Below, piece after piece: positions 1 through 64,000 of a stretch of DNA of 64,000 bases. The first letter of the stretch is position 1. Each line of letters starts with the position of its first letter. A program made the translations under genes and the position numbers. The notes beneath the pieces were generated by a model, which did no database searches, was not told where the DNA came from, and worked only from the letters and a program-made list of their open reading frames with translations. Source of the DNA: Anaerolineaceae bacterium (GTDB lineage: Bacteria > Chloroflexota > Anaerolineae > Anaerolineales > Anaerolineaceae); assembly GCA_016841525.1 (NCBI GenBank), contig JAENYZ010000003.1, forward strand, positions 248,001 through 312,000, in the 5' to 3' direction.

Positions 1-173
1 TTGTAGGCGAGGTCCTGTAAGACATAACCGGTTAAGGAGAGCTCAGGAAAGATGATCAGGTCGGCATTTTGCTTGTGAGCTTCCTCAATTAATTCAAGGT
101 GCTTTTCAAGGTTGGCTTTTACATCACCGAGTTTGCTGTTGAATTGTGCCAGTGCGATTTTTATCTTCATCAT
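1..173 (-). CDS. Carbon-nitrogen hydrolase (nitrilase family), N-terminal part
   Basis: Only the first 57 codons lie in the window; the gene runs off the left edge. The translation starts MMKIKIALAQFNSKLGDV and reaches IIFPELSLTGY, which is the start of the nitrilase/amidase fold including the first catalytic glutamate (FPELSLTGY). This N-terminus is typical of free nitrilases and of the amidase domain of glutamine-dependent NAD synthetase NadE; the fragment cannot separate these. Two ATG codons stand in tandem at the start (173 and 170). The family hydrolyses amides or nitriles with a Glu-Lys-Cys triad; the Lys and Cys are outside the window. Confidence 0.8.
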   Translation of the reverse strand, partial: MMKIKIALAQFNSKLGDVKANLEKHLELIEEAHKQNADLIIFPELSLTGYVLQDLAY

Positions 174-350
174 TACGCCAATCATTCATAAATAAGGTGT
201 TTACACTTCTATTTTACTTGTTTTTATTTGCAGAACGGTGTGGATTGTGGGCAGGGCACATTCAATAAAACTGCTCAGAGAAAAATTATCATAAATTGCG
301 TTGAATATTAGCAATATAACTGGATAAATATGTAAAATAGGTCTCTGTTT

Positions 351-432
351 ACCTAACCCTAAATCCCTTCCTTAAAAGGAAGGGACTTTGAACTTTTTCC
401 TCTTCCCTTCAGGGAGGGGGCAGGGGGTAGGT
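351..432. repeat. GC-rich inverted repeat, REP-like
   Basis: The 386-base gap 174-559 holds this repeat and otherwise only AT-rich sequence. A perfect 10-bp palindrome arm pair (TCCCTTCCTT at 364-373, AAGGAAGGGA at 376-385) is followed by a second C/G-rich arm ending in GGGGGTAGGT, which mirrors ACCTAACCCT at 351-360. The same CCCTTCC/GGGAGGG theme recurs at 32881-33222, so this is probably a dispersed family rather than a terminator of one gene. Confidence 0.6.
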
Positions 433-508
433 CTGTATTAATGTTAATTACCAAATTTGATTAACCTGATGATCCAGTTCACTAAAGAGTCTCAAACCCG
501 CTTGCGAG

Positions 509-514
509 TATAAT
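509..514 (+). promoter_or_regulatory. -10 box upstream of the GNAT gene
   Basis: TATAAT matches the sigma-70 -10 consensus exactly and lies 45 bases before the ATG at 560. No good -35 hexamer is seen at the usual distance, so this is a partial promoter call. Confidence 0.4.
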
Positions 515-559
515 GCTTAAGCATTTTGGATTTACCTGACAAACGACTTCAGGACGATT

Positions 560-1036
560 ATGAAAAATTCTGACAGCAATCAAGCCTCGAAACCTGCGAA
601 TTGGTCCATCGAGACTGCAGAATGGCGAGATTTTTCACAGCTAAAGCACCTTGAAAGACTATGCTTCAAGTCGGAAGATATCTGGCCTTTCTGGGATTTA
701 ATTGGCATCCTGACTTTGCCGGGTATGGTTCGTTTGAAGGCGGTCCTGGATGATCGCATGGTGGGTTTTATCGGCGGAGAAATTCGGGCATCCCGAGAGC
801 AGGGCTGGGTGACCACCCTGGCGGTGATGCCCGCCTATCGCCGGCGCGGTATTGCTAAGGCCTTGCTGCAGGAATGTGAAATTGCCCTTGGTACGGAGAC
901 CGTTCGGCTGTCTGTCCGGGCTTCCAACCATACGGCGATCCGTCTTTACGAGACCGCAGGTTATCGAACCGTTGATCGCTGGGAGCGATACTACACAGGG
1001 GGAGAAGATGCGCTGGTTTTAGAGAAACGTCGTTGA
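560..1036 (+). CDS. GNAT family N-acetyltransferase (RimI-like)
   Basis: 158 residues, a single GNAT domain. The acetyl-CoA binding motif A is clear: VTTLAVMPAYRRRGIAKALL (about residues 84-103, with the R/Q-x-x-G-x-G/A loop as RRRGIA), followed by the C-terminal motif ASNHTAIRLYETAGY typical of RimI-type enzymes. RimI acetylates the N-terminus of ribosomal protein S18, but many relatives act on other substrates, so the target is not assigned. An AGGA sequence lies 6 bases before the ATG. The stop codon overlaps the -35 box of the promoter of the next transcription unit. Confidence 0.85.
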   Translation: MKNSDSNQASKPANWSIETAEWRDFSQLKHLERLCFKSEDIWPFWDLIGILTLPGMVRLKAVLDDRMVGFIGGEIRASREQGWVTTLAVMPAYRRRGIAKALLQECEIALGTETVRLSVRASNHTAIRLYETAGYRTVDRWERYYTGGEDALVLEKRR

Positions 1037-1061
1037 CTTTGTGCGTGACTCCGTTTATACT
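1033..1061 (+). promoter_or_regulatory. Strong sigma-70 promoter before the SWIM gene leader
   Basis: TTGACT (1033-1038), 17 bases, TATACT (1056-1061). Both hexamers differ by one base from consensus at the optimal spacing. Transcription would begin near 1068, leaving a leader of about 125 bases before the ATG at 1195. Confidence 0.75.
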
Positions 1062-1129
1062 GAGGTTAAATAAATTGTTTGGAAAAAGGTGTTCATGCAA
1101 AGAGTGAGACCAAAATATATCGGATTCAA

Positions 1130-1166
1130 GCACGCCGGCAAAGGCCGCGCGTGCTCTTTTTTATAT
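1130..1166 (+). terminator. Terminator hairpin in the leader of the SWIM gene
   Basis: AGCACGC-CGGC, loop AAAG, GCCG-C-GCGTGCT with one bulged base, then CTTTTTTAT. It has the form of an intrinsic terminator, but sits after the promoter at 1033 and before the SWIM gene with no gene between, so it would act as an attenuator or end a small RNA of about 95 bases. It could also end read-through from the GNAT gene. Confidence 0.65.
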
Positions 1167-1194
1167 CCCCTTCTATAGAAAGGAAAAGTGCATT

Positions 1195-1437
1195 ATGGAC
1201 TACGGATTGATCGGCAAGATCGAAAAAGCCAAAAGATATGCAGAGGAACGTGAACGGATTACATTCAAGTCATTTACGGTGACATTTGAAGGTGAGAACA
1301 ATGACCATACAGTAACTTATGATGAAGGAAAATGGCATTGCACCTGTGATTTTTTCCAAACCCGAGGCCGCTGCAGTCACACCATGGCACTCGAGACGAT
1401 TCTTGAGGACATGGTCGACCTTGCTCAAGTTGGCTGA
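1195..1437 (+). CDS. SWIM zinc-finger protein
   Basis: 80 residues. The only recognisable part is a SWIM zinc-binding motif: C-x-C (WHCTC, residues about 49-53) followed after a short spacer by C-x-H (RCSHTMA). SWIM domains bind zinc and mediate DNA or protein contacts; here there is no attached helicase or nuclease domain. The first half (VTFEGENNDHTVTYDEGKWH) is the beta strand pair that precedes the finger in this family. A GAAAGGAAAAG ribosome site precedes the ATG. It is a monocistronic unit with a strong promoter, a hairpin leader and its own terminator. Function beyond zinc binding is unknown. Confidence 0.8.
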   Translation: MDYGLIGKIEKAKRYAEERERITFKSFTVTFEGENNDHTVTYDEGKWHCTCDFFQTRGRCSHTMALETILEDMVDLAQVG

Positions 1438-1472
1438 TGTAAGATCCTCCCGATCAGAATAAGTTCGTATTC

Positions 1473-1499
1473 AGGCCGTGTTCAGTCACGGCCTTTTTT
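1473..1499 (+). terminator. Intrinsic terminator of the SWIM gene
   Basis: AGGCCGTG (1473-1480), loop of six, CACGGCCT (1487-1494), then a T run. Perfect 8-bp stem. Confidence 0.85.
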
Positions 1500-1584
1500 G
1501 TTTAGGTGGGAATAATCATGCCTGAAAAGGGTCAAAACCCCTGTTCCAGGTATTGAATGGTGCATCAGACAGCTTCAGCAAGCT

Positions 1585-2418
1585 TTACCAATCCGGTGCC
1601 CAGGGGCCGTCCACCAGCCGGACCCTTTTATCAAGGTTGTCCAGCGCTTGCATATCCTCATCGTCCAGTTTGAAGAAAATATCCGCATTTTCCAGGATCC
1701 GTCCCTCATGGGTTGACTTTGGAATGACGACAAGATCATGATTGATTCCCCAGGCTAACATTACCTGAGCCGGGGTTTTATCATGCTTTTCTGCTACCCG
1801 TTGAATTTCTTTATTATCAAAAAACTTTGCCCTTGCGATGGGGCTGTAAGCCTCGATCAGGATGTCTTTATTCCGGCAGTATTCGAGCAATTCCTTTTGA
1901 TAGAGGAAGGTATGGAATTCAACCTGGTTAACTGCAGGGACAACATCGGTTTCTTCCAAGAGTTTGTCTAGCAAGGGAATTGTAAAATTGCTCACGCCGA
2001 TACTGCGGGTCAGTCCGCTTTCTTGCAATTCGACCAGGGCTTGCCAGGTCTCAAATGTCAGGGAGAAATTGTGCTTGTTTGGCCAGTGAATCAAAAGCAA
2101 GTCTACATAATCCGTTTGTAATTTTTCCAAACTTTCCTCAAGTGACCGTTGGCTTTTTTGATGCCCCTGGTTCGAACTGCTGATCTTGGTTGTGATGAAG
2201 ATATCCTCCCGGGAACGACCGCTTGCCATCCAGCCTTTGCCTACCTGATCTTCGTTGTCGTAGCCCTGGGCAGTGTCGATCATCGAATACCTGTGAGTCA
2301 GGGCAAATTCTACGGCGTGCTCACATTTTTTCCCCCGGGATTCCCAGGTGCCCAGTCCTAAAAGGGGGATTTCAACGCCGTTGTTCAAAAGCTTCGTGGA
2401 TTCAATTGATTTTTCCAT
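1585..2418 (-). CDS. Aldo/keto reductase
   Basis: 277 residues, the usual length for 2,5-diketo-D-gluconate reductase-type enzymes. The catalytic tetrad is visible: Asp48 and Tyr53 in MIDTAQGYDNE, Lys78 in FITTKIS, His111 in LLLIHWPN. The NADPH-binding end contains VVIPKSTHEGRILENADIF, the standard cofactor motif with K and R contacts to the 2'-phosphate. The enzyme should reduce aldehydes or ketones with NADPH in the cytoplasm; the natural substrate cannot be told. A GGAGA ribosome site sits 5 bases before the ATG. It stands alone between two plus-strand genes. Confidence 0.9.
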   Translation of the reverse strand: MEKSIESTKLLNNGVEIPLLGLGTWESRGKKCEHAVEFALTHRYSMIDTAQGYDNEDQVGKGWMASGRSREDIFITTKISSSNQGHQKSQRSLEESLEKLQTDYVDLLLIHWPNKHNFSLTFETWQALVELQESGLTRSIGVSNFTIPLLDKLLEETDVVPAVNQVEFHTFLYQKELLEYCRNKDILIEAYSPIARAKFFDNKEIQRVAEKHDKTPAQVMLAWGINHDLVVIPKSTHEGRILENADIFFKLDDEDMQALDNLDKRVRLVDGPWAPDW

Positions 2419-2622
2419 TTGTCTCCTTTTTCTTGCTAGGCTGTTTATCTAATCATACCAAGCCCTGGTTTGGTTATCAAAGAAGGGACTGCCAGTATTA
2501 TCAAACAGACGTATCTTTTTAAGGATAATAGTCAGGACAATCGCAAAGTGGATAAATTTTGGGTAAATGATGATTTTTGAACATTGCATGATGTATTTAT
2601 CAATGTCTTGTGTTTCGTTTAA

Positions 2623-2731
2623 GGCAGCCACAGAGGGCTGCCCCTACAGAAAGAATATAATTGAATGAGATAAGTAGGCCACTTTATTGACCTTTTAATA
2701 TTTTGTAGGGTGGGGCTCTGTCCCCACCCTA
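2623..2731. repeat. Two GTAGGG-type inverted repeats
   Basis: Within the 434-base gap 2419-2852. First unit: GGCAGCC (2623-2629), loop ACAGAG, GGCTGCC (2636-2642), then CCTACA. Second unit: AGGGTGGGG (2707-2715), loop CTCTGT, CCCCACCCT (2722-2730), preceded by TTGT. The flanks CCTACA and TGTAGG are complementary, so the two hairpins bracket about 60 bases of AT-rich DNA. Similar GTAGGGTG hairpins occur at 42652. They look like dispersed REP-type elements; one may also stop transcription. Confidence 0.6.
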
Positions 2732-2852
2732 TAAATTTTTAGTGAAACCAGAACACTTTTAGATTTTGTGGTCGTCCTGGGATAATCGGGGATAGTTTAT
2801 CTGGATTTTCTCACCTACAGGTATACTTAACGAACACGAAATTAGGTTTGAT

Positions 2853-3602
2853 ATGATTAAAAATCATGGATTGATTATCTTAATTGTACTAGTTACGCTA
2901 TTGAGCGGTTGCTCTCAATGGGCTGTTACGCCCTGCATGGAATTAACCATGCTGACGCCTGAAGTGGACCCGTTGACGGACAAAGAGCAAGCGGCCCTGC
3001 TAGCCACCCTTGACCCGGCTGCACCGAATGTTTTAGGGGTTTATCCTTTATTTGAAGGAAACACCTGGGTTTATGAATATTTGGGCTTTGACCAAAGAAT
3101 GGAAGTGCAATGGCAGGTAACGGAAAAGGTTGTGGATGCCAGGATTGTTGATGGTCATTACCTGGCAGAAATCGAACGCACAGCTTCATGCCACACTGAG
3201 GATCCTCCTGACGAATTCCTCAACGCTCCTGAAACGGGTACTTTTTGGTACCTGGTGGATGGCCATCATCTTTACCGATTAGAGAATGAGGAGACAGACC
3301 TTTCAGATGCCTGGTTGGAATTGGTATTTCCTTTGAGTGAGGATCAAGGCTGGTATCCCGACCCGGAATTGCGTGGAGAGGAAGTGCCAGACTTGTTTGG
3401 GTACCGAAAGGCTTCGAGACCTTATCAGGAAGTTCTACCAATAGGTGGAACCTACACATGTTATAACATCTCGACGAATCGGGAGGATGCAAAAAACAGG
3501 CAGACCTTTTGTGAAACCATCGGGATTCTTTATAAGGAATTCATCCATTTTGACGAAAATTCAGGGTACCGTGTTGAGCTGGTCAGCGTCACGATACAAT
3601 AA
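2853..3602 (+). CDS. Lipoprotein of unknown function
   Basis: 249 residues. The N-terminus is a lipoprotein signal: MIKNHG, a hydrophobic stretch and the lipobox LLSGC, with Cys20 as lipidation site. The mature part is acidic and tryptophan/tyrosine rich (GNTWVYEY at about 69-76, which occurs in extracellular beta-rich proteins of this phylum). I recognise no catalytic motif. It starts a tight cluster: the methyltransferase begins 5 bases after its stop and a second lipoprotein follows, so the three are probably co-transcribed. A TATACT -10-like box lies 25 bases upstream. Confidence 0.7.
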   Translation: MIKNHGLIILIVLVTLLSGCSQWAVTPCMELTMLTPEVDPLTDKEQAALLATLDPAAPNVLGVYPLFEGNTWVYEYLGFDQRMEVQWQVTEKVVDARIVDGHYLAEIERTASCHTEDPPDEFLNAPETGTFWYLVDGHHLYRLENEETDLSDAWLELVFPLSEDQGWYPDPELRGEEVPDLFGYRKASRPYQEVLPIGGTYTCYNISTNREDAKNRQTFCETIGILYKEFIHFDENSGYRVELVSVTIQ

Positions 3603-3607
3603 GGATT

Positions 3608-4201
3608 ATGTTTGAGAAACTTCTGCGCTGGCTTCGGTTTAATGGGCTGTATTTAGGATGTCCACCGTGGGATACAGGTGTTTCACCGCCAGAATTGACG
3701 GCGTTTCTGGATACAACTGAACCGGGAAGCGCCCTGGATGTGGGCTGTGGTACAGGCACTAACCTGCTCTCCATGGCAAGAAATGGGTGGGATGTGGTCG
3801 GCATGGACATCGCCTTGCTTTCTGTCTTTCGAGCCCGTGTTAAACTAAGAAAAGCAAAGCTTCCGGCGCGTGTGATTTATGGGGATGTCACAGGAGAAAT
3901 AAACTTTTCCAGACCTTTCGATTTTATTCTTGATATCGGCTGTTACCACAGCTTATTCACAGGTGGAAGGCTTGTCTATCGTGACAATATTCGAAAATGG
4001 CTTAAACCGGGGGGAACTTTTATGATCTATGTACATAAACAAAGCTCACAAAGGCGTGAGCATGGTATTACAGAACAAGATCTGCAAGCCTTTCAAGAAT
4101 TTTTGGTTTTGCAATGGCGTGAGGATACGCCAGAAAAACGCCCTGATGGCAGCGGCGGGCGGCCATCTACCTGGGCGAGATTTCTTCGGGAGAATGAATG
4201 A
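3608..4201 (+). CDS. Class I SAM-dependent methyltransferase
   Basis: 197 residues, one Rossmann-type methyltransferase domain. Motif I is ALDVGCGTGTNLLSMA (about residues 43-58); GMDIA follows as the acidic end of beta 2, GDVTG as motif II, and FDFILDIGCYHSL as motif IV region. Relatives methylate small molecules such as thiols or metals, but nothing here fixes a substrate. It has no signal peptide although it lies between two lipoprotein genes. AAGGA lies 2 bases from the ATG, and the last codons overlap the next start (ATGA), which implies translational coupling to the downstream lipoprotein. Confidence 0.85.
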   Translation: MFEKLLRWLRFNGLYLGCPPWDTGVSPPELTAFLDTTEPGSALDVGCGTGTNLLSMARNGWDVVGMDIALLSVFRARVKLRKAKLPARVIYGDVTGEINFSRPFDFILDIGCYHSLFTGGRLVYRDNIRKWLKPGGTFMIYVHKQSSQRREHGITEQDLQAFQEFLVLQWREDTPEKRPDGSGGRPSTWARFLRENE

Positions 4202-4665
4202 TTAAAGAAGGATATCGTAAGTGTCGGCTTTTCATCACCTGTCTTTTCTTCAGTCTGCTGCTTGTGAGCTGCAGCGATTCGGATGTGCCCTTAGAAACGC
4301 TGCCTGAAGATGTGGTTCAAGTCACCAGTTCAGGCGTGGAGGAGGATTTGTGGGTCAGGATCAACGGGGTCCAGGTGAGCGAAAATGAAGCGATTGTTTT
4401 CTATGGGCAAACCAATCTGCCAGAAGAGAATTGCCTTTATACAAGTTTTTATGCTGATGATGAAATTTTGTCCTGGTGGCCTGCAGGGAAGTGCTTTCCA
4501 ATTTCAGGTGAAGCATGGCGCTTCCAGGTGCCATTGGGTGTGGAAGGTGCCCCAGACGAATTGATGCCTGGGGTACAATATCGTTTGAGCATTTATTGGC
4601 CGGGTGCTCCAGGCCGGGTTAAGGCTGAGTTCCCATTTGACCTGTCCTCACCGCCCTCACCGTGA
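4198..4665 (+). CDS. Lipoprotein of unknown function
   Basis: 155 residues. MIKEGYRKCRLFITCLFFSLLLVSC is a signal sequence with lipobox LVSC; the lipidated Cys is residue 25. The remainder is a short beta-rich domain without recognised motifs (contains GQTNLPEENC and VQYRLSIYWPG). The ATG overlaps the TGA of the methyltransferase gene. It is the last gene of the three-gene cluster starting at 2853. Confidence 0.7.
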   Translation: MIKEGYRKCRLFITCLFFSLLLVSCSDSDVPLETLPEDVVQVTSSGVEEDLWVRINGVQVSENEAIVFYGQTNLPEENCLYTSFYADDEILSWWPAGKCFPISGEAWRFQVPLGVEGAPDELMPGVQYRLSIYWPGAPGRVKAEFPFDLSSPPSP

Positions 4666-4746
4666 CAATTCTCTTTGTTTATCTATTTTCTGTTATAACT
4701 GATTCGTACACAAGAAAAGAACTGAAGGAAAGTTAATTTCAAGATC

Positions 4747-5181
4747 ATGAACATGATGAAAAAAGAACGATTTCTAAATCGGGAAGAACAGCCAACTGAA
4801 GAAATGATTCAGAAAAGGATTGGCAATGAAGTCTTCCCGGTTTGGGAAGACGTCAGAGATTATCTTGCAGAAGCTTTTCCAGATTTTCAGCCAGAGATGG
4901 TCTTTTATAATGATCAGGAAGGTTGGGCTTTTCGATACCGCAAAGATTTACAACATTTATGTACCCTCTTCCCTGAAGGAGGTGCTTTTACAGCTTTGAT
5001 CCCGCTTGACCCCCAGGAAGATAAGCAGGCTTTAGAGAAGATCCACTATTTTAATGCACGTTTGCGGGAATTGCTCAGCCGTCAATCGGCTTTACCGCAA
5101 GGGCGCTGGCTCTGGCTTCGGCTTGAAGATCATACTGACTTTGTGGGGTTTAAATTGTTGTTGGTAATAAAAAAACCGTAG
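4747..5181 (+). CDS. DUF3788 family protein
   Basis: 144 residues. Sequence features such as FLNREEQPTEEMI near the start, WGFRYRK-like GWAFRYRKDL in the middle and the closing DVEDLLLVKKKP-like GFKLLLVIKKP match my memory of the DUF3788 family, small cytoplasmic proteins of unknown role. No signal peptide or membrane segment. Several ATG codons lie at the start (codons 1, 3, 4); the ribosome site is poor (AAGGAAAG is 15 bases from the first ATG), so the exact start is uncertain. Confidence 0.65.
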   Translation: MNMMKKERFLNREEQPTEEMIQKRIGNEVFPVWEDVRDYLAEAFPDFQPEMVFYNDQEGWAFRYRKDLQHLCTLFPEGGAFTALIPLDPQEDKQALEKIHYFNARLRELLSRQSALPQGRWLWLRLEDHTDFVGFKLLLVIKKP

Positions 5182-5308
5182 TCCTTTATTGTTCGATAGT
5201 TTAAGCACTAATAATCCCCAAATTAATTGTAAAATCCCATATTTTTTACCCAGAGGGATTTTTCCGGTATGGTTAAGGTAAAGTTCCGATTTTGAAAGGT
5301 AATCAATA

Positions 5309-5788
5309 ATGAAAAAAACTTTTCTATTTACAATTCTTGTATTGTTGCTTGTTTTTTCCGCTTGTTCTCAAAAGACGCCCGAACCAGGTGTAGAAACATC
5401 GGCATTTGAGTTTGAGCCAAAACTAACCATGCATGAACCAGGTAAGGTCGTTCTTAAATTGGGGATTACAAACACTTCAAACGCCGACCAAACCAAGGGT
5501 GAAGATGCAGATATTCGTGCGGTGGTGACCGATGAAGATGGGGAAATTCGCAACCAGATGACAATTGTGGATCGACCCGAAATTTCTGCGGGTGAAACAG
5601 TGTTCCCTTTGACATATGAAGCGATCTACGATATGGGATCATATACGATGTCAATAACAGGGGAAGGTGTGCAGCCATTATCTGTATCTTTTGAGATTCG
5701 CGAAATTGATGGCACGCTTAATTTAGCAGCACATCCAGGATATATTGATCCCCATACTGGTTTCACTATCGACGATTCGGATCTGTAA
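5309..5788 (+). CDS. Lipoprotein of unknown function
   Basis: 159 residues with a clear lipoprotein signal: MKKTFLFTILVLLLVFSAC, lipobox FSAC, Cys19. The mature domain has an immunoglobulin-like look, alternating hydrophobic strands such as VVLKLGITN, ETVFPLTYEA and YTMSITG, and is rich in Glu and Asp. Such a fold would fit a cell-surface binding or adaptor protein, but this is only inference. GAAAGG lies 9 bases before the ATG. No operon partner is evident. Confidence 0.7.
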   Translation: MKKTFLFTILVLLLVFSACSQKTPEPGVETSAFEFEPKLTMHEPGKVVLKLGITNTSNADQTKGEDADIRAVVTDEDGEIRNQMTIVDRPEISAGETVFPLTYEAIYDMGSYTMSITGEGVQPLSVSFEIREIDGTLNLAAHPGYIDPHTGFTIDDSDL

Positions 5789-6114
5789 CCCCGTCAAAGA
5801 GGTAAAGACCCCTGGGAAGATCAAAAAAAGATTGAGCTGAATACACCTGTGTTTCCAAAGTTAAGAAAATGCCCTACAATTAAGACTGTGAACATGTTAG
5901 AATCATTAGTTCAACTTAAATTGTTGGAAGGTTTCTACCAGTTCCCAGATATTCCCTTAGTTTTTATGATAAGTCACACACCGGCTTATTTATCCAGGTC
6001 TGGGCTGGCAGCTTAATATCAAGGCTTGTTTCACCGCTTTGGATATTGTTTTATCCAATTTCTGAATTATCACAAGCGTATAAAACGGCACTTGATTCAC
6101 AGGAGAGACAACCT
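5789..6114 (+). other. Leader or intergenic region before the mgtC-like gene
   Basis: 326 bases without a gene. The only structure I see is a hairpin TTGGATA/TATCCAA around 6039-6058, shortly before the ribosome site at 6101. I do not recognise a known magnesium riboswitch in it. An in-frame extension of the downstream gene back to 6046 is possible but lacks a ribosome site. Confidence 0.35.
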
Positions 6115-6783
6115 ATGATTTCAGAAACTCAAATTATATTGCGAATCCTTGTAGGGGCTGCATTGGGTGCAGTGGTTGGATTTGAACGCGAGCGTCATGA
6201 TCAGCCTGCCGGTCTTCGCACCCACATGATATTGGTGATTGGTGCAACCCTGGCAATGGTCCTGTCGGTTAATCTTGGCTACCTGTTTGCAAGGCCAGGC
6301 ACACCCGCAGACCCTGCTCGTTTAGCAGCACAGGTTATATCTGGTATCGGTTTCCTGGGTGCTGGTGCGATCTTGCGATATGGTTTTTCAGTCAAAGGTC
6401 TGACCACAGCGACTTCATTATGGACCATGGCAATCGTTGGGATGGCAGTCGGCGCCGGTTATTACCTGATCGGGGTTGTAACAACAGGCCTGATGATCGT
6501 GGTTTTGGCTTTATTAAATATCATTGAGAATCGCTGGGTCCGCACTTCGGTTTCAAGGTTTATAACCATCGAAGCCAGTTATAAAAAGGGCGTAGTAAAA
6601 AATGTCCGGCACATTGTGGAGGAAGCTGCAGATTCGGTTGGGAGTTTCAATATCCAGAAGAGTGTTAAGGACAAGCGCATTCGAATCCAGGTTTTAGCAA
6701 GAATTCAGCGCGACCAGAAACTGGAAGAATTGATCGACACACTTTCTGATATCAATGGTGTGAGAACATTGCGGGTTGAATAA
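6115..6783 (+). CDS. MgtC/SapB family membrane protein
   Basis: 222 residues from the chosen start. AGGAGAG lies 7 bases before the ATG at 6115, whereas the longer frame from 6046 has no ribosome site and adds residues not conserved in the family. The N-terminal half has four to five membrane segments with the family signatures GFERERHDQPAGLRTHM and QVISGIGFLGAGAI; the C-terminal 70 residues form the soluble ACT-like domain seen in full-length MgtC. MgtC proteins are linked to growth at low magnesium and to control of the F-type ATPase in pathogens; the role in environmental bacteria is uncertain. Confidence 0.88.
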   Translation: MISETQIILRILVGAALGAVVGFERERHDQPAGLRTHMILVIGATLAMVLSVNLGYLFARPGTPADPARLAAQVISGIGFLGAGAILRYGFSVKGLTTATSLWTMAIVGMAVGAGYYLIGVVTTGLMIVVLALLNIIENRWVRTSVSRFITIEASYKKGVVKNVRHIVEEAADSVGSFNIQKSVKDKRIRIQVLARIQRDQKLEELIDTLSDINGVRTLRVE

Positions 6784-6805
6784 TCTTAATGCCATAAAAG
6801 TTAAC

Positions 6806-6830
6806 CCCGCGGCTTGAAGCGCGGGTTTTT
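6806..6830. terminator. Terminator between convergent genes
   Basis: CCCGCG (6806-6811), loop of eight, CGCGGG (6820-6825), T run to 6830. It ends the mgtC-like gene and stands just before the end of the minus-strand DUF3795 gene. Confidence 0.8.
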
Positions 6831-6834
6831 GTTT

Positions 6835-7233
6835 TCAAGCGAAACGATTTGTAAATCGGGCTTTATTTTCATAAGGGGTAATGAAGCGCTGTCGATCTTC
6901 CTGTGGGATAGCTTCACCAAACCTTACCTGGATCTCATCGAAATCGACCAGACGACTCTGAAGTTTCTCACAGACGAATACCTCACATTGGCCGCAATGA
7001 TCAATCCTGCGCTCAATCGCACACGGCCGCACTGGACAGCTCTTGTCTATCAGCTTGTCACCTTCAGATAAACACCCGTCGCAGTAGATATCTTCAGCCT
7101 GAATACGAAAGCCAAAATACTTGTACCACCCATCGCTCAAGATTTGACGATTTTCCGGGTGTGCTTCAATATTAGGTTTATAAGCAAGGCACAAATCACA
7201 ACGATAGCCGCATCTTGTAATTATCGCTTCCAT
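6835..7233 (-). CDS. DUF3795 cysteine-rich protein
   Basis: 132 residues with cysteines in family-typical pairs: CGYRCDLC near the N-terminus, YCDGC, CPVRPC, HCGQC. The pattern fits DUF3795, small proteins presumed to bind zinc or an iron-sulfur cluster; the function is unknown. It begins 14 bases after the stop of the DinB gene, with AGGAG before the ATG, and so belongs to the minus-strand operon DUF2779-DinB-DUF3795. The end runs up to the terminator of the convergent mgtC-like gene. Confidence 0.75.
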   Translation of the reverse strand: MEAIITRCGYRCDLCLAYKPNIEAHPENRQILSDGWYKYFGFRIQAEDIYCDGCLSEGDKLIDKSCPVRPCAIERRIDHCGQCEVFVCEKLQSRLVDFDEIQVRFGEAIPQEDRQRFITPYENKARFTNRFA

Positions 7234-7247
7234 GTTTTGCTCCTAAT

Positions 7248-7757
7248 TTACCATTTACCGGCATATTCAAGCATGTAAGGTAAGCTGTCGGTTGATGTCA
7301 GGTGATAACGCAGCTCAACTAACTGGCGTAAATGGAGTAAGTCGTGTGCCAGCCAGGATGCCATCATATCCCCTGCTGATAATTTTCCCCAGGGCATTTG
7401 GATGCTTGCATCCCAGTTGGGGGTTTTGAGTTCTGACAGCCAGCGGATCGTTTTTTCTCGTTCGGATTTAAAGTTTTCCAATGTTGTATCAAGATCGCGA
7501 AGATTGTATTTTTTCGCAATCACCCAGGCTTGCGGGTCAATATTTGGCCAGGCATCGTCAGGCGTGAAGAGGATGTGATGCAAGTGGCGCCTGAAATCCA
7601 GGATTTCTTCGTCGACCAGGTGGTTAAGCACTTCCAGGATAGACCAATCCTCCGGGCTGGGTTTCCACCGGGCTTGTTCGGTTGAAACATTTTTTCCAAG
7701 GGATGCAACGGCACTTCCCTGGTGTTCTAACTGGGATATTGCGTCATTAAGGTTCAT
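7248..7757 (-). CDS. DinB-like protein
   Basis: 169 residues from the ATG at 7757, which has AGGAGGT at ideal distance; the frame is open further upstream but without a ribosome site. The DinB four-helix fold is marked by its metal-binding histidines: LNHLVDEE in helix 2 and WLAHDLLHLRQL near the C-terminus. DinB proteins bind a divalent metal; the characterised relatives are thiol-dependent transferases such as those using bacillithiol or mycothiol, and others have no known activity. The start lies inside the end of the upstream nuclease gene (11-base overlap), which indicates translational coupling. Confidence 0.8.
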   Translation of the reverse strand: MNLNDAISQLEHQGSAVASLGKNVSTEQARWKPSPEDWSILEVLNHLVDEEILDFRRHLHHILFTPDDAWPNIDPQAWVIAKKYNLRDLDTTLENFKSEREKTIRWLSELKTPNWDASIQMPWGKLSAGDMMASWLAHDLLHLRQLVELRYHLTSTDSLPYMLEYAGKW

Positions 7758-9171
7758 CTGACCTCCTGATTGTCTTTTGTAAATGATGGAAAATTGCAAC
7801 CATTGCATAAGTGTCCAGCTCACAATAGGCTTTCATGGCGGCTTTCGTTTCAGCCAGGGCAGCTGGATCCAGTTCACTCGTTTGCAGCCAGTACCAGGTC
7901 ATCATGGCTTCTTCGCCATTGGTAATTTGCAGGTTTTCATAGCGCAATTCTGGGCATAGAACGGGAAGTACAGCCTTAAGCGATGCGCTGCCGTGGAAAT
8001 CGGGGTGAATATAATCGCCATCCTTGAAAATTTTCATCAGGTCAAATAAACGATCGTTAATGCTTTCCAATTGTTCTGTGAAGGAGGGGCAGTGACCTGC
8101 CAGGTCTTGATTGCGATACGCTTCAAAGCTCTGGTTCCAAACGATAACGGATCCTGTATCACCGAGATGATCCAATAAATCCCTCGCGATCATCGGCGCA
8201 GGGTCAATTTTATCGGTGATCAGGCATTCAAAATGTTCCGGTTTCGAACCCGGCTCGCGGATGACATGCAGAGAATACTGGAAGACGATATGCTCATAGG
8301 GGCGATAACCGGGAAATAAGGGGATGGCAGGGTTGAAGGTTTCATAGTCAAGAAAATACAGCGGGTATTCCAGGATTGCCAGCGCGTCACGGATCGAACC
8401 TTTGTCAATCAAGGGCTTTGCTTCTTTTACAGACTGGACATATCTGTGCTGCTTGTCGTTGAGCGCAAAGTCAGCAGGGATAGCGTTTATATCTGTGATC
8501 CCCATTTCCCTCAAAGTGCGGGCTTTTTTGCCAATATATGGAATGTTGTATATCGGGTTTTCAGGCAAATTGGGGTGACACAGGTTCGGGCAGGGGCAGG
8601 ATTGCGGTTTGGTGCAGGCAAGGGAGGGGTTGGGCAGCGGCACCAGGGAGACTTGCATTGCAGCCTGGCGAAGCGCCAGGACATCCTCACGCCTTTTTTC
8701 GACTTTTTCTGAAACTTCTTCTACTGAAAATAACCGTCCGATGTCAATTTCGCCGCTGTACTGATAATCCTTATTGATATGCACAATAAAGGCGTGTCGC
8801 ATGTTCAGAATGGTTTTGAGTAAGAGGAGCTGAAAGGTTAGGTCGTATTCGTGATCTGTTCTTATGCCTGTTGAGGATTTGATTTCATATAGATCGTACC
8901 AATCACCAGTCTTATCCCAGATGACTGCATCAGCACGGATTTCAAACTGCTTATCATGATAAGTCGGCTGCCATAAAAGCTGGGCATCTGAATAATTGGG
9001 CAGCAAATTGGTTTCGATGTATTTTCTTGCCAGTGCTTCAACCTCCTGGCCTTGCAGCATCAGGTGCTGTTCGTAAGGTGAAAGGGGTCTTTGCTGCAGC
9101 TGGTTGTGCATTTTTGCCCACAGGTGCATGGGTGCTTCAAGGAACAACAGGAAATCGGTTTTTGAGAGCAT
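7747..9171 (-). CDS. DUF2779 protein: RecB/Cas4-like nuclease plus DEDD-type exonuclease
   Basis: 474 residues with two nuclease-like parts. Residues about 1-140 are a PD-(D/E)xK domain like RecB or Cas4: FEIRADAVIWD gives Asp81, YEIKSSTG gives Glu96 and Lys98, and a Q-rich helix (TFQLLLLK) follows. Four cysteines (186, 192, 194, 198 in CTKPQSCPCPNLC) could hold an iron-sulfur cluster, as in Cas4. Residues about 268-474 form DUF2779, an RNase H-like fold: FLDYETFN gives Asp275 and Glu277, VIVWNQSFE the second motif, and AYCELDTYAM Asp453. The protein therefore probably degrades DNA, perhaps in repair. It is coupled to the DinB gene downstream. Confidence 0.75.
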   Translation of the reverse strand: MLSKTDFLLFLEAPMHLWAKMHNQLQQRPLSPYEQHLMLQGQEVEALARKYIETNLLPNYSDAQLLWQPTYHDKQFEIRADAVIWDKTGDWYDLYEIKSSTGIRTDHEYDLTFQLLLLKTILNMRHAFIVHINKDYQYSGEIDIGRLFSVEEVSEKVEKRREDVLALRQAAMQVSLVPLPNPSLACTKPQSCPCPNLCHPNLPENPIYNIPYIGKKARTLREMGITDINAIPADFALNDKQHRYVQSVKEAKPLIDKGSIRDALAILEYPLYFLDYETFNPAIPLFPGYRPYEHIVFQYSLHVIREPGSKPEHFECLITDKIDPAPMIARDLLDHLGDTGSVIVWNQSFEAYRNQDLAGHCPSFTEQLESINDRLFDLMKIFKDGDYIHPDFHGSASLKAVLPVLCPELRYENLQITNGEEAMMTWYWLQTSELDPAALAETKAAMKAYCELDTYAMVAIFHHLQKTIRRSDEP

Positions 9172-9299
9172 GACTGGGGTTGGCTTTCCACTATTGATAT
9201 ATGTTAAGGGTTTGGGCTTCGTTGAAGTGAAGAAAAATTTTCAGCATGGAGAGCAGGCTTTCTTTTTTATTATGACTCACTGCTCTAAAACATGAGGTC

Positions 9300-9998
9300 T
9301 TATTTAATTCTTGGTAAAAGATCTGTAAGCTGCCCAATATGTTCAATTTCGTAAAAATTTTTCTGTGTACTATCAAAGTCATCCATCAACTCATGTGCCC
9401 AGGTGGTATCCGCAGGGACATGGATGGCTGTCCCTCCCAGGGATAAAACAGGCTGGATGTCCGAAGGCAGTGAATTGCCCACCATCACAAAAGTCTCGGG
9501 GTTGAGATCATATTTTTTCATCAGCTGGTGATAAGTATGCTGAGATTTCGTGCTGACAACTTCGATGGCTGAAAAATAGCCTGTTAATCCGGATCGGTTA
9601 ACTTTTGTTGTTTGTTCTAAAAGATCACCCTTGGTGATGACCATCATGGGATATTTGCCTGATAGCATCTCCAAAGTTTCTTTTACGCCGGGGAGCAGGG
9701 GAAATTCCGATTCGAGCATTACCTGCCCAATTTTCAAGATTTCGTTGATGTCATTCGCTGTGATTTCACCGTCAGAGAGCCTCACAGCTGCCTCAATCAT
9801 GGACAGGGTGTAAGATTTGACGCCAAAACCATACAGTGCGATATTGCCGGTTTCAATTTCGAACAAAGTTTTGTGAATTATTTCTGGGTCATGCCATGCT
9901 GAAAGGATTTTACAAAATTTTTCCTGTGCATCTTTAAAAATGACCTCAGCGTGCCAGAGGGTGTCATCTGCGTCAAAAGCAATCATGTCAATAGTCAT
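9300..9998 (-). CDS. HAD family hydrolase
   Basis: 232 residues. HAD motif I is FDADDTLW (Asp9 nucleophile, Asp11 acid/base), motif II MVITKGD, and motif IV MVGNSLPSDIQPV. A helical cap of about 70 residues lies between motifs I and II. Members close to this are phosphatases for small phosphate esters; the substrate is not predictable. AAGGTGATG precedes the ATG. It sits 128 bases upstream of the DUF2779 operon on the same strand and may be transcribed with it. It is divergent from glpX. Confidence 0.85.
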   Translation of the reverse strand: MTIDMIAFDADDTLWHAEVIFKDAQEKFCKILSAWHDPEIIHKTLFEIETGNIALYGFGVKSYTLSMIEAAVRLSDGEITANDINEILKIGQVMLESEFPLLPGVKETLEMLSGKYPMMVITKGDLLEQTTKVNRSGLTGYFSAIEVVSTKSQHTYHQLMKKYDLNPETFVMVGNSLPSDIQPVLSLGGTAIHVPADTTWAHELMDDFDSTQKNFYEIEHIGQLTDLLPRIK

Positions 9999-10071
9999 AT
10001 CATCACCTTGTTCATTTTTTGGATGGATGAATTATACTGGTTATTGGGCGTGATTTCATCTTACGAGGGTA

Positions 10072-10101
10072 TTGTTGTGAAAATGGATTCAGGTTTATAC
10101 T
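10072..10101 (+). promoter_or_regulatory. Probable glpX promoter
   Basis: TTGTTG (10072-10077), 18 bases, TATACT (10096-10101), about 40 bases before the glpX start codon. Confidence 0.5.
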
Positions 10102-10140
10102 AATGTTAATGATCTCAGGTTCTTGAAAGGGAGTGTGCTG

Positions 10141-11130
10141 ATGGAGGATAAAAGGAAACCAACCCGCAATATTGCCCTGGAACTGGTTCGTGTGACAGAA
10201 GCAGGTGCGTTGGCTGCTGCGCGTCACTTTGGTCGTGGGGATAAGAACAATGCAGATGGTGCTGCTGTCGATGCAATGCGATTATTAATGAATGAAATTG
10301 ATATGGATGGCAAGATCGTGATCGGTGAGGGTGAAAAAGACAAGGCACCGATGCTTTTTAACGGGGAAATGGTTGGCAATGGCGAGCCGCCCGAGCTGGA
10401 CATTGCTGTGGACCCTGTTGAAGGGACGACCCTGGTGGCAAAGGGGATGCCAAACGCAATTGCCACAGTCGCTGCCTCACCTCGAGGGACAATGTTTGAC
10501 CCGGGTCCTATGTTTTATATGGATAAAATTGCGGTTAACCATGAAGCTCAAGACGTAATCGATATTGATGCTCCCGTGAAAGATAACTTGAGGAAGATCA
10601 GCAAGGCAAAGGGGATGGATATTGATGAATTGACGGTTGTTATCCTGGATCGGCCCCGCCATAAAGATTTAATCCAGCAGGTTCGTGAAGCAGGAGCGCG
10701 CATCCGGATGATCCCGGCCGGGGATGTCGCAGGCGCCTTGATGGCAGCCTGGCCTGGTACCGGTATCGATGTGTTATTGGGGATTGGCGGCACGCCGGAG
10801 GCAGTCCTGGCGGCTTGCGGTTTGCGAGCCATGCGGGGCGGATTCCAGGGGAAATTATGGCCCCGTGACGAGGATGACCGCCGGCATGCACTTGATGCCG
10901 GATGTGACTTAAACCAGGTGTTGACTCTGGATGATCTGGTCTCCTCTGAGGACACCTTCTTTGTTGCAACCGGTATCTCTGAAGGTCCGCTGCTGGACGG
11001 CGTCAGCTATTCGGAGGGTTTTGCTCACACCCACAGCCTGGTTGCGCGTGGTTTGACAGCGACGGTGCGGGAGGTCATCGCCCATCACCACCTGGGGACT
11101 CTTTCAAAAATCAGTGAAATTGTCTATTAG
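10141..11130 (+). CDS. glpX: Fructose-1,6-bisphosphatase, class II (GlpX)
   Basis: 329 residues from ATG 10141 (AAAGGGAG 7 bases upstream); the frame also offers a TTG at 10123 that would sit on the ribosome site, so it is rejected. Metal and substrate motifs of the GlpX family are intact: GDKNNADGAAVDAMR (about 33-47), IGEGEKDKAPMLFNGE (61-76) and DIAVDPVEGTT (87-97). The enzyme removes the 1-phosphate of fructose 1,6-bisphosphate with manganese or magnesium, the committing step of gluconeogenesis; some relatives also hydrolyse sedoheptulose bisphosphate. Its stop TAG is the first element of a purine-rich repeat tract. Confidence 0.95.
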   Translation: MEDKRKPTRNIALELVRVTEAGALAAARHFGRGDKNNADGAAVDAMRLLMNEIDMDGKIVIGEGEKDKAPMLFNGEMVGNGEPPELDIAVDPVEGTTLVAKGMPNAIATVAASPRGTMFDPGPMFYMDKIAVNHEAQDVIDIDAPVKDNLRKISKAKGMDIDELTVVILDRPRHKDLIQQVREAGARIRMIPAGDVAGALMAAWPGTGIDVLLGIGGTPEAVLAACGLRAMRGGFQGKLWPRDEDDRRHALDAGCDLNQVLTLDDLVSSEDTFFVATGISEGPLLDGVSYSEGFAHTHSLVARGLTATVREVIAHHHLGTLSKISEIVY

Positions 11131-11158
11131 GTAGTAGGTGATCAGGTATTAGGTGATT
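11127..11158 (+). repeat. TAGGTGA-type tandem tract starting at the glpX stop codon
   Basis: The glpX stop TAG (11128-11130) begins a run of degenerate units TAGGTAG, TAGGTGAT, CAGGTAT, TAGGTGAT. It supplies stop codons in all three frames. Related tracts begin at the stop codons of the HerA-like gene (17813) and recJ (42579). Confidence 0.6.
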
Positions 11159-11397
11159 ATGTGTCGTCCTGATTTACGTTTACAGGATGGTGATTGGTGA
11201 GAAGTGAGTGGTGCATGGTTGGTCGTGACCTACGATGATCCAAAATGATCATGCTGATTTGTTACGTTCAGTCTTATTTTGAAAATAATAAAATTTCACT
11301 ATTCAAATTCTTTTCGAGCTAACCCTTTGCAGGGCAGGACCCCTCACTCCAAAAAACTAATAAGGTAAAAATATAAACAAATTTCAGGACGACACAT
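11159..11397. mobile_element. MITE-like element with 14-bp terminal inverted repeats
   Basis: The left end ATGTGTCGTCCTGA (11159-11172) is matched by its exact reverse complement TCAGGACGACACAT (11384-11397). The 239 bases between carry no gene and are AT-rich. The first 70 bases align well with the reverse complement of 43601-43670, and CCTGATTTACGTTTACAGGA is found again unchanged at 42617. A degraded third half-copy (CCTGATTACCGTTTACATG) follows at about 11415. No clear target-site duplication is visible. The rest of the gap to 11563 holds nothing else I can name. Confidence 0.55.
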
Positions 11398-11563
11398 GTT
11401 TTATGGTGGACTTTCCTGATTACCGTTTACATGCTGGATTAGACAAAATAAATAAATTTCCCCTTGCTTGCGGGAGCCATAGGGACCCAGGGATATTAAT
11501 TCCATTCTGAGATTCATTCCTTATCATAAAATTAGAAAAAAATAATAAGCAAAGGAGGCTATT

Positions 11564-12268
11564 ATGTCCCTGGCTACAAAATCCGCAAATTTCCTTGATT
11601 ATCTCGAAAATTGGTTAGATTCGCGACCTTCAGCAGCATTTGATGATCTTTTTCCCGAGCCGGAGAAAACAGCCATCATCTCAATTGATGTGATTTACGG
11701 CTTTCTCTATGAAGGGTCGCTTTCCAGTCCCAGGGTCGCACCCATCGGTGCACAGATAGCAAATCTGATGCAATCAGCCTGGGATCGTGGTTTGCGAGAC
11801 ATATTACTGGTGCAGGATGCTCATACAGAAGACTCCCTTGAATTTGAGGCTTTTGGGGAACACGTCATCAAAGGCACATACCAGGCAGAAACAGTTGACG
11901 AGATTAAAAATCTCCTGTTTTATAAAGAATTGACCACGATCTATAAGGATTCAGTCCACCCGGCTTTAAATAATGGATTTGATGAATGGGTTGATCAAAG
12001 AAAGCATATCAACACCTTTATCGCGGTTGGCGATGTGACAGATATTTGTGCTTACCAGCTTGCGACCTATTTAAAGCTGCGAGCCAATGCTTACCATCGA
12101 AAACAGCGTGTGATTGTGCCGACTAATTGCGTCCAAACCTGGCATCTTTCTGTTGAAGATGCAAAGAATTCACCAGCAATGCCGCACCATGGTGACATGC
12201 TTCATGCGACTTTCCTGTACCATATGGCTTTGAACGGGATTGATGTTGTAAAGGAAATCAAATCTTAA
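11564..12268 (+). CDS. Isochorismatase-like cysteine hydrolase
   Basis: 234 residues. The Asp-Lys-Cys triad of the family is present: Asp42 in ISIDVIYGF, Lys128 in TIYKDS, and the nucleophile Cys162 in VTDICAYQLA. The family includes nicotinamidases, isochorismatases and carbamoylsarcosine amidases. The metal-binding pattern of nicotinamidase (D-x-H-x-x-x-D/E) is not evident: DAHTEDSLEFE is the nearest. The enzyme therefore should cleave an amide or vinyl ether, but the substrate is open. AAAGGAGG lies 7 bases before the ATG. A hairpin at 12297 closes the unit. Confidence 0.8.
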   Translation: MSLATKSANFLDYLENWLDSRPSAAFDDLFPEPEKTAIISIDVIYGFLYEGSLSSPRVAPIGAQIANLMQSAWDRGLRDILLVQDAHTEDSLEFEAFGEHVIKGTYQAETVDEIKNLLFYKELTTIYKDSVHPALNNGFDEWVDQRKHINTFIAVGDVTDICAYQLATYLKLRANAYHRKQRVIVPTNCVQTWHLSVEDAKNSPAMPHHGDMLHATFLYHMALNGIDVVKEIKS

Positions 12269-12296
12269 CTTAGCCTGTAAATGGAGTAAAAATCCA

Positions 12297-12323
12297 GCAG
12301 TTATGGTGCCCTGCCATAACTGC
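12297..12323 (+). terminator. Hairpin after the cysteine hydrolase gene
   Basis: GCAGTTATGG (12297-12306), loop TGCCCTG, CCATAACTGC (12314-12323): a perfect 10-bp stem. The following sequence has only a weak T run (ATGTTTCTTT), so termination may be imperfect. Confidence 0.6.
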
Positions 12324-12449
12324 ATGTTTCTTTAACAATGCGTTCAGAGATGATTAAAATGACCTCATCAAACGCCTTTGTGGTATCATTATTGACTGTC
12401 ACGATGAAAGATGAACAGAAAACAATCTTATTTTTACGATATTTTGATG

Positions 12450-12482
12450 TCCTGCGGAAATAGATCGTATTTATTTCAGCAG
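12450..12482 (+). promoter_or_regulatory. Leader hairpin before the glucan phosphorylase gene
   Basis: CCTGCGGAAATA pairs with TATTTCAGCAGG around a short AT-rich loop, ending about 30 bases before the ATG at 12514. It could influence translation or mRNA stability; I do not recognise a known riboswitch. Confidence 0.35.
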
Positions 12483-12513
12483 GCATTACTTTTAAAAGAG
12501 AGGCAGTGAAATT

Positions 12514-14697
12514 ATGAAGGATATTGTCAGGGAAAAACCCATAAAATTTAACATCCCACGCCGAATTAAACGGCTGAGTGATCTGGCTTACAACTTATGG
12601 TGGGTATGGCATCCGGAAGCCCAACGGTTGTTTAAGGATATCGACGAATTGTTATGGGAAGATAGCTATCATAATCCCATCGTATTTCTACGGGATGTTG
12701 ATCGAGCCCGATTGAATGCAGCAACCAATGACCGCTATTTTTTGGATCAATATGATCGGGTCATGCATGAATTTGATCGTTACATGAAGGAAAAAGACAC
12801 CTGGTTTTCCAAAAGCTACCCGGATCTGACAGATGAATTAATGGCTTACTTCTCCTTTGAATTTGGTCTTCATGAATCCTTGATGGTTTATGCAGGCGGT
12901 CTGGGTATTCTGTCTGGCGATCATTTGAAGGAAGCCAGTGACCTTGGTATTCCCCTGGTTGCCGTCGGCTTTGTTTATACTTATGGCTATTTCTCACAGC
13001 GTATCAGTGAAGATGGTTGGCAGCATGCAGACAACGTGCCGATTGACTTCAACGCTTTGCCCCTGATACGGATCATGGATGAAGATGGAGAGCCCGTCAA
13101 AATCTCGATTGATCTGCCGGGTCGCAAGGCATATGCCCGGATTTATGAATTAAATATCGGGCGGGTGAAGTTGTACTTGCTGCATACAAATATCCCCGAG
13201 AACGATCCTAAAGATCGACAGCTAACCGATCGCTTGTATATCAGCGACCTGGAATTGCGGATTTCACAGGAAATTCTCCTGGGTATGGGCGGGGTTCGCG
13301 CGCTGCGTGCACTCGGGTATGAACCCACTGCCTGGCACATGAACGAAGGCCATTCAGCCTTCTTAACCCTTGAACGTGCCCTGGAATACGTCAAAAATGG
13401 CAAGAGCTTTGATCAAGCCAGCAAAATCATTAAACACAGCAACATCTTCACCACCCATACACCTGTCCCTGCAGGGAACGACGAATTTCCTTTATGGTTG
13501 ATTGATAAATATTTTGTCCAGGTGTGGTCTGATCTTGGGCTGACACGGGATGAATTTATCAATATTGCAAAGGTCAAACAATCCTGGGGCGGCGATGCCT
13601 TCAGCATGCCGATATTAGCCCTTAAACTATCGGAATTCCGCAACGGCGTTTCCGAATTGCACGGCAAGGTTGCCCAGGAGATGTGGCGTTTCCTGTGGCC
13701 CGAAAAGGATGTTGACGAAGTGCCGATCGGTTACATCACCAACGGCATACACACTGAAACCTGGCTGGCTCGCCGGATGGGGATACTTTTCTCACGCTAT
13801 TTAGGCTCTGATTGGGCAGATCATCTTGATGATCCTGACCTGTGGGCACAGATAGAAAATATTCCGGACGAAGAATTATGGAAGGTGCGCCGGCATCTAA
13901 AACGAAAACTCGTGGCTTATATCATCAGCCGCGGCCGAGAGCAGTGGAAGACCACCCGGGTTCACCCAGTGCAAACCATCGCAAGCGGCGTTTTGCTCGA
14001 TCCTTATGCCCTGACCATTGGTTTTGCGCGGCGTTTTGCGATCTATAAACGCGCGAACTTGATCTTCCGGGATTATGATCGACTGTTGAATATCGTAACA
14101 AATGCCCGTATGCCCGTGCAATTTATTTTTGCGGGTAAGGCACATCCGGCTGATGAACCTGGCAAGCAAATGATCCAGGAAGTTTACAGGGCGGTTAAGG
14201 ATGCCCGATTTGGCGGCCGGCTGGCATTCCTGGAAGATTATGATATGAATATCGCCCGTTACATGGTGCAGGGTGTTGACGTGTGGTTGAACACCCCACG
14301 CCGACCGAGGGAGGCTTCCGGTACATCGGGTATGAAAGCAGCGCTAAATGGCGTGCTCAACTTCTCGGTCTTGGATGGTTGGTGGCGCGAAGGTTACAAC
14401 GGGCACAATGGTTGGGCGATTGGCGATGATATCACAAGAGATGATGATCTGGAAAAGCAGGATGAGATGGACGCCTTAAGTCTCTACGACACCCTTGAAA
14501 ATGAAATTGTCCCCATGTATTACGAACAGCGTTCGGCAGACAATTTGCCGGGCGAATGGATAGCTCACATGAAAGAAAATATCCGCACCCTGGCGGGACA
14601 GTTCAGCATGCGCCGAATGGTTAAAGAATATGTGAACCAGTATTATCATCCAGCATTGCTGAAGGGTATTGAAGAACGCAACGGAAAGGAAAAATAA
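12514..14697 (+). CDS. glgP: Alpha-glucan (glycogen) phosphorylase
   Basis: 727 residues, the shorter GT35 form found in Thermotoga-like and Chloroflexota genomes rather than the 800-residue enteric type. The N-terminal region begins with the DUF3417-like segment LSDLAYNLWWVWHPEAQ. GLGILSGDHLKEASDLGIPL is the glucan/phosphate region, and EASGTSGMKAALNG carries the pyridoxal-phosphate lysine (Lys608). The enzyme releases glucose 1-phosphate from storage glucan or maltodextrin using phosphate. AGAGAGGC lies before the ATG. Its TAA shares one base with the ATG of the UPF0316 gene, so the two are coupled. With glpX close by, this segment deals with sugar-phosphate flow. Confidence 0.95.
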   Translation: MKDIVREKPIKFNIPRRIKRLSDLAYNLWWVWHPEAQRLFKDIDELLWEDSYHNPIVFLRDVDRARLNAATNDRYFLDQYDRVMHEFDRYMKEKDTWFSKSYPDLTDELMAYFSFEFGLHESLMVYAGGLGILSGDHLKEASDLGIPLVAVGFVYTYGYFSQRISEDGWQHADNVPIDFNALPLIRIMDEDGEPVKISIDLPGRKAYARIYELNIGRVKLYLLHTNIPENDPKDRQLTDRLYISDLELRISQEILLGMGGVRALRALGYEPTAWHMNEGHSAFLTLERALEYVKNGKSFDQASKIIKHSNIFTTHTPVPAGNDEFPLWLIDKYFVQVWSDLGLTRDEFINIAKVKQSWGGDAFSMPILALKLSEFRNGVSELHGKVAQEMWRFLWPEKDVDEVPIGYITNGIHTETWLARRMGILFSRYLGSDWADHLDDPDLWAQIENIPDEELWKVRRHLKRKLVAYIISRGREQWKTTRVHPVQTIASGVLLDPYALTIGFARRFAIYKRANLIFRDYDRLLNIVTNARMPVQFIFAGKAHPADEPGKQMIQEVYRAVKDARFGGRLAFLEDYDMNIARYMVQGVDVWLNTPRRPREASGTSGMKAALNGVLNFSVLDGWWREGYNGHNGWAIGDDITRDDDLEKQDEMDALSLYDTLENEIVPMYYEQRSADNLPGEWIAHMKENIRTLAGQFSMRRMVKEYVNQYYHPALLKGIEERNGKEK

Positions 14698-15224
14698 TGG
14701 ATGTATTTCTTTCTCCGGCAGCCTGGCTGATTGCACTTGGTATTTTTGCTGCCCGAACAATCAATATTGCTTTGGATACCTTACGATTCATGTTTTCACT
14801 ACGTGGAAAACGGACAATGTCCTGGGTATTGGGATTTGTTGAATCGGTCTTGTTTGTGATGATCATCGGACAAGTTTTGAATAATCTGAGCAATCCGCTC
14901 AATATTATTGGCTATGCTGCGGGCTTTGCAACGGGGACTGTCCTGGGAATGGCGATAGAAAAGCAGTTGGCGATCGGCTTTACACATTTCAGTATTATCA
15001 GCCGCGGTCACAGCACCGAGATCGCGGATGCTTTGCGAGCGGAAGGTTACGGTGTTACCGAAATTCCAGCCCGTGGGCGCGAAAGCAATTTTATGCTGGT
15101 TGATTGCCATGTTCGTCGCAAACAGGCAGATGATGTTGAAGCTCTGGCATTAAAGATTGATCCTGATGCCTTCATCACCGCTGAGGAGGTCACACCAAGG
15201 CGAAGCGGTATTTGGCGACCATAG
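14697..15224 (+). CDS. UPF0316 (DUF2179) membrane protein
   Basis: 175 residues. Three membrane segments occupy the first 90 residues (LIALGIFAARTINIALDTLRF carries the conserved R-x-x-N-I-A-L-D-T motif), followed by a soluble DUF2179 domain from about residue 95 (FSIISRGHSTEIADALR, GYGVTEIPARG). This is the standard two-domain layout of UPF0316/DUF5698-DUF2179. No biochemical role is established. The start overlaps the phosphorylase stop by one base, a close link that may be functional or only operonic. Confidence 0.85.
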   Translation: MDVFLSPAAWLIALGIFAARTINIALDTLRFMFSLRGKRTMSWVLGFVESVLFVMIIGQVLNNLSNPLNIIGYAAGFATGTVLGMAIEKQLAIGFTHFSIISRGHSTEIADALRAEGYGVTEIPARGRESNFMLVDCHVRRKQADDVEALALKIDPDAFITAEEVTPRRSGIWRP

Positions 15225-15247
15225 GTATTGAACGATCAGATGATACG

Positions 15248-15276
15248 GGAGGTTGATTTTTCAGCCTCCTTTTTTG
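15248..15276 (+). terminator. Terminator of the phosphorylase-UPF0316 unit
   Basis: GGAGGTTGA (15248-15256), short loop, TCAGCCTCC (15261-15269) with one G-T pair, then T(6). Confidence 0.85.
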
Positions 15277-15350
15277 ATTCATTTTTTAAAAAAACACGGT
15301 CTTATCACCTTGTTGTATACTAATAGAGACAAACAAGCACAGGAGGTATT

Positions 15351-17825
15351 ATGGCAGGTGATTTTTTCTTAGGGAAAATTTACGATCTTGACGCGGGGAA
15401 AATGGGTGAGGATCTGGTTCATTACGATCCGGATGATTTAACAACACATGGCGTCATCACCGGTATGACAGGCTCTGGTAAAACAGGCCTTGGTGTGATA
15501 CTTCTGGAGGAAGCTGCCCTGCAAGGAATCCCGGCAATTATTGTGGACCCTAAAGGCGACTTGACTAACCTTTTGCTGCACTTCCCGGATTTACTGCCGG
15601 AGGATTTCAAGCCATGGGTTGATCGGGATGCTGCCCGTCGTGACGGGATCAGCGTGGAAGAAGCGGCAGAAAAAGCAGCAAAACTTTGGAAAAACGGTTT
15701 GGCATCCTATGGCATTGAAAAACCCCAGCTTGAGGCTTTACGGGATGCTGCAGAGTTTGCGGTCTACACGCCGGGCTCAGATTCGGGTTTACCAGTGAGC
15801 ATTCTGGCTTCCTTTTCTGCACCGACGATCCCCTGGGAGGGCAATAAAGAAGTTCTGCGGGATAAGATATCGAGTACGGTTACAGCTGTCCTTGGCTTGA
15901 TCGGTATCAAAGATATTGACCCGGTCAGAACCAAAGAACATATTCTGCTTTCAAATATCTTCGAGCACGCCTGGCAGGAAGGTAGAGACCTGGATATGGC
16001 GACCCTCATCACCCATGTCCAATCACCACCGTTTGATAAATTAGGTGTCTTTTCTTTAGACCAGTTTTACCCTGATGGTGATCGTTTTAAATTGGCAATG
16101 CTGCTCAACAATTTCCTGGCTGCCCCAGCATTTCACACCTGGTTAGAGGGTGCGCCGCTTAATATTGGCGCGCTTTTATTCACGCCGGATGGCAAGCCGC
16201 GCCACAGTGTGTTTTACCTGGCGCACTTAAGTGACCAGGAGCGGATGTTCTTTGTGACGCTGCTTTACACAGCCATAGAAACCTGGATGCGATCCCAAAA
16301 GGGGTCGGGCAGCCTGCGTGTCATGGTTTATTTTGATGAGATTGCAGGCTATTTGCCGCCAGTCGCAAACCCGCCCAGCAAGAGCATCATTTTACGGATG
16401 TTAAAACAAGCACGCGCCTTTGGTGTCGGGCTGGTGCTTGCTACCCAGAACCCTGTAGACCTGGATTACAAAGCCCTGTCCAATGCCGGTACCTGGATGG
16501 TCGGAAAATTGCAAACGGACCAGGATAAAGCCCGATTGCTTGACGGCTTAGAAGGTGCTGCACCCGGCATAAATCGTGGGGATTTTGACCGGATGATCTC
16601 AAAGATTGATAAGCGTGTGTTCTTGCTGCATAACGTTCATGAGGATGAACCCCAGGTGTTTCATACACGCTGGGCGATGAACTATTTACCCGGACCGCTC
16701 ACACGAACCCAACTACCGGAACTTAACGCCCTTGTGAGTGCAAAATCCCATGGCGTTGATCGGCGTGATCAGTCTGTGTCCGGAACTGCTGAGGAAAAGA
16801 CAAAAGCTTCATTGGGTCAGACGGTTGTTCCGGTTATCCAGGGATCAGTTAAGGTGCAGTATTACCCGGTCAATCTTGGCCCTGAATCCGCATTGAAGGC
16901 AGCAAACACCCGTCTTGCAGGTGAAATGCCGCAGCCTCAATACCTGTATCGTCCGGTTTTAGCTGGCCAGGCACGAGTGGCTTATTTAGATCGAAAATAT
17001 AACATCAGTCATGAAGCGCTTTATACCGTAAAGATGGATGAGTACCGAAAAAAGGGACTGGTCCGCTGGGAAAATTTCAAAACCGATCCCATTAACCTGA
17101 ATAGATTATCTCAATCACCACAGCCAGGATCCTATTTTGAATCCCTGGATGTTCTTGGTATTGAAGGCGGTAATGTTATTGGTGATTTAGAAAAAGATTT
17201 CATAGAGTGGATTTATCGTACCCAAACCATGACACTGCGCATCAATCAGACTTTGGGCGTTGTTGCAGGTCCTGAAGTTTCAGGCGAGGCATTTCGAAAA
17301 ATGTGTGAGGATGCCGTTGAGGATAAAAAGGACCAGGCGATTGAAGCCATCAAAGATAAATATGAAGCGAAGTTAGACAAACTGGAAGATATGCTTCAGG
17401 ATGAAATGCAGGAGCTTGAAGAAGATAAGCAGGAACTCAGCCATCGCCGGATGGAAGAAGGCGGAAAATTGGTTGAAAATGTTCTTGGTTTGATCGGTGG
17501 GAGACGCCGCAGTCTCAGCACCTCTCTGACGAAACGCCGCATGACCAGCAAGGCTAAAGCCGATGTGGAAGAGAGCGAGCTGGAGATTGCCAGGATTGAG
17601 GAGGATCTGAAAGAGATGGATAAAGAATTGGCTGAAGAACTTAAAAATGTGGAAACACAATTTGAATCCGTGATTGACCAGGTGATTGAAGAACCGGTTT
17701 CTCCCTATAAGAAAAATATCTTTACAGAGATGTTTGGCTTGCTGTGGCTGCCTTATTATGCCTTTGAACAAAACGGAGCCTGGGTTACTGTACCGGCGTT
17801 TGAATGGGAAAAAGCTGATAGGTGA
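15351..17825 (+). CDS. HerA-like ATP-binding protein with C-terminal coiled coil
   Basis: 824 residues. The N-terminal third is a FtsK/HerA-type ATPase: Walker A GMTGSGKT (residues 38-45), LVHYD before it, IIVDPKGDLTNLL after it, and Walker B VMVYFDEIAGY with Asp329-Glu330. LVLATQNPVDLDYKALSNAG matches the sensor region of HerA/DUF87 ATPases. Residues about 640-780 are a long charged coiled coil (EDMLQDEMQELEEDKQEL), and the last 40 are tryptophan-rich. Such ATPases move along DNA or remodel membranes or protein complexes; no NurA-type nuclease is next to it, so a repair pair is not shown. AGGAGG precedes the ATG. The last residues (ADR) and the stop are coded by a repeat tract. Confidence 0.85.
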   Translation: MAGDFFLGKIYDLDAGKMGEDLVHYDPDDLTTHGVITGMTGSGKTGLGVILLEEAALQGIPAIIVDPKGDLTNLLLHFPDLLPEDFKPWVDRDAARRDGISVEEAAEKAAKLWKNGLASYGIEKPQLEALRDAAEFAVYTPGSDSGLPVSILASFSAPTIPWEGNKEVLRDKISSTVTAVLGLIGIKDIDPVRTKEHILLSNIFEHAWQEGRDLDMATLITHVQSPPFDKLGVFSLDQFYPDGDRFKLAMLLNNFLAAPAFHTWLEGAPLNIGALLFTPDGKPRHSVFYLAHLSDQERMFFVTLLYTAIETWMRSQKGSGSLRVMVYFDEIAGYLPPVANPPSKSIILRMLKQARAFGVGLVLATQNPVDLDYKALSNAGTWMVGKLQTDQDKARLLDGLEGAAPGINRGDFDRMISKIDKRVFLLHNVHEDEPQVFHTRWAMNYLPGPLTRTQLPELNALVSAKSHGVDRRDQSVSGTAEEKTKASLGQTVVPVIQGSVKVQYYPVNLGPESALKAANTRLAGEMPQPQYLYRPVLAGQARVAYLDRKYNISHEALYTVKMDEYRKKGLVRWENFKTDPINLNRLSQSPQPGSYFESLDVLGIEGGNVIGDLEKDFIEWIYRTQTMTLRINQTLGVVAGPEVSGEAFRKMCEDAVEDKKDQAIEAIKDKYEAKLDKLEDMLQDEMQELEEDKQELSHRRMEEGGKLVENVLGLIGGRRRSLSTSLTKRRMTSKAKADVEESELEIARIEEDLKEMDKELAEELKNVETQFESVIDQVIEEPVSPYKKNIFTEMFGLLWLPYYAFEQNGAWVTVPAFEWEKADR

Positions 17826-17889
17826 TAGGTGAAAGCTGATAGCTAATAGCTAATAGCTGATAGCTGATAGTTACTAGCTAAAAGCTGAA
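17813..17889 (+). repeat. AGCTGATAGC-type tandem tract at the end of the HerA-like gene
   Basis: About ten degenerate units of AGCTGATAG and AGCTAATAG, starting just before the stop codon TGA at 17823-17825. It is too short-period and too irregular to be a CRISPR array. Compare 11127 and 42579. Confidence 0.75.
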
Positions 17890-17982
17890 AACAATTGACT
17901 GCTAATGGAACTCTTATATTAAACAGGTAAAGTGATTGTAGATAGAGGACTGATAAATAAAACAATTATAAAGGAGTGAAAA

Positions 17983-18411
17983 ATGATTAAAAGAACAGCT
18001 AAAGCCGTTTGGAAAGGTGATCTCAAAGAGGGAAAGGGCAAACTTAAACTTGGAAGCGGTGCGTTTAAAGGCAAGTATTCTTTTACATCCCGTTTCGAAG
18101 ATGGCGTGGGGACCAATCCTGAAGAGCTGATTGGCGCCGCACATGCAGGCTGTTTTTCCATGGCACTTTCAGGTGATCTGACCAAAGCGGGTTATGTGGT
18201 CGATAAGATCAGCACAGAAGCGATTGTCTCAATGGAGAAAGGCGAATCGGGTTTCTCAATCACCAACATAAAATTGGTGACCAAAGCAAAGGTCCAGGAT
18301 ATTGAGATGGAAGACTTTGCCAAAATTGCCTCTGGTGCGAAAGAAAATTGCCCGGTTTCAAAAGCATTGAAAGCTGTGGAAGTGCATTTAGAAGCACATT
18401 TGCTGAAATAA
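17983..18411 (+). CDS. osmC: OsmC family peroxiredoxin
   Basis: 142 residues, the full length of OsmC. Both reactive cysteines are present: Cys57 in AHAGCFSM and Cys123 in [32 protein letters not shown] is the typical central helix region. The protein reduces organic hydroperoxides with the two cysteines, probably with lipoylated or small thiol reductants. AAAGGAG stands 6 bases before the ATG. It is a single-gene unit with its own terminator at 18442. Confidence 0.92.
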
Positions 18412-18441
18412 ACAACAAACAAAATTTGAATTGAATTTATG

Positions 18442-18471
18442 AAGAGGTTGCCGTGAAAGGCAACCTCTTTG
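18442..18471 (+). terminator. Terminator of osmC
   Basis: AAGAGGTTGCC (18442-18452), loop GTGAAA, GGCAACCTCTT (18459-18469): perfect 11-bp stem. The T run is short. Confidence 0.8.
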
Positions 18472-18497
18472 ATGTTATAAAGGAATGCAAATAATTT

Positions 18498-18602
18498 CGG
18501 AGTCCAGACTAAAGTCTGCAAAAATGGTCTTAAAATAAAATTTGTTTATTGTTATGATCTTTTCAGCAAAAGAAATTAGTGCAGGTTTCAACCCACACTC
18601 CG
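18498..18602. repeat. CGGAGT...ACTCCG inverted-repeat element
   Basis: CGGAGTCCAGACTAAAGTCTGCA at the left end includes an inner palindrome (CAGACT/AGTCTG). The right end TGCAGGTTTCAACCCACACTCCG is its imperfect inverse. About 60 AT-rich bases lie between. It resembles a miniature non-coding repeat of the kind scattered in Chloroflexota genomes. Confidence 0.5.
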
Positions 18603-18651
18603 AAAGGTTAATGAAATTGCAATAGTCCTCAGTTAGTTTTATAAAAATTTT

Positions 18652-20136
18652 CTAAGGGGCATTGATCCGGTAGACCATCCCCGAATTGCCACTGGGGCCG
18701 ACGTTCGACGAAGTCAATACATAGACCTCGCCCTGCTGGTCCTGCCCCAACGCAAGCAGGAATGCGCCCAAATCGCCATTTCCATTATTGACGATCTGCA
18801 CTTCCTCGAAATCCCAAAAACCCTGGTCTGCCCTGGTTGCGACGGATAGGCCGCCCTGGCGGATTGGCGAGCTGATGCTCCACTGCCCAAAAATGTAGCG
18901 ACCATCCCATGCGGGAAGGTCCGAACCACGATACACCACACCGCCGATGATCGTTGAACCCAGACCGCCGTCGGGATGTTTCAAGTTGCGAAATTCAATG
19001 ATTGGGTCAATCAACGGGTTGCCCAGTGGGTCTTCTGTGGGGCAGTCGGTAATTGCATCAGGCGTACCGGGGTTGGCTGTGCTGAAACAATGCGTTCCCT
19101 CCTTTACGTTCCAGCCGTAGTTTCCACCAGCAGTGACTATGGAGACCTCTTCCCAAAGTTCCTGGCCTGCATCGCCAAGGAAGAGCTCATGGTCCCCGCC
19201 CATGTCGAAAGCCATACGGTAGGGATTCCGGAAGCCGTAAGCCCAAATTTCAGGGAAGTTTTCGCTGATCTTTGGGTTGTCTTCAGGCACCGCATAGGGA
19301 TCACCATTATCGATATCGATCCGCAATATGCTGCCGTGCATATTATCCTCGACGTCCTGCCCGTTGCCGCCAGCATTTACCTCATACCAATCTTCGGGGT
19401 GACCTGGCCCAACATCGGAGCCGGAGCCGCCGTCACCTAGGGGAACGTAAAGGTAGCCGTCCGGTCCAAAAGCGATAGCACCGGCGTTGTGGTTTCCCTG
19501 CGGCTGGTCAATTTGCAGGATGATCTTCTCTGTATCAGGCTCAGCCAGGTTAGGGTTCCCTTCAGAGACGAGAAATTCCGAGAGAACGCTGGTGTGGTTA
19601 TAACCCGCCTGTCCGCCAGGGCGTAGAGGTGCGCTGTAATACACAAAAAAGCGGCCGTTGTTCACATAATCAGGATGGAAAGCCATACCAAGCAAGCCGC
19701 GCTCATCATAATTTGAATTCAAGTTGACCAGTTGATTGCGGATATCCATGAATGGCGTTTCCAACAAGTTGTCCTCACTATCCACAACATAGATCAATCC
19801 GACCTGGTCAACAATGAAGATTCGGCTGCTGCCATCATCAGGCGCTGCCAATGCAACAGGCGCAGTCAAACCAGAGGCGATAGGTTCCAGGGTGATCCAT
19901 GGCTCAAAAACAGGCGCTTGTGTGGGCGCATCAGGCAGTGAGGTTTCAGTAGGATCTTCCACTGGCGGTTCAGTGGGCGCCAGGGTGTCCTGTGCCGCAG
20001 GTTCGGATATGATAGTTTCTGTCACTTCTTGTGTGGGTACTGGTTGACAGGCGCTTAGTAATACAACGACCAAGAAAATTATTGGCCGCACTTTCTTCAA
20101 TATTTTTTCTTTTTCTTTCTTGTTTCTTTTATTCAT
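18652..20136 (-). CDS. PQQ-dependent sugar dehydrogenase-like lipoprotein (GSDH domain)
   Basis: 494 residues. A basic N-terminus and hydrophobic stretch end in the lipobox LLSAC (Cys30), followed by a Thr/Glu/Pro-rich linker to about residue 80. The remaining 400 residues are a beta-propeller of the soluble glucose/sorbosone dehydrogenase type: ITSGLTAPVALA-like start, DERGLLGMAFHPDY, GNHNAGAIAFGPDGYLYVPLGDGG, FRNPYRMAFD, and GGNYGWNVKEGTHC. The conserved His of GNHNAGAI is the expected general base. It would oxidise aldose sugars outside the cell and needs PQQ; no PQQ genes are in the window. The ribosome site is weak. Confidence 0.85.
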   Translation of the reverse strand: MNKRNKKEKEKILKKVRPIIFLVVVLLSACQPVPTQEVTETIISEPAAQDTLAPTEPPVEDPTETSLPDAPTQAPVFEPWITLEPIASGLTAPVALAAPDDGSSRIFIVDQVGLIYVVDSEDNLLETPFMDIRNQLVNLNSNYDERGLLGMAFHPDYVNNGRFFVYYSAPLRPGGQAGYNHTSVLSEFLVSEGNPNLAEPDTEKIILQIDQPQGNHNAGAIAFGPDGYLYVPLGDGGSGSDVGPGHPEDWYEVNAGGNGQDVEDNMHGSILRIDIDNGDPYAVPEDNPKISENFPEIWAYGFRNPYRMAFDMGGDHELFLGDAGQELWEEVSIVTAGGNYGWNVKEGTHCFSTANPGTPDAITDCPTEDPLGNPLIDPIIEFRNLKHPDGGLGSTIIGGVVYRGSDLPAWDGRYIFGQWSISSPIRQGGLSVATRADQGFWDFEEVQIVNNGNGDLGAFLLALGQDQQGEVYVLTSSNVGPSGNSGMVYRINAP

Positions 20137-20366
20137 TTCTGCACGCTTCTTTCATTTTGAGTCTGTACATTTAAAATAAGGCACAATGAATTCTGGGAGA
20201 AGGGGCGGCTATGATCTTATAATTCTTCAAAAATAAAAATCCATTAAACGGATAATTTTTACAATTTTAGTAATATTTGATTAAATTATACCCACCAGCA
20301 ATTTTTCGTCAAAACTGGACAGTTCTTAGTCAGAGAAATTTAAAATATTAATATTGATCGAAGGTG

Positions 20367-20861
20367 TTATTCAAGGTTTGCTTTTAAAATGCTGCTGACC
20401 ATCTCGGTATGCTCTTGCATATGTTCTGTGAGCATAATCATCATATCTTTCACGGTGCTTTTGGCAAGCTCCTTACCTTCGTCGTTAAAAAATATCACAT
20501 TGTTATCCCAGCGGTCTGGGAAATATGAAACCATATCAGACAAAAATGCTCTGTGTGCCCGCATAAGCGCGACTGCAGATTCTATCGGTCGCTCACCAAA
20601 CCCTAATCGTTCTGCCCAGATATTATTCCCCGGGAAATCTCCAAAGACAACTTTTGAACCAGGCATTGCAAGTGCACGCTCAATAATGAATGCATACACA
20701 TTGCAGTCTTCAGCTACGTGATGAATCACATGCCGAACAGTCCACTCACCTTCTTTTTCAGACCAGCCCATACCTTCCAAGGGCACTTTCTCAAGGACTG
20801 CGTCAAAGGCTAAAAGGCTGTTGTTAAAATTATTAATGATTTTTTCTTGTTCCTTGTTCAT
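20367..20861 (-). CDS. DinB-like protein
   Basis: 164 residues from ATG 20861, preceded by GAGGT; a GTG 12 bases upstream is less likely. DinB fold markers are VRHVIHHVAEDC in helix 2 and LTEHMQEHTEMV near the end, giving the metal-binding histidines. It is unrelated in detail to the DinB protein at 7248 (low similarity), so the genome holds several members. The reaction is unknown. It stands alone, divergent from the GNAT gene at 20978. Confidence 0.75.
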   Translation of the reverse strand: MNKEQEKIINNFNNSLLAFDAVLEKVPLEGMGWSEKEGEWTVRHVIHHVAEDCNVYAFIIERALAMPGSKVVFGDFPGNNIWAERLGFGERPIESAVALMRAHRAFLSDMVSYFPDRWDNNVIFFNDEGKELAKSTVKDMMIMLTEHMQEHTEMVSSILKANLE

Positions 20862-20977
20862 GTTTGACCTCACTTCGTTGTGTTTGATAACACTATTTTA
20901 ACAAAAAACCGCTGGGTTAATGCAGATTTGTAATTAAGTCGATGCTAAAATTAAGATTATGTTGAGGAGGAAGGTCG

Positions 20978-21424
20978 ATGATCATATATGAATTACAAAA
21001 AGTTACGCTGGAGGTGCTTGAAGCATTCCAGAGGCTTATTCCACAGCTTACAAAATACAGTTCCCCGCCAACACCCGAAGCCTTAATGCGGATGGTCGAC
21101 TCACCAAACACCAAGATTTTTATTGCAAGATACCCTGATAATGACAGGGAAATTGTCGGAACGGCAGCATTAGCCACCTTTGAAACGCCAACCGGGGTCC
21201 ATGCTTGGATTGAGGATGTGGTTGTTGACCGAAATATGCGCCATATGGGTATTGGTAAAGCGCTTACGGAGGCATGCATTGAGAAGGCGCGAGAGGTAGG
21301 TTTGCGAGAATTAAACCTGAGTTCTAATCCCGGTCGTGAAGCGGCAAATCGTTTATATCAATCGATGGGATTTGTCCGGCGAATTACAAATGTTTACCGC
21401 TACCCACTCAATGAAGGGGATTGA
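20978..21424 (+). CDS. GNAT family N-acetyltransferase
   Basis: 148 residues, one GNAT domain. Motif A is IEDVVVDRNMRHMGIGKALT (about residues 75-94) with the acetyl-CoA loop RHMGIG, and LSSNPGREAANRLYQSMGF is motif B. GAGGAGGAAGG stands just before the ATG. Substrate unknown. It is a single gene followed by two convergent genes. Confidence 0.87.
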   Translation: MIIYELQKVTLEVLEAFQRLIPQLTKYSSPPTPEALMRMVDSPNTKIFIARYPDNDREIVGTAALATFETPTGVHAWIEDVVVDRNMRHMGIGKALTEACIEKAREVGLRELNLSSNPGREAANRLYQSMGFVRRITNVYRYPLNEGD

Positions 21425-21468
21425 TAAACACTATTAGTGTTTAATTGTTATGACTTGATTGCCAATTC

Positions 21469-21864
21469 TTACTCAGATGTTTCGACAGGGATCACAGCCT
21501 GTATTTCTGATGCCAATAATGCCAGCGCTCGGGCTTCTTTTTCTTGTCCCTCCGCCAGGGCGCGCTGTGCCTGGGCACCAAGCGCATAAATAATATCTTC
21601 ATCTTCTAATAGCGCAAGACGGCTGGCTGCCCGTTCAAGGTTTCCCGTGGCGGCATAGACCTGGGCGATCGTGCTGCGATAAATTTCTTTATAAGCTGGC
21701 GACAGGCTGGCGGGCGAAGTGTCTTGATAGACAACAGGGAATAGCAGCCATGTGACGATCAAGCCGACTGCTATCCCGATAATTATCCCTGTCAAAAGAT
21801 ACCAGTGATGCTTTTTCTCTTCTGGTTGGGGAGTAATTCTTAATTCCTGGGTCTGATCGTTCAA
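21469..21864 (-). CDS. Single-pass membrane protein, paralogue of its neighbour
   Basis: 131 residues from a TTG start; no ATG exists in the frame before the membrane segment. A polar N-terminus of about 20 residues is followed by one membrane helix (LLTGIIIGIAVGLIVTWLLF) and then a helical domain resembling a single TPR-like unit (AQVYAATGNLERAASRLALLE). The order helix, F/NPVV, then A-x-x-Y-x-x-x-G-x-L is shared with the protein at 21884, so the two are diverged duplicates. It follows that gene after 19 bases. No function known. Confidence 0.65.
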   Translation of the reverse strand: MNDQTQELRITPQPEEKKHHWYLLTGIIIGIAVGLIVTWLLFPVVYQDTSPASLSPAYKEIYRSTIAQVYAATGNLERAASRLALLEDEDIIYALGAQAQRALAEGQEKEARALALLASEIQAVIPVETSE

Positions 21865-21883
21865 CAGTGCACCATTCTTTGTC

Positions 21884-22240
21884 TTAGTTTCCGGTTCTCA
21901 ACGCATTATCAATATCTGAAGCCAGGTGCCACATTAAATCGATATCTTCACGCGTGTAATCATGCTGTTCTGCATAATCGATGCATGTGGTGACAAAGGC
22001 TAAGGGAGAACTTGCTTCGAGGTACGCAATGCGAGTTAAGGCGGAAGCAAGGTCTCCTTCTGATTGATAAAGCTCTGCAACCATCAACACGTAATCGGTT
22101 TTGTAATCCAGGCGCAGGGTGTCCATCCCCGTGTTCCTAAAAACCACAGGGTTGATCACCCAGCCGTAAATTATCCCGAGGGCAAGCCCTGCCAGGATTG
22201 CAGCAAAAAAGAAAAAATATCGGCGCCTTCGCCGGGACAA
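21884..22240 (-). CDS. Single-pass membrane protein with TPR-like domain
   Basis: 118 residues from a TTG start at 22240 with GGAG 8 bases upstream inside the end of hutU. MSRRRRRYFFFF is a basic start, then one membrane helix (AAILAGLALGIIYGWVI), NPVVFRNT, and a helical part VAELYQSEGDLASALTRIAYLE similar to one TPR unit. It starts one base after the urocanase stop and is followed by a paralogue, so hutU and both membrane proteins form an operon. No function known. Confidence 0.65.
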   Translation of the reverse strand: MSRRRRRYFFFFAAILAGLALGIIYGWVINPVVFRNTGMDTLRLDYKTDYVLMVAELYQSEGDLASALTRIAYLEASSPLAFVTTCIDYAEQHDYTREDIDLMWHLASDIDNALRTGN

Positions 22241-22241
22241 A

Positions 22242-23900
22242 TTAATTCTCCTTCAACATAGGCATATGGATGCCGTGTTTTTTTACGGTCTCAATGGCTT
22301 TTTCATAGCCAGCATCCGCATGACGAACAACGCCAATACCAGGATCGACCGTCAGGACTCGTTCGAGACGTTTTGCGGCTGCTTCTGTGCCGTCTGCCAC
22401 GATCACCTGCCCGGCATGCTGGCTGAAACCAATGCCGACACCGCCGCCGTGATGGAAGGAAACCCAGGTGGCACCATTCACAGCATTCAGCAGTGCGTTC
22501 AGTATGGGCCAATCGCTGACCGCATCGGTGCCATCTTTCATGCTCTCAGTCTCGCGATTGGGCGAAGCGACTGAACCGGAATCGAGGTGATCCCGACCGA
22601 TCACGATAGGCGCTGAAACAATGCCTTCAGCGACTAGGTTGTTGAATGCCAGTCCTGCTTGGGCACGTTCGCCGTAGCCCAACCAGCAAATCCGGGAGGG
22701 TAAACCCTGGAAGGGGACCTTCTCCCGAGCCATGTCCAGCCAGCGGTGCAGGTGCGTATCTTGCGGGAAAAGCTCTTTGATCGCTTCATCGGTTGCGTAG
22801 ATATCTTCCGGGTCACCCGAGAGTGCTACCCAGCGGAAGGGACCTTTGCCTTCGCAGAAAAGGGGACGGATGTATGCAGGTACAAAACCTGGGAAGCTAA
22901 ATGCGTCTTTCACGCCGTGATCAAACGCACGCTGGCGCAGGTTGTTGCCGTAGTCAAAGACCTCGGAACCCTTCTTTTGGAAAGCGAGCATGGCTTCCAC
23001 GTGTTTGGCAATAGAGTCCTGTGCCATCTCTGTATAGGCATGGGGGTCATTTTTACGCATGTCATCTGCTTCTGCCAGGGACAGACCGGCAGGGACATAA
23101 TTGAGTAAATTATGGGCTGGAGTCTGGTCGGTGACCACGTCAGGGACAACACCGCGCAACAACAATTCAGGGTAGATGTCTGCGGCATTACCGATCAGAC
23201 CAATTGATTTAGGTTCTTCCTTTTTGACAGCCTCTTCAACGAGGGTCATGGCTTCTTCAAGCTCGTCGACCACCATATCGACATAACCTACATCCAGGCG
23301 CCGTTTTGCACGTTCGGGGTCGACCTCAACGATCAAGCCCACACCTTCATTCATAGTGATAGCAAGGGGTTGGGCGCCGCCCATGCCGCCAAGACCGGTA
23401 GTGAGGACGAATTTCCCTTTGAGGGAGGGCCAGCCTTTCTGGTGTGCCAGGGAGCCAAGGGTTTCATAGGTGCCCTGCAAGATGCCCTGTGTGCCGATGT
23501 AGATCCAGGATCCCGCTGTCATCTGCCCATACATCATCAGGCCTTTGGCAGCCAGCTCGTCAAAATGTTCCTGTGTTGCCCAGTGAGGCACCAGGTTAGA
23601 ATTGGCGATCAAGACTCGAGGTGCATCGGGATGGGTTTGGAACACCCCCACAGGTTTTCCGGATTGTACTAGCAGGGTTTCATCATTCTCCAGGTTTTTG
23701 AGCGTTTCAATGATGGCATCAAAGGCTTCCCAGCTGCGTGCTGCCTGGCCAGTGCCGCCGTACACGACCAGGTCATCCGGTCTTTCAGCAACTTCGGGAT
23801 CGAGGTTGTTTTGTATCATGCGGAAGGGGGCTTCCGTCAGCCATGATTTGCAGGTGAGTTTTCTTCCTCGAGGCGCTCGAACCGGGCGCGGTTTAGACAT
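22242..23900 (-). CDS. hutU: Urocanate hydratase (urocanase)
   Basis: 552 residues, full family length. Family blocks are clear: [20 protein letters not shown] near the start, the NAD-binding region [26 protein letters not shown], and [13 protein letters not shown]. The enzyme uses tightly bound NAD to hydrate urocanate to imidazolone propionate, the second step of histidine breakdown. The other hut genes (hutH, hutI, glutamate formiminotransferase) are not in the window. GAGGAGGAAT lies before the ATG. Two small membrane proteins follow in the same operon. Confidence 0.97.
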
Positions 23901-23990
23901 ATATTCCTCCTCATCGATAATTTATCCTGATAATCAAATTATAGCCGCATCGCGAAATCTTTTCAAAAAGGAATGTGGGCGATTCTTAGC

Positions 23991-24033
23991 TTGCAGCTGG
24001 TAATTGGTAGTTGGTAGCTTGCAGCTGGTAGCT
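23991..24033. repeat. TTGCAGCTGGTA tandem tract
   Basis: TTGCAGCTGGTA occurs at 23991-24002 and again at 24018-24029, with AATTGGTAGTTGGTAGC between. It is the same class of low-complexity tract as at 17813, here upstream of hutU and immediately before the larger inverted repeat at 24041. Confidence 0.6.
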
Positions 24034-24040
24034 TTTGTGC

Positions 24041-24222
24041 TGTCACTGCGATAAGGCCGCCAGGCCGACTTCGAAGTACCAAAGCGTCAGCGCTGTGGTA
24101 AGCAATTTCAGAAAGGCATGCCAAATCTATTCAGTGCTGGGCCAGGTTAATAGGACTTCCTTCCAGTGCTTCTCCTGAGATTGCTGCACCCCTGAACGGA
24201 TTGAAGGGGTGCAGCAATGACA
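24041..24222. repeat. TGTCAYTGC...GCARTGACA inverted-repeat element
   Basis: The left end TGTCACTGCGAT and the right end GCAGCAATGACA are inverse. An inner perfect 14-bp stem (ATTGCTGCACCCCT 24180-24193, AGGGGTGCAGCAAT 24205-24218) forms the right half, and the left half has the AGGCCGCCAGGCCGAC core. This form (TGTCATTGCGAGG...CGCAATGACA) is widespread as a non-coding repeat in many environmental bacterial phyla. It fills the middle of the 576-base gap between hutU and the next gene. Confidence 0.65.
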
Positions 24223-24322
24223 AATGACCTGCCATCCGTGCCTTAAGAAAGTGAAAGACCTTTTTGTCTTTTCCAGTATAATTGATTTAACGAAAGAAAC
24301 TCACTTAAGAGGTAATGGGCTT

Positions 24323-24363
24323 TTCCAGGATTGCACGGCTTAATACACTGGAATAAGCGCTTA
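24323..24363 (+). promoter_or_regulatory. Leader structure before the AlaDH/PNT-family gene
   Basis: A TATAAT box lies at about 24277. The leader after it contains a hairpin TTCCAG (24323-24328) with CTGGAA (24348-24353) and directly after it a perfect palindrome TAAGCGCTTA (24354-24363). These could be an operator or RNA switch; I do not recognise the family. Confidence 0.3.
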
Positions 24364-24476
24364 ATGATTGGCATAGCGCAAAGCAGTCTGTAATTTCAGG
24401 TTTTGCAGGCGGTCTTTTGTTAATATCAGTATGCCCTGATAACTTAAAAATCATCATAAATAGGAAAGGATGTGCA

Positions 24477-25595
24477 ATGACGCCCCCAAAATCGATTGGT
24501 TTTCCACGCATGGAACATGAAAAAGGTGAAAAACGCGTGTTTTTACCTGATTTTATCCAGTATGTTTCAAAATTATGTGACCAGGTGGTCATAGAAGAGG
24601 GTTATGGGTCGCGTACAGGGTTTACCCAAGCGGATTATCGTCAGGGTAATGCAAAGATATCCTTTGGTTCCCGCCAGGAGGCCTTTGAGCAGGATATGGT
24701 CTTAATTTTGCGGTCACCGGATAAGGATTTTGAACGCATGAAATCCGGGACGATTCTCATGTCCATGCTGCATTATCACACCCGCCCTACACGCATCCAG
24801 CTTTTCCGGGAGATTGGATTAAGAACGATATCTTTAGATAGCATTGTCAATGACAACGATGTGCGACTTGTGGAAAACATGAAAGCTGTGGCATGGAATG
24901 GTTTGGAGGTTGCCTTTGGATTGTTGGAGGAGCACTGGCCTGATTTGATCAGACCGGATGGAAAGCCGATCAATGCCTTGTTATTAGGAACTGGTATGGT
25001 TGGAAAACATGCCGTTGACGCTGCGGTTCACCTGGGGAATATCGAGCGAAACAATCAACACCTTGAACTGAATGGACCTGGGGCTGTTTGTTGTTCTGTT
25101 GGGCGAAACTTGACTTACCATCTTGATGAAATGATCCCACTGCTAAGAGGGGCGGATATCCTCATCGATGCAACGCAGCGCCGAAATCCTTCAAAACCTG
25201 TTATGCCAAATGAATTAATCCAGTACTTGCCATCAAATGCGATTCTTGTGGATCTTTCTGTCGATCCGTACATCCCCGAAGCCCATCCACCAGTTGTCCG
25301 AGGGATAGAAGGGATCCCCAGGGGAAGTTTGGATAAGTATGTCTTCAATCCAGAGGATCCGGATTGGGAGAATACCATTGCGCCGGGTGTCCCCACGGAA
25401 CATCGTCGAACAGCGGTCACATGCTATTCCTGGCCTGGCTTTCATCCAGAAGCTTGCATGACCCATTATGCCCAGCAGTTACATCCGTTGATGCCGGTGA
25501 TTTTTGAGAAGGGTTATGGGGGTTTATCACAGGAAGGCGGTTATTTCGAGCGCGCCCTATACCGTGCGACTCTTAAGGCATGGAAGGACGAATGA
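24477..25595 (+). CDS. AlaDH/PNT family oxidoreductase
   Basis: 372 residues from ATG 24477, which has AGGAAAGGA 7 bases upstream; the longer frame has no ribosome site. Length and layout match alanine dehydrogenase and the transhydrogenase alpha domain: the N-terminal substrate domain begins with GEKRVFLP (Arg20), and the NAD domain starts NALLLGTGMVGKHAVDAA (about 166-183). MLHYH supplies the histidine region. The alanine dehydrogenase lysine equivalent (VKVKEP) appears as MVLILRSP, Arg79, so pyruvate/alanine specificity is doubtful; a related amino-acid or imine dehydrogenase is equally possible. The unit ends in a strong bidirectional terminator. Confidence 0.75.
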   Translation: MTPPKSIGFPRMEHEKGEKRVFLPDFIQYVSKLCDQVVIEEGYGSRTGFTQADYRQGNAKISFGSRQEAFEQDMVLILRSPDKDFERMKSGTILMSMLHYHTRPTRIQLFREIGLRTISLDSIVNDNDVRLVENMKAVAWNGLEVAFGLLEEHWPDLIRPDGKPINALLLGTGMVGKHAVDAAVHLGNIERNNQHLELNGPGAVCCSVGRNLTYHLDEMIPLLRGADILIDATQRRNPSKPVMPNELIQYLPSNAILVDLSVDPYIPEAHPPVVRGIEGIPRGSLDKYVFNPEDPDWENTIAPGVPTEHRRTAVTCYSWPGFHPEACMTHYAQQLHPLMPVIFEKGYGGLSQEGGYFERALYRATLKAWKDE

Positions 25596-25650
25596 TCACT
25601 CAAAACGCCTTGGAACGATGCCAGAAATAATTCTAACCATTCTAACAAGG

Positions 25651-25680
25651 AAAACCCCCGGATTGATTCCCGGGGGTTTT
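25651..25680. terminator. Bidirectional terminator between convergent genes
   Basis: AAAACCCCCGG (25651-25661), loop of eight, CCGGGGGTTTT (25670-25680): perfect 11-bp stem with A and T runs on the two sides, serving both the AlaDH-like gene and the ABC exporter operon. Confidence 0.92.
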
Positions 25681-25684
25681 GAGC

Positions 25685-26923
25685 TTAAGTTCTATTTCGA
25701 TAAAAGATAACTGCTGCCGGAACAAAAAACAGTAAGGAAAAACCAGCCAGGATAAGAACATTTAATCCAATTTGTTGGAGTCCATCTCCCCGAAGCAAGA
25801 TACCCTTATACCCCGTCATGATCCATGATACGGGCGAAAACCTTGAGGCTTTCTGAACGGTCTCACCAACAAATTCCAATGGCATCCAGGCGCCACCCAG
25901 ACCAGAAAAAACAAACATTGGGATCAGGGCATATATAGCGGTTTGTTCAGGCATCTTTGCCAGGATACCAATTAATAACCCCAGGCTGGCTACAAAGGCA
26001 CAACTTGTTATAGAAAGGATCAGTGTTGCCCAAGGTGCTGAAAAGAAATTCAGTCTGAGGAAAATCTGGCCAAAACTGATTAATATAATAAATTGTAAAA
26101 AAATCATGGCGAACATTGCCAACCAATGGCCTGCAAGAATCTCAAAGGGCAAAACAGTGGTACCGCTTAACCGATCAAGCGCGCCGGATTTACGCTCCTG
26201 AACAATAATCTCTGCGGCACCGATGAGACCAGCAATGGCGAATTGTGCCATCATGCCCGGTAAAGATTGTGCAAAGGCATTTTCTTCGGATGTTTCTTCG
26301 CTGCCTTCAATGGATGTTTGTGTAACAAGCGGAGTTACGGGTGGGTTGTGCCACGCACTCAAGGATTGATTAAATGCTTCATCGTAAAGTGTTTCGCTTT
26401 CATTTGGATTTTCAAACCCTACTTTCTCGGAATAAGATTTAACAACCAGTGAGGCTGCTTGGGCTGCAGTTTGAAGATGGTTGATGGCAGTTTGAATTGC
26501 TTGCTTAACCGTAATACCTGCAGGTGAGTTTTCGTCTAGAATCAAATCCAGGGATACTTTCCCCTCCTGGTGGATGGTCTGGCTGAAGTCTTCAGAAATC
26601 AGAATCACTGCAGCATAGTCTTCGCTATCAACTGCTGTTTTCAGGGTCTCTAAATTCGATCCGTTCATGTTCTTTTCTACGCGGATGACATCTGAAGTTC
26701 CCAAATAAGAAATAAAACTTTCTGTGAGAGAGGTTTCATTTTCGTACTCAATCAATACTGGCAGTCTATCATCTGCTGCATTACCGCCGGGTCCGCTGAA
26801 TCCACCAAACATGAAGCCAAACATCAAAGTGAATAGGATCGGCGCTGCCAGGAGGAAAATGGCTGGTTTCCAGTCCTTGAATATTTGATACAAATCTTTG
26901 ATCGCAATATCTAAGAATCTCAT
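25685..26923 (-). CDS. ABC-2 type exporter permease
   Basis: 412 residues from ATG 26923 (GAGG 8 bases upstream); the frame is open 17 codons further but that part overlaps the previous gene. An N-terminal membrane helix (IFLLAAPILFTLMFGFMFGG) is followed by a large outside domain of about 170 residues and then five to six helices, the DrrB/YhhJ-like ABC-2 layout. LSGTTVLPFEILAGHWLAM is the typical coupling segment. It is paralogous to the gene before it (10-base gap), and the two probably form a heterodimer driven by the ATPase at 28243. Substrate unknown; lipids, drugs or peptides are possible. Confidence 0.88.
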   Translation of the reverse strand: MRFLDIAIKDLYQIFKDWKPAIFLLAAPILFTLMFGFMFGGFSGPGGNAADDRLPVLIEYENETSLTESFISYLGTSDVIRVEKNMNGSNLETLKTAVDSEDYAAVILISEDFSQTIHQEGKVSLDLILDENSPAGITVKQAIQTAINHLQTAAQAASLVVKSYSEKVGFENPNESETLYDEAFNQSLSAWHNPPVTPLVTQTSIEGSEETSEENAFAQSLPGMMAQFAIAGLIGAAEIIVQERKSGALDRLSGTTVLPFEILAGHWLAMFAMIFLQFIILISFGQIFLRLNFFSAPWATLILSITSCAFVASLGLLIGILAKMPEQTAIYALIPMFVFSGLGGAWMPLEFVGETVQKASRFSPVSWIMTGYKGILLRGDGLQQIGLNVLILAGFSLLFFVPAAVIFYRNRT

Positions 26924-26933
26924 AATTAACCTC

Positions 26934-28232
26934 TTAATTAAAACGCTTTTTGAACCGAGCGTTCCCAATGGCAAAAAACAGAATTGCTAAAACAAGCATG
27001 CCGCCTGTATGCAGTAAGGTCTGGACACCATTATCATTCCAGGAAGCTTCGAATGCATTCATAGCCCAGCCTTGAGGTACAAGAAGTGGGATGTAGTTGA
27101 AAGCTTTTTCAATTGGTGTTCCCATTACAAATACGCTAGAGATACCAAGCATCCCTGTGAAGGTCAACACAGCTCCGAAGATGATACCGGCTTGTTTGGT
27201 GCTTTTAACAAGAGACATTACAAATATGCCAAAACTGGTCGCCAGAGCAACCAAGCCAATCGATGCCATTAAAAGGGAGATCAACGGGCCCCAATAAATG
27301 CCAAAGACCAAATTGGCGAAACCCAGGAGGACGATAACCTGGACGATGATCATCAAAAAACCGGCGAGGAATTTTCCATTGAGGATTGTTGTTGTAGGTG
27401 TGGGTGTCATGAAGAGTCGTGCGAGTGTTCCGTTTTCCTGCTCTTGTAGAATGGTTTGTGCGGCAGAGGTACCGGTGAAGAATGCATAAAAAATCATCAT
27501 GCCGGCCATGATGCTTCGGAGAATGGTTTGTAATGGATTGGCTTGCTCGCTCCCGGCTGTATTTATGGTGGGGGTGATAATGTTGAGGTTGGTATCTCCT
27601 GCGTCCTGTTGGGAATCTGATCCTGCCGTTAAATTTGACAGCAGGGTCATATTTTCAACCTGATTCAAGATGACGCCCTGATCTTCCAGAACGGTTGTGA
27701 CAGTATCCAGTGTCAGGATTCCGGATGAAAAACCATCCACGACACTCATTACAATTGATTGAATGATTTGTGGGCCTAAACTTAGTTCGGGATCCTGATA
27801 AAATTCGATTTCAGCTGGCTGGTTGGATTGTCCAATCAATGCATTTGTAAACTCTGCCGGAATGATGAGTGCCATACCTGCTTGCTGATTGTCCACAGCT
27901 AAACGGGCATCTGCTTCATTTGCTGTTGTGAGGGTCATCAGGTCTTCAAAAGTCTCCTGTTGAAGTGTATCGACCAGCATTTCACCCATGGTCGAAAAGC
28001 TGTTTTTTCCTTCAACTTCAAAATTTGGCACTAGGAGACTGCCCTCATCTTGATTGACGATAACCACATCTGTCCTGGGTATAGTGAATTCAGGCTCATT
28101 ACCACCGATACCGCCAAATAAGAAGGCGAACATTGCTGTCATCAGGATGGGAACGCCGAACATGAACGCCAGGGCAAAGAAACTGCGGAATGCACGCCAT
28201 AAGTCTTTGATCGCAATTGCAATAATTTTCAT
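26934..28232 (-). CDS. ABC-2 type exporter permease
   Basis: 432 residues. MKIIAIAIKDLWRAFRSFFALAFMFGVPILM is the membrane entry, then a long external domain (about residues 45-230) and five to six helices with TILQEQENGTLARLFMTPTPTT as the conserved coupling element. Same build as the downstream permease, to which it is similar from end to end. GAGAGGATAG precedes the ATG. It starts 10 bases after the ATPase stop. Confidence 0.88.
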   Translation of the reverse strand: MKIIAIAIKDLWRAFRSFFALAFMFGVPILMTAMFAFLFGGIGGNEPEFTIPRTDVVIVNQDEGSLLVPNFEVEGKNSFSTMGEMLVDTLQQETFEDLMTLTTANEADARLAVDNQQAGMALIIPAEFTNALIGQSNQPAEIEFYQDPELSLGPQIIQSIVMSVVDGFSSGILTLDTVTTVLEDQGVILNQVENMTLLSNLTAGSDSQQDAGDTNLNIITPTINTAGSEQANPLQTILRSIMAGMMIFYAFFTGTSAAQTILQEQENGTLARLFMTPTPTTTILNGKFLAGFLMIIVQVIVLLGFANLVFGIYWGPLISLLMASIGLVALATSFGIFVMSLVKSTKQAGIIFGAVLTFTGMLGISSVFVMGTPIEKAFNYIPLLVPQGWAMNAFEASWNDNGVQTLLHTGGMLVLAILFFAIGNARFKKRFN

Positions 28233-28242
28233 GGCTATCCTC

Positions 28243-29184
28243 TCAATCTCGCAAGGCGCGTCCAGTTAAATGCAGAAAAACCGCCTCCAGGTTTGGCTCC
28301 TGGATATCCACACCAGTTATTCGTACATTTTCCTTTGCTGCTGTTTCAAAAATATCTGGCAAAACTCGGTTACTATCCTTAACGAACAGGTTGATCCTTC
28401 CATCTTCAGCGGTGACTTTTTCCACTCCCTCAAGTGATTCCCAGGCGCGGATGACATTGAGAGGCTTTTCGTTGATGGTGAGGCAAATTCGGTCTAACTC
28501 GCCGACAATCTCAATGAGTTCTTGATGGCTGCCCAGTGCGATAATCTTACCGTTATCCATAATAGCAATCCGATCTGAGAGTTCCTGTGCCTCCTCCATG
28601 TAATGTGTCGTGTAGAGGATGGTCACACCCTGGTCACGCAGTTGTTTGACGGAGTCTAGGATCTTTCGGCGGCTCTGGGGATCAATCCCTACTGTAGGCT
28701 CATCCATGATGATCACCTGGGGTTCGTGCAGCAGGGCAATGCCGACGTTCAGACGACGCTGCATGCCGCCTGAAAATTTTGATACTGCACCATTCGCCCG
28801 ATCTTCCAGGCCAACCAGCGCAAGCACTTCATCCACACGTGTTATTAGCTCTTCCCCTCGCAAACCATACATCTTTCCCCAAAAATTTAGATTTGCACGA
28901 GCGGAGATATCCTCATACAGGGCGATTTCCTGGGGGACAACACCTAAGGCTGCTTTGGCTAGTTTGGGACTTTTTAAAACGGAATTTCCCATCAGCCACA
29001 CTTCACCTGCGTCAGGGGTCAGGAGGCCAGAAATCATCCCGATGGTGGTTGTCTTTCCGGCGCCATTTGGCCCAAGCAGGCTGAAGATCTCGCCTGTGTG
29101 GATTGTAAAACTAACATCATCCACGGCATGTATGTCATCGAAGTGCTTATCCAAATTTTGAACTTTGATTGCCTCTGTTTTCAT
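28243..29184 (-). CDS. ABC transporter ATP-binding protein (ABC-2 exporter)
   Basis: 313 residues. Walker A GPNGAGKTTT, signature FSGGMQRRLNVG, Walker B VIIMDEPTVGID, and the switch His in YTTHYMEEAQ are intact. The C-terminal 80 residues form the extra domain of DrrA/CcmA-like ATPases. It should power the two permeases downstream. AAGGAG lies before the ATG. It is preceded by the CPBP gene after 56 bases and belongs to the same operon. Confidence 0.93.
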   Translation of the reverse strand: MKTEAIKVQNLDKHFDDIHAVDDVSFTIHTGEIFSLLGPNGAGKTTTIGMISGLLTPDAGEVWLMGNSVLKSPKLAKAALGVVPQEIALYEDISARANLNFWGKMYGLRGEELITRVDEVLALVGLEDRANGAVSKFSGGMQRRLNVGIALLHEPQVIIMDEPTVGIDPQSRRKILDSVKQLRDQGVTILYTTHYMEEAQELSDRIAIMDNGKIIALGSHQELIEIVGELDRICLTINEKPLNVIRAWESLEGVEKVTAEDGRINLFVKDSNRVLPDIFETAAKENVRITGVDIQEPNLEAVFLHLTGRALRD

Positions 29185-29240
29185 TGATAATCTCCTTTGA
29201 TGAAATTAATGTGATTGATGATTATTCTAATTATAGGCCT

Positions 29241-29939
29241 TTATATACCTAGAATCACAATACTCAGAATTAAGTTCATTACGGAGGCTGCGATCAGGTT
29301 AGGCCAGATTGCACCTGTTTTCATTGAGATCCAGCCATTAATCAACCCGATGGCGCCAAAGGCATACACCAACCCATAAACAAGGCCCATTGCTAACGAT
29401 GGCATCATGAAAGCCACCACTAATTGGGGGAGCGTGAATATTGCAGCTTGAATGACATTCGCCCAAAAGGAACCAATATTAGGTTTTAATCTGTTCAATA
29501 TCCAGCCGCGAAAACACAACTCTTCTCCGAAAATACTGATTAAGCCAGAAAACAAAAACATGCCAGCCCAACCAGCAGGACCTTCAAACAGTCTCAGCCA
29601 TGCGAAGGTGGGATCTGTTGAATTGATGGTGGTGGCTTGCTCAAGTAGAAATGCATATGCTCCTGACCAGGGTTCAAAAATGAGATAAATGACAATTAAT
29701 GCTCCCAGGTTGATGGCTGCCCATTTAAGAATCTTTCCCAACTCAATATTGCCCATGCCAATCTGCTGTGCATTTTTTCGTCTGATTAAATGGATCAAGG
29801 GCAGTGCTAGAAATAAAATAGTAAAAATTGGCAGACTGAGATCTTTCCAGAAGGGAATAAGGATGGCAATGATCAAGGCGGCTATAAGCCAGATGGCGGC
29901 AAAGGTTTCTTGACTTCCCCAAGAATTTTTATTTTCCAT
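29241..29939 (-). CDS. CPBP family membrane protein with altered active site
   Basis: 232 residues from ATG 29939, chosen because GGAGAG lies 8 bases upstream. Seven to eight membrane segments. The first CPBP motif is present, FGEELCFRGWILNR (EE-x-x-x-R). The later motifs are not normal: the F-x-x-x-H position reads IFTLPQ, and the H-x-x-x-N helix reads WPNLIAASVMN, so both histidines appear lost (Gln and Ala). CPBP proteins are Rce1-like intramembrane proteases, in bacteria often bacteriocin immunity or maturation factors. This copy may be inactive or use only the glutamates. It lies between two exporter gene sets. Confidence 0.75.
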   Translation of the reverse strand: MENKNSWGSQETFAAIWLIAALIIAILIPFWKDLSLPIFTILFLALPLIHLIRRKNAQQIGMGNIELGKILKWAAINLGALIVIYLIFEPWSGAYAFLLEQATTINSTDPTFAWLRLFEGPAGWAGMFLFSGLISIFGEELCFRGWILNRLKPNIGSFWANVIQAAIFTLPQLVVAFMMPSLAMGLVYGLVYAFGAIGLINGWISMKTGAIWPNLIAASVMNLILSIVILGI

Positions 29940-29982
29940 AAGATTTCTCTCCATAGGAACAAGAATTTTTAGAAATGTACAC

Positions 29983-30798
29983 CTAAAGTGGTTTATGATT
30001 AAATCGCCAGATAGCGACAGCTAAAAAGACCAGGCTCATAAAAGCGGTGCTGATTAGCGGCAAGAAAAACAGAAAACCAGGTGGCGTTAATCCCTGAACA
30101 ACAACAGGGATCATATTTGGGAAGGCAAAAGGAGTTATAAAAGCCAGCGCTGGAAACAAATTTATCAATAATGCCCCTCCAAGAGCGACACCAAGAGCAA
30201 CTCCCAGTACACTTGTTCGTTTTTCAAAAAGGACTTCCAGCATTAATGTCAGGGTCAGATAGAAGAACAACCCAAGTGCCAGCAGTAAAGACCCTTTTAC
30301 ATAATTAAGTATTGGGATCGGTTTTGATTGACTTGCCGAGATCAATCCATAAGCGATGGTGGATTGCAATATCACATAGGTCACCAGGATACCAAGGGCA
30401 TGTGCAATTAGTTTTGAAAGGATAAAAGCTGTACGGGACACGGGTTTTGAGAGCACCCATTCGGCTGTACCGAGTGTTTTTTCATCTATAATACTGCCCT
30501 GGAGCAGAATCACTACGCCGATTGGCATCGATATTGCCGCCAGAGAAAAAAATGCGGTAATCCCATCGGGAATATCTTCGAGGTCTTCCGGGTTGACCCC
30601 CTCAAATGTTGCACTGATAAAAGGCAACAGGAATAGTAGCAACAAAAGAACACCATTTGTGATTAGCATCCAGACCAGGGATTGAACCCACCAGCGGGAT
30701 GTCTTCCACCATTTGCTGTTTTCTCTTGAAAACAAATTTTTTAATCCCAATCGCCATCCTTGTGTTTGGTTTACTTCTAAGCCTATTTTAGTTTCCAT
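29983..30798 (-). CDS. ABC transporter permease
   Basis: 271 residues from ATG 30798 with GGAGGT upstream; its start overlaps the end of the ATPase gene by 11 bases, so the pair is translationally coupled. Six membrane segments in the ABC2_membrane_5-like or NosY-like order: entry helix, ILLQGSIIDEKTLGTAEWVLSKPV-type coupling helix with the motif EKTLGTAEWVLSKPVSR, then four further helices. It is not similar to the two larger permeases downstream, so the operon holds two different exporters. Confidence 0.85.
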   Translation of the reverse strand: METKIGLEVNQTQGWRLGLKNLFSRENSKWWKTSRWWVQSLVWMLITNGVLLLLLFLLPFISATFEGVNPEDLEDIPDGITAFFSLAAISMPIGVVILLQGSIIDEKTLGTAEWVLSKPVSRTAFILSKLIAHALGILVTYVILQSTIAYGLISASQSKPIPILNYVKGSLLLALGLFFYLTLTLMLEVLFEKRTSVLGVALGVALGGALLINLFPALAFITPFAFPNMIPVVVQGLTPPGFLFFLPLISTAFMSLVFLAVAIWRFNHKPL

Positions 30799-31750
30799 TA
30801 TTACCTCCGCCGACCAGCCGCATAAATACTTCTTCCAATTCTCTCTCCTGACGTCCAAAATTAAGGACAGTTATTCCCTGGCAGTTCACCAGAATGGGTA
30901 ATAAATCGCGTTTAGCCTTATCAGGGTCGCTTACTGCGATACGCCATTGAATGGCATTATTTAAAGGTTCTTCAGCCAGATTAGAGACCCAGGGTAGTTC
31001 AATAATTTTATCCCGGATTTTCAACGTATCACCTTCAAGAGTAATCACATACACAATATCCCTACCAGCTGAAAGCAGCTCTTCAATTGGACCCTGGGCA
31101 ATCAACTGACCTTGATTGAGGATTACTACCCGATCGCTTACTCGCTGGACATCATCCAGGATATGCGTGGAATAAAAAATCGTGGTTTTTTCCTGCAAAT
31201 TCCGCATGATATTGAGGACATCCTGGCGACCCATTGGGTCAAGAGATGCGGCAGGTTCATCAAGAATCAGTAGGTCAGGGTAATTAATTTGAGCCTGGGC
31301 GATTCCTAATCGCTGTCTCTCACCACCAGAAAATCCGTTGACCTTTCGGTCTGCCTTTTCTGATAACCCGACCATTGTCAACATTTCTTCTATTCTTTCT
31401 TCAATAGCCTTTTCTGGACCAGTATAAAAGAACTTTGCAGTAAACCGTAAGACATCTCGAGCGGTCATTTCAGGATAAAAGTGTGGATCCTGTGATAAAT
31501 ACCCAACCCTTCGGCGAATCTCAGTGCTTTGTTTCTGAATATCAAGGCCAAAAACCTCCCCTGTTCCTGATGTAGGCTTTAGCAGACCCAGTAATAATTT
31601 GATTGTTGTGCTTTTTCCGGCACCATTTGGACCAAGAAAACCGGTAATCGAATGTTTGGGAACTGTTAGGTTAAGAAAATTAAGTGCCTCTATGTTGCCA
31701 AAGGTTTTCGATAAGTTGTTTGTTTGTATGACGTTATTATTCAAAATCAT
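30788..31750 (-). CDS. ABC transporter ATP-binding protein
   Basis: 320 residues from ATG 31750 (GAGG 5 bases upstream); a GTG two codons earlier is on the ribosome site. Walker A GPNGAGKSTT, signature FSGGERQRLGIA, Walker B LLILDEPAASLD, and switch STHILDDVQ are all normal. The C-terminal part (from about 230) is the usual extra domain of CcmA-like exporters. It is the first gene of a six-gene minus-strand operon ending at 25685. Confidence 0.93.
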   Translation of the reverse strand: MILNNNVIQTNNLSKTFGNIEALNFLNLTVPKHSITGFLGPNGAGKSTTIKLLLGLLKPTSGTGEVFGLDIQKQSTEIRRRVGYLSQDPHFYPEMTARDVLRFTAKFFYTGPEKAIEERIEEMLTMVGLSEKADRKVNGFSGGERQRLGIAQAQINYPDLLILDEPAASLDPMGRQDVLNIMRNLQEKTTIFYSTHILDDVQRVSDRVVILNQGQLIAQGPIEELLSAGRDIVYVITLEGDTLKIRDKIIELPWVSNLAEEPLNNAIQWRIAVSDPDKAKRDLLPILVNCQGITVLNFGRQERELEEVFMRLVGGGNNGN

Positions 31751-31847
31751 AATCACCTCAAAAAATTAATCGATTTTATTAGTATACCAAAATGATTTAT
31801 CAAACCTGTAAAACTTTTTCTTTTTCTCTGACAAATCGGCAGATTTT

Positions 31848-31878
31848 TGTGATAATTATAGTGACAAAAAATATCACA
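31848..31878. promoter_or_regulatory. Inverted repeat operator in the divergent promoter region
   Basis: TGTGATA (31848-31854) and TATCACA (31872-31878), perfect 7-bp arms 17 bases apart, lie between the ABC operon and the M48 gene and overlap the M48 promoter. The arms resemble CRP half-sites but the spacing is wrong for CRP. Confidence 0.45.
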
Positions 31879-31890
31879 AAGCGATATACT
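31861..31890 (+). promoter_or_regulatory. Promoter of the M48 protease gene
   Basis: GTGACA (31861-31866), 18 bases, TATACT (31885-31890), 48 bases before the start codon. Confidence 0.55.
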
Positions 31891-31938
31891 GGAAGGGTAA
31901 ACCATAACATTACTTGAGCAAATATAAAGGAGAAAACG

Positions 31939-32874
31939 ATGTTCAGATCGCGTCGTTACCGTGTTGATAATGAGCAGCTTGTTCTTGTCTTAACGGTCCT
32001 ATTGGTGTTGGCTGTGATCGTTTTAAGTTCAGCAGTCACTTTCTGCGCCAGCGGAATCTTTATTATCCTGATGTTTGCTCTCAGCGCCTGGACGACACGC
32101 GCACACCACCAGTCATTGCTGCGTAATGCTCATGCCCTTAACCCAGTCCAAATGCCCAAACTGGCTGCTGAGGTTGAGGAATGCTCCCTGAAGCTGCAGC
32201 CAGGTCCGGTGGAGTTGTTCATCGCCAGGGAAAAACAGCTGAATGCCTATACCTTTGGGATCAGCGACCCCAAAGTGCTAGTGTTGTATTCACCTATGCT
32301 GCAGGTGATGACCTCTGACGAGTTAAGATTTATTATCGGTCATGAGATGGGGCATGTTGCCCTGGGGCATACCTGGCTCAACACCATCCTTGGTGGTATG
32401 GCTGGGATCCCGGCGCCTTTTGGGGCAGCGGTGCTGTTGTACGCCGCCTTTCGTTGGTGGAACCGAATGTGTGAATTTTCGTCTGATCGAGCGGGCTTAC
32501 TGGCTTGCGGTGATCTGAACACAGCGATTTCAGCCATGGTCAAATTGGTAGCACCGGAAGTCCGTAACCAGGTTGAATTTGATAAAGCGTTTGCGATGAT
32601 TGATGCACAGGATGATACGATGTCGAATCGAGTGGCAGAAATTTTTCAGACACATCCCATGCTCATCCGCCGGATTAATAAATTAAGGGAATACGTCAGG
32701 ACGCAAGAATACCAGTATATGCAAGCGGGTGTAAATCGAAATGTTGGTCAGCCAAAGCCGGTGAAAGTTATTCATGATCCAGCTGCCATCGCACCAGAAA
32801 AACAAGATGATAAGCCTGAAAAACCACAAAAGCCGCCGGAAGAACGTTGGCCGTGGTTAAAGCCCAAGGAATGA
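31939..32874 (+). CDS. M48 family zinc metalloprotease
   Basis: 311 residues. Two membrane segments lie at about 13-50. The zinc site is HEMGH with His135, Glu136 and His139; Glu179 in MCEFSSDRAG is the third ligand, followed by the conserved Asp183. This matches HtpX-like or YcaL-like M48 proteases that degrade damaged membrane or envelope proteins. Residues after 260 are a Pro/Lys-rich tail. AAAGGAG precedes the ATG. The promoter overlaps a palindrome, so the gene may be stress-regulated. Confidence 0.88.
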   Translation: MFRSRRYRVDNEQLVLVLTVLLVLAVIVLSSAVTFCASGIFIILMFALSAWTTRAHHQSLLRNAHALNPVQMPKLAAEVEECSLKLQPGPVELFIAREKQLNAYTFGISDPKVLVLYSPMLQVMTSDELRFIIGHEMGHVALGHTWLNTILGGMAGIPAPFGAAVLLYAAFRWWNRMCEFSSDRAGLLACGDLNTAISAMVKLVAPEVRNQVEFDKAFAMIDAQDDTMSNRVAEIFQTHPMLIRRINKLREYVRTQEYQYMQAGVNRNVGQPKPVKVIHDPAAIAPEKQDDKPEKPQKPPEERWPWLKPKE

Positions 32875-32880
32875 ATTGAG

Positions 32881-33222
32881 CACCCTCACCACAATCCTCT
32901 CACTCAGGGAGGGCGAGGAGGTTATGCGCATGATTGAGATGAAGATATGAAAAGCTGAATGGGCCAGGTTTTTGGGATTATTTTAAGAACCCAATTTATT
33001 GCATAAAAAATGGGAATAGCAAGTTTCTAGAGAAATTTAGATATTTTACTTTGTTCAGAATTTAGCAAGACTGAAAATTTGCACCCTCACCTCAATCCTC
33101 TCCCTCAAGGAGGGAGAGGAGGAAAAACCCATACCCTATTGCTAATATTGTGAAAGCCTTGTTTCCTCGAATTATATTAAGAACCCTCTCCCTTACCAAA
33201 GGGAGAGGGCAGGGTGAGGGTT
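32881..33222. repeat. Three copies of a CACCCTCACC / CCCTCTCCC repeat
   Basis: In the 352-base gap 32875-33226. Units at 32881-32921 and 33082-33122 are direct repeats beginning CACCCTCACC and ending in GGGAGG/GAGGAGG. The third, 33184-33222, is a perfect 11-bp hairpin (CCCTCTCCCTT, AAGGGAGAGGG) followed by CAGGGTGAGGG, the inverse of the first two. This is a REP-like array; the same sequence theme is at 351-432. Confidence 0.7.
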
Positions 33223-33226
33223 TCTG

Positions 33227-34552
33227 TTATGAAATCGGCCACACTTTAGATATCTTTTTTGGGAACAGCGCATCCAGCAAATGGGCTGTCAGGTCATCTT
33301 TTGTGCCGCAATCCTTGTGCATGTATTTAATCTCATCAATGGTCCGGTAGCCAAAAACCATGTGTAAAAAGGTCAGAGGCGGGAAAGCAGCGCTACTGTT
33401 TTCCAACTCGTCGAAGGAGAGGTTTTTGACAGTTTTGAGCTGTCCATTTTCAAAGGAAAGGGATAAACCATCCCTGTAAAAATTCAGTTTTAGCTCCCCA
33501 GTGTAATTTGCAAAAGCGGATTCTTTAAGCCGTGTTTCCAGGACAGGCTGGATCGTCTTCAGGAAAGCAGCAAGATCAGGCACTCGGAGATAATAAGCAT
33601 AAGGTTTGATTTCCCTTGGCAGTTGGGTCTCGGTTACCAGGTACGCAGGATGCGTTTCTCCCAACCAAAAGCCGAACATTTTTTGTTCCTGCTTCTGTTC
33701 TTTGGCAAGTTCTTCCCCTTTTTTCCAGAGGAAGCGGATCACGCTGGGGGTGACCTCTGACCAGGAAAAGTCCGGTGTAATCTCGTAAATCGTCAATGTG
33801 CTGTTCTTTCCCCATTTCACGGGTGGAATACCAATAAATCCCACCTGTTCCTTTTTATTGTTTTCAATAATGTAGATTTCTCGGCGATTGATATTATATT
33901 GCCGTTTGCCTGTTAGCTCATACTTCCAGAGGGCATCATCCCATAGGACATTGACCATACTCCGGCGGCAGCCGCGTTCGTAGTTCTCTTCTACGAAGGG
34001 GATATCAGATTCGACTGCCTGGCGAAAATGATAAGGTTCTACCTGCTCATCTTTGATTTCCGGCACATGAATTTCGTAGCCAGCACGCCCCCCGCTCAGG
34101 TTCAAGGTCATTTCATAACCGAACAAGCGGTAGTAATATGGGATCCCGGTGATTGCCTGCACCAGTTCACCGCGCTCAACACTCCATTGATGTAGTATTT
34201 CAAATTGCTGCCGGATCAACCCGCGTCGGCGGTATGCCTTTTTTGTCCCGACCAGCTCCGGACGTCCAACTTTGAAGGGAATGCCCTCGTAAGACCATGT
34301 TTGTGAGATGTGGCAGCAGCTTGAAACAATTTCACCATTGGTTGTGTTTTCGACGATTGTAAAGTCAGCGGTATCAAATGTCGGTCCATCGCCGCTGACC
34401 AGGTCCCTGACCCATGCTTCCAGGCCAACCCCATCCCATTCGCCTTCGCTGTGAATCTCAGTGGTAAAATCAACCAGGGCTTGTTCATCCCCTAAAGCCG
34501 CATGACGGATGATTAATCCTTCTCCCAAATCGCGTATTATTTTTCCAGTCAT
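33227..34552 (-). CDS. Eis-like GNAT N-acetyltransferase
   Basis: 441 residues, the length of Eis-type enzymes, with two GNAT-like folds and a C-terminal sterol-carrier-like domain. The acetyl-CoA motif is ELVGTKKAYRRRGLIRQQFE (about residues 104-123), followed by ITGIPYYYRLFGYEM. The C-terminal third (from about 310) contains the mixed alpha/beta part with LSFENGQLKTVKNLSFDE, in keeping with the SCP2-like domain. Eis enzymes acetylate amines including aminoglycosides; environmental relatives have unknown substrates. GGAGA lies 11 bases before the ATG. Confidence 0.78.
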   Translation of the reverse strand: MTGKIIRDLGEGLIIRHAALGDEQALVDFTTEIHSEGEWDGVGLEAWVRDLVSGDGPTFDTADFTIVENTTNGEIVSSCCHISQTWSYEGIPFKVGRPELVGTKKAYRRRGLIRQQFEILHQWSVERGELVQAITGIPYYYRLFGYEMTLNLSGGRAGYEIHVPEIKDEQVEPYHFRQAVESDIPFVEENYERGCRRSMVNVLWDDALWKYELTGKRQYNINRREIYIIENNKKEQVGFIGIPPVKWGKNSTLTIYEITPDFSWSEVTPSVIRFLWKKGEELAKEQKQEQKMFGFWLGETHPAYLVTETQLPREIKPYAYYLRVPDLAAFLKTIQPVLETRLKESAFANYTGELKLNFYRDGLSLSFENGQLKTVKNLSFDELENSSAAFPPLTFLHMVFGYRTIDEIKYMHKDCGTKDDLTAHLLDALFPKKISKVWPIS

Positions 34553-34616
34553 TACTTATTGTCTCCTTATTTCCAGTTCAATTGAATTGTAATTTATCCT
34601 CAATAAAAATAGGGGT

Positions 34617-34622
34617 TATACT
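34617..34622 (+). promoter_or_regulatory. -10 box directly before an MFS start codon
   Basis: TATACT ends 6 bases before the ATG at 34629, so transcription would start about at the start codon (a leaderless mRNA). No ribosome site stands at normal distance and no strong -35 is seen. Confidence 0.35.
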
Positions 34623-34628
34623 TTGGCC

Positions 34629-35816
34629 ATGCGAAAAAAATTTAACGCATTTTATTTTATCCTTTTTCTATCCTTTGGAATTATTGGTCCCTATCGTGCT
34701 TTATATTTCACCGAAAAAGGATTTTCCGGCACACAAATAGGAATTTTGATTGGCGTTGTCCCGATTTTAAGCATCATATTGCAGCCGGTATGGAGTGCAT
34801 TGAGCGACGTGTTTCATACGCGGAGATTATTACTGGTTGTCGGTTGTCTGGGTGTGAGCGCCGCAATGGTAGGGGTCGGGCTGGCAGACTCATTCATCTC
34901 AAATTTTATCTATTTTATGTTGTTTTCTATCTTCATCACGCCAATCGGACCAATAGGAACAGCCTTTGTTCTGGATTATCTGGATGAGATTGAAAAGCCG
35001 GACACGCTGAGCCTGATCCGTGTGTGGGGAACCGTTGGGTTCGGCACGTCAAGCTTACTGCTCGGCAGTCTACTAATGGATAAGTATTTAAACACTTTTC
35101 CCTGGATTCTGGCTGGAATTTATCTCTTATTAGCACTTGTGAGTTTGGTGCTGCCGGAAAGTAAAACAATGACTTTTCAGCCAAATATCAATTTGAATGA
35201 ATTGTCGCAGCTTTCTAAAAATAAAGAATTTGTGGTGTTTCTGGTGGGGATGATTTTTATTGGTGCCACAATGATCATTGCCAGCAGTTACCAGGCAATT
35301 TTTTTATTGTCAATGAATGCTTCGACACTGTTGATTGGGATCGCAATTGCTTTACCGGCCTTTGTAGAAATCCCAATGATGCTTGTTGCGCCGAAATTTT
35401 TAAGAAATGTTCACATCCGTTGGCTCATCATGTTAGGCGCGATCATTTTACCCATCCGTTGGATTTCATTTTATTTCATTCAGAATCCTGGTTGGGTCAT
35501 CCCTGTTCAAATATTCAATGGTTTTACAACCATCGGTGTTGAGATTGCGGGGGTATCGTATATTGATAAAAGCATCTCCCCGAAGTGGCGCGCTACAGGG
35601 CAGGGATTGTATACAACAGCTACGTTCGGGATAGGACCAGGTATTGGTAATTTTATTGCGGGGAATATCATTGAAAGGTACAACATTCGCGCCATCTGGG
35701 GCTTGAATTTGTTCCTGGGAATGGTGGGATTGATATTGCTATTTCTTGCGCTGTGGTTTTTTAGCCGGTCCGCGGAAAAATTCAGTTATGAAAAAAGCAA
35801 AGTCACAGATCGATAA
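34629..35816 (+). CDS. MFS transporter
   Basis: 395 residues from ATG 34629; the frame also has TTG at 34623. Twelve membrane segments, with the first loop FTEKGFSGTQIGILIGVVP and the 2-3 loop WSALSDVFHTRR, a variant of the MFS motif D-x-x-G-x-R/K. The arrangement and sequence resemble the MFS_1-like/nucleoside-symporter-like group. The substrate is unknown. It is a tandem paralogue of the gene at 36066 (shared WSxLSDVFxTR, SLIRxWG and KWRATGQGLY). There is no ribosome site, and a -10 box lies just before the start. Confidence 0.85.
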   Translation: MRKKFNAFYFILFLSFGIIGPYRALYFTEKGFSGTQIGILIGVVPILSIILQPVWSALSDVFHTRRLLLVVGCLGVSAAMVGVGLADSFISNFIYFMLFSIFITPIGPIGTAFVLDYLDEIEKPDTLSLIRVWGTVGFGTSSLLLGSLLMDKYLNTFPWILAGIYLLLALVSLVLPESKTMTFQPNINLNELSQLSKNKEFVVFLVGMIFIGATMIIASSYQAIFLLSMNASTLLIGIAIALPAFVEIPMMLVAPKFLRNVHIRWLIMLGAIILPIRWISFYFIQNPGWVIPVQIFNGFTTIGVEIAGVSYIDKSISPKWRATGQGLYTTATFGIGPGIGNFIAGNIIERYNIRAIWGLNLFLGMVGLILLFLALWFFSRSAEKFSYEKSKVTDR

Positions 35817-36065
35817 TTTCTTACATTGATCCCTGGAGATTTGACTTTTATCTGTAAGTTCATTATCCCCATCAATCTTTTCTAAAACCGCATTTGTCAT
35901 GATCGTAGTACATCTTTGTGATTTTCAAATGGTGTACTCCACACTGTGGTACTTACTTGAACTAATGAGCCCCCCTGACCTTTCTTGTTTTTTGCATTGA
36001 GAAAATTGTTTTTCATATCCCTGGCATTGAAGGCGGTATACTTATCAGAGTTTGCTTGAGGACTT

Positions 36066-37217
36066 ATGAAAACAAAATATAAAATTTATTTTTTCTTCCA
36101 GTATCTTGTCATGGGCGTCATTGGGCCCTACCTGGCAGTATTCCTTTATGAGAAAGGCTATTCCGGCGCTCAAATTGGCTTGCTGCTGGGTGCTATGCCA
36201 ATTACCATATTGATTTTTCAACCGCTGTGGAGTTACTTAAGCGATGTTTTCAACACTCGCAAGCGCTTGTTGCTTTTTGGCAGCATTGGCGCTGGGTTGG
36301 CGGCATTGGGCTTGGGTTATGCCCCATCTTTTTGGGTTGCCTTTATTTGTGCCGTACTTCTTGCGGCAATGCAGGCACCACTTATGCCGATAAGCAATGC
36401 CCTTGTGCTGGACTACCTGGAGGAAACCCAAAAACCAGATGATTACAGCTTAATTCGTTTGTGGGGTTCCCTGGCTTTCGCTGTTTCGAGCATGCTGATA
36501 GGGGGTCTGTTTATTGATCAACTGCTGGTTTACTTCGCCTGGTTGGTGGCTGGAATGTACTTTCTCCAGGCAGGTTTGAGCCTGAGTCTGTCTGAATGGG
36601 GCATTGAATATTCCCACTCGGATTTCAAAAGACTTGATTTCCTGACAAAAAACCCCAGTTTTGCTGTTTTCTTACTTGGGAGTGTCTTTATCGGTGCAAC
36701 GATCAATGTTGTTTTGAACTACCAAACGCTTTTTCTTCAATTCCTCGGCACATCATCATGGATGGTAGGCTCGACCATTGCTCTTCAAGCCTTGATTGAA
36801 ATGCCAATGATGGCGGCGGTCCCATTTCTATTGAAGCGTTTTTCAATGCGACGCATCATCTTTGTTGGCGCCCTGGTGCTGCCCATTCGTTGGTTTTTGT
36901 ACATTTTTATTAAAAATCCAAACTGGGTTTTACCAACACAAATTCTTCACAGTGTGGCTGTGGTGGGATTTATGGTGATCGGTGTTTCCTTCATAGATAA
37001 ACATATCAGTCCAAAATGGCGAGCAACGGGGCAGGGGCTGTATAATGCTGCGACGAGCGGCATTGGTGCTGCTATAGGTGCTGGTCTTGCAGGTGTGATC
37101 TTTGATCGTTTCGACATTCGCGCTGTCTGGCTGTTGAATTTGATCTTTGGTTTGATTGGTTTAGGTTTATTGTTGATCAGTTTTAAGGGCTTCAGAAAAA
37201 GTGAAAGTTTGGAATAA
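36066..37217 (+). CDS. MFS transporter, tandem paralogue
   Basis: 383 residues, twelve membrane segments. FLYEKGYSGAQIGLLLGAMP, WSYLSDVFNTRKR, YSLIRLWGS and SPKWRATGQGLYNAATSGIG are near-copies of blocks in the MFS gene at 34629. Start codon has GAGGACTT 4 bases upstream and a TATACT box at 36037-36042, so this copy has its own promoter with a short leader. Substrate unknown; the doubling suggests two related solutes or a heteromeric pair. Confidence 0.86.
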   Translation: MKTKYKIYFFFQYLVMGVIGPYLAVFLYEKGYSGAQIGLLLGAMPITILIFQPLWSYLSDVFNTRKRLLLFGSIGAGLAALGLGYAPSFWVAFICAVLLAAMQAPLMPISNALVLDYLEETQKPDDYSLIRLWGSLAFAVSSMLIGGLFIDQLLVYFAWLVAGMYFLQAGLSLSLSEWGIEYSHSDFKRLDFLTKNPSFAVFLLGSVFIGATINVVLNYQTLFLQFLGTSSWMVGSTIALQALIEMPMMAAVPFLLKRFSMRRIIFVGALVLPIRWFLYIFIKNPNWVLPTQILHSVAVVGFMVIGVSFIDKHISPKWRATGQGLYNAATSGIGAAIGAGLAGVIFDRFDIRAVWLLNLIFGLIGLGLLLISFKGFRKSESLE

Positions 37218-37259
37218 TTCGCCGGTGATTATTTGACAAGAAATTGGAAGGGTATGCTT

Positions 37260-37652
37260 ATGAAAAAGCCAGTACAAAAAAACGGAATTCGAACATATCT
37301 CATTTACTTACTTGTTGGTGCTGCACTAGGCCTGTACTATGGCTTGTTTTACAAACATCCGGGCACGCCGCCAGCCTATTTGATGGCAGTTGTATTGGCT
37401 CTTGCTGCTGCGGGTATTACAACAGCGGTTCAATATTGGAAGAATAAATCGCCCTTCAGAGTCATTTTGAAGGATTTTTTTAGAGTCTTTGTCATATTTG
37501 CAATCTTTTTAGTCGGTTTGGAATTGCGAAAAGTAATTTTTGAAGAATGGGGAAAAACCATTGTTACTATCTACACCACCACCCTGGGACTGGTGCTTGG
37601 ATTAATTGTTGCCTATCAAAGACATTCTATTGAGAAAATAGGGAAGCGATAA
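37260..37652 (+). CDS. Small membrane protein of unknown function
   Basis: 130 residues from ATG 37260, selected because GGAAGGG lies 7 bases upstream; earlier TTG and ATG codons overlap that site. Four predicted membrane helices (IYLLVGAALGLYYGLFY, AYLMAVVLALAAAGITTAV, VFVIFAIFLVGLEL, TIYTTTLGLVLGLIVAY), basic ends, no recognised family. It begins 42 bases after the second MFS gene and ends before a strong terminator, so it is probably the last gene of that unit. Confidence 0.65.
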   Translation: MKKPVQKNGIRTYLIYLLVGAALGLYYGLFYKHPGTPPAYLMAVVLALAAAGITTAVQYWKNKSPFRVILKDFFRVFVIFAIFLVGLELRKVIFEEWGKTIVTIYTTTLGLVLGLIVAYQRHSIEKIGKR

Positions 37653-37695
37653 TTTAATGGATTTTAAAAAGCTGCCATGTTGGTGTTTTAACATT

Positions 37696-37754
37696 TAAGC
37701 CCGATTCTTTTCAGATCATTCCAGCTTTGAAAGAATCGGGCTTATGATTTATCA
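37696..37754. terminator. Terminator between convergent genes
   Basis: TAAGCCCGATTCTTT (37696-37710) pairs with AAAGAATCGGGCTTA (37740-37754); the loop is about 29 bases. It lies between the small membrane protein gene and pepF. Confidence 0.75.
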
Positions 37755-37769
37755 GTCGTTCTTAAAACC

Positions 37770-39542
37770 TCAGCTTATCGCTTCCAACCTCGTCACCATC
37801 TCGTCAATCACATCGTAGCCGCCCTGCCAGAATTCGGCCGTTGTCACATCGATGCCGGCATTGGCAAGCAGTTCGACCGGGGCGATGGAGCCGCCTGCTG
37901 CGAGGATGTTCATGTACCGGGGCTTGAAGGACTCGCCTTCTTCCTGGTACTGCTTGTAAAGCGAGAGCACCAGCAGTTGGCCAAAGGCGTAGGCGTAGAC
38001 ATAAAATGGCACATTGAAAATATGGGGGATCGTGATCCATTCCCAGCGAAATTCATCGGAAATTTCCACAGAATCGCCGAATTCGCTCTTCAGGTTTTTA
38101 AGATAGGCATCAGCCAGGTCACTGACCTGTGCTCCCTTGGCAATCATCTCATGTGCTTCTTTTTCAAACATCGCAAAATAATTCTGCCGCAGGATTGTAG
38201 CAAAGGAGTCGTCCATCTGGCGGAATAGGAGATCACGCCGGACTGCTTCATTGGTTTCCTGTGAGAGCAATTTGTCGATCAGCATCATTTCGCCGAATGT
38301 GGAAGCTGTTTCAGCCAATGGCAGGCAGGCGTGCTGTGTGAATGCACTGTGTTCCTGAGCCATCAGGGAGTGGATGCCGTGCCCCAATTCGTGCGCCATG
38401 GTCGCGACATCATCCGGGCGTTCCTGGTAATTGAGTAAAACCCAGGGGGTTAATGCTGGTTCTATAGTGGCACAAAAAGCACCGCTCATTTTCCCTTTTC
38501 GCACTTCACTGTCAACGTGGTTCTCGTCAAGAATTTTCTTTGCCATATCACCGAATTTGGGCTCAAATTCGTAGAAGGAATCGAGCACAATATCGGCTGC
38601 CTGGTTAAATTGATATTTTTTATCGGATTTCTCTACCGGGGCATAGATATCATAGCGGCGAAGCTTATCCATACCAAGCCGTTTGGCTTTTAGCTGGAAG
38701 AAGCGGTGGAAATGCTTGGCATTCTTTTTGGTGACATCCAAAAGGGTTTCAACCACCTCGTCCGGGATATCATTGACCAGGTTGCGAACAGAAAGAGGTT
38801 TCTTAAAGCCGCGTAAATTGAGGTTCTCGTTACGCCAGTCCCGAGCAATTGCTTGGTAAATTTGTCCAAGGATTGGCGCATCCTGTTGATAAACACGGAA
38901 TAATTCCTGGTAGGCACGGGCGCGTAAATCCGGGTCATCTTCCTTGAACAGTGCAGAAATCTCACCGCGAGTCATTTCTTTTTCTTCACCGTCCACTTCT
39001 AACTTAAAGGTATAACGGTTGGTGATTGAGTCATACAGCATGTTGAGGGCATTAACGCCGGTCACGTCTTTGATGTTGATAATTTTTTCTTCGGGTTCAC
39101 TGAGGGTATAATCCTTGAAATTGCGCATAGCTTCAAGCCAGTATCGGAAATCGCCAGAAGCTTTGAGTAAGCGCTGTGCATTATCCTCATCCAAAGCTTT
39201 CCACCACAGGCTAAAAAAGATAATTTTGTTGCCCATTTCGGCATGGAACTGGCCAACTCGGGCAACCTCAGCCTGGGCTTTCTCATCCTGGGTGTCGGCA
39301 GAAAATACTAATTCCGTAAAACCACCCAATCGGTGCGCCAGGCGGAAAAATTGTTCATATTCAGTGATGATGTTGACGAATTGTTCTTCATTGAGTTCAG
39401 GGGAAAGCTGATCCCTGTATGCCTCAAATTTTTCAACACCTGCTTTAATTTTCTTAAACGTAGCCTCGTAGTTGGTATCGTCAAATCCTGAAAATAGATC
39501 CTTCAGACTCCAGGCTTTTTGAGTATATGTTTGTTCTGTCAT
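37770..39542 (-). CDS. pepF: Oligoendopeptidase F (M3 family)
   Basis: 590 residues, a full M3B enzyme. The zinc site is MAHELGHGIHS with His384, Glu385 and His388; the third ligand Glu lies in the following helix (ETASTFGEMM). WKALDED and YWLEAMRNFKDYTLSE are typical of the N-terminal helical half. The protein cuts peptides of about 7 to 17 residues in the cytoplasm and fits a peptide-using lifestyle together with the M32 carboxypeptidase at 54253. AAGGAAAA precedes the ATG. Confidence 0.95.
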   Translation of the reverse strand: MTEQTYTQKAWSLKDLFSGFDDTNYEATFKKIKAGVEKFEAYRDQLSPELNEEQFVNIITEYEQFFRLAHRLGGFTELVFSADTQDEKAQAEVARVGQFHAEMGNKIIFFSLWWKALDEDNAQRLLKASGDFRYWLEAMRNFKDYTLSEPEEKIINIKDVTGVNALNMLYDSITNRYTFKLEVDGEEKEMTRGEISALFKEDDPDLRARAYQELFRVYQQDAPILGQIYQAIARDWRNENLNLRGFKKPLSVRNLVNDIPDEVVETLLDVTKKNAKHFHRFFQLKAKRLGMDKLRRYDIYAPVEKSDKKYQFNQAADIVLDSFYEFEPKFGDMAKKILDENHVDSEVRKGKMSGAFCATIEPALTPWVLLNYQERPDDVATMAHELGHGIHSLMAQEHSAFTQHACLPLAETASTFGEMMLIDKLLSQETNEAVRRDLLFRQMDDSFATILRQNYFAMFEKEAHEMIAKGAQVSDLADAYLKNLKSEFGDSVEISDEFRWEWITIPHIFNVPFYVYAYAFGQLLVLSLYKQYQEEGESFKPRYMNILAAGGSIAPVELLANAGIDVTTAEFWQGGYDVIDEMVTRLEAIS

Positions 39543-39583
39543 TCATTTTCCTTTTTATATATTTAAATATTTCCGACACTAGG

Positions 39584-40711
39584 TTACCCCATTTTTGCCG
39601 GTTTCGTTTGTTTTGATAATTCCTCGCGTACCAGCTCGCGGAGATGATCGATTGGTTGGCGCTGTTTTTCTTTTTCATCCCAGTAATACCATACTTTCCA
39701 TCCATTACTGGGACCGTCATGAATGGTCTTGGCAAGCTGATGGATGGATCCGCGCTGACCGTTAAAGGAGAGCTTCCCATCAGCAAGAACCTTCGCAGTC
39801 AGGGTGCCATCTGCACCGAAATACAGCAATTGTCCGGGTTCCAGCATCCCATTTTCGACCAGGTTGCCAAAAGGGACCCGTTTTTGGCGGCGCGGGTTGG
39901 GTGTGACGTAAATAGGCGGGTCAAATTCCAGCTGTACCACTTGTTTTACCCGTTTCATAGCCAGTTCTGCATATTTTTTGTCGATCTCAACGCCGATGAA
40001 ATGGCGATGGAGCTTGCGTGCTACCGCCCCGGTTGTACCTGTGCCAAAGAATGGGTCTAAAATCACATCCTCGGGGTTTGAACTGGACATAATGACGCGG
40101 TACAACAGCGCTTCCGGTTTTTGTGTTGGGTGTGCTTTTTCACCTTCGTCGTCTTTCAAGCGTTCGCTGCCGGTACAGATGGGGATATACCAGTCGCTGC
40201 GCATCTGCAAGTCGTCATTGAGGCCCTTCATGGCATGATAATTGAAGGTGTACCTGGCGCCTTTTTCCTTTTGCATCCAGAGTAAGGTTTCATGTGCATT
40301 GGTATAACGAACGCCTCTGAAATTTGGCATCGGGTTGGCTTTAACCCACACTACATCATTCAGGAACCAGAACCCGAGGTCTTGCAGTATTTTACCGACC
40401 CTGTAGATATTGTGATAAGATCCGATGACCCATAAGGTGCCGGTGGGCTTTAACACTCTGCGGCAGGCAGTCAGCCATTCCTTGGTGAATTGGTCATATT
40501 GGGCAAAGCTATCAAACTGGTCCCAATCGTCGTCAACGGCATCCACCATAGTCTGGTTAGGGCGCCACAATTCACCCTCTAATTGGAGATTGTACGGCGG
40601 ATCCGCAAAAACCAGGTCCACCGAATTTTCAGGTAATTCCTGGAGAACCTGGCGGCAATCGCCAATCAAGACCTGGTCAAGCGGCAGAGAGGGGGTATGC
40701 TTGGACATCAT
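39584..40711 (-). CDS. CcrM-like adenine DNA methyltransferase
   Basis: 375 residues, beta-class N6-adenine methyltransferase: DPPY (residues 37-40) comes before the SAM motif DPFFGTGTTG (219-228). The blocks NLQLEGELWRPNQT, VDAVDDDWDQF and HPTQKPEALLYR, and the C-terminal RAMA-type domain (about 270-365, with SIHQLAKTIH and NGWKVWYYWDE), are the hallmark of the CcrM/HinfI group, which methylates GANTC. There is no restriction endonuclease gene beside it, so it is an orphan methylase. It is divergent from recJ. The specificity is inferred from homology, not shown. Two ATG codons in tandem start it. Confidence 0.9.
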   Translation of the reverse strand: MMSKHTPSLPLDQVLIGDCRQVLQELPENSVDLVFADPPYNLQLEGELWRPNQTMVDAVDDDWDQFDSFAQYDQFTKEWLTACRRVLKPTGTLWVIGSYHNIYRVGKILQDLGFWFLNDVVWVKANPMPNFRGVRYTNAHETLLWMQKEKGARYTFNYHAMKGLNDDLQMRSDWYIPICTGSERLKDDEGEKAHPTQKPEALLYRVIMSSSNPEDVILDPFFGTGTTGAVARKLHRHFIGVEIDKKYAELAMKRVKQVVQLEFDPPIYVTPNPRRQKRVPFGNLVENGMLEPGQLLYFGADGTLTAKVLADGKLSFNGQRGSIHQLAKTIHDGPSNGWKVWYYWDEKEKQRQPIDHLRELVREELSKQTKPAKMG

Positions 40712-40841
40712 TGTCTTATTTTAACGGCTTTTATTCACTTTGGGAAATAAGTCATGCAAGTCATCTTATAAGCATCGCAATAGCACATTGTCCCATCGGT
40801 TATAATCGATTTACACGAATTTACTATCCTGGAAAGAGATT

Positions 40842-42581
40842 ATGACATCTGAGCCCACTTACAACCCTTTGCCCAAACGATGGAAAATACAATCACCTTA
40901 TCCGGGACACATTAATGATTCCCTCTCCGACTACAATGCATTTATGCGCCAACTGCTTTATAACAGGGGGATAACGAACAATCATGCCGCTGCGCATTTC
41001 ATTGCCGGCACCGTTGACCATTCAACGGATCCGTTTTTGATCAAAGATATGGACCTTGCTGTGGAAAGACTCCACCAGGCAATCGTGCAAAATGAAAACA
41101 TCGTTGTTTACGGCGATTATGATGCTGACGGCGTTACTTCATCAGCCCTGGTGAAGCTCTTCCTGGACGCGCTTGGTATTCAGGCACGGGTATATATCCC
41201 CAATCGCTATGATGAAGGCTATGGTTTGAATGACGATGCGATCCGGGAATTAGCCCAGGAGGGGACCAACCTGATCATCACCGTGGATTGCGGCGTTCGG
41301 GCAATCAAAGAAATTAGCTTGGCAAATGAATTAGATGTGGATGTGGTTGTCACCGATCACCACAATCCTGGCTCAGAATTGCCGCCAGCGGTGGCAGTTA
41401 TTGATCCAAAGCAAGAGGGCGATTTTTACCCTGAGACATTCCTGGCTGGCGTGGGTTTGGCTTATAAATTGGCACAAGCATACCTTGAAAGGTACCCACA
41501 AAAAGGGGTGGACGCTGATGATTGGTTGGACCTGGTAGCGATCGGAACCGTGGCGGACCTGGCACCCCTGCGTGGTGAAAACCGTATGCTGGTAAAAAAA
41601 GGTCTAGCAAAAATCCAAACCGCCCCGCGGCAGGGGGTGTTTTCCCTGGCGCAAATTGCAGGGATTGATTACCGAAAATGTGATGCGTCCAACATTGGCT
41701 TTGGTTTGGGGCCGCGCCTGAATGCGGCCGGGCGCCTGGAATCGGCACTTATGGCTTTTGAACTGCTGACTACGGATGATCCAAATGTGGCAGGGGAACT
41801 GGCGCAAAAGCTTGAGTCTTACAACAGCGAACGCCAGGATATGACTCATGAGATCCGAAAGGAAGCCGCACAACGGGTTTTGGAAGCGGACCCGGATGCG
41901 GTTTTGTTCTTTGCGGCAGATCCTAATTTTAGCGAGGGTGTGGTAGGCCTGGCGGCATCTCGCCTGACAGAAGCCTTTTATCGTCCGGCGATTATTGGGC
42001 ACCGCGGTGATGAGGTCACAGTCGCTTCATGCCGTTCGATTCCAGAGTTTCACATCACCCAGGCGCTGGATGCTTGTTCGGATTTGTTGGTGCGTCACGG
42101 CGGGCATGCTGCCGCCGCAGGGTTTACAGTGCGCAATGAGCACTGCGACACCCTTGTTGATCGGTTGACTGCAATTGCGCAGGAACAGCTCAGCGAAGTG
42201 GTACTAGAACCGGAATTGATCATCGATCGAGAGAACATATTGGAAAATTTGGGTGGGAAGTTCATCCCGGGAATTTTAGAAGATTTGCATCAATTAGAGC
42301 CAACTGGGAGGGGAAACCCCGAACCTATTTTCGTTTCCCGTGATGTTGCTGTGCGTCATGCCAGGTGCGTGGGAAAAGAAGGTTCACACCTTAAGTTGAC
42401 CTTGCAGGCAGGTCGGAATCTCTTTGATGGGATTGCCTTCCGTCAGGGTTACTGGATGGAGGATATGCCTGAGCGGGTGGATATTGCTTATCGGTTTGAG
42501 ATGAACGAATTCAACGGACGCAGCACGCTGCAGTTGAATATTAAGGATATTAAGCCAGTGGGTTTGGGAGAATGTGAATAG
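40842..42581 (+). CDS. recJ: Single-stranded-DNA-specific exonuclease RecJ
   Basis: 579 residues. The DHH phosphoesterase motifs are intact: GDYDADGVTSS (91-101), ITVDCG, and VTDHHNPG (Asp172-His-His174); the DHHA1 domain has RHGGHAAAAGF. An OB-fold end follows (about 460-579). RecJ degrades single-stranded DNA 5' to 3' in recombination and mismatch repair. GGAAAGAG lies before the ATG. It is divergent from the CcrM-like gene. The stop TAG begins a GTGAGTGGTGA tract, and a dispersed repeat follows. Confidence 0.95.
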   Translation: MTSEPTYNPLPKRWKIQSPYPGHINDSLSDYNAFMRQLLYNRGITNNHAAAHFIAGTVDHSTDPFLIKDMDLAVERLHQAIVQNENIVVYGDYDADGVTSSALVKLFLDALGIQARVYIPNRYDEGYGLNDDAIRELAQEGTNLIITVDCGVRAIKEISLANELDVDVVVTDHHNPGSELPPAVAVIDPKQEGDFYPETFLAGVGLAYKLAQAYLERYPQKGVDADDWLDLVAIGTVADLAPLRGENRMLVKKGLAKIQTAPRQGVFSLAQIAGIDYRKCDASNIGFGLGPRLNAAGRLESALMAFELLTTDDPNVAGELAQKLESYNSERQDMTHEIRKEAAQRVLEADPDAVLFFAADPNFSEGVVGLAASRLTEAFYRPAIIGHRGDEVTVASCRSIPEFHITQALDACSDLLVRHGGHAAAAGFTVRNEHCDTLVDRLTAIAQEQLSEVVLEPELIIDRENILENLGGKFIPGILEDLHQLEPTGRGNPEPIFVSRDVAVRHARCVGKEGSHLKLTLQAGRNLFDGIAFRQGYWMEDMPERVDIAYRFEMNEFNGRSTLQLNIKDIKPVGLGECE

Positions 42582-42598
42582 TGAGTGGTGAGTGGTGA
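42579..42598 (+). repeat. GTGAGTGGTGA tract starting at the recJ stop codon
   Basis: Two units of GTGAGTG beginning at the last base of the TAG stop. Same class as the tracts at 11127 and 17813. Confidence 0.5.
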
Positions 42599-42616
42599 AT
42601 CGGGAACATGACCCGC

Positions 42617-42772
42617 CCTGATTTACGTTTACAGGATTTATTAGAAAAAAGTAGGGTGCAGTGCGATTTTCACTGCACCATCATAGGCATGTCTCCAATA
42701 TCAAACTAGTCTAACCAAATTTGCTTAAAATGTAATGCACAAAATCGGCGGGATGAAATACGCATCCCGTCC
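42617..42772. repeat. Dispersed repeats between recJ and the rhomboid gene
   Basis: CCTGATTTACGTTTACAGGA (42617) is an exact copy of the start of the element at 11159. It is followed by a perfect 9-bp hairpin GGTGCAGTG/CACTGCACC (42655-42663, 42671-42679) in a GTAGGGTG context like that at 2705, and by a third hairpin GGCGGGATG/CATCCCGTCC (42747-42755, 42763-42772). Confidence 0.6.
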
Positions 42773-42780
42773 TATATGGC

Positions 42781-43455
42781 TTACCACTGCTGAACTTGTC
42801 TTGTACTGTGCTTTCCACGGAAAAACAAAGCAATAAATGCACCGAACACGAAACCGCCGATGTGTGCCCAAAAGGCAGTGCCGCCCATATCTGCTGCGCC
42901 CAGGGTGAGAACACCATTGAAAAGCTGCAAAACAAACCACATTACCAGAACAATGCTGGCTGGCAGCATTCTTAACGTCATAAAGAAGCCCAATGGGATA
43001 AAGGTTGCCACCCGACTCTGCGGGTAAAGCACAAGATATGCTCCAAGTGCTGCCGCGATAGCACCGCTGGCACCAACGGTGGGGATTTGAGATCCGGGAT
43101 TTACAAAGATATGTGTAATTGAGGCAACAAAACCGCCTGCTAAATAAAATAGAAGGTACGTAAAATGTCCCATGGCATCTTCGACATTATCGCCAAAGAT
43201 CCATAAATAAATCATATTACCGAGTAGATGCATCAATCCGGCGTGCATGAACATGCTGGTAAAAATATCTCGGATTTCAGACAGCTCGATCCCATCTGAA
43301 AAGCTGGCAGGGATCAATGCAAATTCATACACGATTGATTCCTGGTTTGCGCCGGCAGACCATTGTAAGATGAATACAATGATGTTGACGGCTATCAGCA
43401 GGTAATTGATGATCGGTGTACGCCTGGGTTTAATTTGATCTCGGATCGGGATCAT
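42781..43455 (-). CDS. Rhomboid family intramembrane serine protease
   Basis: 224 residues, six membrane helices. Active-site features: HLLGNMIYLW (His76, Asn80), the nucleophile Ser130 in VGASGAIAA, and the catalytic His198 in FWAHIGGFVFG. This is a complete rhomboid core without extra domains. Rhomboids cut single-pass membrane proteins inside the membrane. AGGAGG precedes the ATG. Repeat copies in inverted orientation lie on both sides of the gene (42617 and 43601). Confidence 0.92.
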   Translation of the reverse strand: MIPIRDQIKPRRTPIINYLLIAVNIIVFILQWSAGANQESIVYEFALIPASFSDGIELSEIRDIFTSMFMHAGLMHLLGNMIYLWIFGDNVEDAMGHFTYLLFYLAGGFVASITHIFVNPGSQIPTVGASGAIAAALGAYLVLYPQSRVATFIPLGFFMTLRMLPASIVLVMWFVLQLFNGVLTLGAADMGGTAFWAHIGGFVFGAFIALFFRGKHSTRQVQQW

Positions 43456-43600
43456 TCTTAGCCTCCTTAATGTGTATGAAGTAATTATATCCCAGTGGTG
43501 AACGGTAATGAAAATTTTTTAATCTCCTCTGAGACTTCGCAGGCGAGATGAAATCAGTTTTAGATTAATAAAAATCTCTGCAAAGGAGATCCTCTTTAGA

Positions 43601-43670
43601 CAACGACCAAGCACTCACCACTCACTTTTCACCATTCACCATCCCATAAACGTTAATCAGAACGACAAAC
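43601..43670 (-). repeat. Inverted copy of the 11159 dispersed element
   Basis: The reverse complement aligns over about 70 bases with 11159-11228: the core TCTGATTAACGTTTATGGGA followed by GGTGAATGGTGA and AAGTGAGTGGTGAG. I count about 80 per cent identity by eye. The rest of the 299-base gap holds two small hairpins (ATCTC/GAGAT type) and no gene. Confidence 0.6.
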
Positions 43671-43754
43671 TAATCCCCAAAACTCAATACCTTTCTCAAA
43701 TCCCTAAAAATTCATGATAAAATTTTCTAAACATTCCTGATCTTAGGGGTCTCA

Positions 43755-44312
43755 ATGAACACGACACTGCCCGAAACTGCCCTGATCCTTGTAGCTATCC
43801 TTCCCAACCAGCGTGATTTTGATATTGCTCGTCTTTTCGGTTGGTATCGCATACCGCTAAAAAGCGCGCCAAAGGTAATCTCTGTTGATTATTTAGCTTT
43901 TTACCAGACAAAAGCCTTTGGAGAAGCCGAACGATGGCAAATCTCATATGTTGCTGAAATCCTTGGTCATGAGTTGACACGGCGGCGCGATTTAATCAGG
44001 GACGAGCCCAACCATCCCCGTGCTCACGAGGAATATTTCAAGATCCAAGTTGGACCGATTCAAAGGCTCGAAAATCCCATTCCGGCAGGGGATTGGAAGC
44101 GCATCACCTTTTTCTATACCACGGGTGAGCAATTTCAAGCTGCAAAAACCATCAATGACCTGGTCATAAAAGCGCAAGATGAACGGGAGGTGTTATGGCA
44201 CACCCTCAGAGAACGTGCGCTTAAGGCAAATGAATATCAAGCTGGGGATTTACCACAATCGGTTATTGATCCCGCTATTTTGGCTTTATTAGGGGAATTT
44301 GGGGCTATTTAA
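43755..44312 (+). CDS. Conserved protein of unknown function
   Basis: 185 residues, soluble. The sequence YRIPLKSAPKVISVDYLAFYQ followed later by GHELTRRRDLIRDEP, ARLFGWYRIP and RITFFYTTGEQF looks like a conserved family I have seen in Chloroflexota and cyanobacteria, but I know no function. The basic/aromatic pattern would suit nucleic-acid binding; that is a guess. It ends at a terminator shared with the convergent cold-shock gene. Confidence 0.6.
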   Translation: MNTTLPETALILVAILPNQRDFDIARLFGWYRIPLKSAPKVISVDYLAFYQTKAFGEAERWQISYVAEILGHELTRRRDLIRDEPNHPRAHEEYFKIQVGPIQRLENPIPAGDWKRITFFYTTGEQFQAAKTINDLVIKAQDEREVLWHTLRERALKANEYQAGDLPQSVIDPAILALLGEFGAI

Positions 44313-44320
44313 AATTAAAA

Positions 44321-44349
44321 ACCGACCAGTCTGCGGAAACCTGGTCGGT
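44321..44349. terminator. Terminator between the unknown gene and the cold-shock gene
   Basis: ACCGACCAG (44321-44329), 11-base loop, CTGGTCGGT (44341-44349). Read on the minus strand it ends the cold-shock gene with a T run; on the plus strand the T run is poorer. It resembles the leader hairpin at 44661. Confidence 0.85.
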
Positions 44350-44379
44350 ATTATTTCTAATTTTTAGAGTCTTAGGGGA

Positions 44380-44589
44380 CTACAGGGGTTGAACGTCCTT
44401 CGCTTGCAGGCCCTTTGGACCTTGTTCCACGGAGAATTCTACTTGCTGTTCTTCTCGCAGTGATTTGAAGCCTGAGCCCATAATGGCGGTGTGATGAACG
44501 AATACGTCGTCACCAGCTTCTCGTGCGATAAAACCATAACCTTTTGCATCATTGAACCATTTGACGGTTCCAATTTCTTTTTCTGACAT
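44380..44589 (-). CDS. Cold-shock protein
   Basis: 69 residues, one OB-fold cold-shock domain: [15 protein letters not shown] contains RNP1 (KGYGFI), DVFVHH is RNP2. Such proteins bind single-stranded RNA or DNA and melt RNA hairpins; several are transcription antiterminators. It is transcribed alone from the promoter at 44726-44753 with a leader of about 128 bases that contains a terminator-like hairpin. GGAAG stands 9 bases before the ATG. Confidence 0.97.
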
Positions 44590-44660
44590 TCTAAATACTT
44601 CCTTTGTTTGTTACTAAATTGTTAATTTTGGGCGTTAGTTTTTACTGGTAACGATAAAAA

Positions 44661-44689
44661 ACCATCCAGTCTCCGCAAGTCTGGACGGT
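44661..44689 (-). terminator. Terminator-like hairpin inside the cold-shock leader
   Basis: On the minus strand ACCGTCCAG, 11-base loop, CTGGATGGT, then TTTTT. It begins about 30 bases after the expected transcription start and ends about 70 bases before the start codon, so it would act as an attenuator. It matches the gene's own downstream terminator in 22 of 29 positions. Confidence 0.75.
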
Positions 44690-44725
44690 CGATACCTTAC
44701 CAAAACTAACTCCACTTCATAGATA

Positions 44726-44753
44726 ATAATACCATCTAAAATAAATATGTCAA
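44726..44753 (-). promoter_or_regulatory. Strong promoter of the cold-shock gene
   Basis: On the minus strand TTGACA (44753-44748), 16 bases, TATTAT (44731-44726). The -35 box is perfect consensus. Confidence 0.75.
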
Positions 44754-44853
44754 ACAACTCGTTTTTTGTGGTTCCGATTTCACTTATTTAGCCTTAATCT
44801 GCTAAAATCACATTACAAACAAATTACCATTACATGGGTTTTGGAGGCATCTC

Positions 44854-46275
44854 ATGGCAATATTAATTAAGAACGGCACCCTGATTACTGCCAGCGAAAC
44901 ATTCAAAGCAGACATACTGATTGAAGGTGAGAAAATCAGCATGATTGGGCATGACCTGACCCACCTTAATGCTGAAATCATAGATGCGGACGGCAAATAT
45001 ATCCTGCCCGGCGGCGTCGATCCCCATGTTCACCTCGATCTTCCAATGTTTGACACCGTTTCCTCAGATGACCATTACACTGGAGGCAAAGCAGCAGCCT
45101 TTGGCGGCACGACGACCGTTATCGATTTTGTGCCCCAGGATGAGAGAAGTCTTGAAGAAAACATTCAGCGGTGGCACGCAAAAGCTGATCCTAAAGCTTC
45201 AGTTGACTTCAGCTTTCATATGAACATCACCCGATTCAACCGGGATGTGGCAAAAGAGATTTTCACTTTACCAGACCTGGGTATTACCAGCTTGAAAGTG
45301 TTTACAGCTTATAATAATCGTTTGCGTCTTTCAGACGGAGAAATTTTCAGAGTAATGCGCCTGGCAAAGACATCTGGCATGCTAACGCTCCTACATGCTG
45401 AAAACGGTGATGTGATAGACATTCTTATTGAAGAAGCCCTGACTGCCGGTAATACGGACCCGATTTATCATGCAAAGACACGCCCTGCCTGGGGCGCCGT
45501 TGAAGCTGCAATGCGGGCAGCCGCATTATCCGCTCAGGCAGGTGATGCCCCTCTGTACCTTGTGCACATGAATACAGCAGGTGAAGTCGATCAACTCGCA
45601 TACGCACGTGAGCATGGTGTCAGGATGATGGGTGAAACCTGTCCGCAGTACCTGTTCTTCACAGAAGAGGACCTGCTTCGGGAAGATGGCGCAAAGTGGA
45701 TTTGCTCACCGCCAATGCGTAAGGCGGCAGATAATGATCGATTGTGGCAGGGTTTATCTGACGGCACAATCCAGGTTATGTCCACGGATCACTGCCCCTT
45801 CTTTTTTGACGGCACAAAGCCTATTGAGTATGAGGGCGAAAAGGTTACCATCCCAGGGAAGGAATTAGGTGCAAAGGATTTCACTAAAATTCCCAATGGT
45901 CTTCCTGGTCTTGGAGACCGTATGCCGATTATATGGACACAAGGTGTGGTTAATGGCCAGATTACACCCAATCAATTTGTGGCACTGCATGCAACCAATC
46001 CAGCGAAAATTTTTGGCCTTTATCCTCAAAAAGGTACACTGCTGCCCGGGTCTGACGCAGACATTGCCATCTGGGACCCAAATAAAGAACTTCGTTACGG
46101 CGTAAATGTCGCCCAGCATCGCACAGATTACAACCTTTATGAAGGCTGGCATCTCAAGGGCTTCCCGGTTATGGTCTTCTTGCGCGGCCAAATTATTGTT
46201 AATGGCGATGAGTGGCTGGGCAAACCAGGGATGGGTCGCTTCCTGCATCGTCATGAAGGTGAAGTTCTGAGTTGA
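44854..46275 (+). CDS. hydA: Dihydropyrimidinase / hydantoinase
   Basis: 473 residues, full family length. The metal ligands are visible: DPHVHLD (His58, His60), the carboxylated Lys148 in TSLKVFTAY, LLHAEN, LVHMN, and STDHCPF with the catalytic Asp. It opens dihydropyrimidine or hydantoin rings, the second step of reductive pyrimidine breakdown or of hydantoin use. No dihydropyrimidine dehydrogenase or carbamoylase is in the window. GGAGGC lies before the ATG. The following membrane module starts 16 bases after its stop and may be co-transcribed. Confidence 0.93.
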   Translation: MAILIKNGTLITASETFKADILIEGEKISMIGHDLTHLNAEIIDADGKYILPGGVDPHVHLDLPMFDTVSSDDHYTGGKAAAFGGTTTVIDFVPQDERSLEENIQRWHAKADPKASVDFSFHMNITRFNRDVAKEIFTLPDLGITSLKVFTAYNNRLRLSDGEIFRVMRLAKTSGMLTLLHAENGDVIDILIEEALTAGNTDPIYHAKTRPAWGAVEAAMRAAALSAQAGDAPLYLVHMNTAGEVDQLAYAREHGVRMMGETCPQYLFFTEEDLLREDGAKWICSPPMRKAADNDRLWQGLSDGTIQVMSTDHCPFFFDGTKPIEYEGEKVTIPGKELGAKDFTKIPNGLPGLGDRMPIIWTQGVVNGQITPNQFVALHATNPAKIFGLYPQKGTLLPGSDADIAIWDPNKELRYGVNVAQHRTDYNLYEGWHLKGFPVMVFLRGQIIVNGDEWLGKPGMGRFLHRHEGEVLS

Positions 46276-46291
46276 TTGATACAAAAATCTT

Positions 46292-47908
46292 ATGATTCTT
46301 CTCATTCCTATAGGACTGCTTCTAATTGCGTCCCTGGCAATATTTATTTTATTCAACCTTCGACCAAAATATGGGACAAGCTGGTTGATCGCTGCCATTG
46401 CGTCCATACTTGCCTGGCTGACAATTTTCTATCTGCGATTACGCTTACCAACGACATTGGAGATCCTATCCTGGGGAGGAAGCTCAAGCCAATTGTGGGG
46501 AGATTTTTCGCTCCTATTAGATTACGATTCATGGCCGTATTCATTGGCATTGATCACCATCACACTGGCTGTTATTCTCACGGATGCTGCCAGGACTCGA
46601 TACGACAGTACCCCCAAGTCCTGGTCTGCCAGCCTGGCGATAGCAGCTTTAGGGTTGGTCGCAATTCAGTCAGGAACCAGTATGATGCTAATCATCATAT
46701 GGGCAATTGTTGATATCCTGGAACTCATTTATTTGCTGGGATTGGCAGAGGATACGCAATTCAATCGTCGAATTGTCGTCGCTTTCGGTGTACGAATTAT
46801 TTCAATCATGATGCTCATCCTTGCCACGGGTATTAATTGGCAGCTTGTTGGAACGACGGATTTGACAAGAATCGCACCGGGAGCAGGCTTCCTTTTCTTA
46901 CTGGCAGCTGGATTTCGTCTGGGCGTGTTCCCCCTCAATTTACCGCTGCTCCAGGAACCTTCACTACGACGGGGATCCGGGAATATTCTCAGGATGGCAC
47001 CAGTTGCAGCCAGCCTTGGTCTGCTGGCACGATTGCCTGAGGGGATTATTACCCCCAATTTGAGCGGCTTGCTGCCGTTATTTCACGCTTTGCTTTCTAT
47101 CGCCGCACTTTATGGTGCTTTTCGGTGGGTGACATCACAAAGTGCCGTAACTGGACGACCCTACTGGATCATTACATGGGCTGCCCTCGCAGCTGAATCT
47201 GTCATAAATGGTGCCTCAATTGCCAGCCTGGCATGGGGTGTTGCTTTACTCTTGTCGGGCAGTTTGTTATTCCTGTATTATCCGCGCATTCAACGAATGA
47301 ATTTTTTGCTTCACTTTGGGCTAATTGGACTGATCGGCCTGCCATATACGCCCATTGCCAGCGGGTGGTTCGGTTTAACAGCGAATGGGTTAACCCTTTG
47401 GACATTCTTTTATCTACTTGCACATGCAATGATGATCCTGGGCTATCTAAAGTTCACATTGGAACCCGGTGGTGAAACCAGTGTATTAGAGTCATGGGCT
47501 AGGCTGGTATATCCTCTTGGATTTATTGTCATCATTCAATCCATTATTACCTCAGGAATAATTGGCTGGCCAGGGTCATTTACTTTGGGTTTATGGTGGC
47601 TTCCTATCCTCAGTATATTAATCATATTTGGCGCTTTCTATCTGATTCGGACAGCCGGATTTGATACAGCAAACATAAAGCTCCCCAGCAGCAGCGGCTT
47701 CACAAAAGTAATTAATTGGATCCTTCCAAGGTTGGAGCCAGTCTTCCGCCTGGAATGGGTTTACAAGCTGATATGGCGAATTGTTGACGCCCTCAGCCGA
47801 ATTTTGAGAATTTTTTCCGTAATAATCGAGGGCGAAGGGGGCATCCTCTGGACAGTTTTATTGCTTGTATTATTGATTTCTCTACTTTCCAGCGCGGGAG
47901 TGAATTAA
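46292..47908 (+). CDS. Proton-channel-like membrane subunit (NuoN/HyfB/MrpD-like), diverged
   Basis: 538 residues, about 14 membrane helices in the complex-I antiporter order. FSLLLDYDSWPYSLALI and GFRLGVFPLNLPLL are recognisable. Key residues are altered: the TM7 lysine is Arg209 and the following conserved histidine is Asn; the TM5 glutamate region reads WAIVDILE with Asp141 or Glu144. No ribosome site is seen before the ATG, so it may be translated from the hydantoinase mRNA. It forms a tight unit with the next two genes, and no catalytic (hydrogenase, Nuo) subunit is near. Confidence 0.7.
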   Translation: MILLIPIGLLLIASLAIFILFNLRPKYGTSWLIAAIASILAWLTIFYLRLRLPTTLEILSWGGSSSQLWGDFSLLLDYDSWPYSLALITITLAVILTDAARTRYDSTPKSWSASLAIAALGLVAIQSGTSMMLIIIWAIVDILELIYLLGLAEDTQFNRRIVVAFGVRIISIMMLILATGINWQLVGTTDLTRIAPGAGFLFLLAAGFRLGVFPLNLPLLQEPSLRRGSGNILRMAPVAASLGLLARLPEGIITPNLSGLLPLFHALLSIAALYGAFRWVTSQSAVTGRPYWIITWAALAAESVINGASIASLAWGVALLLSGSLLFLYYPRIQRMNFLLHFGLIGLIGLPYTPIASGWFGLTANGLTLWTFFYLLAHAMMILGYLKFTLEPGGETSVLESWARLVYPLGFIVIIQSIITSGIIGWPGSFTLGLWWLPILSILIIFGAFYLIRTAGFDTANIKLPSSSGFTKVINWILPRLEPVFRLEWVYKLIWRIVDALSRILRIFSVIIEGEGGILWTVLLLVLLISLLSSAGVN

Positions 47909-48517
47909 ATGCTGGCTCTCTCAACGCTTGCTTTTTTGTTGATTGTCATCACCGCCATGGTCATCCTTATCTTTCGGGATTGGCGGATCAACACTGCTGC
48001 GCTGGCACTGCAGTATTTGGCCGTATTTTACCTGGTGACGCTATCCTGGCCAATCGGGCTGGCGATTGTTAAATTGATTGTTGGCTGGATGGCAACGGCT
48101 GCCATTGGACTGACCTGCCTTCGTCAAATGGAAGAAGATACCCCAACAGAATCAACATCCAGTTTATTCTTCCGCGCCCTGGCAGGTTTGATGATTATCC
48201 TGGTGATGTTTGTAATATCTTCTACACTCCAGGAAAGGGTCTTTCCGAATGTGGATTTAGTCATTATCAGGAGCGGTTTGATGATGGTCGGGATGGCTTT
48301 GATGCAGCTTGGAACCAATGCCTCGCCCTACCTGACGATCATGAGCTTGTTGAGTTTTATGGCAGGATTTGAATTGATCCATGCAGCTTTAGAACGTTCA
48401 ACTTTGCTGACTGGCTTAATGGCAAGCGTCAACCTTGGGCTTGCCCTGGTCGGCGTATATTTCATCATGAAATCCACTGATAGGGATGAAAGCCAAAAAG
48501 AAGAGGAAGAAAAATGA
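47909..48517 (+). CDS. HyfE/NuoK-like membrane subunit
   Basis: 202 residues, six to seven membrane helices and a Glu/Lys-rich tail. Length and spacing fit HyfE, the large NuoK-like subunit of group 4 hydrogenases; the sequence match is weak and the family is inferred mainly from its position between two antiporter-like subunits. The ATG follows the preceding stop with no gap, and its end overlaps the next start (ATGA). Confidence 0.5.
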   Translation: MLALSTLAFLLIVITAMVILIFRDWRINTAALALQYLAVFYLVTLSWPIGLAIVKLIVGWMATAAIGLTCLRQMEEDTPTESTSSLFFRALAGLMIILVMFVISSTLQERVFPNVDLVIIRSGLMMVGMALMQLGTNASPYLTIMSLLSFMAGFELIHAALERSTLLTGLMASVNLGLALVGVYFIMKSTDRDESQKEEEEK

Positions 48518-49926
48518 CTCTAAGCACGCCAATTCTATGGGTCTTTCTGCCTTTGTTTATCAGCCTGATTACCGGTATTTTTTATCGCAGTCGAATATTG
48601 GGCATAATATTAACCTGCACAACCAGTTTTGGATTAAGCGCTTTAGCAGCATTTTTCCCGGAAGATATGGTAATCAGCATTGGGCCGCTAACACTTGCAT
48701 TTGTCGAAAATCTGGGCATCCTTGGCAGGCAGATAATCATAAGCTATCAAATCTTACCCTTCATTGCCTTTATTTATTTTTCAACCGGTGTATGGGCTGC
48801 AGGGAGCGTACGGCTAAGTGTGCCGGAATCTTTTCGACCAACCAGCCTGGTAGTGACAGCACTTTTGACAGCAGCGTTGGGCGTAGAGCCTTTCCTTTAC
48901 GCGGCTTTGTTTATCGAAGGTGCGATCCTTTTCTCAATTCCCATGCTTTCCCCACTGCTGTCGAAAACACACCCGGGTATTTTGCGCTTTTTAAGTCTTC
49001 AAACGCTGGCATTGCCTTTTATCCTCCTTGCCGGCTGGTTGTTGAGCGGTGTTGAGACACTGCCGCCAGACAGTCCTTTAATTGTGCAAACGATGATCAT
49101 ATTGGGGCTGGGCATTGGGTTGTGGTTGGCTGTTTTTCCCTTCCACAGCTGGGTCCCAATGGTCACTGAAAAAGCCCATCCGCTCCCTGTCAGTTTTGTA
49201 TTATTTATTTTCCCGACATTCATCACATTATTCAGCCTTAATTTCCTGGATCGTTATACATTTCTGCGTACATCTCAGGGCTTGTATCAATCACTGAGGT
49301 CTATTGGTACTTTAATGATTGTGTTGGGGGGCTTGTGGACAGCTTATCAAGATGATATTAAGCGTGCTTTTGGTTTTTCAGCCTTAACTGAAACAGGCTT
49401 TTTGCTGCTGGTAATTGGGTTGGCAGACCAGGGAGGCTTGTCCTTGCTTCTAATGTTATTTCCTGCCCATGCTGTTAGTTTCTTTTTGTGGGGATTTACG
49501 CTGAGCTTGTTCGAAACCCGGGAAGATTCCCACTCAATTAAGGCATTGCATGGTTTTGCTCTGAGATACCCAATTATTTCAAGCGGTTTACTTATTGCCC
49601 AATTGAGCGTCGCGGGTTTACCTCTGTTTGCTACGTTTCCAATAAAAATTGCTTTGTTTTCAGATGCATTTGCTATCAATTCTGCTTTAGGTGCCTGGAT
49701 ATTTGTCGGCAGTCTTGGTCTTTTCTTTTTTACCATTCGGCTTTTAATCAATCTTGTAACACCCAATACAGAGCAGGCTATCACAAGTTGGGTGCTGACA
49801 GAAAAATCAAGTGTTTATTTACCGATTCTTCTAATAATTCTGGCGATGATCATTATGGGATTGTTCCCCCATGCAATTTTGACAAATATCACCACTATCT
49901 TGACCGCCTTCGGACAACTGCAGTAA
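48514..49926 (+). CDS. Proton-channel-like membrane subunit (NuoN/MrpD-like)
   Basis: 470 residues, 13-14 membrane helices. Proton-path residues: Glu135 in LFIEGAILFSIP (TM5 glutamate), Lys283 in DDIKRAFGFSALTETGF, and Lys378 in FPIKIALF (TM12 lysine) are kept. The TM7 lysine, which precedes FPFHSW by five residues in relatives, is Trp204 here. This is closer to the family than the first subunit. It is translationally coupled by an ATGA overlap to the HyfE-like gene. Likely role: ion movement, but what drives it is not visible. Confidence 0.78.
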   Translation: MTLSTPILWVFLPLFISLITGIFYRSRILGIILTCTTSFGLSALAAFFPEDMVISIGPLTLAFVENLGILGRQIIISYQILPFIAFIYFSTGVWAAGSVRLSVPESFRPTSLVVTALLTAALGVEPFLYAALFIEGAILFSIPMLSPLLSKTHPGILRFLSLQTLALPFILLAGWLLSGVETLPPDSPLIVQTMIILGLGIGLWLAVFPFHSWVPMVTEKAHPLPVSFVLFIFPTFITLFSLNFLDRYTFLRTSQGLYQSLRSIGTLMIVLGGLWTAYQDDIKRAFGFSALTETGFLLLVIGLADQGGLSLLLMLFPAHAVSFFLWGFTLSLFETREDSHSIKALHGFALRYPIISSGLLIAQLSVAGLPLFATFPIKIALFSDAFAINSALGAWIFVGSLGLFFFTIRLLINLVTPNTEQAITSWVLTEKSSVYLPILLIILAMIIMGLFPHAILTNITTILTAFGQLQ

Positions 49927-50055
49927 TATCATCCACAAAGCACAATCTTTCATTATTTGTCTTATCAGCCAATTTTGAGGGTAATTGTGTATAATTCTTA
50001 ACAATTTACTTGAAGGTTTCAGGGTCGTTCCCACCCCAAAGAAGATAGGAATAAT

Positions 50056-51237
50056 ATGGACAACTCACTCAACGAAGAACAATTGCAAAAACGTGTATCC
50101 TGGTTGGATAATGAACTTCGGAATGATAAAACAACGATTGCATCTCTGCAAAGTAAATTAGAAAATCTCGACACTGAGAATTCTGCTTTAAGATTGCGAA
50201 TTGCAGACCTAGAAAGCGAAATTACGCGGATAAATACAATGATGGCGCGCTTGGAGCAATTTGAATTGGATATTCATGAGATTGAGGCAAATACCAATCG
50301 CCAATTTGATGATATCCGAAGTTCGGTTCAGGAGAAAAATATCCAATTAGAAAGGAATGAACGAGAAATTGAAGACCTCAAACCACAAGTGAGCGATCTC
50401 CGTAAAAAGATCGATGGGATTGATGCAAACAGTGAAGCCATTGATATGCGCAAAGAGGAAGATATTCGTTTAGCCAGGATGATTGAAGAATTGAAAGCTG
50501 AGATCAATGAAATTGGGCACTTTGACGAAGAGTATAAACGGTCGCTGCGCATGATTGAAGACAATCGCCGTCAGGATGTTAAGCGTTTGACTGACATGCA
50601 AGGCGAAATTGCTGCGATGAGGAAGCGACAGGATGAAATTCGAGGTAAGCAAGACCTGGTCGGCGATAACTTGCGAAAGGTTGAAACCCGGATTAAAGAT
50701 CTTTTGGATGCAGAATCAGAACGGCGTGAATCTCAAACGGCTTTTACTGAAAAGGTAAATATTGCCCAGGTTGAGCAGGAACGCGTTTTGAAGCAGTGGG
50801 CTGAGCGTTTTGAGAAAATTGAGCAAATTACGGATGGCATTGAGGAGCAATTAATTAGCCTCCAGGAGATCAATCGATCGGTGAAGAAATCACAAAGCGG
50901 ATTGGATGAGGTTACCCAAAGGTTTGAACGCCGGATAAATGAGATCACGGAAGTGCAACGGCTTAATGAAGATCGATTCCGACAGGAATGGACAACTTTC
51001 AAATCGGATGACCAGAAACGCTGGTCAAATTATGTTTTATCGCAGGAAGAGCAACATCGAGAAATGAGCCGGGGACTTGAGAGCCTGGGTGAGCAAATCA
51101 CCAGTATGAACGAATTGTTTGAGGAGCTGCAGGACAAACTTGAACAATTGGGTGGTGAGGAGCTCAAACGGATGCAATCGCTTCTGAAAACGATCCGGGA
51201 ATCCATAGATGCCTACAATTATATTTTTAAAGGATAA
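50056..51237 (+). CDS. Long coiled-coil protein of unknown function
   Basis: 393 residues, almost entirely heptad-like, acidic/basic coiled coil from about 10 to 385 (for example LENLDTENSALRLRIADLES and LEQLGGEELKRMQS). No signal peptide, membrane segment or catalytic motif. The end QSLLKTIRESIDAYNYIFKG is less charged and may be a docking tail. It begins 129 bases after the membrane module and ends 17 bases before selB, so it may be co-transcribed with selB. A TATAAT box lies at about 49990. Function unknown. Confidence 0.7.
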   Translation: MDNSLNEEQLQKRVSWLDNELRNDKTTIASLQSKLENLDTENSALRLRIADLESEITRINTMMARLEQFELDIHEIEANTNRQFDDIRSSVQEKNIQLERNEREIEDLKPQVSDLRKKIDGIDANSEAIDMRKEEDIRLARMIEELKAEINEIGHFDEEYKRSLRMIEDNRRQDVKRLTDMQGEIAAMRKRQDEIRGKQDLVGDNLRKVETRIKDLLDAESERRESQTAFTEKVNIAQVEQERVLKQWAERFEKIEQITDGIEEQLISLQEINRSVKKSQSGLDEVTQRFERRINEITEVQRLNEDRFRQEWTTFKSDDQKRWSNYVLSQEEQHREMSRGLESLGEQITSMNELFEELQDKLEQLGGEELKRMQSLLKTIRESIDAYNYIFKG

Positions 51238-51254
51238 ATCGCAGCAAGGATAAT

Positions 51255-53132
51255 ATGCAAGTTATTGGTACCGCAGGTCACGTCGATCATGGTAAATCCA
51301 CTCTGATTAACCGGCTGACCGGTATAAATCCTGACCGATTAAAACAAGAACAAGACCGGGAAATGAGCATTGAATTGGGCTTTGCCTGGTTCAGCCTTCC
51401 AAATGGCGAAGAAATTGGCATTATCGATGTGCCCGGTCATCGTGATTTTATTGAAAATATGCTGTCTGGTATTGGGGGAATTGACGCAGCTTTGTTCGTG
51501 GTGGCTGCGGATGAAGGTGTTATGCCGCAAACCCGTGAGCACCTTGCCATACTGGATCTACTGCAAATCCCTGCAGGGGTTGTTGCCCTGACTAAAATTG
51601 ATCTTATAAAGGAACAGGAATGGCTTGACCTGGTGGAAGCTGATCTTAGTGATACCCTTATGGGTACGGTGCTTGAAAATGCGCCAATTGTCAGGGTTAG
51701 CGCCCGTTCAGGTGAAGGCATCGATGCGCTGGTGCTTGCTATTCAAGATGTACTTGGAAAGCATCCCCATCGACCAGATTTAGGCCGCCCTCGTTTGCCG
51801 GTTGACCGCGTTTTTACCTTGCCCGGGTTTGGCACAATCGTAACAGGGACATTGATGGATGGGGCATTAGAGGTGGGTGATTCGGTAGAAATTTTGCCAG
51901 CAGGGATTGAAGGCAGAATTCGCGGTCTGCAGACGCACAAGCAAGCAGAGGTAAAAGCCCTGCCAGGCAGTCGAACAGCTGTCAATGTTTCTGGTATCAG
52001 CCATGCTCAGATCGAACGCGGGAATACCCTTGTTCATCCCGGGACATTCAAACCAACAAAGATGATTGATGTCTGGTGCACACTTTTACCCGATGTCAGG
52101 GAAGCCCTGAAACATAACACAGAAATTAAGTTGTTCATCGGTGCTGCAGAAGTGATGGCAAGGGTTCGTCTGTTGGGGGTTGATGAATTGGCACCGGGGA
52201 AAGACGCTTTTCTTCAACTGATGCTGCAAAATCCGATTGTTGCTCTTCGCCAGGATCGTTTCATCATACGCAGACCTTCACCACCTGCGACGATTGGCGG
52301 CGGCCAGGTTGTAGACCCTCACCCGGCAAAACGACATAAGCGGTACAACAACGCCCGTCTTGAGGAATTGGAGCGCCTTCTTGTTGGGACACCCGAGGAC
52401 ATCCTGTTGCAAACTGCCCGAAAGCTGGGGGCTTCCTCGCTTGATGAATTGATTGAGGCATCCGGTCTTGAAAATGACCAGGCTTCTAAAGCTGGTAATA
52501 ATTTAATAAGCCAGGGGCTGCTCCTTGAGCTGAAAAATAAACAGCTTATGATGTCAGCGGAACAGTTTAATATCTTAAAAAATCGTTTGGCTGAATCGCT
52601 TGATGCATTTCATAAACAAAACCCCTTGAAAACCGGCATGCCCCGGGAACAATTAAAATCTCAGGTTGGCATTGGCTCAGCATTGTTTGATGCCCATATC
52701 AGGCAGATGCATGATGAATTAATTCTTGAAGAGATCGGTGCAAAACTGCGGTTGGTTGGCCATAAGGTGCGTTTTTCAGAAGAGCAGCAGAGAAAGATTA
52801 CAACGCTTCTTGAACAGTTTGACGCAGCGCCATATGCACCACCTTCCGTCAAACAAAGTTTTGAATTGATAGGTGAAGAACTTCTTGCCGCGCTGCTTGA
52901 AACCGGTCAATTGATGCAATTGGGTGAAGATGTTTTGCTGCAGCCAAAGCGATACGATGAAATAAAAGACGCTGTCATAACCCATATTCAAACCAATGGA
53001 AACATCTCGCTGGCTGAATTGCGGGACATGTTTGATACCAGTCGAAAATATGCTGTGGCTGTTTTGGAACAGCTCGACCAGAGTGGGGTCACTATTCGAC
53101 AGGGTGATGTCAGGAAGCTGCGCCGCAAGTAA
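51255..53132 (+). CDS. selB: Selenocysteine-specific elongation factor SelB
   Basis: 625 residues, the usual SelB length. GTPase motifs: GHVDHGKS (8-15), DVPGH (58-62) and TKID (113-116). Then EF-Tu-like domains 2 and 3, and from about 380 four winged-helix units that read the SECIS hairpin (the last ends ELRDMFDTSRKYAVAVLEQL). SelB carries Sec-tRNA to UGA codons. This implies the genome makes selenoproteins, yet selA, selD, selC and an in-frame UGA selenoprotein are not seen in this window. It follows the coiled-coil gene after 17 bases. Confidence 0.96.
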   Translation: MQVIGTAGHVDHGKSTLINRLTGINPDRLKQEQDREMSIELGFAWFSLPNGEEIGIIDVPGHRDFIENMLSGIGGIDAALFVVAADEGVMPQTREHLAILDLLQIPAGVVALTKIDLIKEQEWLDLVEADLSDTLMGTVLENAPIVRVSARSGEGIDALVLAIQDVLGKHPHRPDLGRPRLPVDRVFTLPGFGTIVTGTLMDGALEVGDSVEILPAGIEGRIRGLQTHKQAEVKALPGSRTAVNVSGISHAQIERGNTLVHPGTFKPTKMIDVWCTLLPDVREALKHNTEIKLFIGAAEVMARVRLLGVDELAPGKDAFLQLMLQNPIVALRQDRFIIRRPSPPATIGGGQVVDPHPAKRHKRYNNARLEELERLLVGTPEDILLQTARKLGASSLDELIEASGLENDQASKAGNNLISQGLLLELKNKQLMMSAEQFNILKNRLAESLDAFHKQNPLKTGMPREQLKSQVGIGSALFDAHIRQMHDELILEEIGAKLRLVGHKVRFSEEQQRKITTLLEQFDAAPYAPPSVKQSFELIGEELLAALLETGQLMQLGEDVLLQPKRYDEIKDAVITHIQTNGNISLAELRDMFDTSRKYAVAVLEQLDQSGVTIRQGDVRKLRRK

Positions 53133-53262
53133 TTGTTGTAACCCCCCACTTTTCCTTGAAAAAATGAAATATTGCCTTCCAGTATCCCAGATCATGTTAT
53201 CATTATCACGCGGAAAAAATGTTAATCTTTTGATCACTCACCAAAAAAGGAGAGCAAATTTT

Positions 53263-54201
53263 ATGACATGGAAAATCTTACTCACCGACGGTCTTGCGAC
53301 CATATCCGATGAAGGCTTGCTCAGCCAGGTAGAACTGGACGACAAGAAAGGGATCTCAGCCGAAGACTTGATGGGCGTCATTGCCGACTTCGATGCGGTT
53401 ATTGTGCGCGGTAGGACAAAAATCACAGAGGAAGTCCTTTCAGCGGCAAAGAAATTGAAAGTCGTTGGCAGAATGGGCGTAGGGGTTGACAATATTGACC
53501 TCAAAGCTGCCAAAGCCCACGGCGTTACGGTTGTAAATGCCCCTGTTGCGACCACTGTGTCTGTTGCAGAATTGACGATTGGATTAATGTTGAGTTTGAT
53601 ACGCTGCATTCCTAAGGCAAACGAAGGGATGAAAGCTGGACAATGGTTAAAGAAAGAGCTGAAGGGCACAGAGCTTTATCAGAAAACACTGGGTGTGATT
53701 GGATTTGGGCATATTGGTGAAGAGGTTGGCAAACGTGCGATGGCTTTTGGCATGAAAATAATCGCCTGCGACCCGGTTCGTCCACCTGCTGAGATAGAAT
53801 TTGCTGGTGCAGTCCCTGTCAGTTTAGAGGAACTGTTTGAAAAGGCAGACATGATCACGATGCACATCCCTCATATACCTGCAACGCATTACCTGCTCAA
53901 CGAAGAAGCTTTTAAATTAATGAAGGATGGTGTGCGGATCATCTGTGCTGCCCGCGGCGGCGTTATTGACCAAAGTGCTTTACTGGCTGCCCTTGAAAGC
54001 GGCAAAGTTGCTGGCGCAGCCCTGGATGTTTTTGAGAAGGAACCTCCCGGTGAAGACCCACTTGTGATGCATCCAAATGTTATCTGCACGCCCCATATTG
54101 GTGCACAAACGGATGAAGCACAGCTGCGAGCTGGACATGATATTCTCTCAGAAGTTGTCGCAGCGCTTGAAGAAGAACTACTTCGCTGGAAAGTTGCTTA
54201 A
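53263..54201 (+). CDS. D-2-hydroxyacid dehydrogenase (SerA-like)
   Basis: 312 residues from ATG 53263, which has AAGGAGAG upstream; the open frame extends further back across selB and must not be used. The NAD motif is GVIGFGHIGEEVGKRA (about 148-163), with the catalytic Arg in AARGGVID, Glu in DVFEKEPP and His in TPHIGAQT. It is the short form without the ACT domain of enteric SerA. It would oxidise or reduce 3-phosphoglycerate or a similar 2-hydroxyacid; serine biosynthesis is possible, but no serC or serB lies here. Confidence 0.88.
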   Translation: MTWKILLTDGLATISDEGLLSQVELDDKKGISAEDLMGVIADFDAVIVRGRTKITEEVLSAAKKLKVVGRMGVGVDNIDLKAAKAHGVTVVNAPVATTVSVAELTIGLMLSLIRCIPKANEGMKAGQWLKKELKGTELYQKTLGVIGFGHIGEEVGKRAMAFGMKIIACDPVRPPAEIEFAGAVPVSLEELFEKADMITMHIPHIPATHYLLNEEAFKLMKDGVRIICAARGGVIDQSALLAALESGKVAGAALDVFEKEPPGEDPLVMHPNVICTPHIGAQTDEAQLRAGHDILSEVVAALEEELLRWKVA

Positions 54202-54252
54202 CTACTAATCAAATATCAAAACCTGATAAAAAGTATCTATTTAAGGAACCAT

Positions 54253-55773
54253 ATGTCTGAAAAAACTGAACTTTCGCCAAAAATGAAGAAGTTAATTGAG
54301 CTCGCAGCTGAACTTGAGGACCTTGGGCATGTCAATGCCTTATTGGGCTGGGATCAGCAGACAAATATGCCGTCTGGCGGTGCCGAGGAGCGCGGCTTGC
54401 AAATGGCAGCTGTTGGACGTATCATGCATGAAAAATTCACATCTGAAGAGGTTGGCGCATTGATTGCAGACCTTGAAGATGAAATTGGGGATCTGAATGC
54501 AGAAACTGACCAGGCACGGTCGGTTAAGGTAGCCAAACGCGAATATGACAAGCAAACAAAAGTGCCTCTGCCTTTATTGATGGACACTATCCAGACGACC
54601 ACCATGGCGCATGGCGCCTGGGAGGAGGCTAAGTCAAAATCCGATTTTTCAATCTTCAAGCCGCATCTTGAAAAAATTGTTGATCTCCGAAAACAATATG
54701 CGGCCTTATTTGAACCCTATGACCATGTTTATGATCCCTTGCTGGATGATTTTGAGCCGGGTATGAAAACGGCTGAAGTAAAGGAGATTTTCAATATCCT
54801 TCGACCCCAGCAGGTTGAACTACTGCAAGCTATTGCAGAAAAAGAACCCCCTGATAATTCCTTCCTCAAACAGCATTATGATGAAGAGCGTCAGGAGATT
54901 ATTGGTCGGTATGTCATCACACGTTTCGGATATGACTGGAATCGCGGCCGGTTAGACCTTGCAGCGCATCCTTTTACAACACAATTTGGTCAGGGTGATG
55001 TACGCATCACCACGCGTTACTTGAAAGATGATGCTGGTTCAGCACTTTTCAGCACCATGCACGAAGCTGGGCACGCCATGTACGCCCAGGGAATCCCGAG
55101 AAAGTATCGGCGCCATCCATTAAGCGGGGCTGCTTCCCTAGCGATTCACGAATCGCAATCACGGCTCTGGGAAAATCTTGTTGGACGTAGTAAAGAATTC
55201 TGGACCTTCCTTTATCCTTCCATGCAAATGTTGTTCCCGCAATACCTGGCGAATGTCAGCATGGAAGACTTTTACCGCGGCATAAATAAGGTTCAACCCT
55301 CCTTTATCCGGGTTGAAGCGGATGAGGCAACCTACAATATGCACATCATGCTCCGACTGGAAATTGAGATTGGCTTGATGGAGGGGACGATTGATGTGGC
55401 AGACCTTCCTGAGATTTGGAATGCAAAGATGGAAGATTACCTGGGCATCACACCGCCAAATGACTCGGTGGGTGTTTTGCAGGATGTTCACTGGTCAGGC
55501 GGCATGATTGGGTATTTCCCCACCTATGCACTGGGGAACCTGGCGTCCGTGCAATTATGGGATAAGATGCTTGAAACCCATCCCAACATCCCGGATGAAA
55601 TTGCTCAAGGAAAATTTGACACAATTTTGGGATGGATGCGCGAAAATGTGCATCAATATGGCAGTAAGTACGAGCCTCAGGAAATCATGCTCAAAGCGAC
55701 GGGCAGCAAAATTACACCAGAACCATACATCAAGTATCTCAATCAGAAATACAGTGATATTTATCACCTGTAA
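54253..55773 (+). CDS. M32 carboxypeptidase (thermostable carboxypeptidase Taq type)
   Basis: 506 residues, full M32 length. The zinc site is TMHEAGHAMYAQG with His270, Glu271 and His274; the third ligand is in HESQSRLWEN. HPFTTQFGQGDVRITTRY and MHIMLRLEIEIGLMEG are M32 family blocks. It trims amino acids from peptide C-termini with broad preference. It lies 51 bases after the SerA-like gene. Its mRNA ends at the terminator at 55797. Confidence 0.95.
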   Translation: MSEKTELSPKMKKLIELAAELEDLGHVNALLGWDQQTNMPSGGAEERGLQMAAVGRIMHEKFTSEEVGALIADLEDEIGDLNAETDQARSVKVAKREYDKQTKVPLPLLMDTIQTTTMAHGAWEEAKSKSDFSIFKPHLEKIVDLRKQYAALFEPYDHVYDPLLDDFEPGMKTAEVKEIFNILRPQQVELLQAIAEKEPPDNSFLKQHYDEERQEIIGRYVITRFGYDWNRGRLDLAAHPFTTQFGQGDVRITTRYLKDDAGSALFSTMHEAGHAMYAQGIPRKYRRHPLSGAASLAIHESQSRLWENLVGRSKEFWTFLYPSMQMLFPQYLANVSMEDFYRGINKVQPSFIRVEADEATYNMHIMLRLEIEIGLMEGTIDVADLPEIWNAKMEDYLGITPPNDSVGVLQDVHWSGGMIGYFPTYALGNLASVQLWDKMLETHPNIPDEIAQGKFDTILGWMRENVHQYGSKYEPQEIMLKATGSKITPEPYIKYLNQKYSDIYHL

Positions 55774-55796
55774 AGGGTACAGCCGTTAAACGATGG

Positions 55797-55830
55797 TCAG
55801 GCGATCTGCTTTATAGATCGCCTGATTTTT
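55797..55830 (+). terminator. Terminator of the M32 gene
   Basis: TCAGGCGATCT (55797-55807), 7-base loop, AGATCGCCTGA (55815-55825), then TTTTTT. Perfect 11-bp stem. Confidence 0.92.
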
Positions 55831-55914
55831 TATTGTCTTCCTTGAGAGAGTTAGCTAATATTCTTTGCCCTGGATATTTAAACCGGTTTTGATGTGCTGT
55901 CAGAGCTTTGCCTG

Positions 55915-55920
55915 TATAAT
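55915..55920 (+). promoter_or_regulatory. -10 box directly before a start codon
   Basis: TATAAT, 6 bases before the ATG at 55927; the predicted transcript would begin at the start codon. Confidence 0.45.
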
Positions 55921-55926
55921 TCATGC

Positions 55927-56667
55927 ATGGTAAAAACGCGAGCTTTGGGTTTCTTCCTGCTGTTTTTTGTCCTCGTTGGATTGAGATCGCCTTTAAGCGC
56001 ACAGGCTGTGAGGAGTGACTCCCTCGAATTGATCACCCCGGGGGAGGGATCAATTATTACTTCGCCTATCGAAATCTCAGCGCAGGTTCAGGTTCAACCG
56101 CAGGACCTGATCCGTATTAAATTAGTGGATCGGTCGGGCAGCGTCATCTCACGTCAATTGTTTCACGTGAATGCCAGTGGGGATGCAATTTTGAATTTTA
56201 CAACCAGCCTGGCATTTGAAATCCCAAGAGAAACAACCGATGGTTTATTGATGATCGCTGTTCAAGACAGTCACAACCGGCTGGCGGCATTGAGGTCGGC
56301 CTCACTGAAATTGCTATCCGATGGGGAAAATCGGATTAATGTGCAATCTACAAATTCCGATTGGCTCACAATCACAAAACCACAGCCAGGGGAGAAGCTC
56401 CAGGGTGGTGCGATTGATGTTGAGGGCATTGTTTTACCCATTATTGACCGACCGGTGTTTTTTGAGTTGATCACGGACAGCGGTGGGCAGATCGGCTGGA
56501 AACAGATGGCTGTTGAGAATGCGGGAGATATCATCGAATTCAATATCACAGTGCCTTACGCTTACATTACACAGGAACGTGATGTTCGCCTGGTTATTCG
56601 GCAGACGGATACCTTTTATGGAGAAAACATTATCCTGGATAGTGTGCCCATCTACCTCTCACCATAA
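55927..56667 (+). CDS. Secreted protein with two Ig/Gmad2-like domains
   Basis: 246 residues from ATG 55927; the frame is open 11 codons earlier but without support. MVKTRALGFFLLFFVLVGL...AQA is a signal peptide. Two similar units follow, each starting with a phrase like LITPGEGSIITSPIEIS (about 34) and TITKPQPGEKLQGGAIDVEG (about 150), the pattern of Gmad2 or bacterial Ig-like domains in spore/cell-wall proteins. The protein probably stays at the cell surface. It has no normal ribosome site; the -10 box is immediately upstream. Confidence 0.65.
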   Translation: MVKTRALGFFLLFFVLVGLRSPLSAQAVRSDSLELITPGEGSIITSPIEISAQVQVQPQDLIRIKLVDRSGSVISRQLFHVNASGDAILNFTTSLAFEIPRETTDGLLMIAVQDSHNRLAALRSASLKLLSDGENRINVQSTNSDWLTITKPQPGEKLQGGAIDVEGIVLPIIDRPVFFELITDSGGQIGWKQMAVENAGDIIEFNITVPYAYITQERDVRLVIRQTDTFYGENIILDSVPIYLSP

Positions 56668-56731
56668 TCAGGGTGAGATTGCAAAAAAATATTACTGAAG
56701 CTATTGAATATTCTCAAGTATTGGCTGGTTC

Positions 56732-57919
56732 TTAGGGGGCCCCGGGACCGTATAAGTCTGGGTCAGTGGGGGTTTCGCCACTGGGATCGTGTGCCCAAAC
56801 AAAGTCTCCTACTTCTGCCCATTCAAACAACCAATGAGCATCTGTTGGTGAAAGATTAACACAACCGTGAGATGCAGGGTAACCAAAATATGTCCGCCAG
56901 TAGGCAGCATGCAGTGCCCGTGCCTCATCAAAGTACATCGTCCAGGGAACATCCTGCAAGTAATAAAAATCTGATAGATCTTCTGCAGTTGCACCTTGCA
57001 TGGTTTCCAATTGTTTTTTCTCATAAATTTGGAATACACCCGGGCGAGTATAGAGTGGCGGTACCCCCGTCGTTGCCAGGGATGCATAAAGCAATTTCCC
57101 CTCTTCATAAACAGCTATGGTTTGCTGAAATAAATTAATCTCGATCCAGCGATCAGCATCTACACCGTCGGGAGGAATTGGATTAAAGTTGACAATTTTC
57201 GCTTTGGTGCTGTCGACCCATTTATCAGGGGCAATTTGGTACCAGATCACGCCTTCAGCCTCAACCTGGTTATAAACCTGGATAATGTCTTCGCGTTTGA
57301 GTGAGGTCTCGGTTTTATCCGCTGAAAAAGAAGGTTCTTTGTAGGCAGGCGTTTCATTTACGATCCACCCAAAGTCATTTTTAGGGTTGTCATAGAATTC
57401 CAAACCCTGGAAATCCGTGTAGACAGTTGGTGAAGCACGCATCCATCCACCAGTTGATAATAATAAATATGCGTTGCCATTATGGTTTTGCCAGTATGTA
57501 AAGCTTATATAGCGCAAGGTGCCAGGTGCAATATAACTAATGGGATTGACCCCGGCTACAGCATCTTCAAATGTGCTAAAGATCGGGGCTGGTTGGTTGT
57601 CGGGGTAGTTGATTTTTGCTAAGGACACCGGTATTACACCAAGTTCTGAAGATGGATGAGCAGCCGGCAGTTCCGGAATTGGATAAGGGAAGCCAAGCTC
57701 ATTAATTTTTAAGACAGTTTGGGCTGGCCCAAAAAACAAGCATGATCCGTCGTCTGGCATACCAGGTAAACACAGCGGCGGAGGAAAATAACTTTGTTCC
57801 TGAGCCTTTAAGTCTGCTGTCTGCGTAAAAGCAAAGGCCTGATAACCTGGCATTCCAAAAATTGTTGAGAGTAAAATGACTGTCAGTAGAATTAGTTTCA
57901 TCATTGCTCGTTTAATCAT
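56732..57919 (-). CDS. L,D-transpeptidase (YkuD domain)
   Basis: 395 residues from ATG 57919; an ATG ten codons earlier is less likely. A signal peptide (LTVILLSTIFGMPGYQAFAF) is followed by a region with two SH3-like stretches and, at the end, the YkuD domain. The catalytic motif is YPASHGCVNLSP, with the conserved His and Cys. The enzyme forms 3-3 peptidoglycan cross-links or attaches proteins to the wall; finding it in a phylum with reported unusual or absent peptidoglycan in some members is noteworthy. The -10 box TATAAT lies 9 bases before the ATG. Confidence 0.85.
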   Translation of the reverse strand: MIKRAMMKLILLTVILLSTIFGMPGYQAFAFTQTADLKAQEQSYFPPPLCLPGMPDDGSCLFFGPAQTVLKINELGFPYPIPELPAAHPSSELGVIPVSLAKINYPDNQPAPIFSTFEDAVAGVNPISYIAPGTLRYISFTYWQNHNGNAYLLLSTGGWMRASPTVYTDFQGLEFYDNPKNDFGWIVNETPAYKEPSFSADKTETSLKREDIIQVYNQVEAEGVIWYQIAPDKWVDSTKAKIVNFNPIPPDGVDADRWIEINLFQQTIAVYEEGKLLYASLATTGVPPLYTRPGVFQIYEKKQLETMQGATAEDLSDFYYLQDVPWTMYFDEARALHAAYWRTYFGYPASHGCVNLSPTDAHWLFEWAEVGDFVWAHDPSGETPTDPDLYGPGAP

Positions 57920-57928
57920 AGGAAAATA

Positions 57929-57934
57929 ATTATA
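57929..57934 (-). promoter_or_regulatory. -10 box close to the L,D-transpeptidase start
   Basis: TATAAT on the minus strand, 9 bases before the ATG at 57919. The transcript would have almost no leader. Confidence 0.4.
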
Positions 57935-58183
57935 CCTAAAATTGTCCAAATTAGGGAAAGTCTATGATTCCGGGTATTAGCATATTTCATGACATTTGAT
58001 TCAACCTATCTGGTTTAGCTTAACCGTTTCTAAGGCTATCATCAGTCCTGGAAGAAAAATGTGCAATAATTGAAAAGACGTATGAGATTTACTTTTTCCT
58101 ATAAGGATTTTTGGGAAATGTCCCTTACAATTCTGGAAAAAGAGAAAATCATTTTTAATATTTATTTTTATCGAAAATTCCAC

Positions 58184-58189
58184 TATAAT
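58184..58189 (+). promoter_or_regulatory. -10 box of the orphan RNA
   Basis: TATAAT, perfect consensus, followed by an RNA of about 115 bases. The -35 region is only AT-rich (TTTATT). Confidence 0.5.
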
Positions 58190-58195
58190 GGCATT

Positions 58196-58310
58196 AAGTG
58201 AAAACATAAGCATTTAATGAAGCTCACCGCGTGTGAGCGGACTTTTCTGCAAGGTAATTTAATCTACCTGAAACGCCGCCCAGCTTTAAGAGGTTGGGCG
58301 GCACCTTTTT
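58196..58310 (+). ncRNA. Candidate small non-coding RNA of unknown family
   Basis: A stand-alone transcription unit on the plus strand between two minus-strand genes. Three hairpins follow the start: GCTCAC-CGCGT-GTGAGC (58222-58238), AGGTA-loop-TACCT (58252-58269), and a terminator GCCGCCCA (58275-58282) with TGGGCGGC (58295-58302), then ACCTTTTT. Single-stranded links are GGACTTTTCTGCA and GAAAC. It is not 6S, SRP, tmRNA or RNase P by its motifs. There is no plus-strand gene after it, so it is unlikely to be a riboswitch. A 39-codon frame starts at 58217 but has no ribosome site and runs through the terminator. Confidence 0.55.
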
Positions 58311-58324
58311 CTAATGAAATAGCA

Positions 58325-59116
58325 TCAAACAAATAATTCTGCCTGGAAAATTATTATGGCATCACCTGTGATGCGCACACGGTCTTCAATAAGGCGCAAA
58401 TGAAGAGAGCCGGCGCGCCTTGAAGCTTGAAAAGCATTTTGTTCGGTTTTGCCTAATTTTTTAGCCCAATAAGGTGCCAACAGGCAATGCGCTGATCCTG
58501 TAACAGGGTCTTCATCCACACCTAACTGCGGGGCAAAAAAGCGCGAGACAAAATCAATTTCATCATCTTCACTTTTTGCTGTGATGATCACTTCCGGCAT
58601 TGGCAGTTCTTTAAGCGAGGGGATATCGGGTTGCGCTTCTCGGATTATCTGCTCATCGATTGCTTCGAACAGGTAATAATTGCCCGAAAACACTGCATCA
58701 ATGGGGTGAAAGCCCAAAATTTTGGGAATCCTGGCGTCAACAGTTATCCCTTTATAAGCCATTGCAGGAAAGTCGAGCTCTACTGCGCCATTTGCCCAAC
58801 GGGCGGAAAGTTCACCGCTGCGAGTTCGAAATTTGATGAGATCATCACGAAGGGTCGGTTGTCGTTCAAAAAGCACCCGGGCACTTGCCAGGGTAGCATG
58901 TCCGCATAAATCAACTTCTGTGGTTGGGGTGAACCAGCGCAAACGCCATGCTTCGCCTTCAGGCAGGAGATATGCCGTTTCAGACAGGTTCATCTCGGCA
59001 GCAAGAGCTTGCATCCAATCGTCTGGTTCTTCACCTTCCAACAGACACACTCCTGCCGGGTTGCCGCGAAAGGGTTCATTTGTAAAAGCATCGACTTGGT
59101 AAATTTTATGAGACAT
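58325..59116 (-). CDS. PhzF family isomerase
   Basis: 263 residues from ATG 59116, which has AGGAGGAT upstream; the longer frame to 59164 lacks this. Family features: QVDAFTNEPFRGNPAGVC at the start, the catalytic Glu in EMNLSETAYLL (about 45), FTPTTEVDLCGHATLASA, and near the end GVDEDPVTGSAHCLLAPYWA. PhzF in phenazine producers isomerises a dihydroanthranilate derivative; most family members like this one act on unknown small molecules. No other phenazine genes are present. Confidence 0.9.
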   Translation of the reverse strand: MSHKIYQVDAFTNEPFRGNPAGVCLLEGEEPDDWMQALAAEMNLSETAYLLPEGEAWRLRWFTPTTEVDLCGHATLASARVLFERQPTLRDDLIKFRTRSGELSARWANGAVELDFPAMAYKGITVDARIPKILGFHPIDAVFSGNYYLFEAIDEQIIREAQPDIPSLKELPMPEVIITAKSEDDEIDFVSRFFAPQLGVDEDPVTGSAHCLLAPYWAKKLGKTEQNAFQASRRAGSLHLRLIEDRVRITGDAIIIFQAELFV

Positions 59117-59203
59117 AGGATCCTCCTTAACAATTATTATAAACTTGTATGGTTTCCTTAACACAGGATCGTTTGTATCTCATTTAAAAAGGTCTGCTGG
59201 CTG

Positions 59204-59908
59204 TTATCCTCCCAGATAGGATTCCTTAACGATTGGATTTTTTAATAATTCCTCAGCATCCCCGGATAATGCCACCTGGCCTGTTTCGAGCACATATGCT
59301 CGATCGGCAATTGAAAGTGCCATATTTGCATTCTGTTCGACAAGTAAAATGCTCACGCCTTGCTGGTTGATATTTTGAATGACTTCGAAAATCTGCTCTA
59401 CCAAAAGGGGTGCTAAGCCCATAGAAGGTTCGTCCATTAATAACAGGAGGGGGTCAGCCATCAGTGCCCGTCCTATGGCAAGCATTTGCTGTTCACCACC
59501 TGAAAGTGTCCCTCCCATTTGTCGTTGGCGTTCCTCTAAACGGGGAAATATGCTGAATACTTTATCAATATTATTCTTCACCCGGGTTTTGTCATGGATT
59601 GTATAGGCTCCCATTTCAAGATTTTCGTAAACCGTCATCCTTGTAAAGATTTTTCTGCCTTCGGGAACCTGAACAATGCCCATTTGAACAATTTGCGGGG
59701 GGGAGATTTTTGTTAGATCTTGATCTTTGTATTTTATTTTTCCTGAGACAGGTCGAATTATCCCGGAAATTGTATTAAGCGTTGTACTTTTCCCGGCGCC
59801 ATTGGCACCGATCAGGGCAACAATTTCTCCCTCATCAAGATTGAAACTGATATCCTTTAAGGCATTAATTGCACCATAAAAAACTTTTAGATTCTTAACT
59901 TCTAACAT
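59204..59908 (-). CDS. livF: Branched-chain amino-acid ABC transporter ATP-binding protein LivF
   Basis: 234 residues from ATG 59908; the frame is open further but that overlaps livG. Walker A GANGAGKST, signature LSGGEQQMLAIG, Walker B LLLMDEPSMGLAPL; the GLAPL ending of Walker B is typical of LivF. It forms the ATPase pair with LivG. It is the last gene of the operon and overlaps the end of livG by 14 bases. Confidence 0.93.
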   Translation of the reverse strand: MLEVKNLKVFYGAINALKDISFNLDEGEIVALIGANGAGKSTTLNTISGIIRPVSGKIKYKDQDLTKISPPQIVQMGIVQVPEGRKIFTRMTVYENLEMGAYTIHDKTRVKNNIDKVFSIFPRLEERQRQMGGTLSGGEQQMLAIGRALMADPLLLLMDEPSMGLAPLLVEQIFEVIQNINQQGVSILLVEQNANMALSIADRAYVLETGQVALSGDAEELLKNPIVKESYLGG

Positions 59909-60716
59909 TATTTGTTTTCTTCCGTTTAAATTTCTTTGTGATTTCATCCACGCCAGGGCCTAAGTAAGCTTCAATCACACGCTGATCAGATTGGATTTCA
60001 GCCGGTTTCCCTTCTGCAATTTTTTGTCCATGATCCAACACAGTAATGATATCTGAAATGTCCATAACAACCCGCATATCATGTTCAATTAACAGGATGG
60101 TCATTTTACGTTCATCTCTTAAGATCCTGATCAAGGATGTCATTTCAGCCGTTTCCTGTTGATTCATACCCGCTGTGGGTTCATCCAACAGCAGTAATTT
60201 CGGTTGACTGGCAAGTGCGCGGGCAATTTCTAATCTGCGCTGAGCACCATATGGCAAGTTGAAGGCAGGGATATCAGCCAGGTCCGATAAACCTAAAAAA
60301 TCAAGAAGTTCATATGCATATTGAAGCGCCTGGCTTTCTTGCTGACGGTAATGTTTATTTCTAAGAATCGATTCAACCCACATTGAATTCATCCGTGGAT
60401 GCTGACCAACAAGAACATTTTCAAGGCTTGTCATTTTATTAAATAAGCGAATGTTTTGATAAGTCCGTGATATTCCCAATTCACATATCTTGTGAGTAGG
60501 CAATCCTTTAATCTTTTTCCCAAAGAAATTGATCTCTCCGTCATTCGGCACATAAAAACCAGATACACAATTAAATAGGGTGGTTTTCCCGGCACCATTT
60601 GGGCCAATAATGCTTGAAATTGATTGTTCAGGAACAACAAGGTCAACCCTGTCTACCGCAGTTAAGCCTCCAAAAGACATGGTGACGTTTTGGGTTTCAA
60701 TAACTGGAAGTTTCAT
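59895..60716 (-). CDS. livG: Branched-chain amino-acid ABC transporter ATP-binding protein LivG
   Basis: 273 residues. Walker A GPNGAGKTT, signature LPYGAQRRLEIA (the LivG variant), Walker B LLLLDEPTAGMN, and LIEHDMRVVMDISD as the switch region. The 20-residue tail is basic (KKFKRKKTN). ATGA overlap with the livM stop. The transporter takes up leucine, isoleucine, valine or related amides with ATP. Confidence 0.94.
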   Translation of the reverse strand: MKLPVIETQNVTMSFGGLTAVDRVDLVVPEQSISSIIGPNGAGKTTLFNCVSGFYVPNDGEINFFGKKIKGLPTHKICELGISRTYQNIRLFNKMTSLENVLVGQHPRMNSMWVESILRNKHYRQQESQALQYAYELLDFLGLSDLADIPAFNLPYGAQRRLEIARALASQPKLLLLDEPTAGMNQQETAEMTSLIRILRDERKMTILLIEHDMRVVMDISDIITVLDHGQKIAEGKPAEIQSDQRVIEAYLGPGVDEITKKFKRKKTNNVRS

Positions 60717-62281
60717 GCCCTCTCCTCCAGATTGTCCTCACCCAAAGAATTAGTAAATGCTGCCATTTTGCCCTTCTTGTTATTCTGGCCTGGCCATAAT
60801 CCCTCAGGCCTTACAATCATCATCACAACAAGCAGAGCACCGAAAGCAAGCAGACGATAATCTGCTAATTCACGTAATAATTCCGGCAGGCCTTTGAGGA
60901 CAAAAGCACCTAAAACAATACCGGGTAAACTTCCCATTCCACCAATGATCACTATGCATAAAACATTGACAGAAACCATCAAAGTAAAGTCTTCTGGACC
61001 GGTGAACTGGTTGCGAGATGCAAAAAGTGCACCGCTTAATCCTGCGAATGCTGCACCCAATAATAGGGCGAGGATTTTGTATTTGTAGGTATCTACGCCT
61101 GTTGCCTGAGCCACAGTTTGATCCTCCCGAATGGCAATCCAGGCACGTCCGGTACGGGAGTCTTTCAGACGCTTGGCAATAAATAAACCTGCCAATACCA
61201 ACAACATCAGAAGGTGCATGTAATTGATATCAGTGAAAATATGCCCCCGCCAAATTGGTTGACCAACATTCGTAACACCTTTAGGGCCGTTTGTTAAAGG
61301 TGTGAGCAAATCACTTCTGATCAAAATGCGCACAATTTCGCCAAAGCCGAGGGTGACGATGGCAAGGTAATCACCGCGTAACCTCAAAATCGGCAAGCCC
61401 AACAGCAATCCTGTGAGTATGGATACCAATGTGGATAAACCAACTGCCACCCACAGGTTGAGACCAACTGCGTGCGGCTCAGGCGCAGTTAATAAGGCGA
61501 ATGTGTATGCGCCAGTTGCAAAGAAAGCAACATAACCCAGTACAAGTTGGCCAGAGAAGCCAACAATAATGTTCAAGCCCAAGCCCAGGAGGATATAGAT
61601 TGCTACGGTCCCCATGATGTAATTCCAGTAAGATCCCCAGACAAGCGGCAAAAAATATAATCCAACCCCAACCAAAATGATCAGTCCAGCCTGGAAAAGT
61701 TGATTGCTTGCAAATGACTTGAAAACTTTTGTATCAGACCAATTACTAACCCGTGATTTCAAGTTTTTTAATTGAGTGCTCAGACCGGTCAGCATCGTGA
61801 GGGTTTTTCTGACCAATGCACCCACCAAACTAAATACCGTAAAATATAACAAATAAGTCGTGGAAGCGGCAAGTGGAGTGCTGTAGAATAATAAGTACCC
61901 CAATTGTGCTGTACCTAAATTAGGCAAATAGGCTCGAAAATCAACACCTTCCATATGGAAGCTGCCGACAATGTAAATAACTATCCCCACGATCAATCCG
62001 GCTAATATGCCCCCAGTTAATCCCCGTAATAAAACATCTATCCAGGGAGGACTTGAACCTTTTCTAATCGTAACAAGCCCGGTGATAAATCCTGCCAGCC
62101 CAATCAAAATTAATAAATTTTCCACCGGCAATTGAGATTCATCATTTAAGGCTTCTGGATTCCCCAGGACATCGCCAATGATATTTGCAGCAACGCTCGT
62201 AAAACCAATTAGGATCAAAAATGTAAAAATGATAGCTGTGGTCAAACCTGTACGCAGGCCGTCTTTTATCGATGTGATCAT
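60713..62281 (-). CDS. livM: Branched-chain amino-acid ABC permease LivM with extra N-terminal membrane domain
   Basis: 522 residues, clearly longer than a usual LivM (about 320-425). The canonical domain starts at about residue 195: NIIVGFSGQLVLGYVAFFATGAY, LRGDYLAIVTLGFGEI, GRAWIAIREDQTVAQATGVD and VIIGGMGSLPGIVLGAF. The first 170 residues add about five membrane helices and a short soluble link. The stop overlaps the livG start (ATGA); the start shares one base with the livH stop. Confidence 0.92.
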   Translation of the reverse strand: MITSIKDGLRTGLTTAIIFTFLILIGFTSVAANIIGDVLGNPEALNDESQLPVENLLILIGLAGFITGLVTIRKGSSPPWIDVLLRGLTGGILAGLIVGIVIYIVGSFHMEGVDFRAYLPNLGTAQLGYLLFYSTPLAASTTYLLYFTVFSLVGALVRKTLTMLTGLSTQLKNLKSRVSNWSDTKVFKSFASNQLFQAGLIILVGVGLYFLPLVWGSYWNYIMGTVAIYILLGLGLNIIVGFSGQLVLGYVAFFATGAYTFALLTAPEPHAVGLNLWVAVGLSTLVSILTGLLLGLPILRLRGDYLAIVTLGFGEIVRILIRSDLLTPLTNGPKGVTNVGQPIWRGHIFTDINYMHLLMLLVLAGLFIAKRLKDSRTGRAWIAIREDQTVAQATGVDTYKYKILALLLGAAFAGLSGALFASRNQFTGPEDFTLMVSVNVLCIVIIGGMGSLPGIVLGAFVLKGLPELLRELADYRLLAFGALLVVMMIVRPEGLWPGQNNKKGKMAAFTNSLGEDNLEERA

Positions 62282-63378
62282 TAGACTTTGTCCTCCTTCA
62301 ATGTTTCACCCAGCAAGCCCGATGGTCTAAAAATCAGCACCAAAATTAAAATTGTGAAAGCAATCACATCTTTAAGCTGAAAATCAATACCCAGAATTGC
62401 TGGCCCGAGGGATTCCAGCAGTCCTAATAACATGCCCCCGACCATAGCGCCAGGAATATTCCCCACCCCGCCCAGAACTGCAGCAGTAAAAGCTTTGATT
62501 CCCGGGATAAAACCAACATAGTGATTAAATAAGCCGTTGTGGATTCCCCACATGACGCCTGCTGCGCCTGCCAAAAAACCGCTGATAATAAAAGTTTTGC
62601 TGATAACAGCATCAACATCAATTCCCATCAGGGCGGCTGCCTGTTTATTTTCAGCGACAGCTCTCATTGATTTTCCCAATCTTGTTTTCTTAACCAGGAT
62701 TAAAAGGCCTGCCATTAAAAGCATTGAGAGAATAAACGAAAATGTCCCTGTATAAGTGAGCATTACTGATTTATCACCAACAGGGATCATCCAACCTGTA
62801 CCACGCCATAATATATCTGGATTTGTATATTGACGTCGCTGTGGTCCGAACAATAATTGTGCTGCGTTTTGTAAAAAGATCGAAGCGCCAATAGCACTTA
62901 TCAGGGGAATCAGGCGTTGTGCACCTCGTAACGGTCGGTAAGCAATTTTTTCAAGGAGATATCCAATCAGTGCGGAAACACTTGCGCCGACAAAAAATGT
63001 GATCACCAATGCGGCGACTGGATATGTATTTAATAAACTCATGTTTTGATTGCCACTTCCTGGCGCAGATATGGCAGCGAAGGCTTCCAAAACAAAATAC
63101 CCGGCGAAGGTTCCGAGCATCATCACCTCACCGTGTGCAAAATTAATCATAAATAAAATGCCATATACAAGTGTGTAGCCAATCGCAATTAGTGAGTAAA
63201 TCCCGCCAATCACCAAACCGGTAATTAAAAACCGCATCCAGGTATCTGGTCCATAAGACCCCTGGATGCTTGTTGTTTGCAATATACGCCAAAGCAGGTA
63301 AATGACAACAATTATCCCAGCAATGTATCGCAGCGCAGTACCCCATGTGATATTAAGATTTTGAAATTTCTTTATCAT
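62281..63378 (-). CDS. livH: Branched-chain amino-acid ABC permease LivH
   Basis: 365 residues, eight to nine membrane helices. Conserved pieces: IAIGYTLVYGILFMINFAHGE near the start and AVAENKQAAALMGIDVDAVI, then GVMWGIHNGLF and AFTAAVLGGVGNIPGAMVGG. It has one extra membrane helix at the N-terminus (about 14-36) and a soluble insert near residue 100. Ribosome site is weak (GGAAA). It follows the binding-protein gene after 78 bases. Confidence 0.93.
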   Translation of the reverse strand: MIKKFQNLNITWGTALRYIAGIIVVIYLLWRILQTTSIQGSYGPDTWMRFLITGLVIGGIYSLIAIGYTLVYGILFMINFAHGEVMMLGTFAGYFVLEAFAAISAPGSGNQNMSLLNTYPVAALVITFFVGASVSALIGYLLEKIAYRPLRGAQRLIPLISAIGASIFLQNAAQLLFGPQRRQYTNPDILWRGTGWMIPVGDKSVMLTYTGTFSFILSMLLMAGLLILVKKTRLGKSMRAVAENKQAAALMGIDVDAVISKTFIISGFLAGAAGVMWGIHNGLFNHYVGFIPGIKAFTAAVLGGVGNIPGAMVGGMLLGLLESLGPAILGIDFQLKDVIAFTILILVLIFRPSGLLGETLKEDKV

Positions 63379-63406
63379 AAATAATTTCCAAGGGTGATGC
63401 TTTGAT

Positions 63407-63435
63407 CGATGGGGAAGTAAATCACTTCCCCATCG
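63407..63435 (-). promoter_or_regulatory. Intercistronic hairpin between the binding-protein gene and livH
   Basis: CGATGGGGAAGT (63407-63418), loop of five, ACTTCCCCATCG (63424-63435): perfect 12-bp stem. On the minus strand no T run follows it, so it is more likely an mRNA-stabilising structure that raises binding-protein levels than a full terminator. Confidence 0.7.
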
Positions 63436-63456
63436 AAAAAATAAAAGAAAATTACC

Positions 63457-64000
63457 TTATTCCAGTGGTAACCAGACGCCGTCAACCACCTGATAGAAGG
63501 TCGGTCCTGAAGCATTGCATTCGCCAACTTCATCGCACTTGACCAATCCGGTTAAGCCAACATAATCACTGTTTCGGACAGCCTCAACAAGGGCTCCGCG
63601 CGGCACAAAAAGATTGTCACCTTCTACAAATGCAACCTTCTCAATGGCTGCAATCAATACACCGCCTGTATCAAAAGATGACCATGAGAAAGCGCTGAGT
63701 TCACCAGCCTCAACACCAAACTGTTCAGCATATTGCTGATCAAAGGCCGATTTTTCCTCAGAATCAGGAGGTACCAAGGAAACGGCAATGGCACCCTCGC
63801 CGTTGACGCCGGTCTTATCCGTAAACTCAACACCGTAAGTGCCGTCACAACCGAAGAATAACGCGTCATCCAACCCAGCCTGGGACCACTGGTTCATCAT
63901 CACAATTGCTTCAGCAGCATAACCGCCGAAATAAACCGCCTCAGGTCCAGCTGAAGCAACAGCGGATAGGGGCGCAACGTAATCGGCCTCACCTGGTGTG
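63457..64000 (-). CDS. Branched-chain amino-acid substrate-binding protein, C-terminal part
   Basis: The gene is cut by the right edge; about 180 C-terminal residues are present and the frame is open to base 64000. AVYFGGYAAEAIVMMNQWSQ and FSWSSFDTGGVLIAAIE fit the second lobe of a type I periplasmic-binding fold (LivJ/LivK family). FYQVVDGVWLPLE is the end. The signal peptide is outside the window. It is the first gene of the liv operon read from the right, and a stable hairpin separates it from livH. Confidence 0.88.
   Translation of the reverse strand, partial: TPGEADYVAPLSAVASAGPEAVYFGGYAAEAIVMMNQWSQAGLDDALFFGCDGTYGVEFTDKTGVNGEGAIAVSLVPPDSEEKSAFDQQYAEQFGVEAGELSAFSWSSFDTGGVLIAAIEKVAFVEGDNLFVPRGALVEAVRNSDYVGLTGLVKCDEVGECNASGPTFYQVVDGVWLPLE

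Follow-up and report, generated by a model that had tools for sequence, protein, structure and literature searches.

In E. coli, the mRNAs of csp and helicase genes have a 5' element in common, the cold box, and in hok mRNA the 3' end folds back onto the 5' end. To our knowledge, there are few worked examples of a bacterial mRNA whose 5' end pairs with its 3' end, and we know of none that involves two terminator-like hairpins and is kept across families and operon rearrangements, nor do we know of a terminator-like leader hairpin or of end pairing for the E. coli cspA leader. It has been reported for icaR of Staphylococcus aureus that a 3' UTR motif pairs with the Shine-Dalgarno sequence, hinders translation and makes a substrate for RNase III (PMC3868564), an article that also mentions hok. 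The icaR mRNA resembles the csp locus in that the 5' and 3' UTRs of one mRNA would pair, and pairing in cis or in trans is open for icaR as well; the csp case differs in that the partners are two hairpin loops, one of them in the operon terminator, that lie away from the Shine-Dalgarno sequence, and in that the element is found in several families and ahead of several genes. When the csp loci were viewed in the same terms as icaR, complementary segments in the 5' and 3' UTRs were found in 42 of 45, whereas the stronger partner of the 3' motif was not the Shine-Dalgarno sequence but the leader loop, which lies 66-169 nt from the start codon.

Proteins of the CspA family (CspA, CspC and CspE) are antiterminators (PMC4347634), and CspD provides a precedent for Csp-dependent readthrough (PMC9765468). 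Both papers describe Csp acting on intrinsic terminators, which is the likeness to our locus, where a contact between Csp and a terminator would be putative. The E. coli cspA thermosensor (RF01766) is similar in being a structured leader of a cold-shock gene; its model, which spans part of the coding region too, scored 47.4 bits on the window against a gathering score of 78. No Rfam family reached its gathering score in the window, and near csp there were, apart from this cspA match below the threshold, just two weak hits, both to families of unrelated RNAs. The Chlorobi-RRM motif (RF01697), a candidate structured RNA that its name and a table row tie to RRM genes of Chlorobi, comes from a different phylum, and the window fell below its gathering score; a word search of the accessible text of its source found neither 'cold shock' nor 'csp' (PMC2864571). 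Searches of a largely open-access literature for leaders of csp genes, for cold-shock RNA motifs of Chloroflexi and for bacterial mRNAs that kiss or are circular gave, judged by titles and the openings of abstracts, no description of the element.

The csp locus and its leader RNA

The window, that is, the whole stretch of 64,000 nucleotides that was analysed, contains a csp gene on the minus strand (Table 1). A sequence-only reading of this DNA had assigned to this gene a promoter, a leader hairpin, a U run and a terminator, all of which were confirmed by the promoter match (11 of 12 consensus bases) and by the fold scores given in the table. The promoter pattern alone is weak proof, because shuffled sequences yield 2.5 promoter-like sites in the same region; in relatives, a similar promoter was seen by eye at the corresponding place ahead of csp. 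Transcription would start near position 44719, giving a leader of about 130 nt. Since the gene upstream of csp (44854-46275) is on the plus strand and divergent, the leader hairpin is not the terminator of that neighbour. A terminator scan with a loop limit of 8 omits both the leader hairpin and the csp terminator, and a second scan includes both.

Table 1. Features of the csp locus, in the direction of transcription
Feature	Position (strand)	Score or basis
csp promoter: -35 TTGACA (44753-44748), 16 nt, -10 TATTAT (44731-44726)	44726..44753 (-)	
P1 5' strand, contains conserved GAAGUNNGUUUUGG-like element	44693..44714 (-)	RNAfold
P2, terminator-like leader hairpin	44661..44689 (-)	-16.3 kcal/mol, z -2.98
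P2 loop core UGCGGA, complementary to 3' terminator loop	44672..44677 (-)	
U run 3' of P2, six T	44656..44661 (-)	
P1 3' strand	44629..44656 (-)	RNAfold
Shine-Dalgarno-like AAAGGAAG	44598..44605 (-)	from sequence
csp gene, 69-aa cold-shock protein	44380..44589 (-)	Pfam CSD PF00313, E 4.6e-27
csp terminator hairpin	44321..44349 (-)	-15.9 kcal/mol, z -3.96
UCCGCA core of the csp terminator loop, complementary to the P2 loop	44332..44337 (-)	

For a leader stretch of 126 nt, RNAfold gives an extended rod (-35.3 kcal/mol, z -4.0) whose outer stem P1, a feature missed by the sequence-only reading, surrounds P2. Among 45 leaders, the cognate 5' and 3' segments of P1 gave -16.9 compared with an average of -15.0 for swapped segments (0 of 5000 shuffles), with the own partner ranked best in only two leaders; these swaps, like those for loop pairing below, ignore the kinship of the loci. 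P1 also shows matched changes, for example in L145 (GACAAAGUA/UACUUUGUC). The evidence for P2 comes from the 34 of 43 distinct leaders that have the commonest geometry: ten of its 12 pairs are kept in 32-34 of the 34 leaders and two in 24, and several show three or four pair types. In the csp leaders of relatives, whose alignment the sequence-only reading had proposed, the hairpin is thus conserved, and pairs in it have changed on both strands. In 43 of 45 leaders, P2 is followed by at least six T in the best stretch of 8 nt, so that, as a sequence feature, P2 with its U run has the form of an intrinsic terminator between promoter and gene in these leaders and in the window. This conservation, together with the U run, makes it likely that an intrinsic terminator precedes csp.

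Formation of P1 requires RNA that is transcribed after P2, and therefore P1 should not decide termination at P2. An antiterminator formed by the 5' segment and the 5' arm of P2 was unsupported (cognate -12.7, swapped -12.4, p = 0.15); for the 3' arm of P2 the value was p = 0.003, though the segment can include the foot of P2 itself. With no RNA antiterminator found to compete with P2, any switch would probably depend on a factor acting in trans. The earlier proposal that the leader hairpin is an attenuator is thus supported in part, through the likely terminator.

A csp search of genome contigs, from which the best 80 loci were kept, supplied 11 Chloroflexota loci with a GCGGA loop (L004-L013, L034), and these and the window seeded a covariance model of the leader. 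Of 396 genomes in the class, the model matched 33; it also matched 5 of 400 in a draw from the phylum, and 9 of 101 genomes drawn from the own family, eight of these belonging to the own genus. In four other families, the matched genomes were 12 of 13, 7 of 11, 6 of 24 and 4 of 6 (the draws overlap). The csp gene itself was present in 59 of 61 drawn own-family genomes, and therefore the leader is rare in this family outside the own genus. Upstream of csp, L004 and the own-family locus L134 have the same sequence. We regard the csp leader as a candidate cold-shock leader RNA, probably a structured element that cold-shock genes have conserved in this Chloroflexota class.

Leaders departing from the common form were also seen. 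The L007 leader, like that of L138, has an extra small hairpin between P1 and P2, and the L131 and L132 leaders have the loop CUUACGUAG, whose palindromic core UACGUA could pair between two RNA copies. In the more distant csp loci L024, L046 and L014, a terminator-like hairpin with another loop lies between promoter and csp; the gene after csp in L024 and L046 is presumably FKBP-like.

Complementary loops at the two ends of the operon

The loops of P2 (ACUUGCGGAGA) and of the csp terminator (GUUUCCGCAGA) are not alike; they are complementary over UGCGGA/UCCGCA (leader CUUGCGGAGAC, terminator GGUUUCCGCAGA) and, with G-U counted in a 17-nt frame, could form 11 contiguous pairs. It had been claimed that the two hairpins match in 22 of 29 positions and have the same 11-base loop. 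The count is right, a repeat search reporting a 36-nt direct pair at 78%, and both loops are indeed 11 nt long, but the loop sequences differ, and the match is misleading in that they are complementary. When 447 kb of the own genome (20 stretches plus the window, out of 3.2 Mb) were scanned, these two hairpins were the only ones with TGCGGA or TCCGCA loops among 82 terminator-like hairpins, and the csp terminator was the top partner for the leader loop among the 82 (-17.5, next -12.8). The own-genome csp paralogues L002 and L003 have neither the leader element nor a UCCGC hairpin.

For the comparison among relatives, 71 loci were examined, 14 of them chosen among the contig hits and the other 57 making up the series L104-L160. 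Nine in which the finder found no csp (L014, L119, L127, L146, L151, L155, L158, L159 and L160) and eight with identical upstream sequence were set aside, leaving 54 distinct csp loci. Of the nine, L151 does encode a Csp and L014 was first retrieved as a csp match, and no UCCGC hairpin was seen in either; the L127 sequence ends 82 nt past the leader, ahead of any gene. A GCGGA leader hairpin was present in 45 of the 54 loci (the threshold for leader hairpins was lowered from 14 to 10 in the course of the comparison, a change that adds L006 only), and in 42 of the 45 a hairpin with a UCCGC loop lies downstream, 37-472 nt past the csp stop codon and, in csp-RRM operons, beyond the RRM gene. L156 is a true miss, with a GCGGA leader and no UCCGC hairpin within 1255 nt, and none was found in the 277 and 424 nt seen for L012 and L013, respectively. 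In contrast, the UCCGC hairpin was absent from all nine csp loci with another leader loop and from all 26 readable own-family csp loci without the leader, including the two own-genome paralogues (28 control loci, of which two could not be placed); in three of the 26, the leader contains a terminator-like hairpin of a different kind.

L104-L160 gave 112 terminator-like hits, a number that includes some hairpins listed a second time with displaced ends and some duplicate loci. Of these hits, 38 contain UCCGC, and all 38 are in leader-bearing operons (27 matched by script, nine from duplicate locus copies and two from RRM-only operons). The idea that UCCGC loops are a general trait of terminators is rejected by these hits and by the scan of the own genome. 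Likewise, a role of the terminator loop as an anti-Shine-Dalgarno sequence was considered and rejected, the leader loop being a stronger partner than the Shine-Dalgarno region in 42 of 42 loci. Seven of the nine leaders with other loops share at most four contiguous complementary bases with the loops of downstream terminator-like hairpins; a 5-base match was spotted post hoc in L130 (GAGGC) and L150 (CUUGC). L130 and L156, from two genomes of one genus, are both without a UCCGC terminator; L156 retains GCGGA, and L130 has the leader loop GCUGA and its differing match to its own terminator, as if the pair were being lost or were shifting.

The same leader is found ahead of RRM genes (L146, L158, L160) and DEAD-box helicase genes (L155, L119, L159), one RRM and one helicase having been checked with Pfam, so that one element precedes several genes of cold-shock type, namely csp, RRM and DEAD-box genes, as in the leader of a cold-shock regulon. 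The RRM operons L146 and L160 end with a UCCGC hairpin, and the helicase leader L159 has a different loop. However, three genes are preceded by a GCGGA leader but not followed, as far as their sequence extends, by a UCCGC hairpin: the RRM gene of L158, whose operon has an unrelated terminator, and the helicase genes of L155 and L119. These three loci do not fit a strictly cis rule and leave room for pairing in trans.

Changes in step at the loops

The core UGCGGA/UCCGCA is invariant in 42 of 42 loci. Because GCGGA and UCCGC, five of the six core letters, were the search criterion, the core cannot show covariation, and the pairing is supported instead by co-occurrence and by one or two positions next to the core. 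The flanking letters that are free of the criterion, U before GCGGA and A after UCCGC, are present in all 42 loci, and the 17-nt frames contain 7 to 13 contiguous loop pairs, G-U counted. After removal of seven repeats, the 35 distinct cognate pairs had a mean contiguous run of 10.2, compared with 9.7 for shuffled loops (p = 0.0002; for energy, p = 0.003; kinship ignored).

Position +1 is A-U in nine loci, G-C in 21 and G-U in ten, all ten being of the own group, with one A/C and one C/C mismatch. On a csp gene tree (207 columns, 14 open forks), this position changed five times in the leader and five times in the terminator, and the joint state changed six times, compared with an average of 9.3 when independent change was simulated (P = 0.0003). 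The number of A/C mismatched tips on this tree (one, compared with 5.1 expected) was not significant (P = 0.13). Independent contrasts over well-supported branches gave three pairs, with 1.8 changing the same way and 0 the opposite way, in a sign test of low power (p = 0.5). Furthermore, two genomes of one genus, G053 and G126, each have one G-C locus (L125 and L123) and one A-U locus (L153 and L154). Since one of the two cross pairings in these genomes is a tolerable G-U, the case for pairing in cis is moderate. Pairing between the leader and terminator loops is thus likely, though not proven.

Proposed end pairing and alternative explanations

We favour, as rather more probable than its denial, the explanation that the P2 loop pairs with the loop of the terminator at the end of the operon and thereby joins the 5' end of the csp mRNA to its 3' end. 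P1 would enclose the terminator-like P2 near the 5' end, with UGCGGA displayed in the P2 loop, and the hairpin that terminates the same operon would display UCCGCA, so that a loop-loop kiss could bring the mRNA ends together. The two loops presumably lie on one transcript, and pairing would occur mainly inside one mRNA. P1 and the kissing hairpins might shield both ends from decay or tie output to a complete mRNA; cold would strengthen the contacts, and Csp or a helicase could open them. Any transcripts ending at P2 would then be by-products or represent an additional level of control.

These shortened transcripts are central to an alternative that is compatible with end pairing and that we consider a serious possibility, though short of an even chance, namely that the leader is an attenuator controlled by Csp or cold, in which P2 halts most transcripts and Csp or cold permits readthrough, giving feedback on csp. 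In line with it, 43 of 45 leaders have P2 followed by a U run, P2 of the window lies at about +30 relative to the predicted start, and the identical type of leader stands before csp, RRM and DEAD-box genes; reduced termination by Csp proteins has also been reported (PMC9765468; PMC4347634). However, an attenuator leaves unexplained why the loop of the 3' terminator is complementary, pairing of an antiterminator was not found, and L142 and L143, with their poor U runs, nonetheless keep the loop. Pairing in trans would account for the three leaders without a UCCGC hairpin of their own, especially as the csp loci L118 and L157, in the genomes of L158 and L155, do have UCCGC terminators: either the terminator loops of csp transcripts would be bound by an RNA of about 65 nt released at P2, or a fragment from the 3' part of a csp mRNA would bind nascent csp, RRM and helicase leaders and link the regulon. 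In either version, pairing in trans seems unlikely to us, since the co-change tracks the cognate locus and G053 and G126 maintain two differently matched pairs.

It is also conceivable, but quite improbable, that each loop is kept separately as a binding site for a protein (Csp or an RRM protein), with the complementarity as a by-product. The constant cores would be expected of such sites and the gene products are RNA-binding proteins, whereas complementary co-occurrence in 42 of 45 loci, the absence of UCCGC from 9 of 9 loci without GCGGA and the joint stepwise change at position +1 would not be expected. Least credible of all is a duplicated terminator, which would make the two hairpins copies, as the sequence-only reading had it in deriving both from one ancestor. 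The identity in the window is high, as noted above, and averages 20.2 of 29 in ten own-group loci, but it drops to 13.3 of 29 in the remaining 32 loci, less than for leaders and terminators paired at random (14.6), and the loops are complementary rather than alike; the likeness is therefore confined to the own group, and common descent of the hairpins was not borne out.

Returning to end pairing in cis, the terminator loop is kept despite its varied distance from csp and, outside the own group, despite a stem unlike that of the leader. If true, end pairing would be an RNA-only means of making the fate of an mRNA depend on its completion, in genes whose products melt RNA, and, with the exact partner bases known, it is directly open to compensatory mutants. 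A more speculative extension, which we put forward tentatively and think somewhat unlikely as a whole, is that cold-shock mRNAs are sealed end to end by the kiss in a manner dependent on temperature or Csp level, with the short P2 RNA competing, as a device of several families.

Another hairpin of the csp 3' UTR was seen by eye in L009-L011 and L110-L112. It is of the CUGCxUC...GAAGCAG type, lies at the start of the RRM gene in L112, looks like an intergenic control element that survives loss of the RRM gene, and could pair with the 3' strand of P1.
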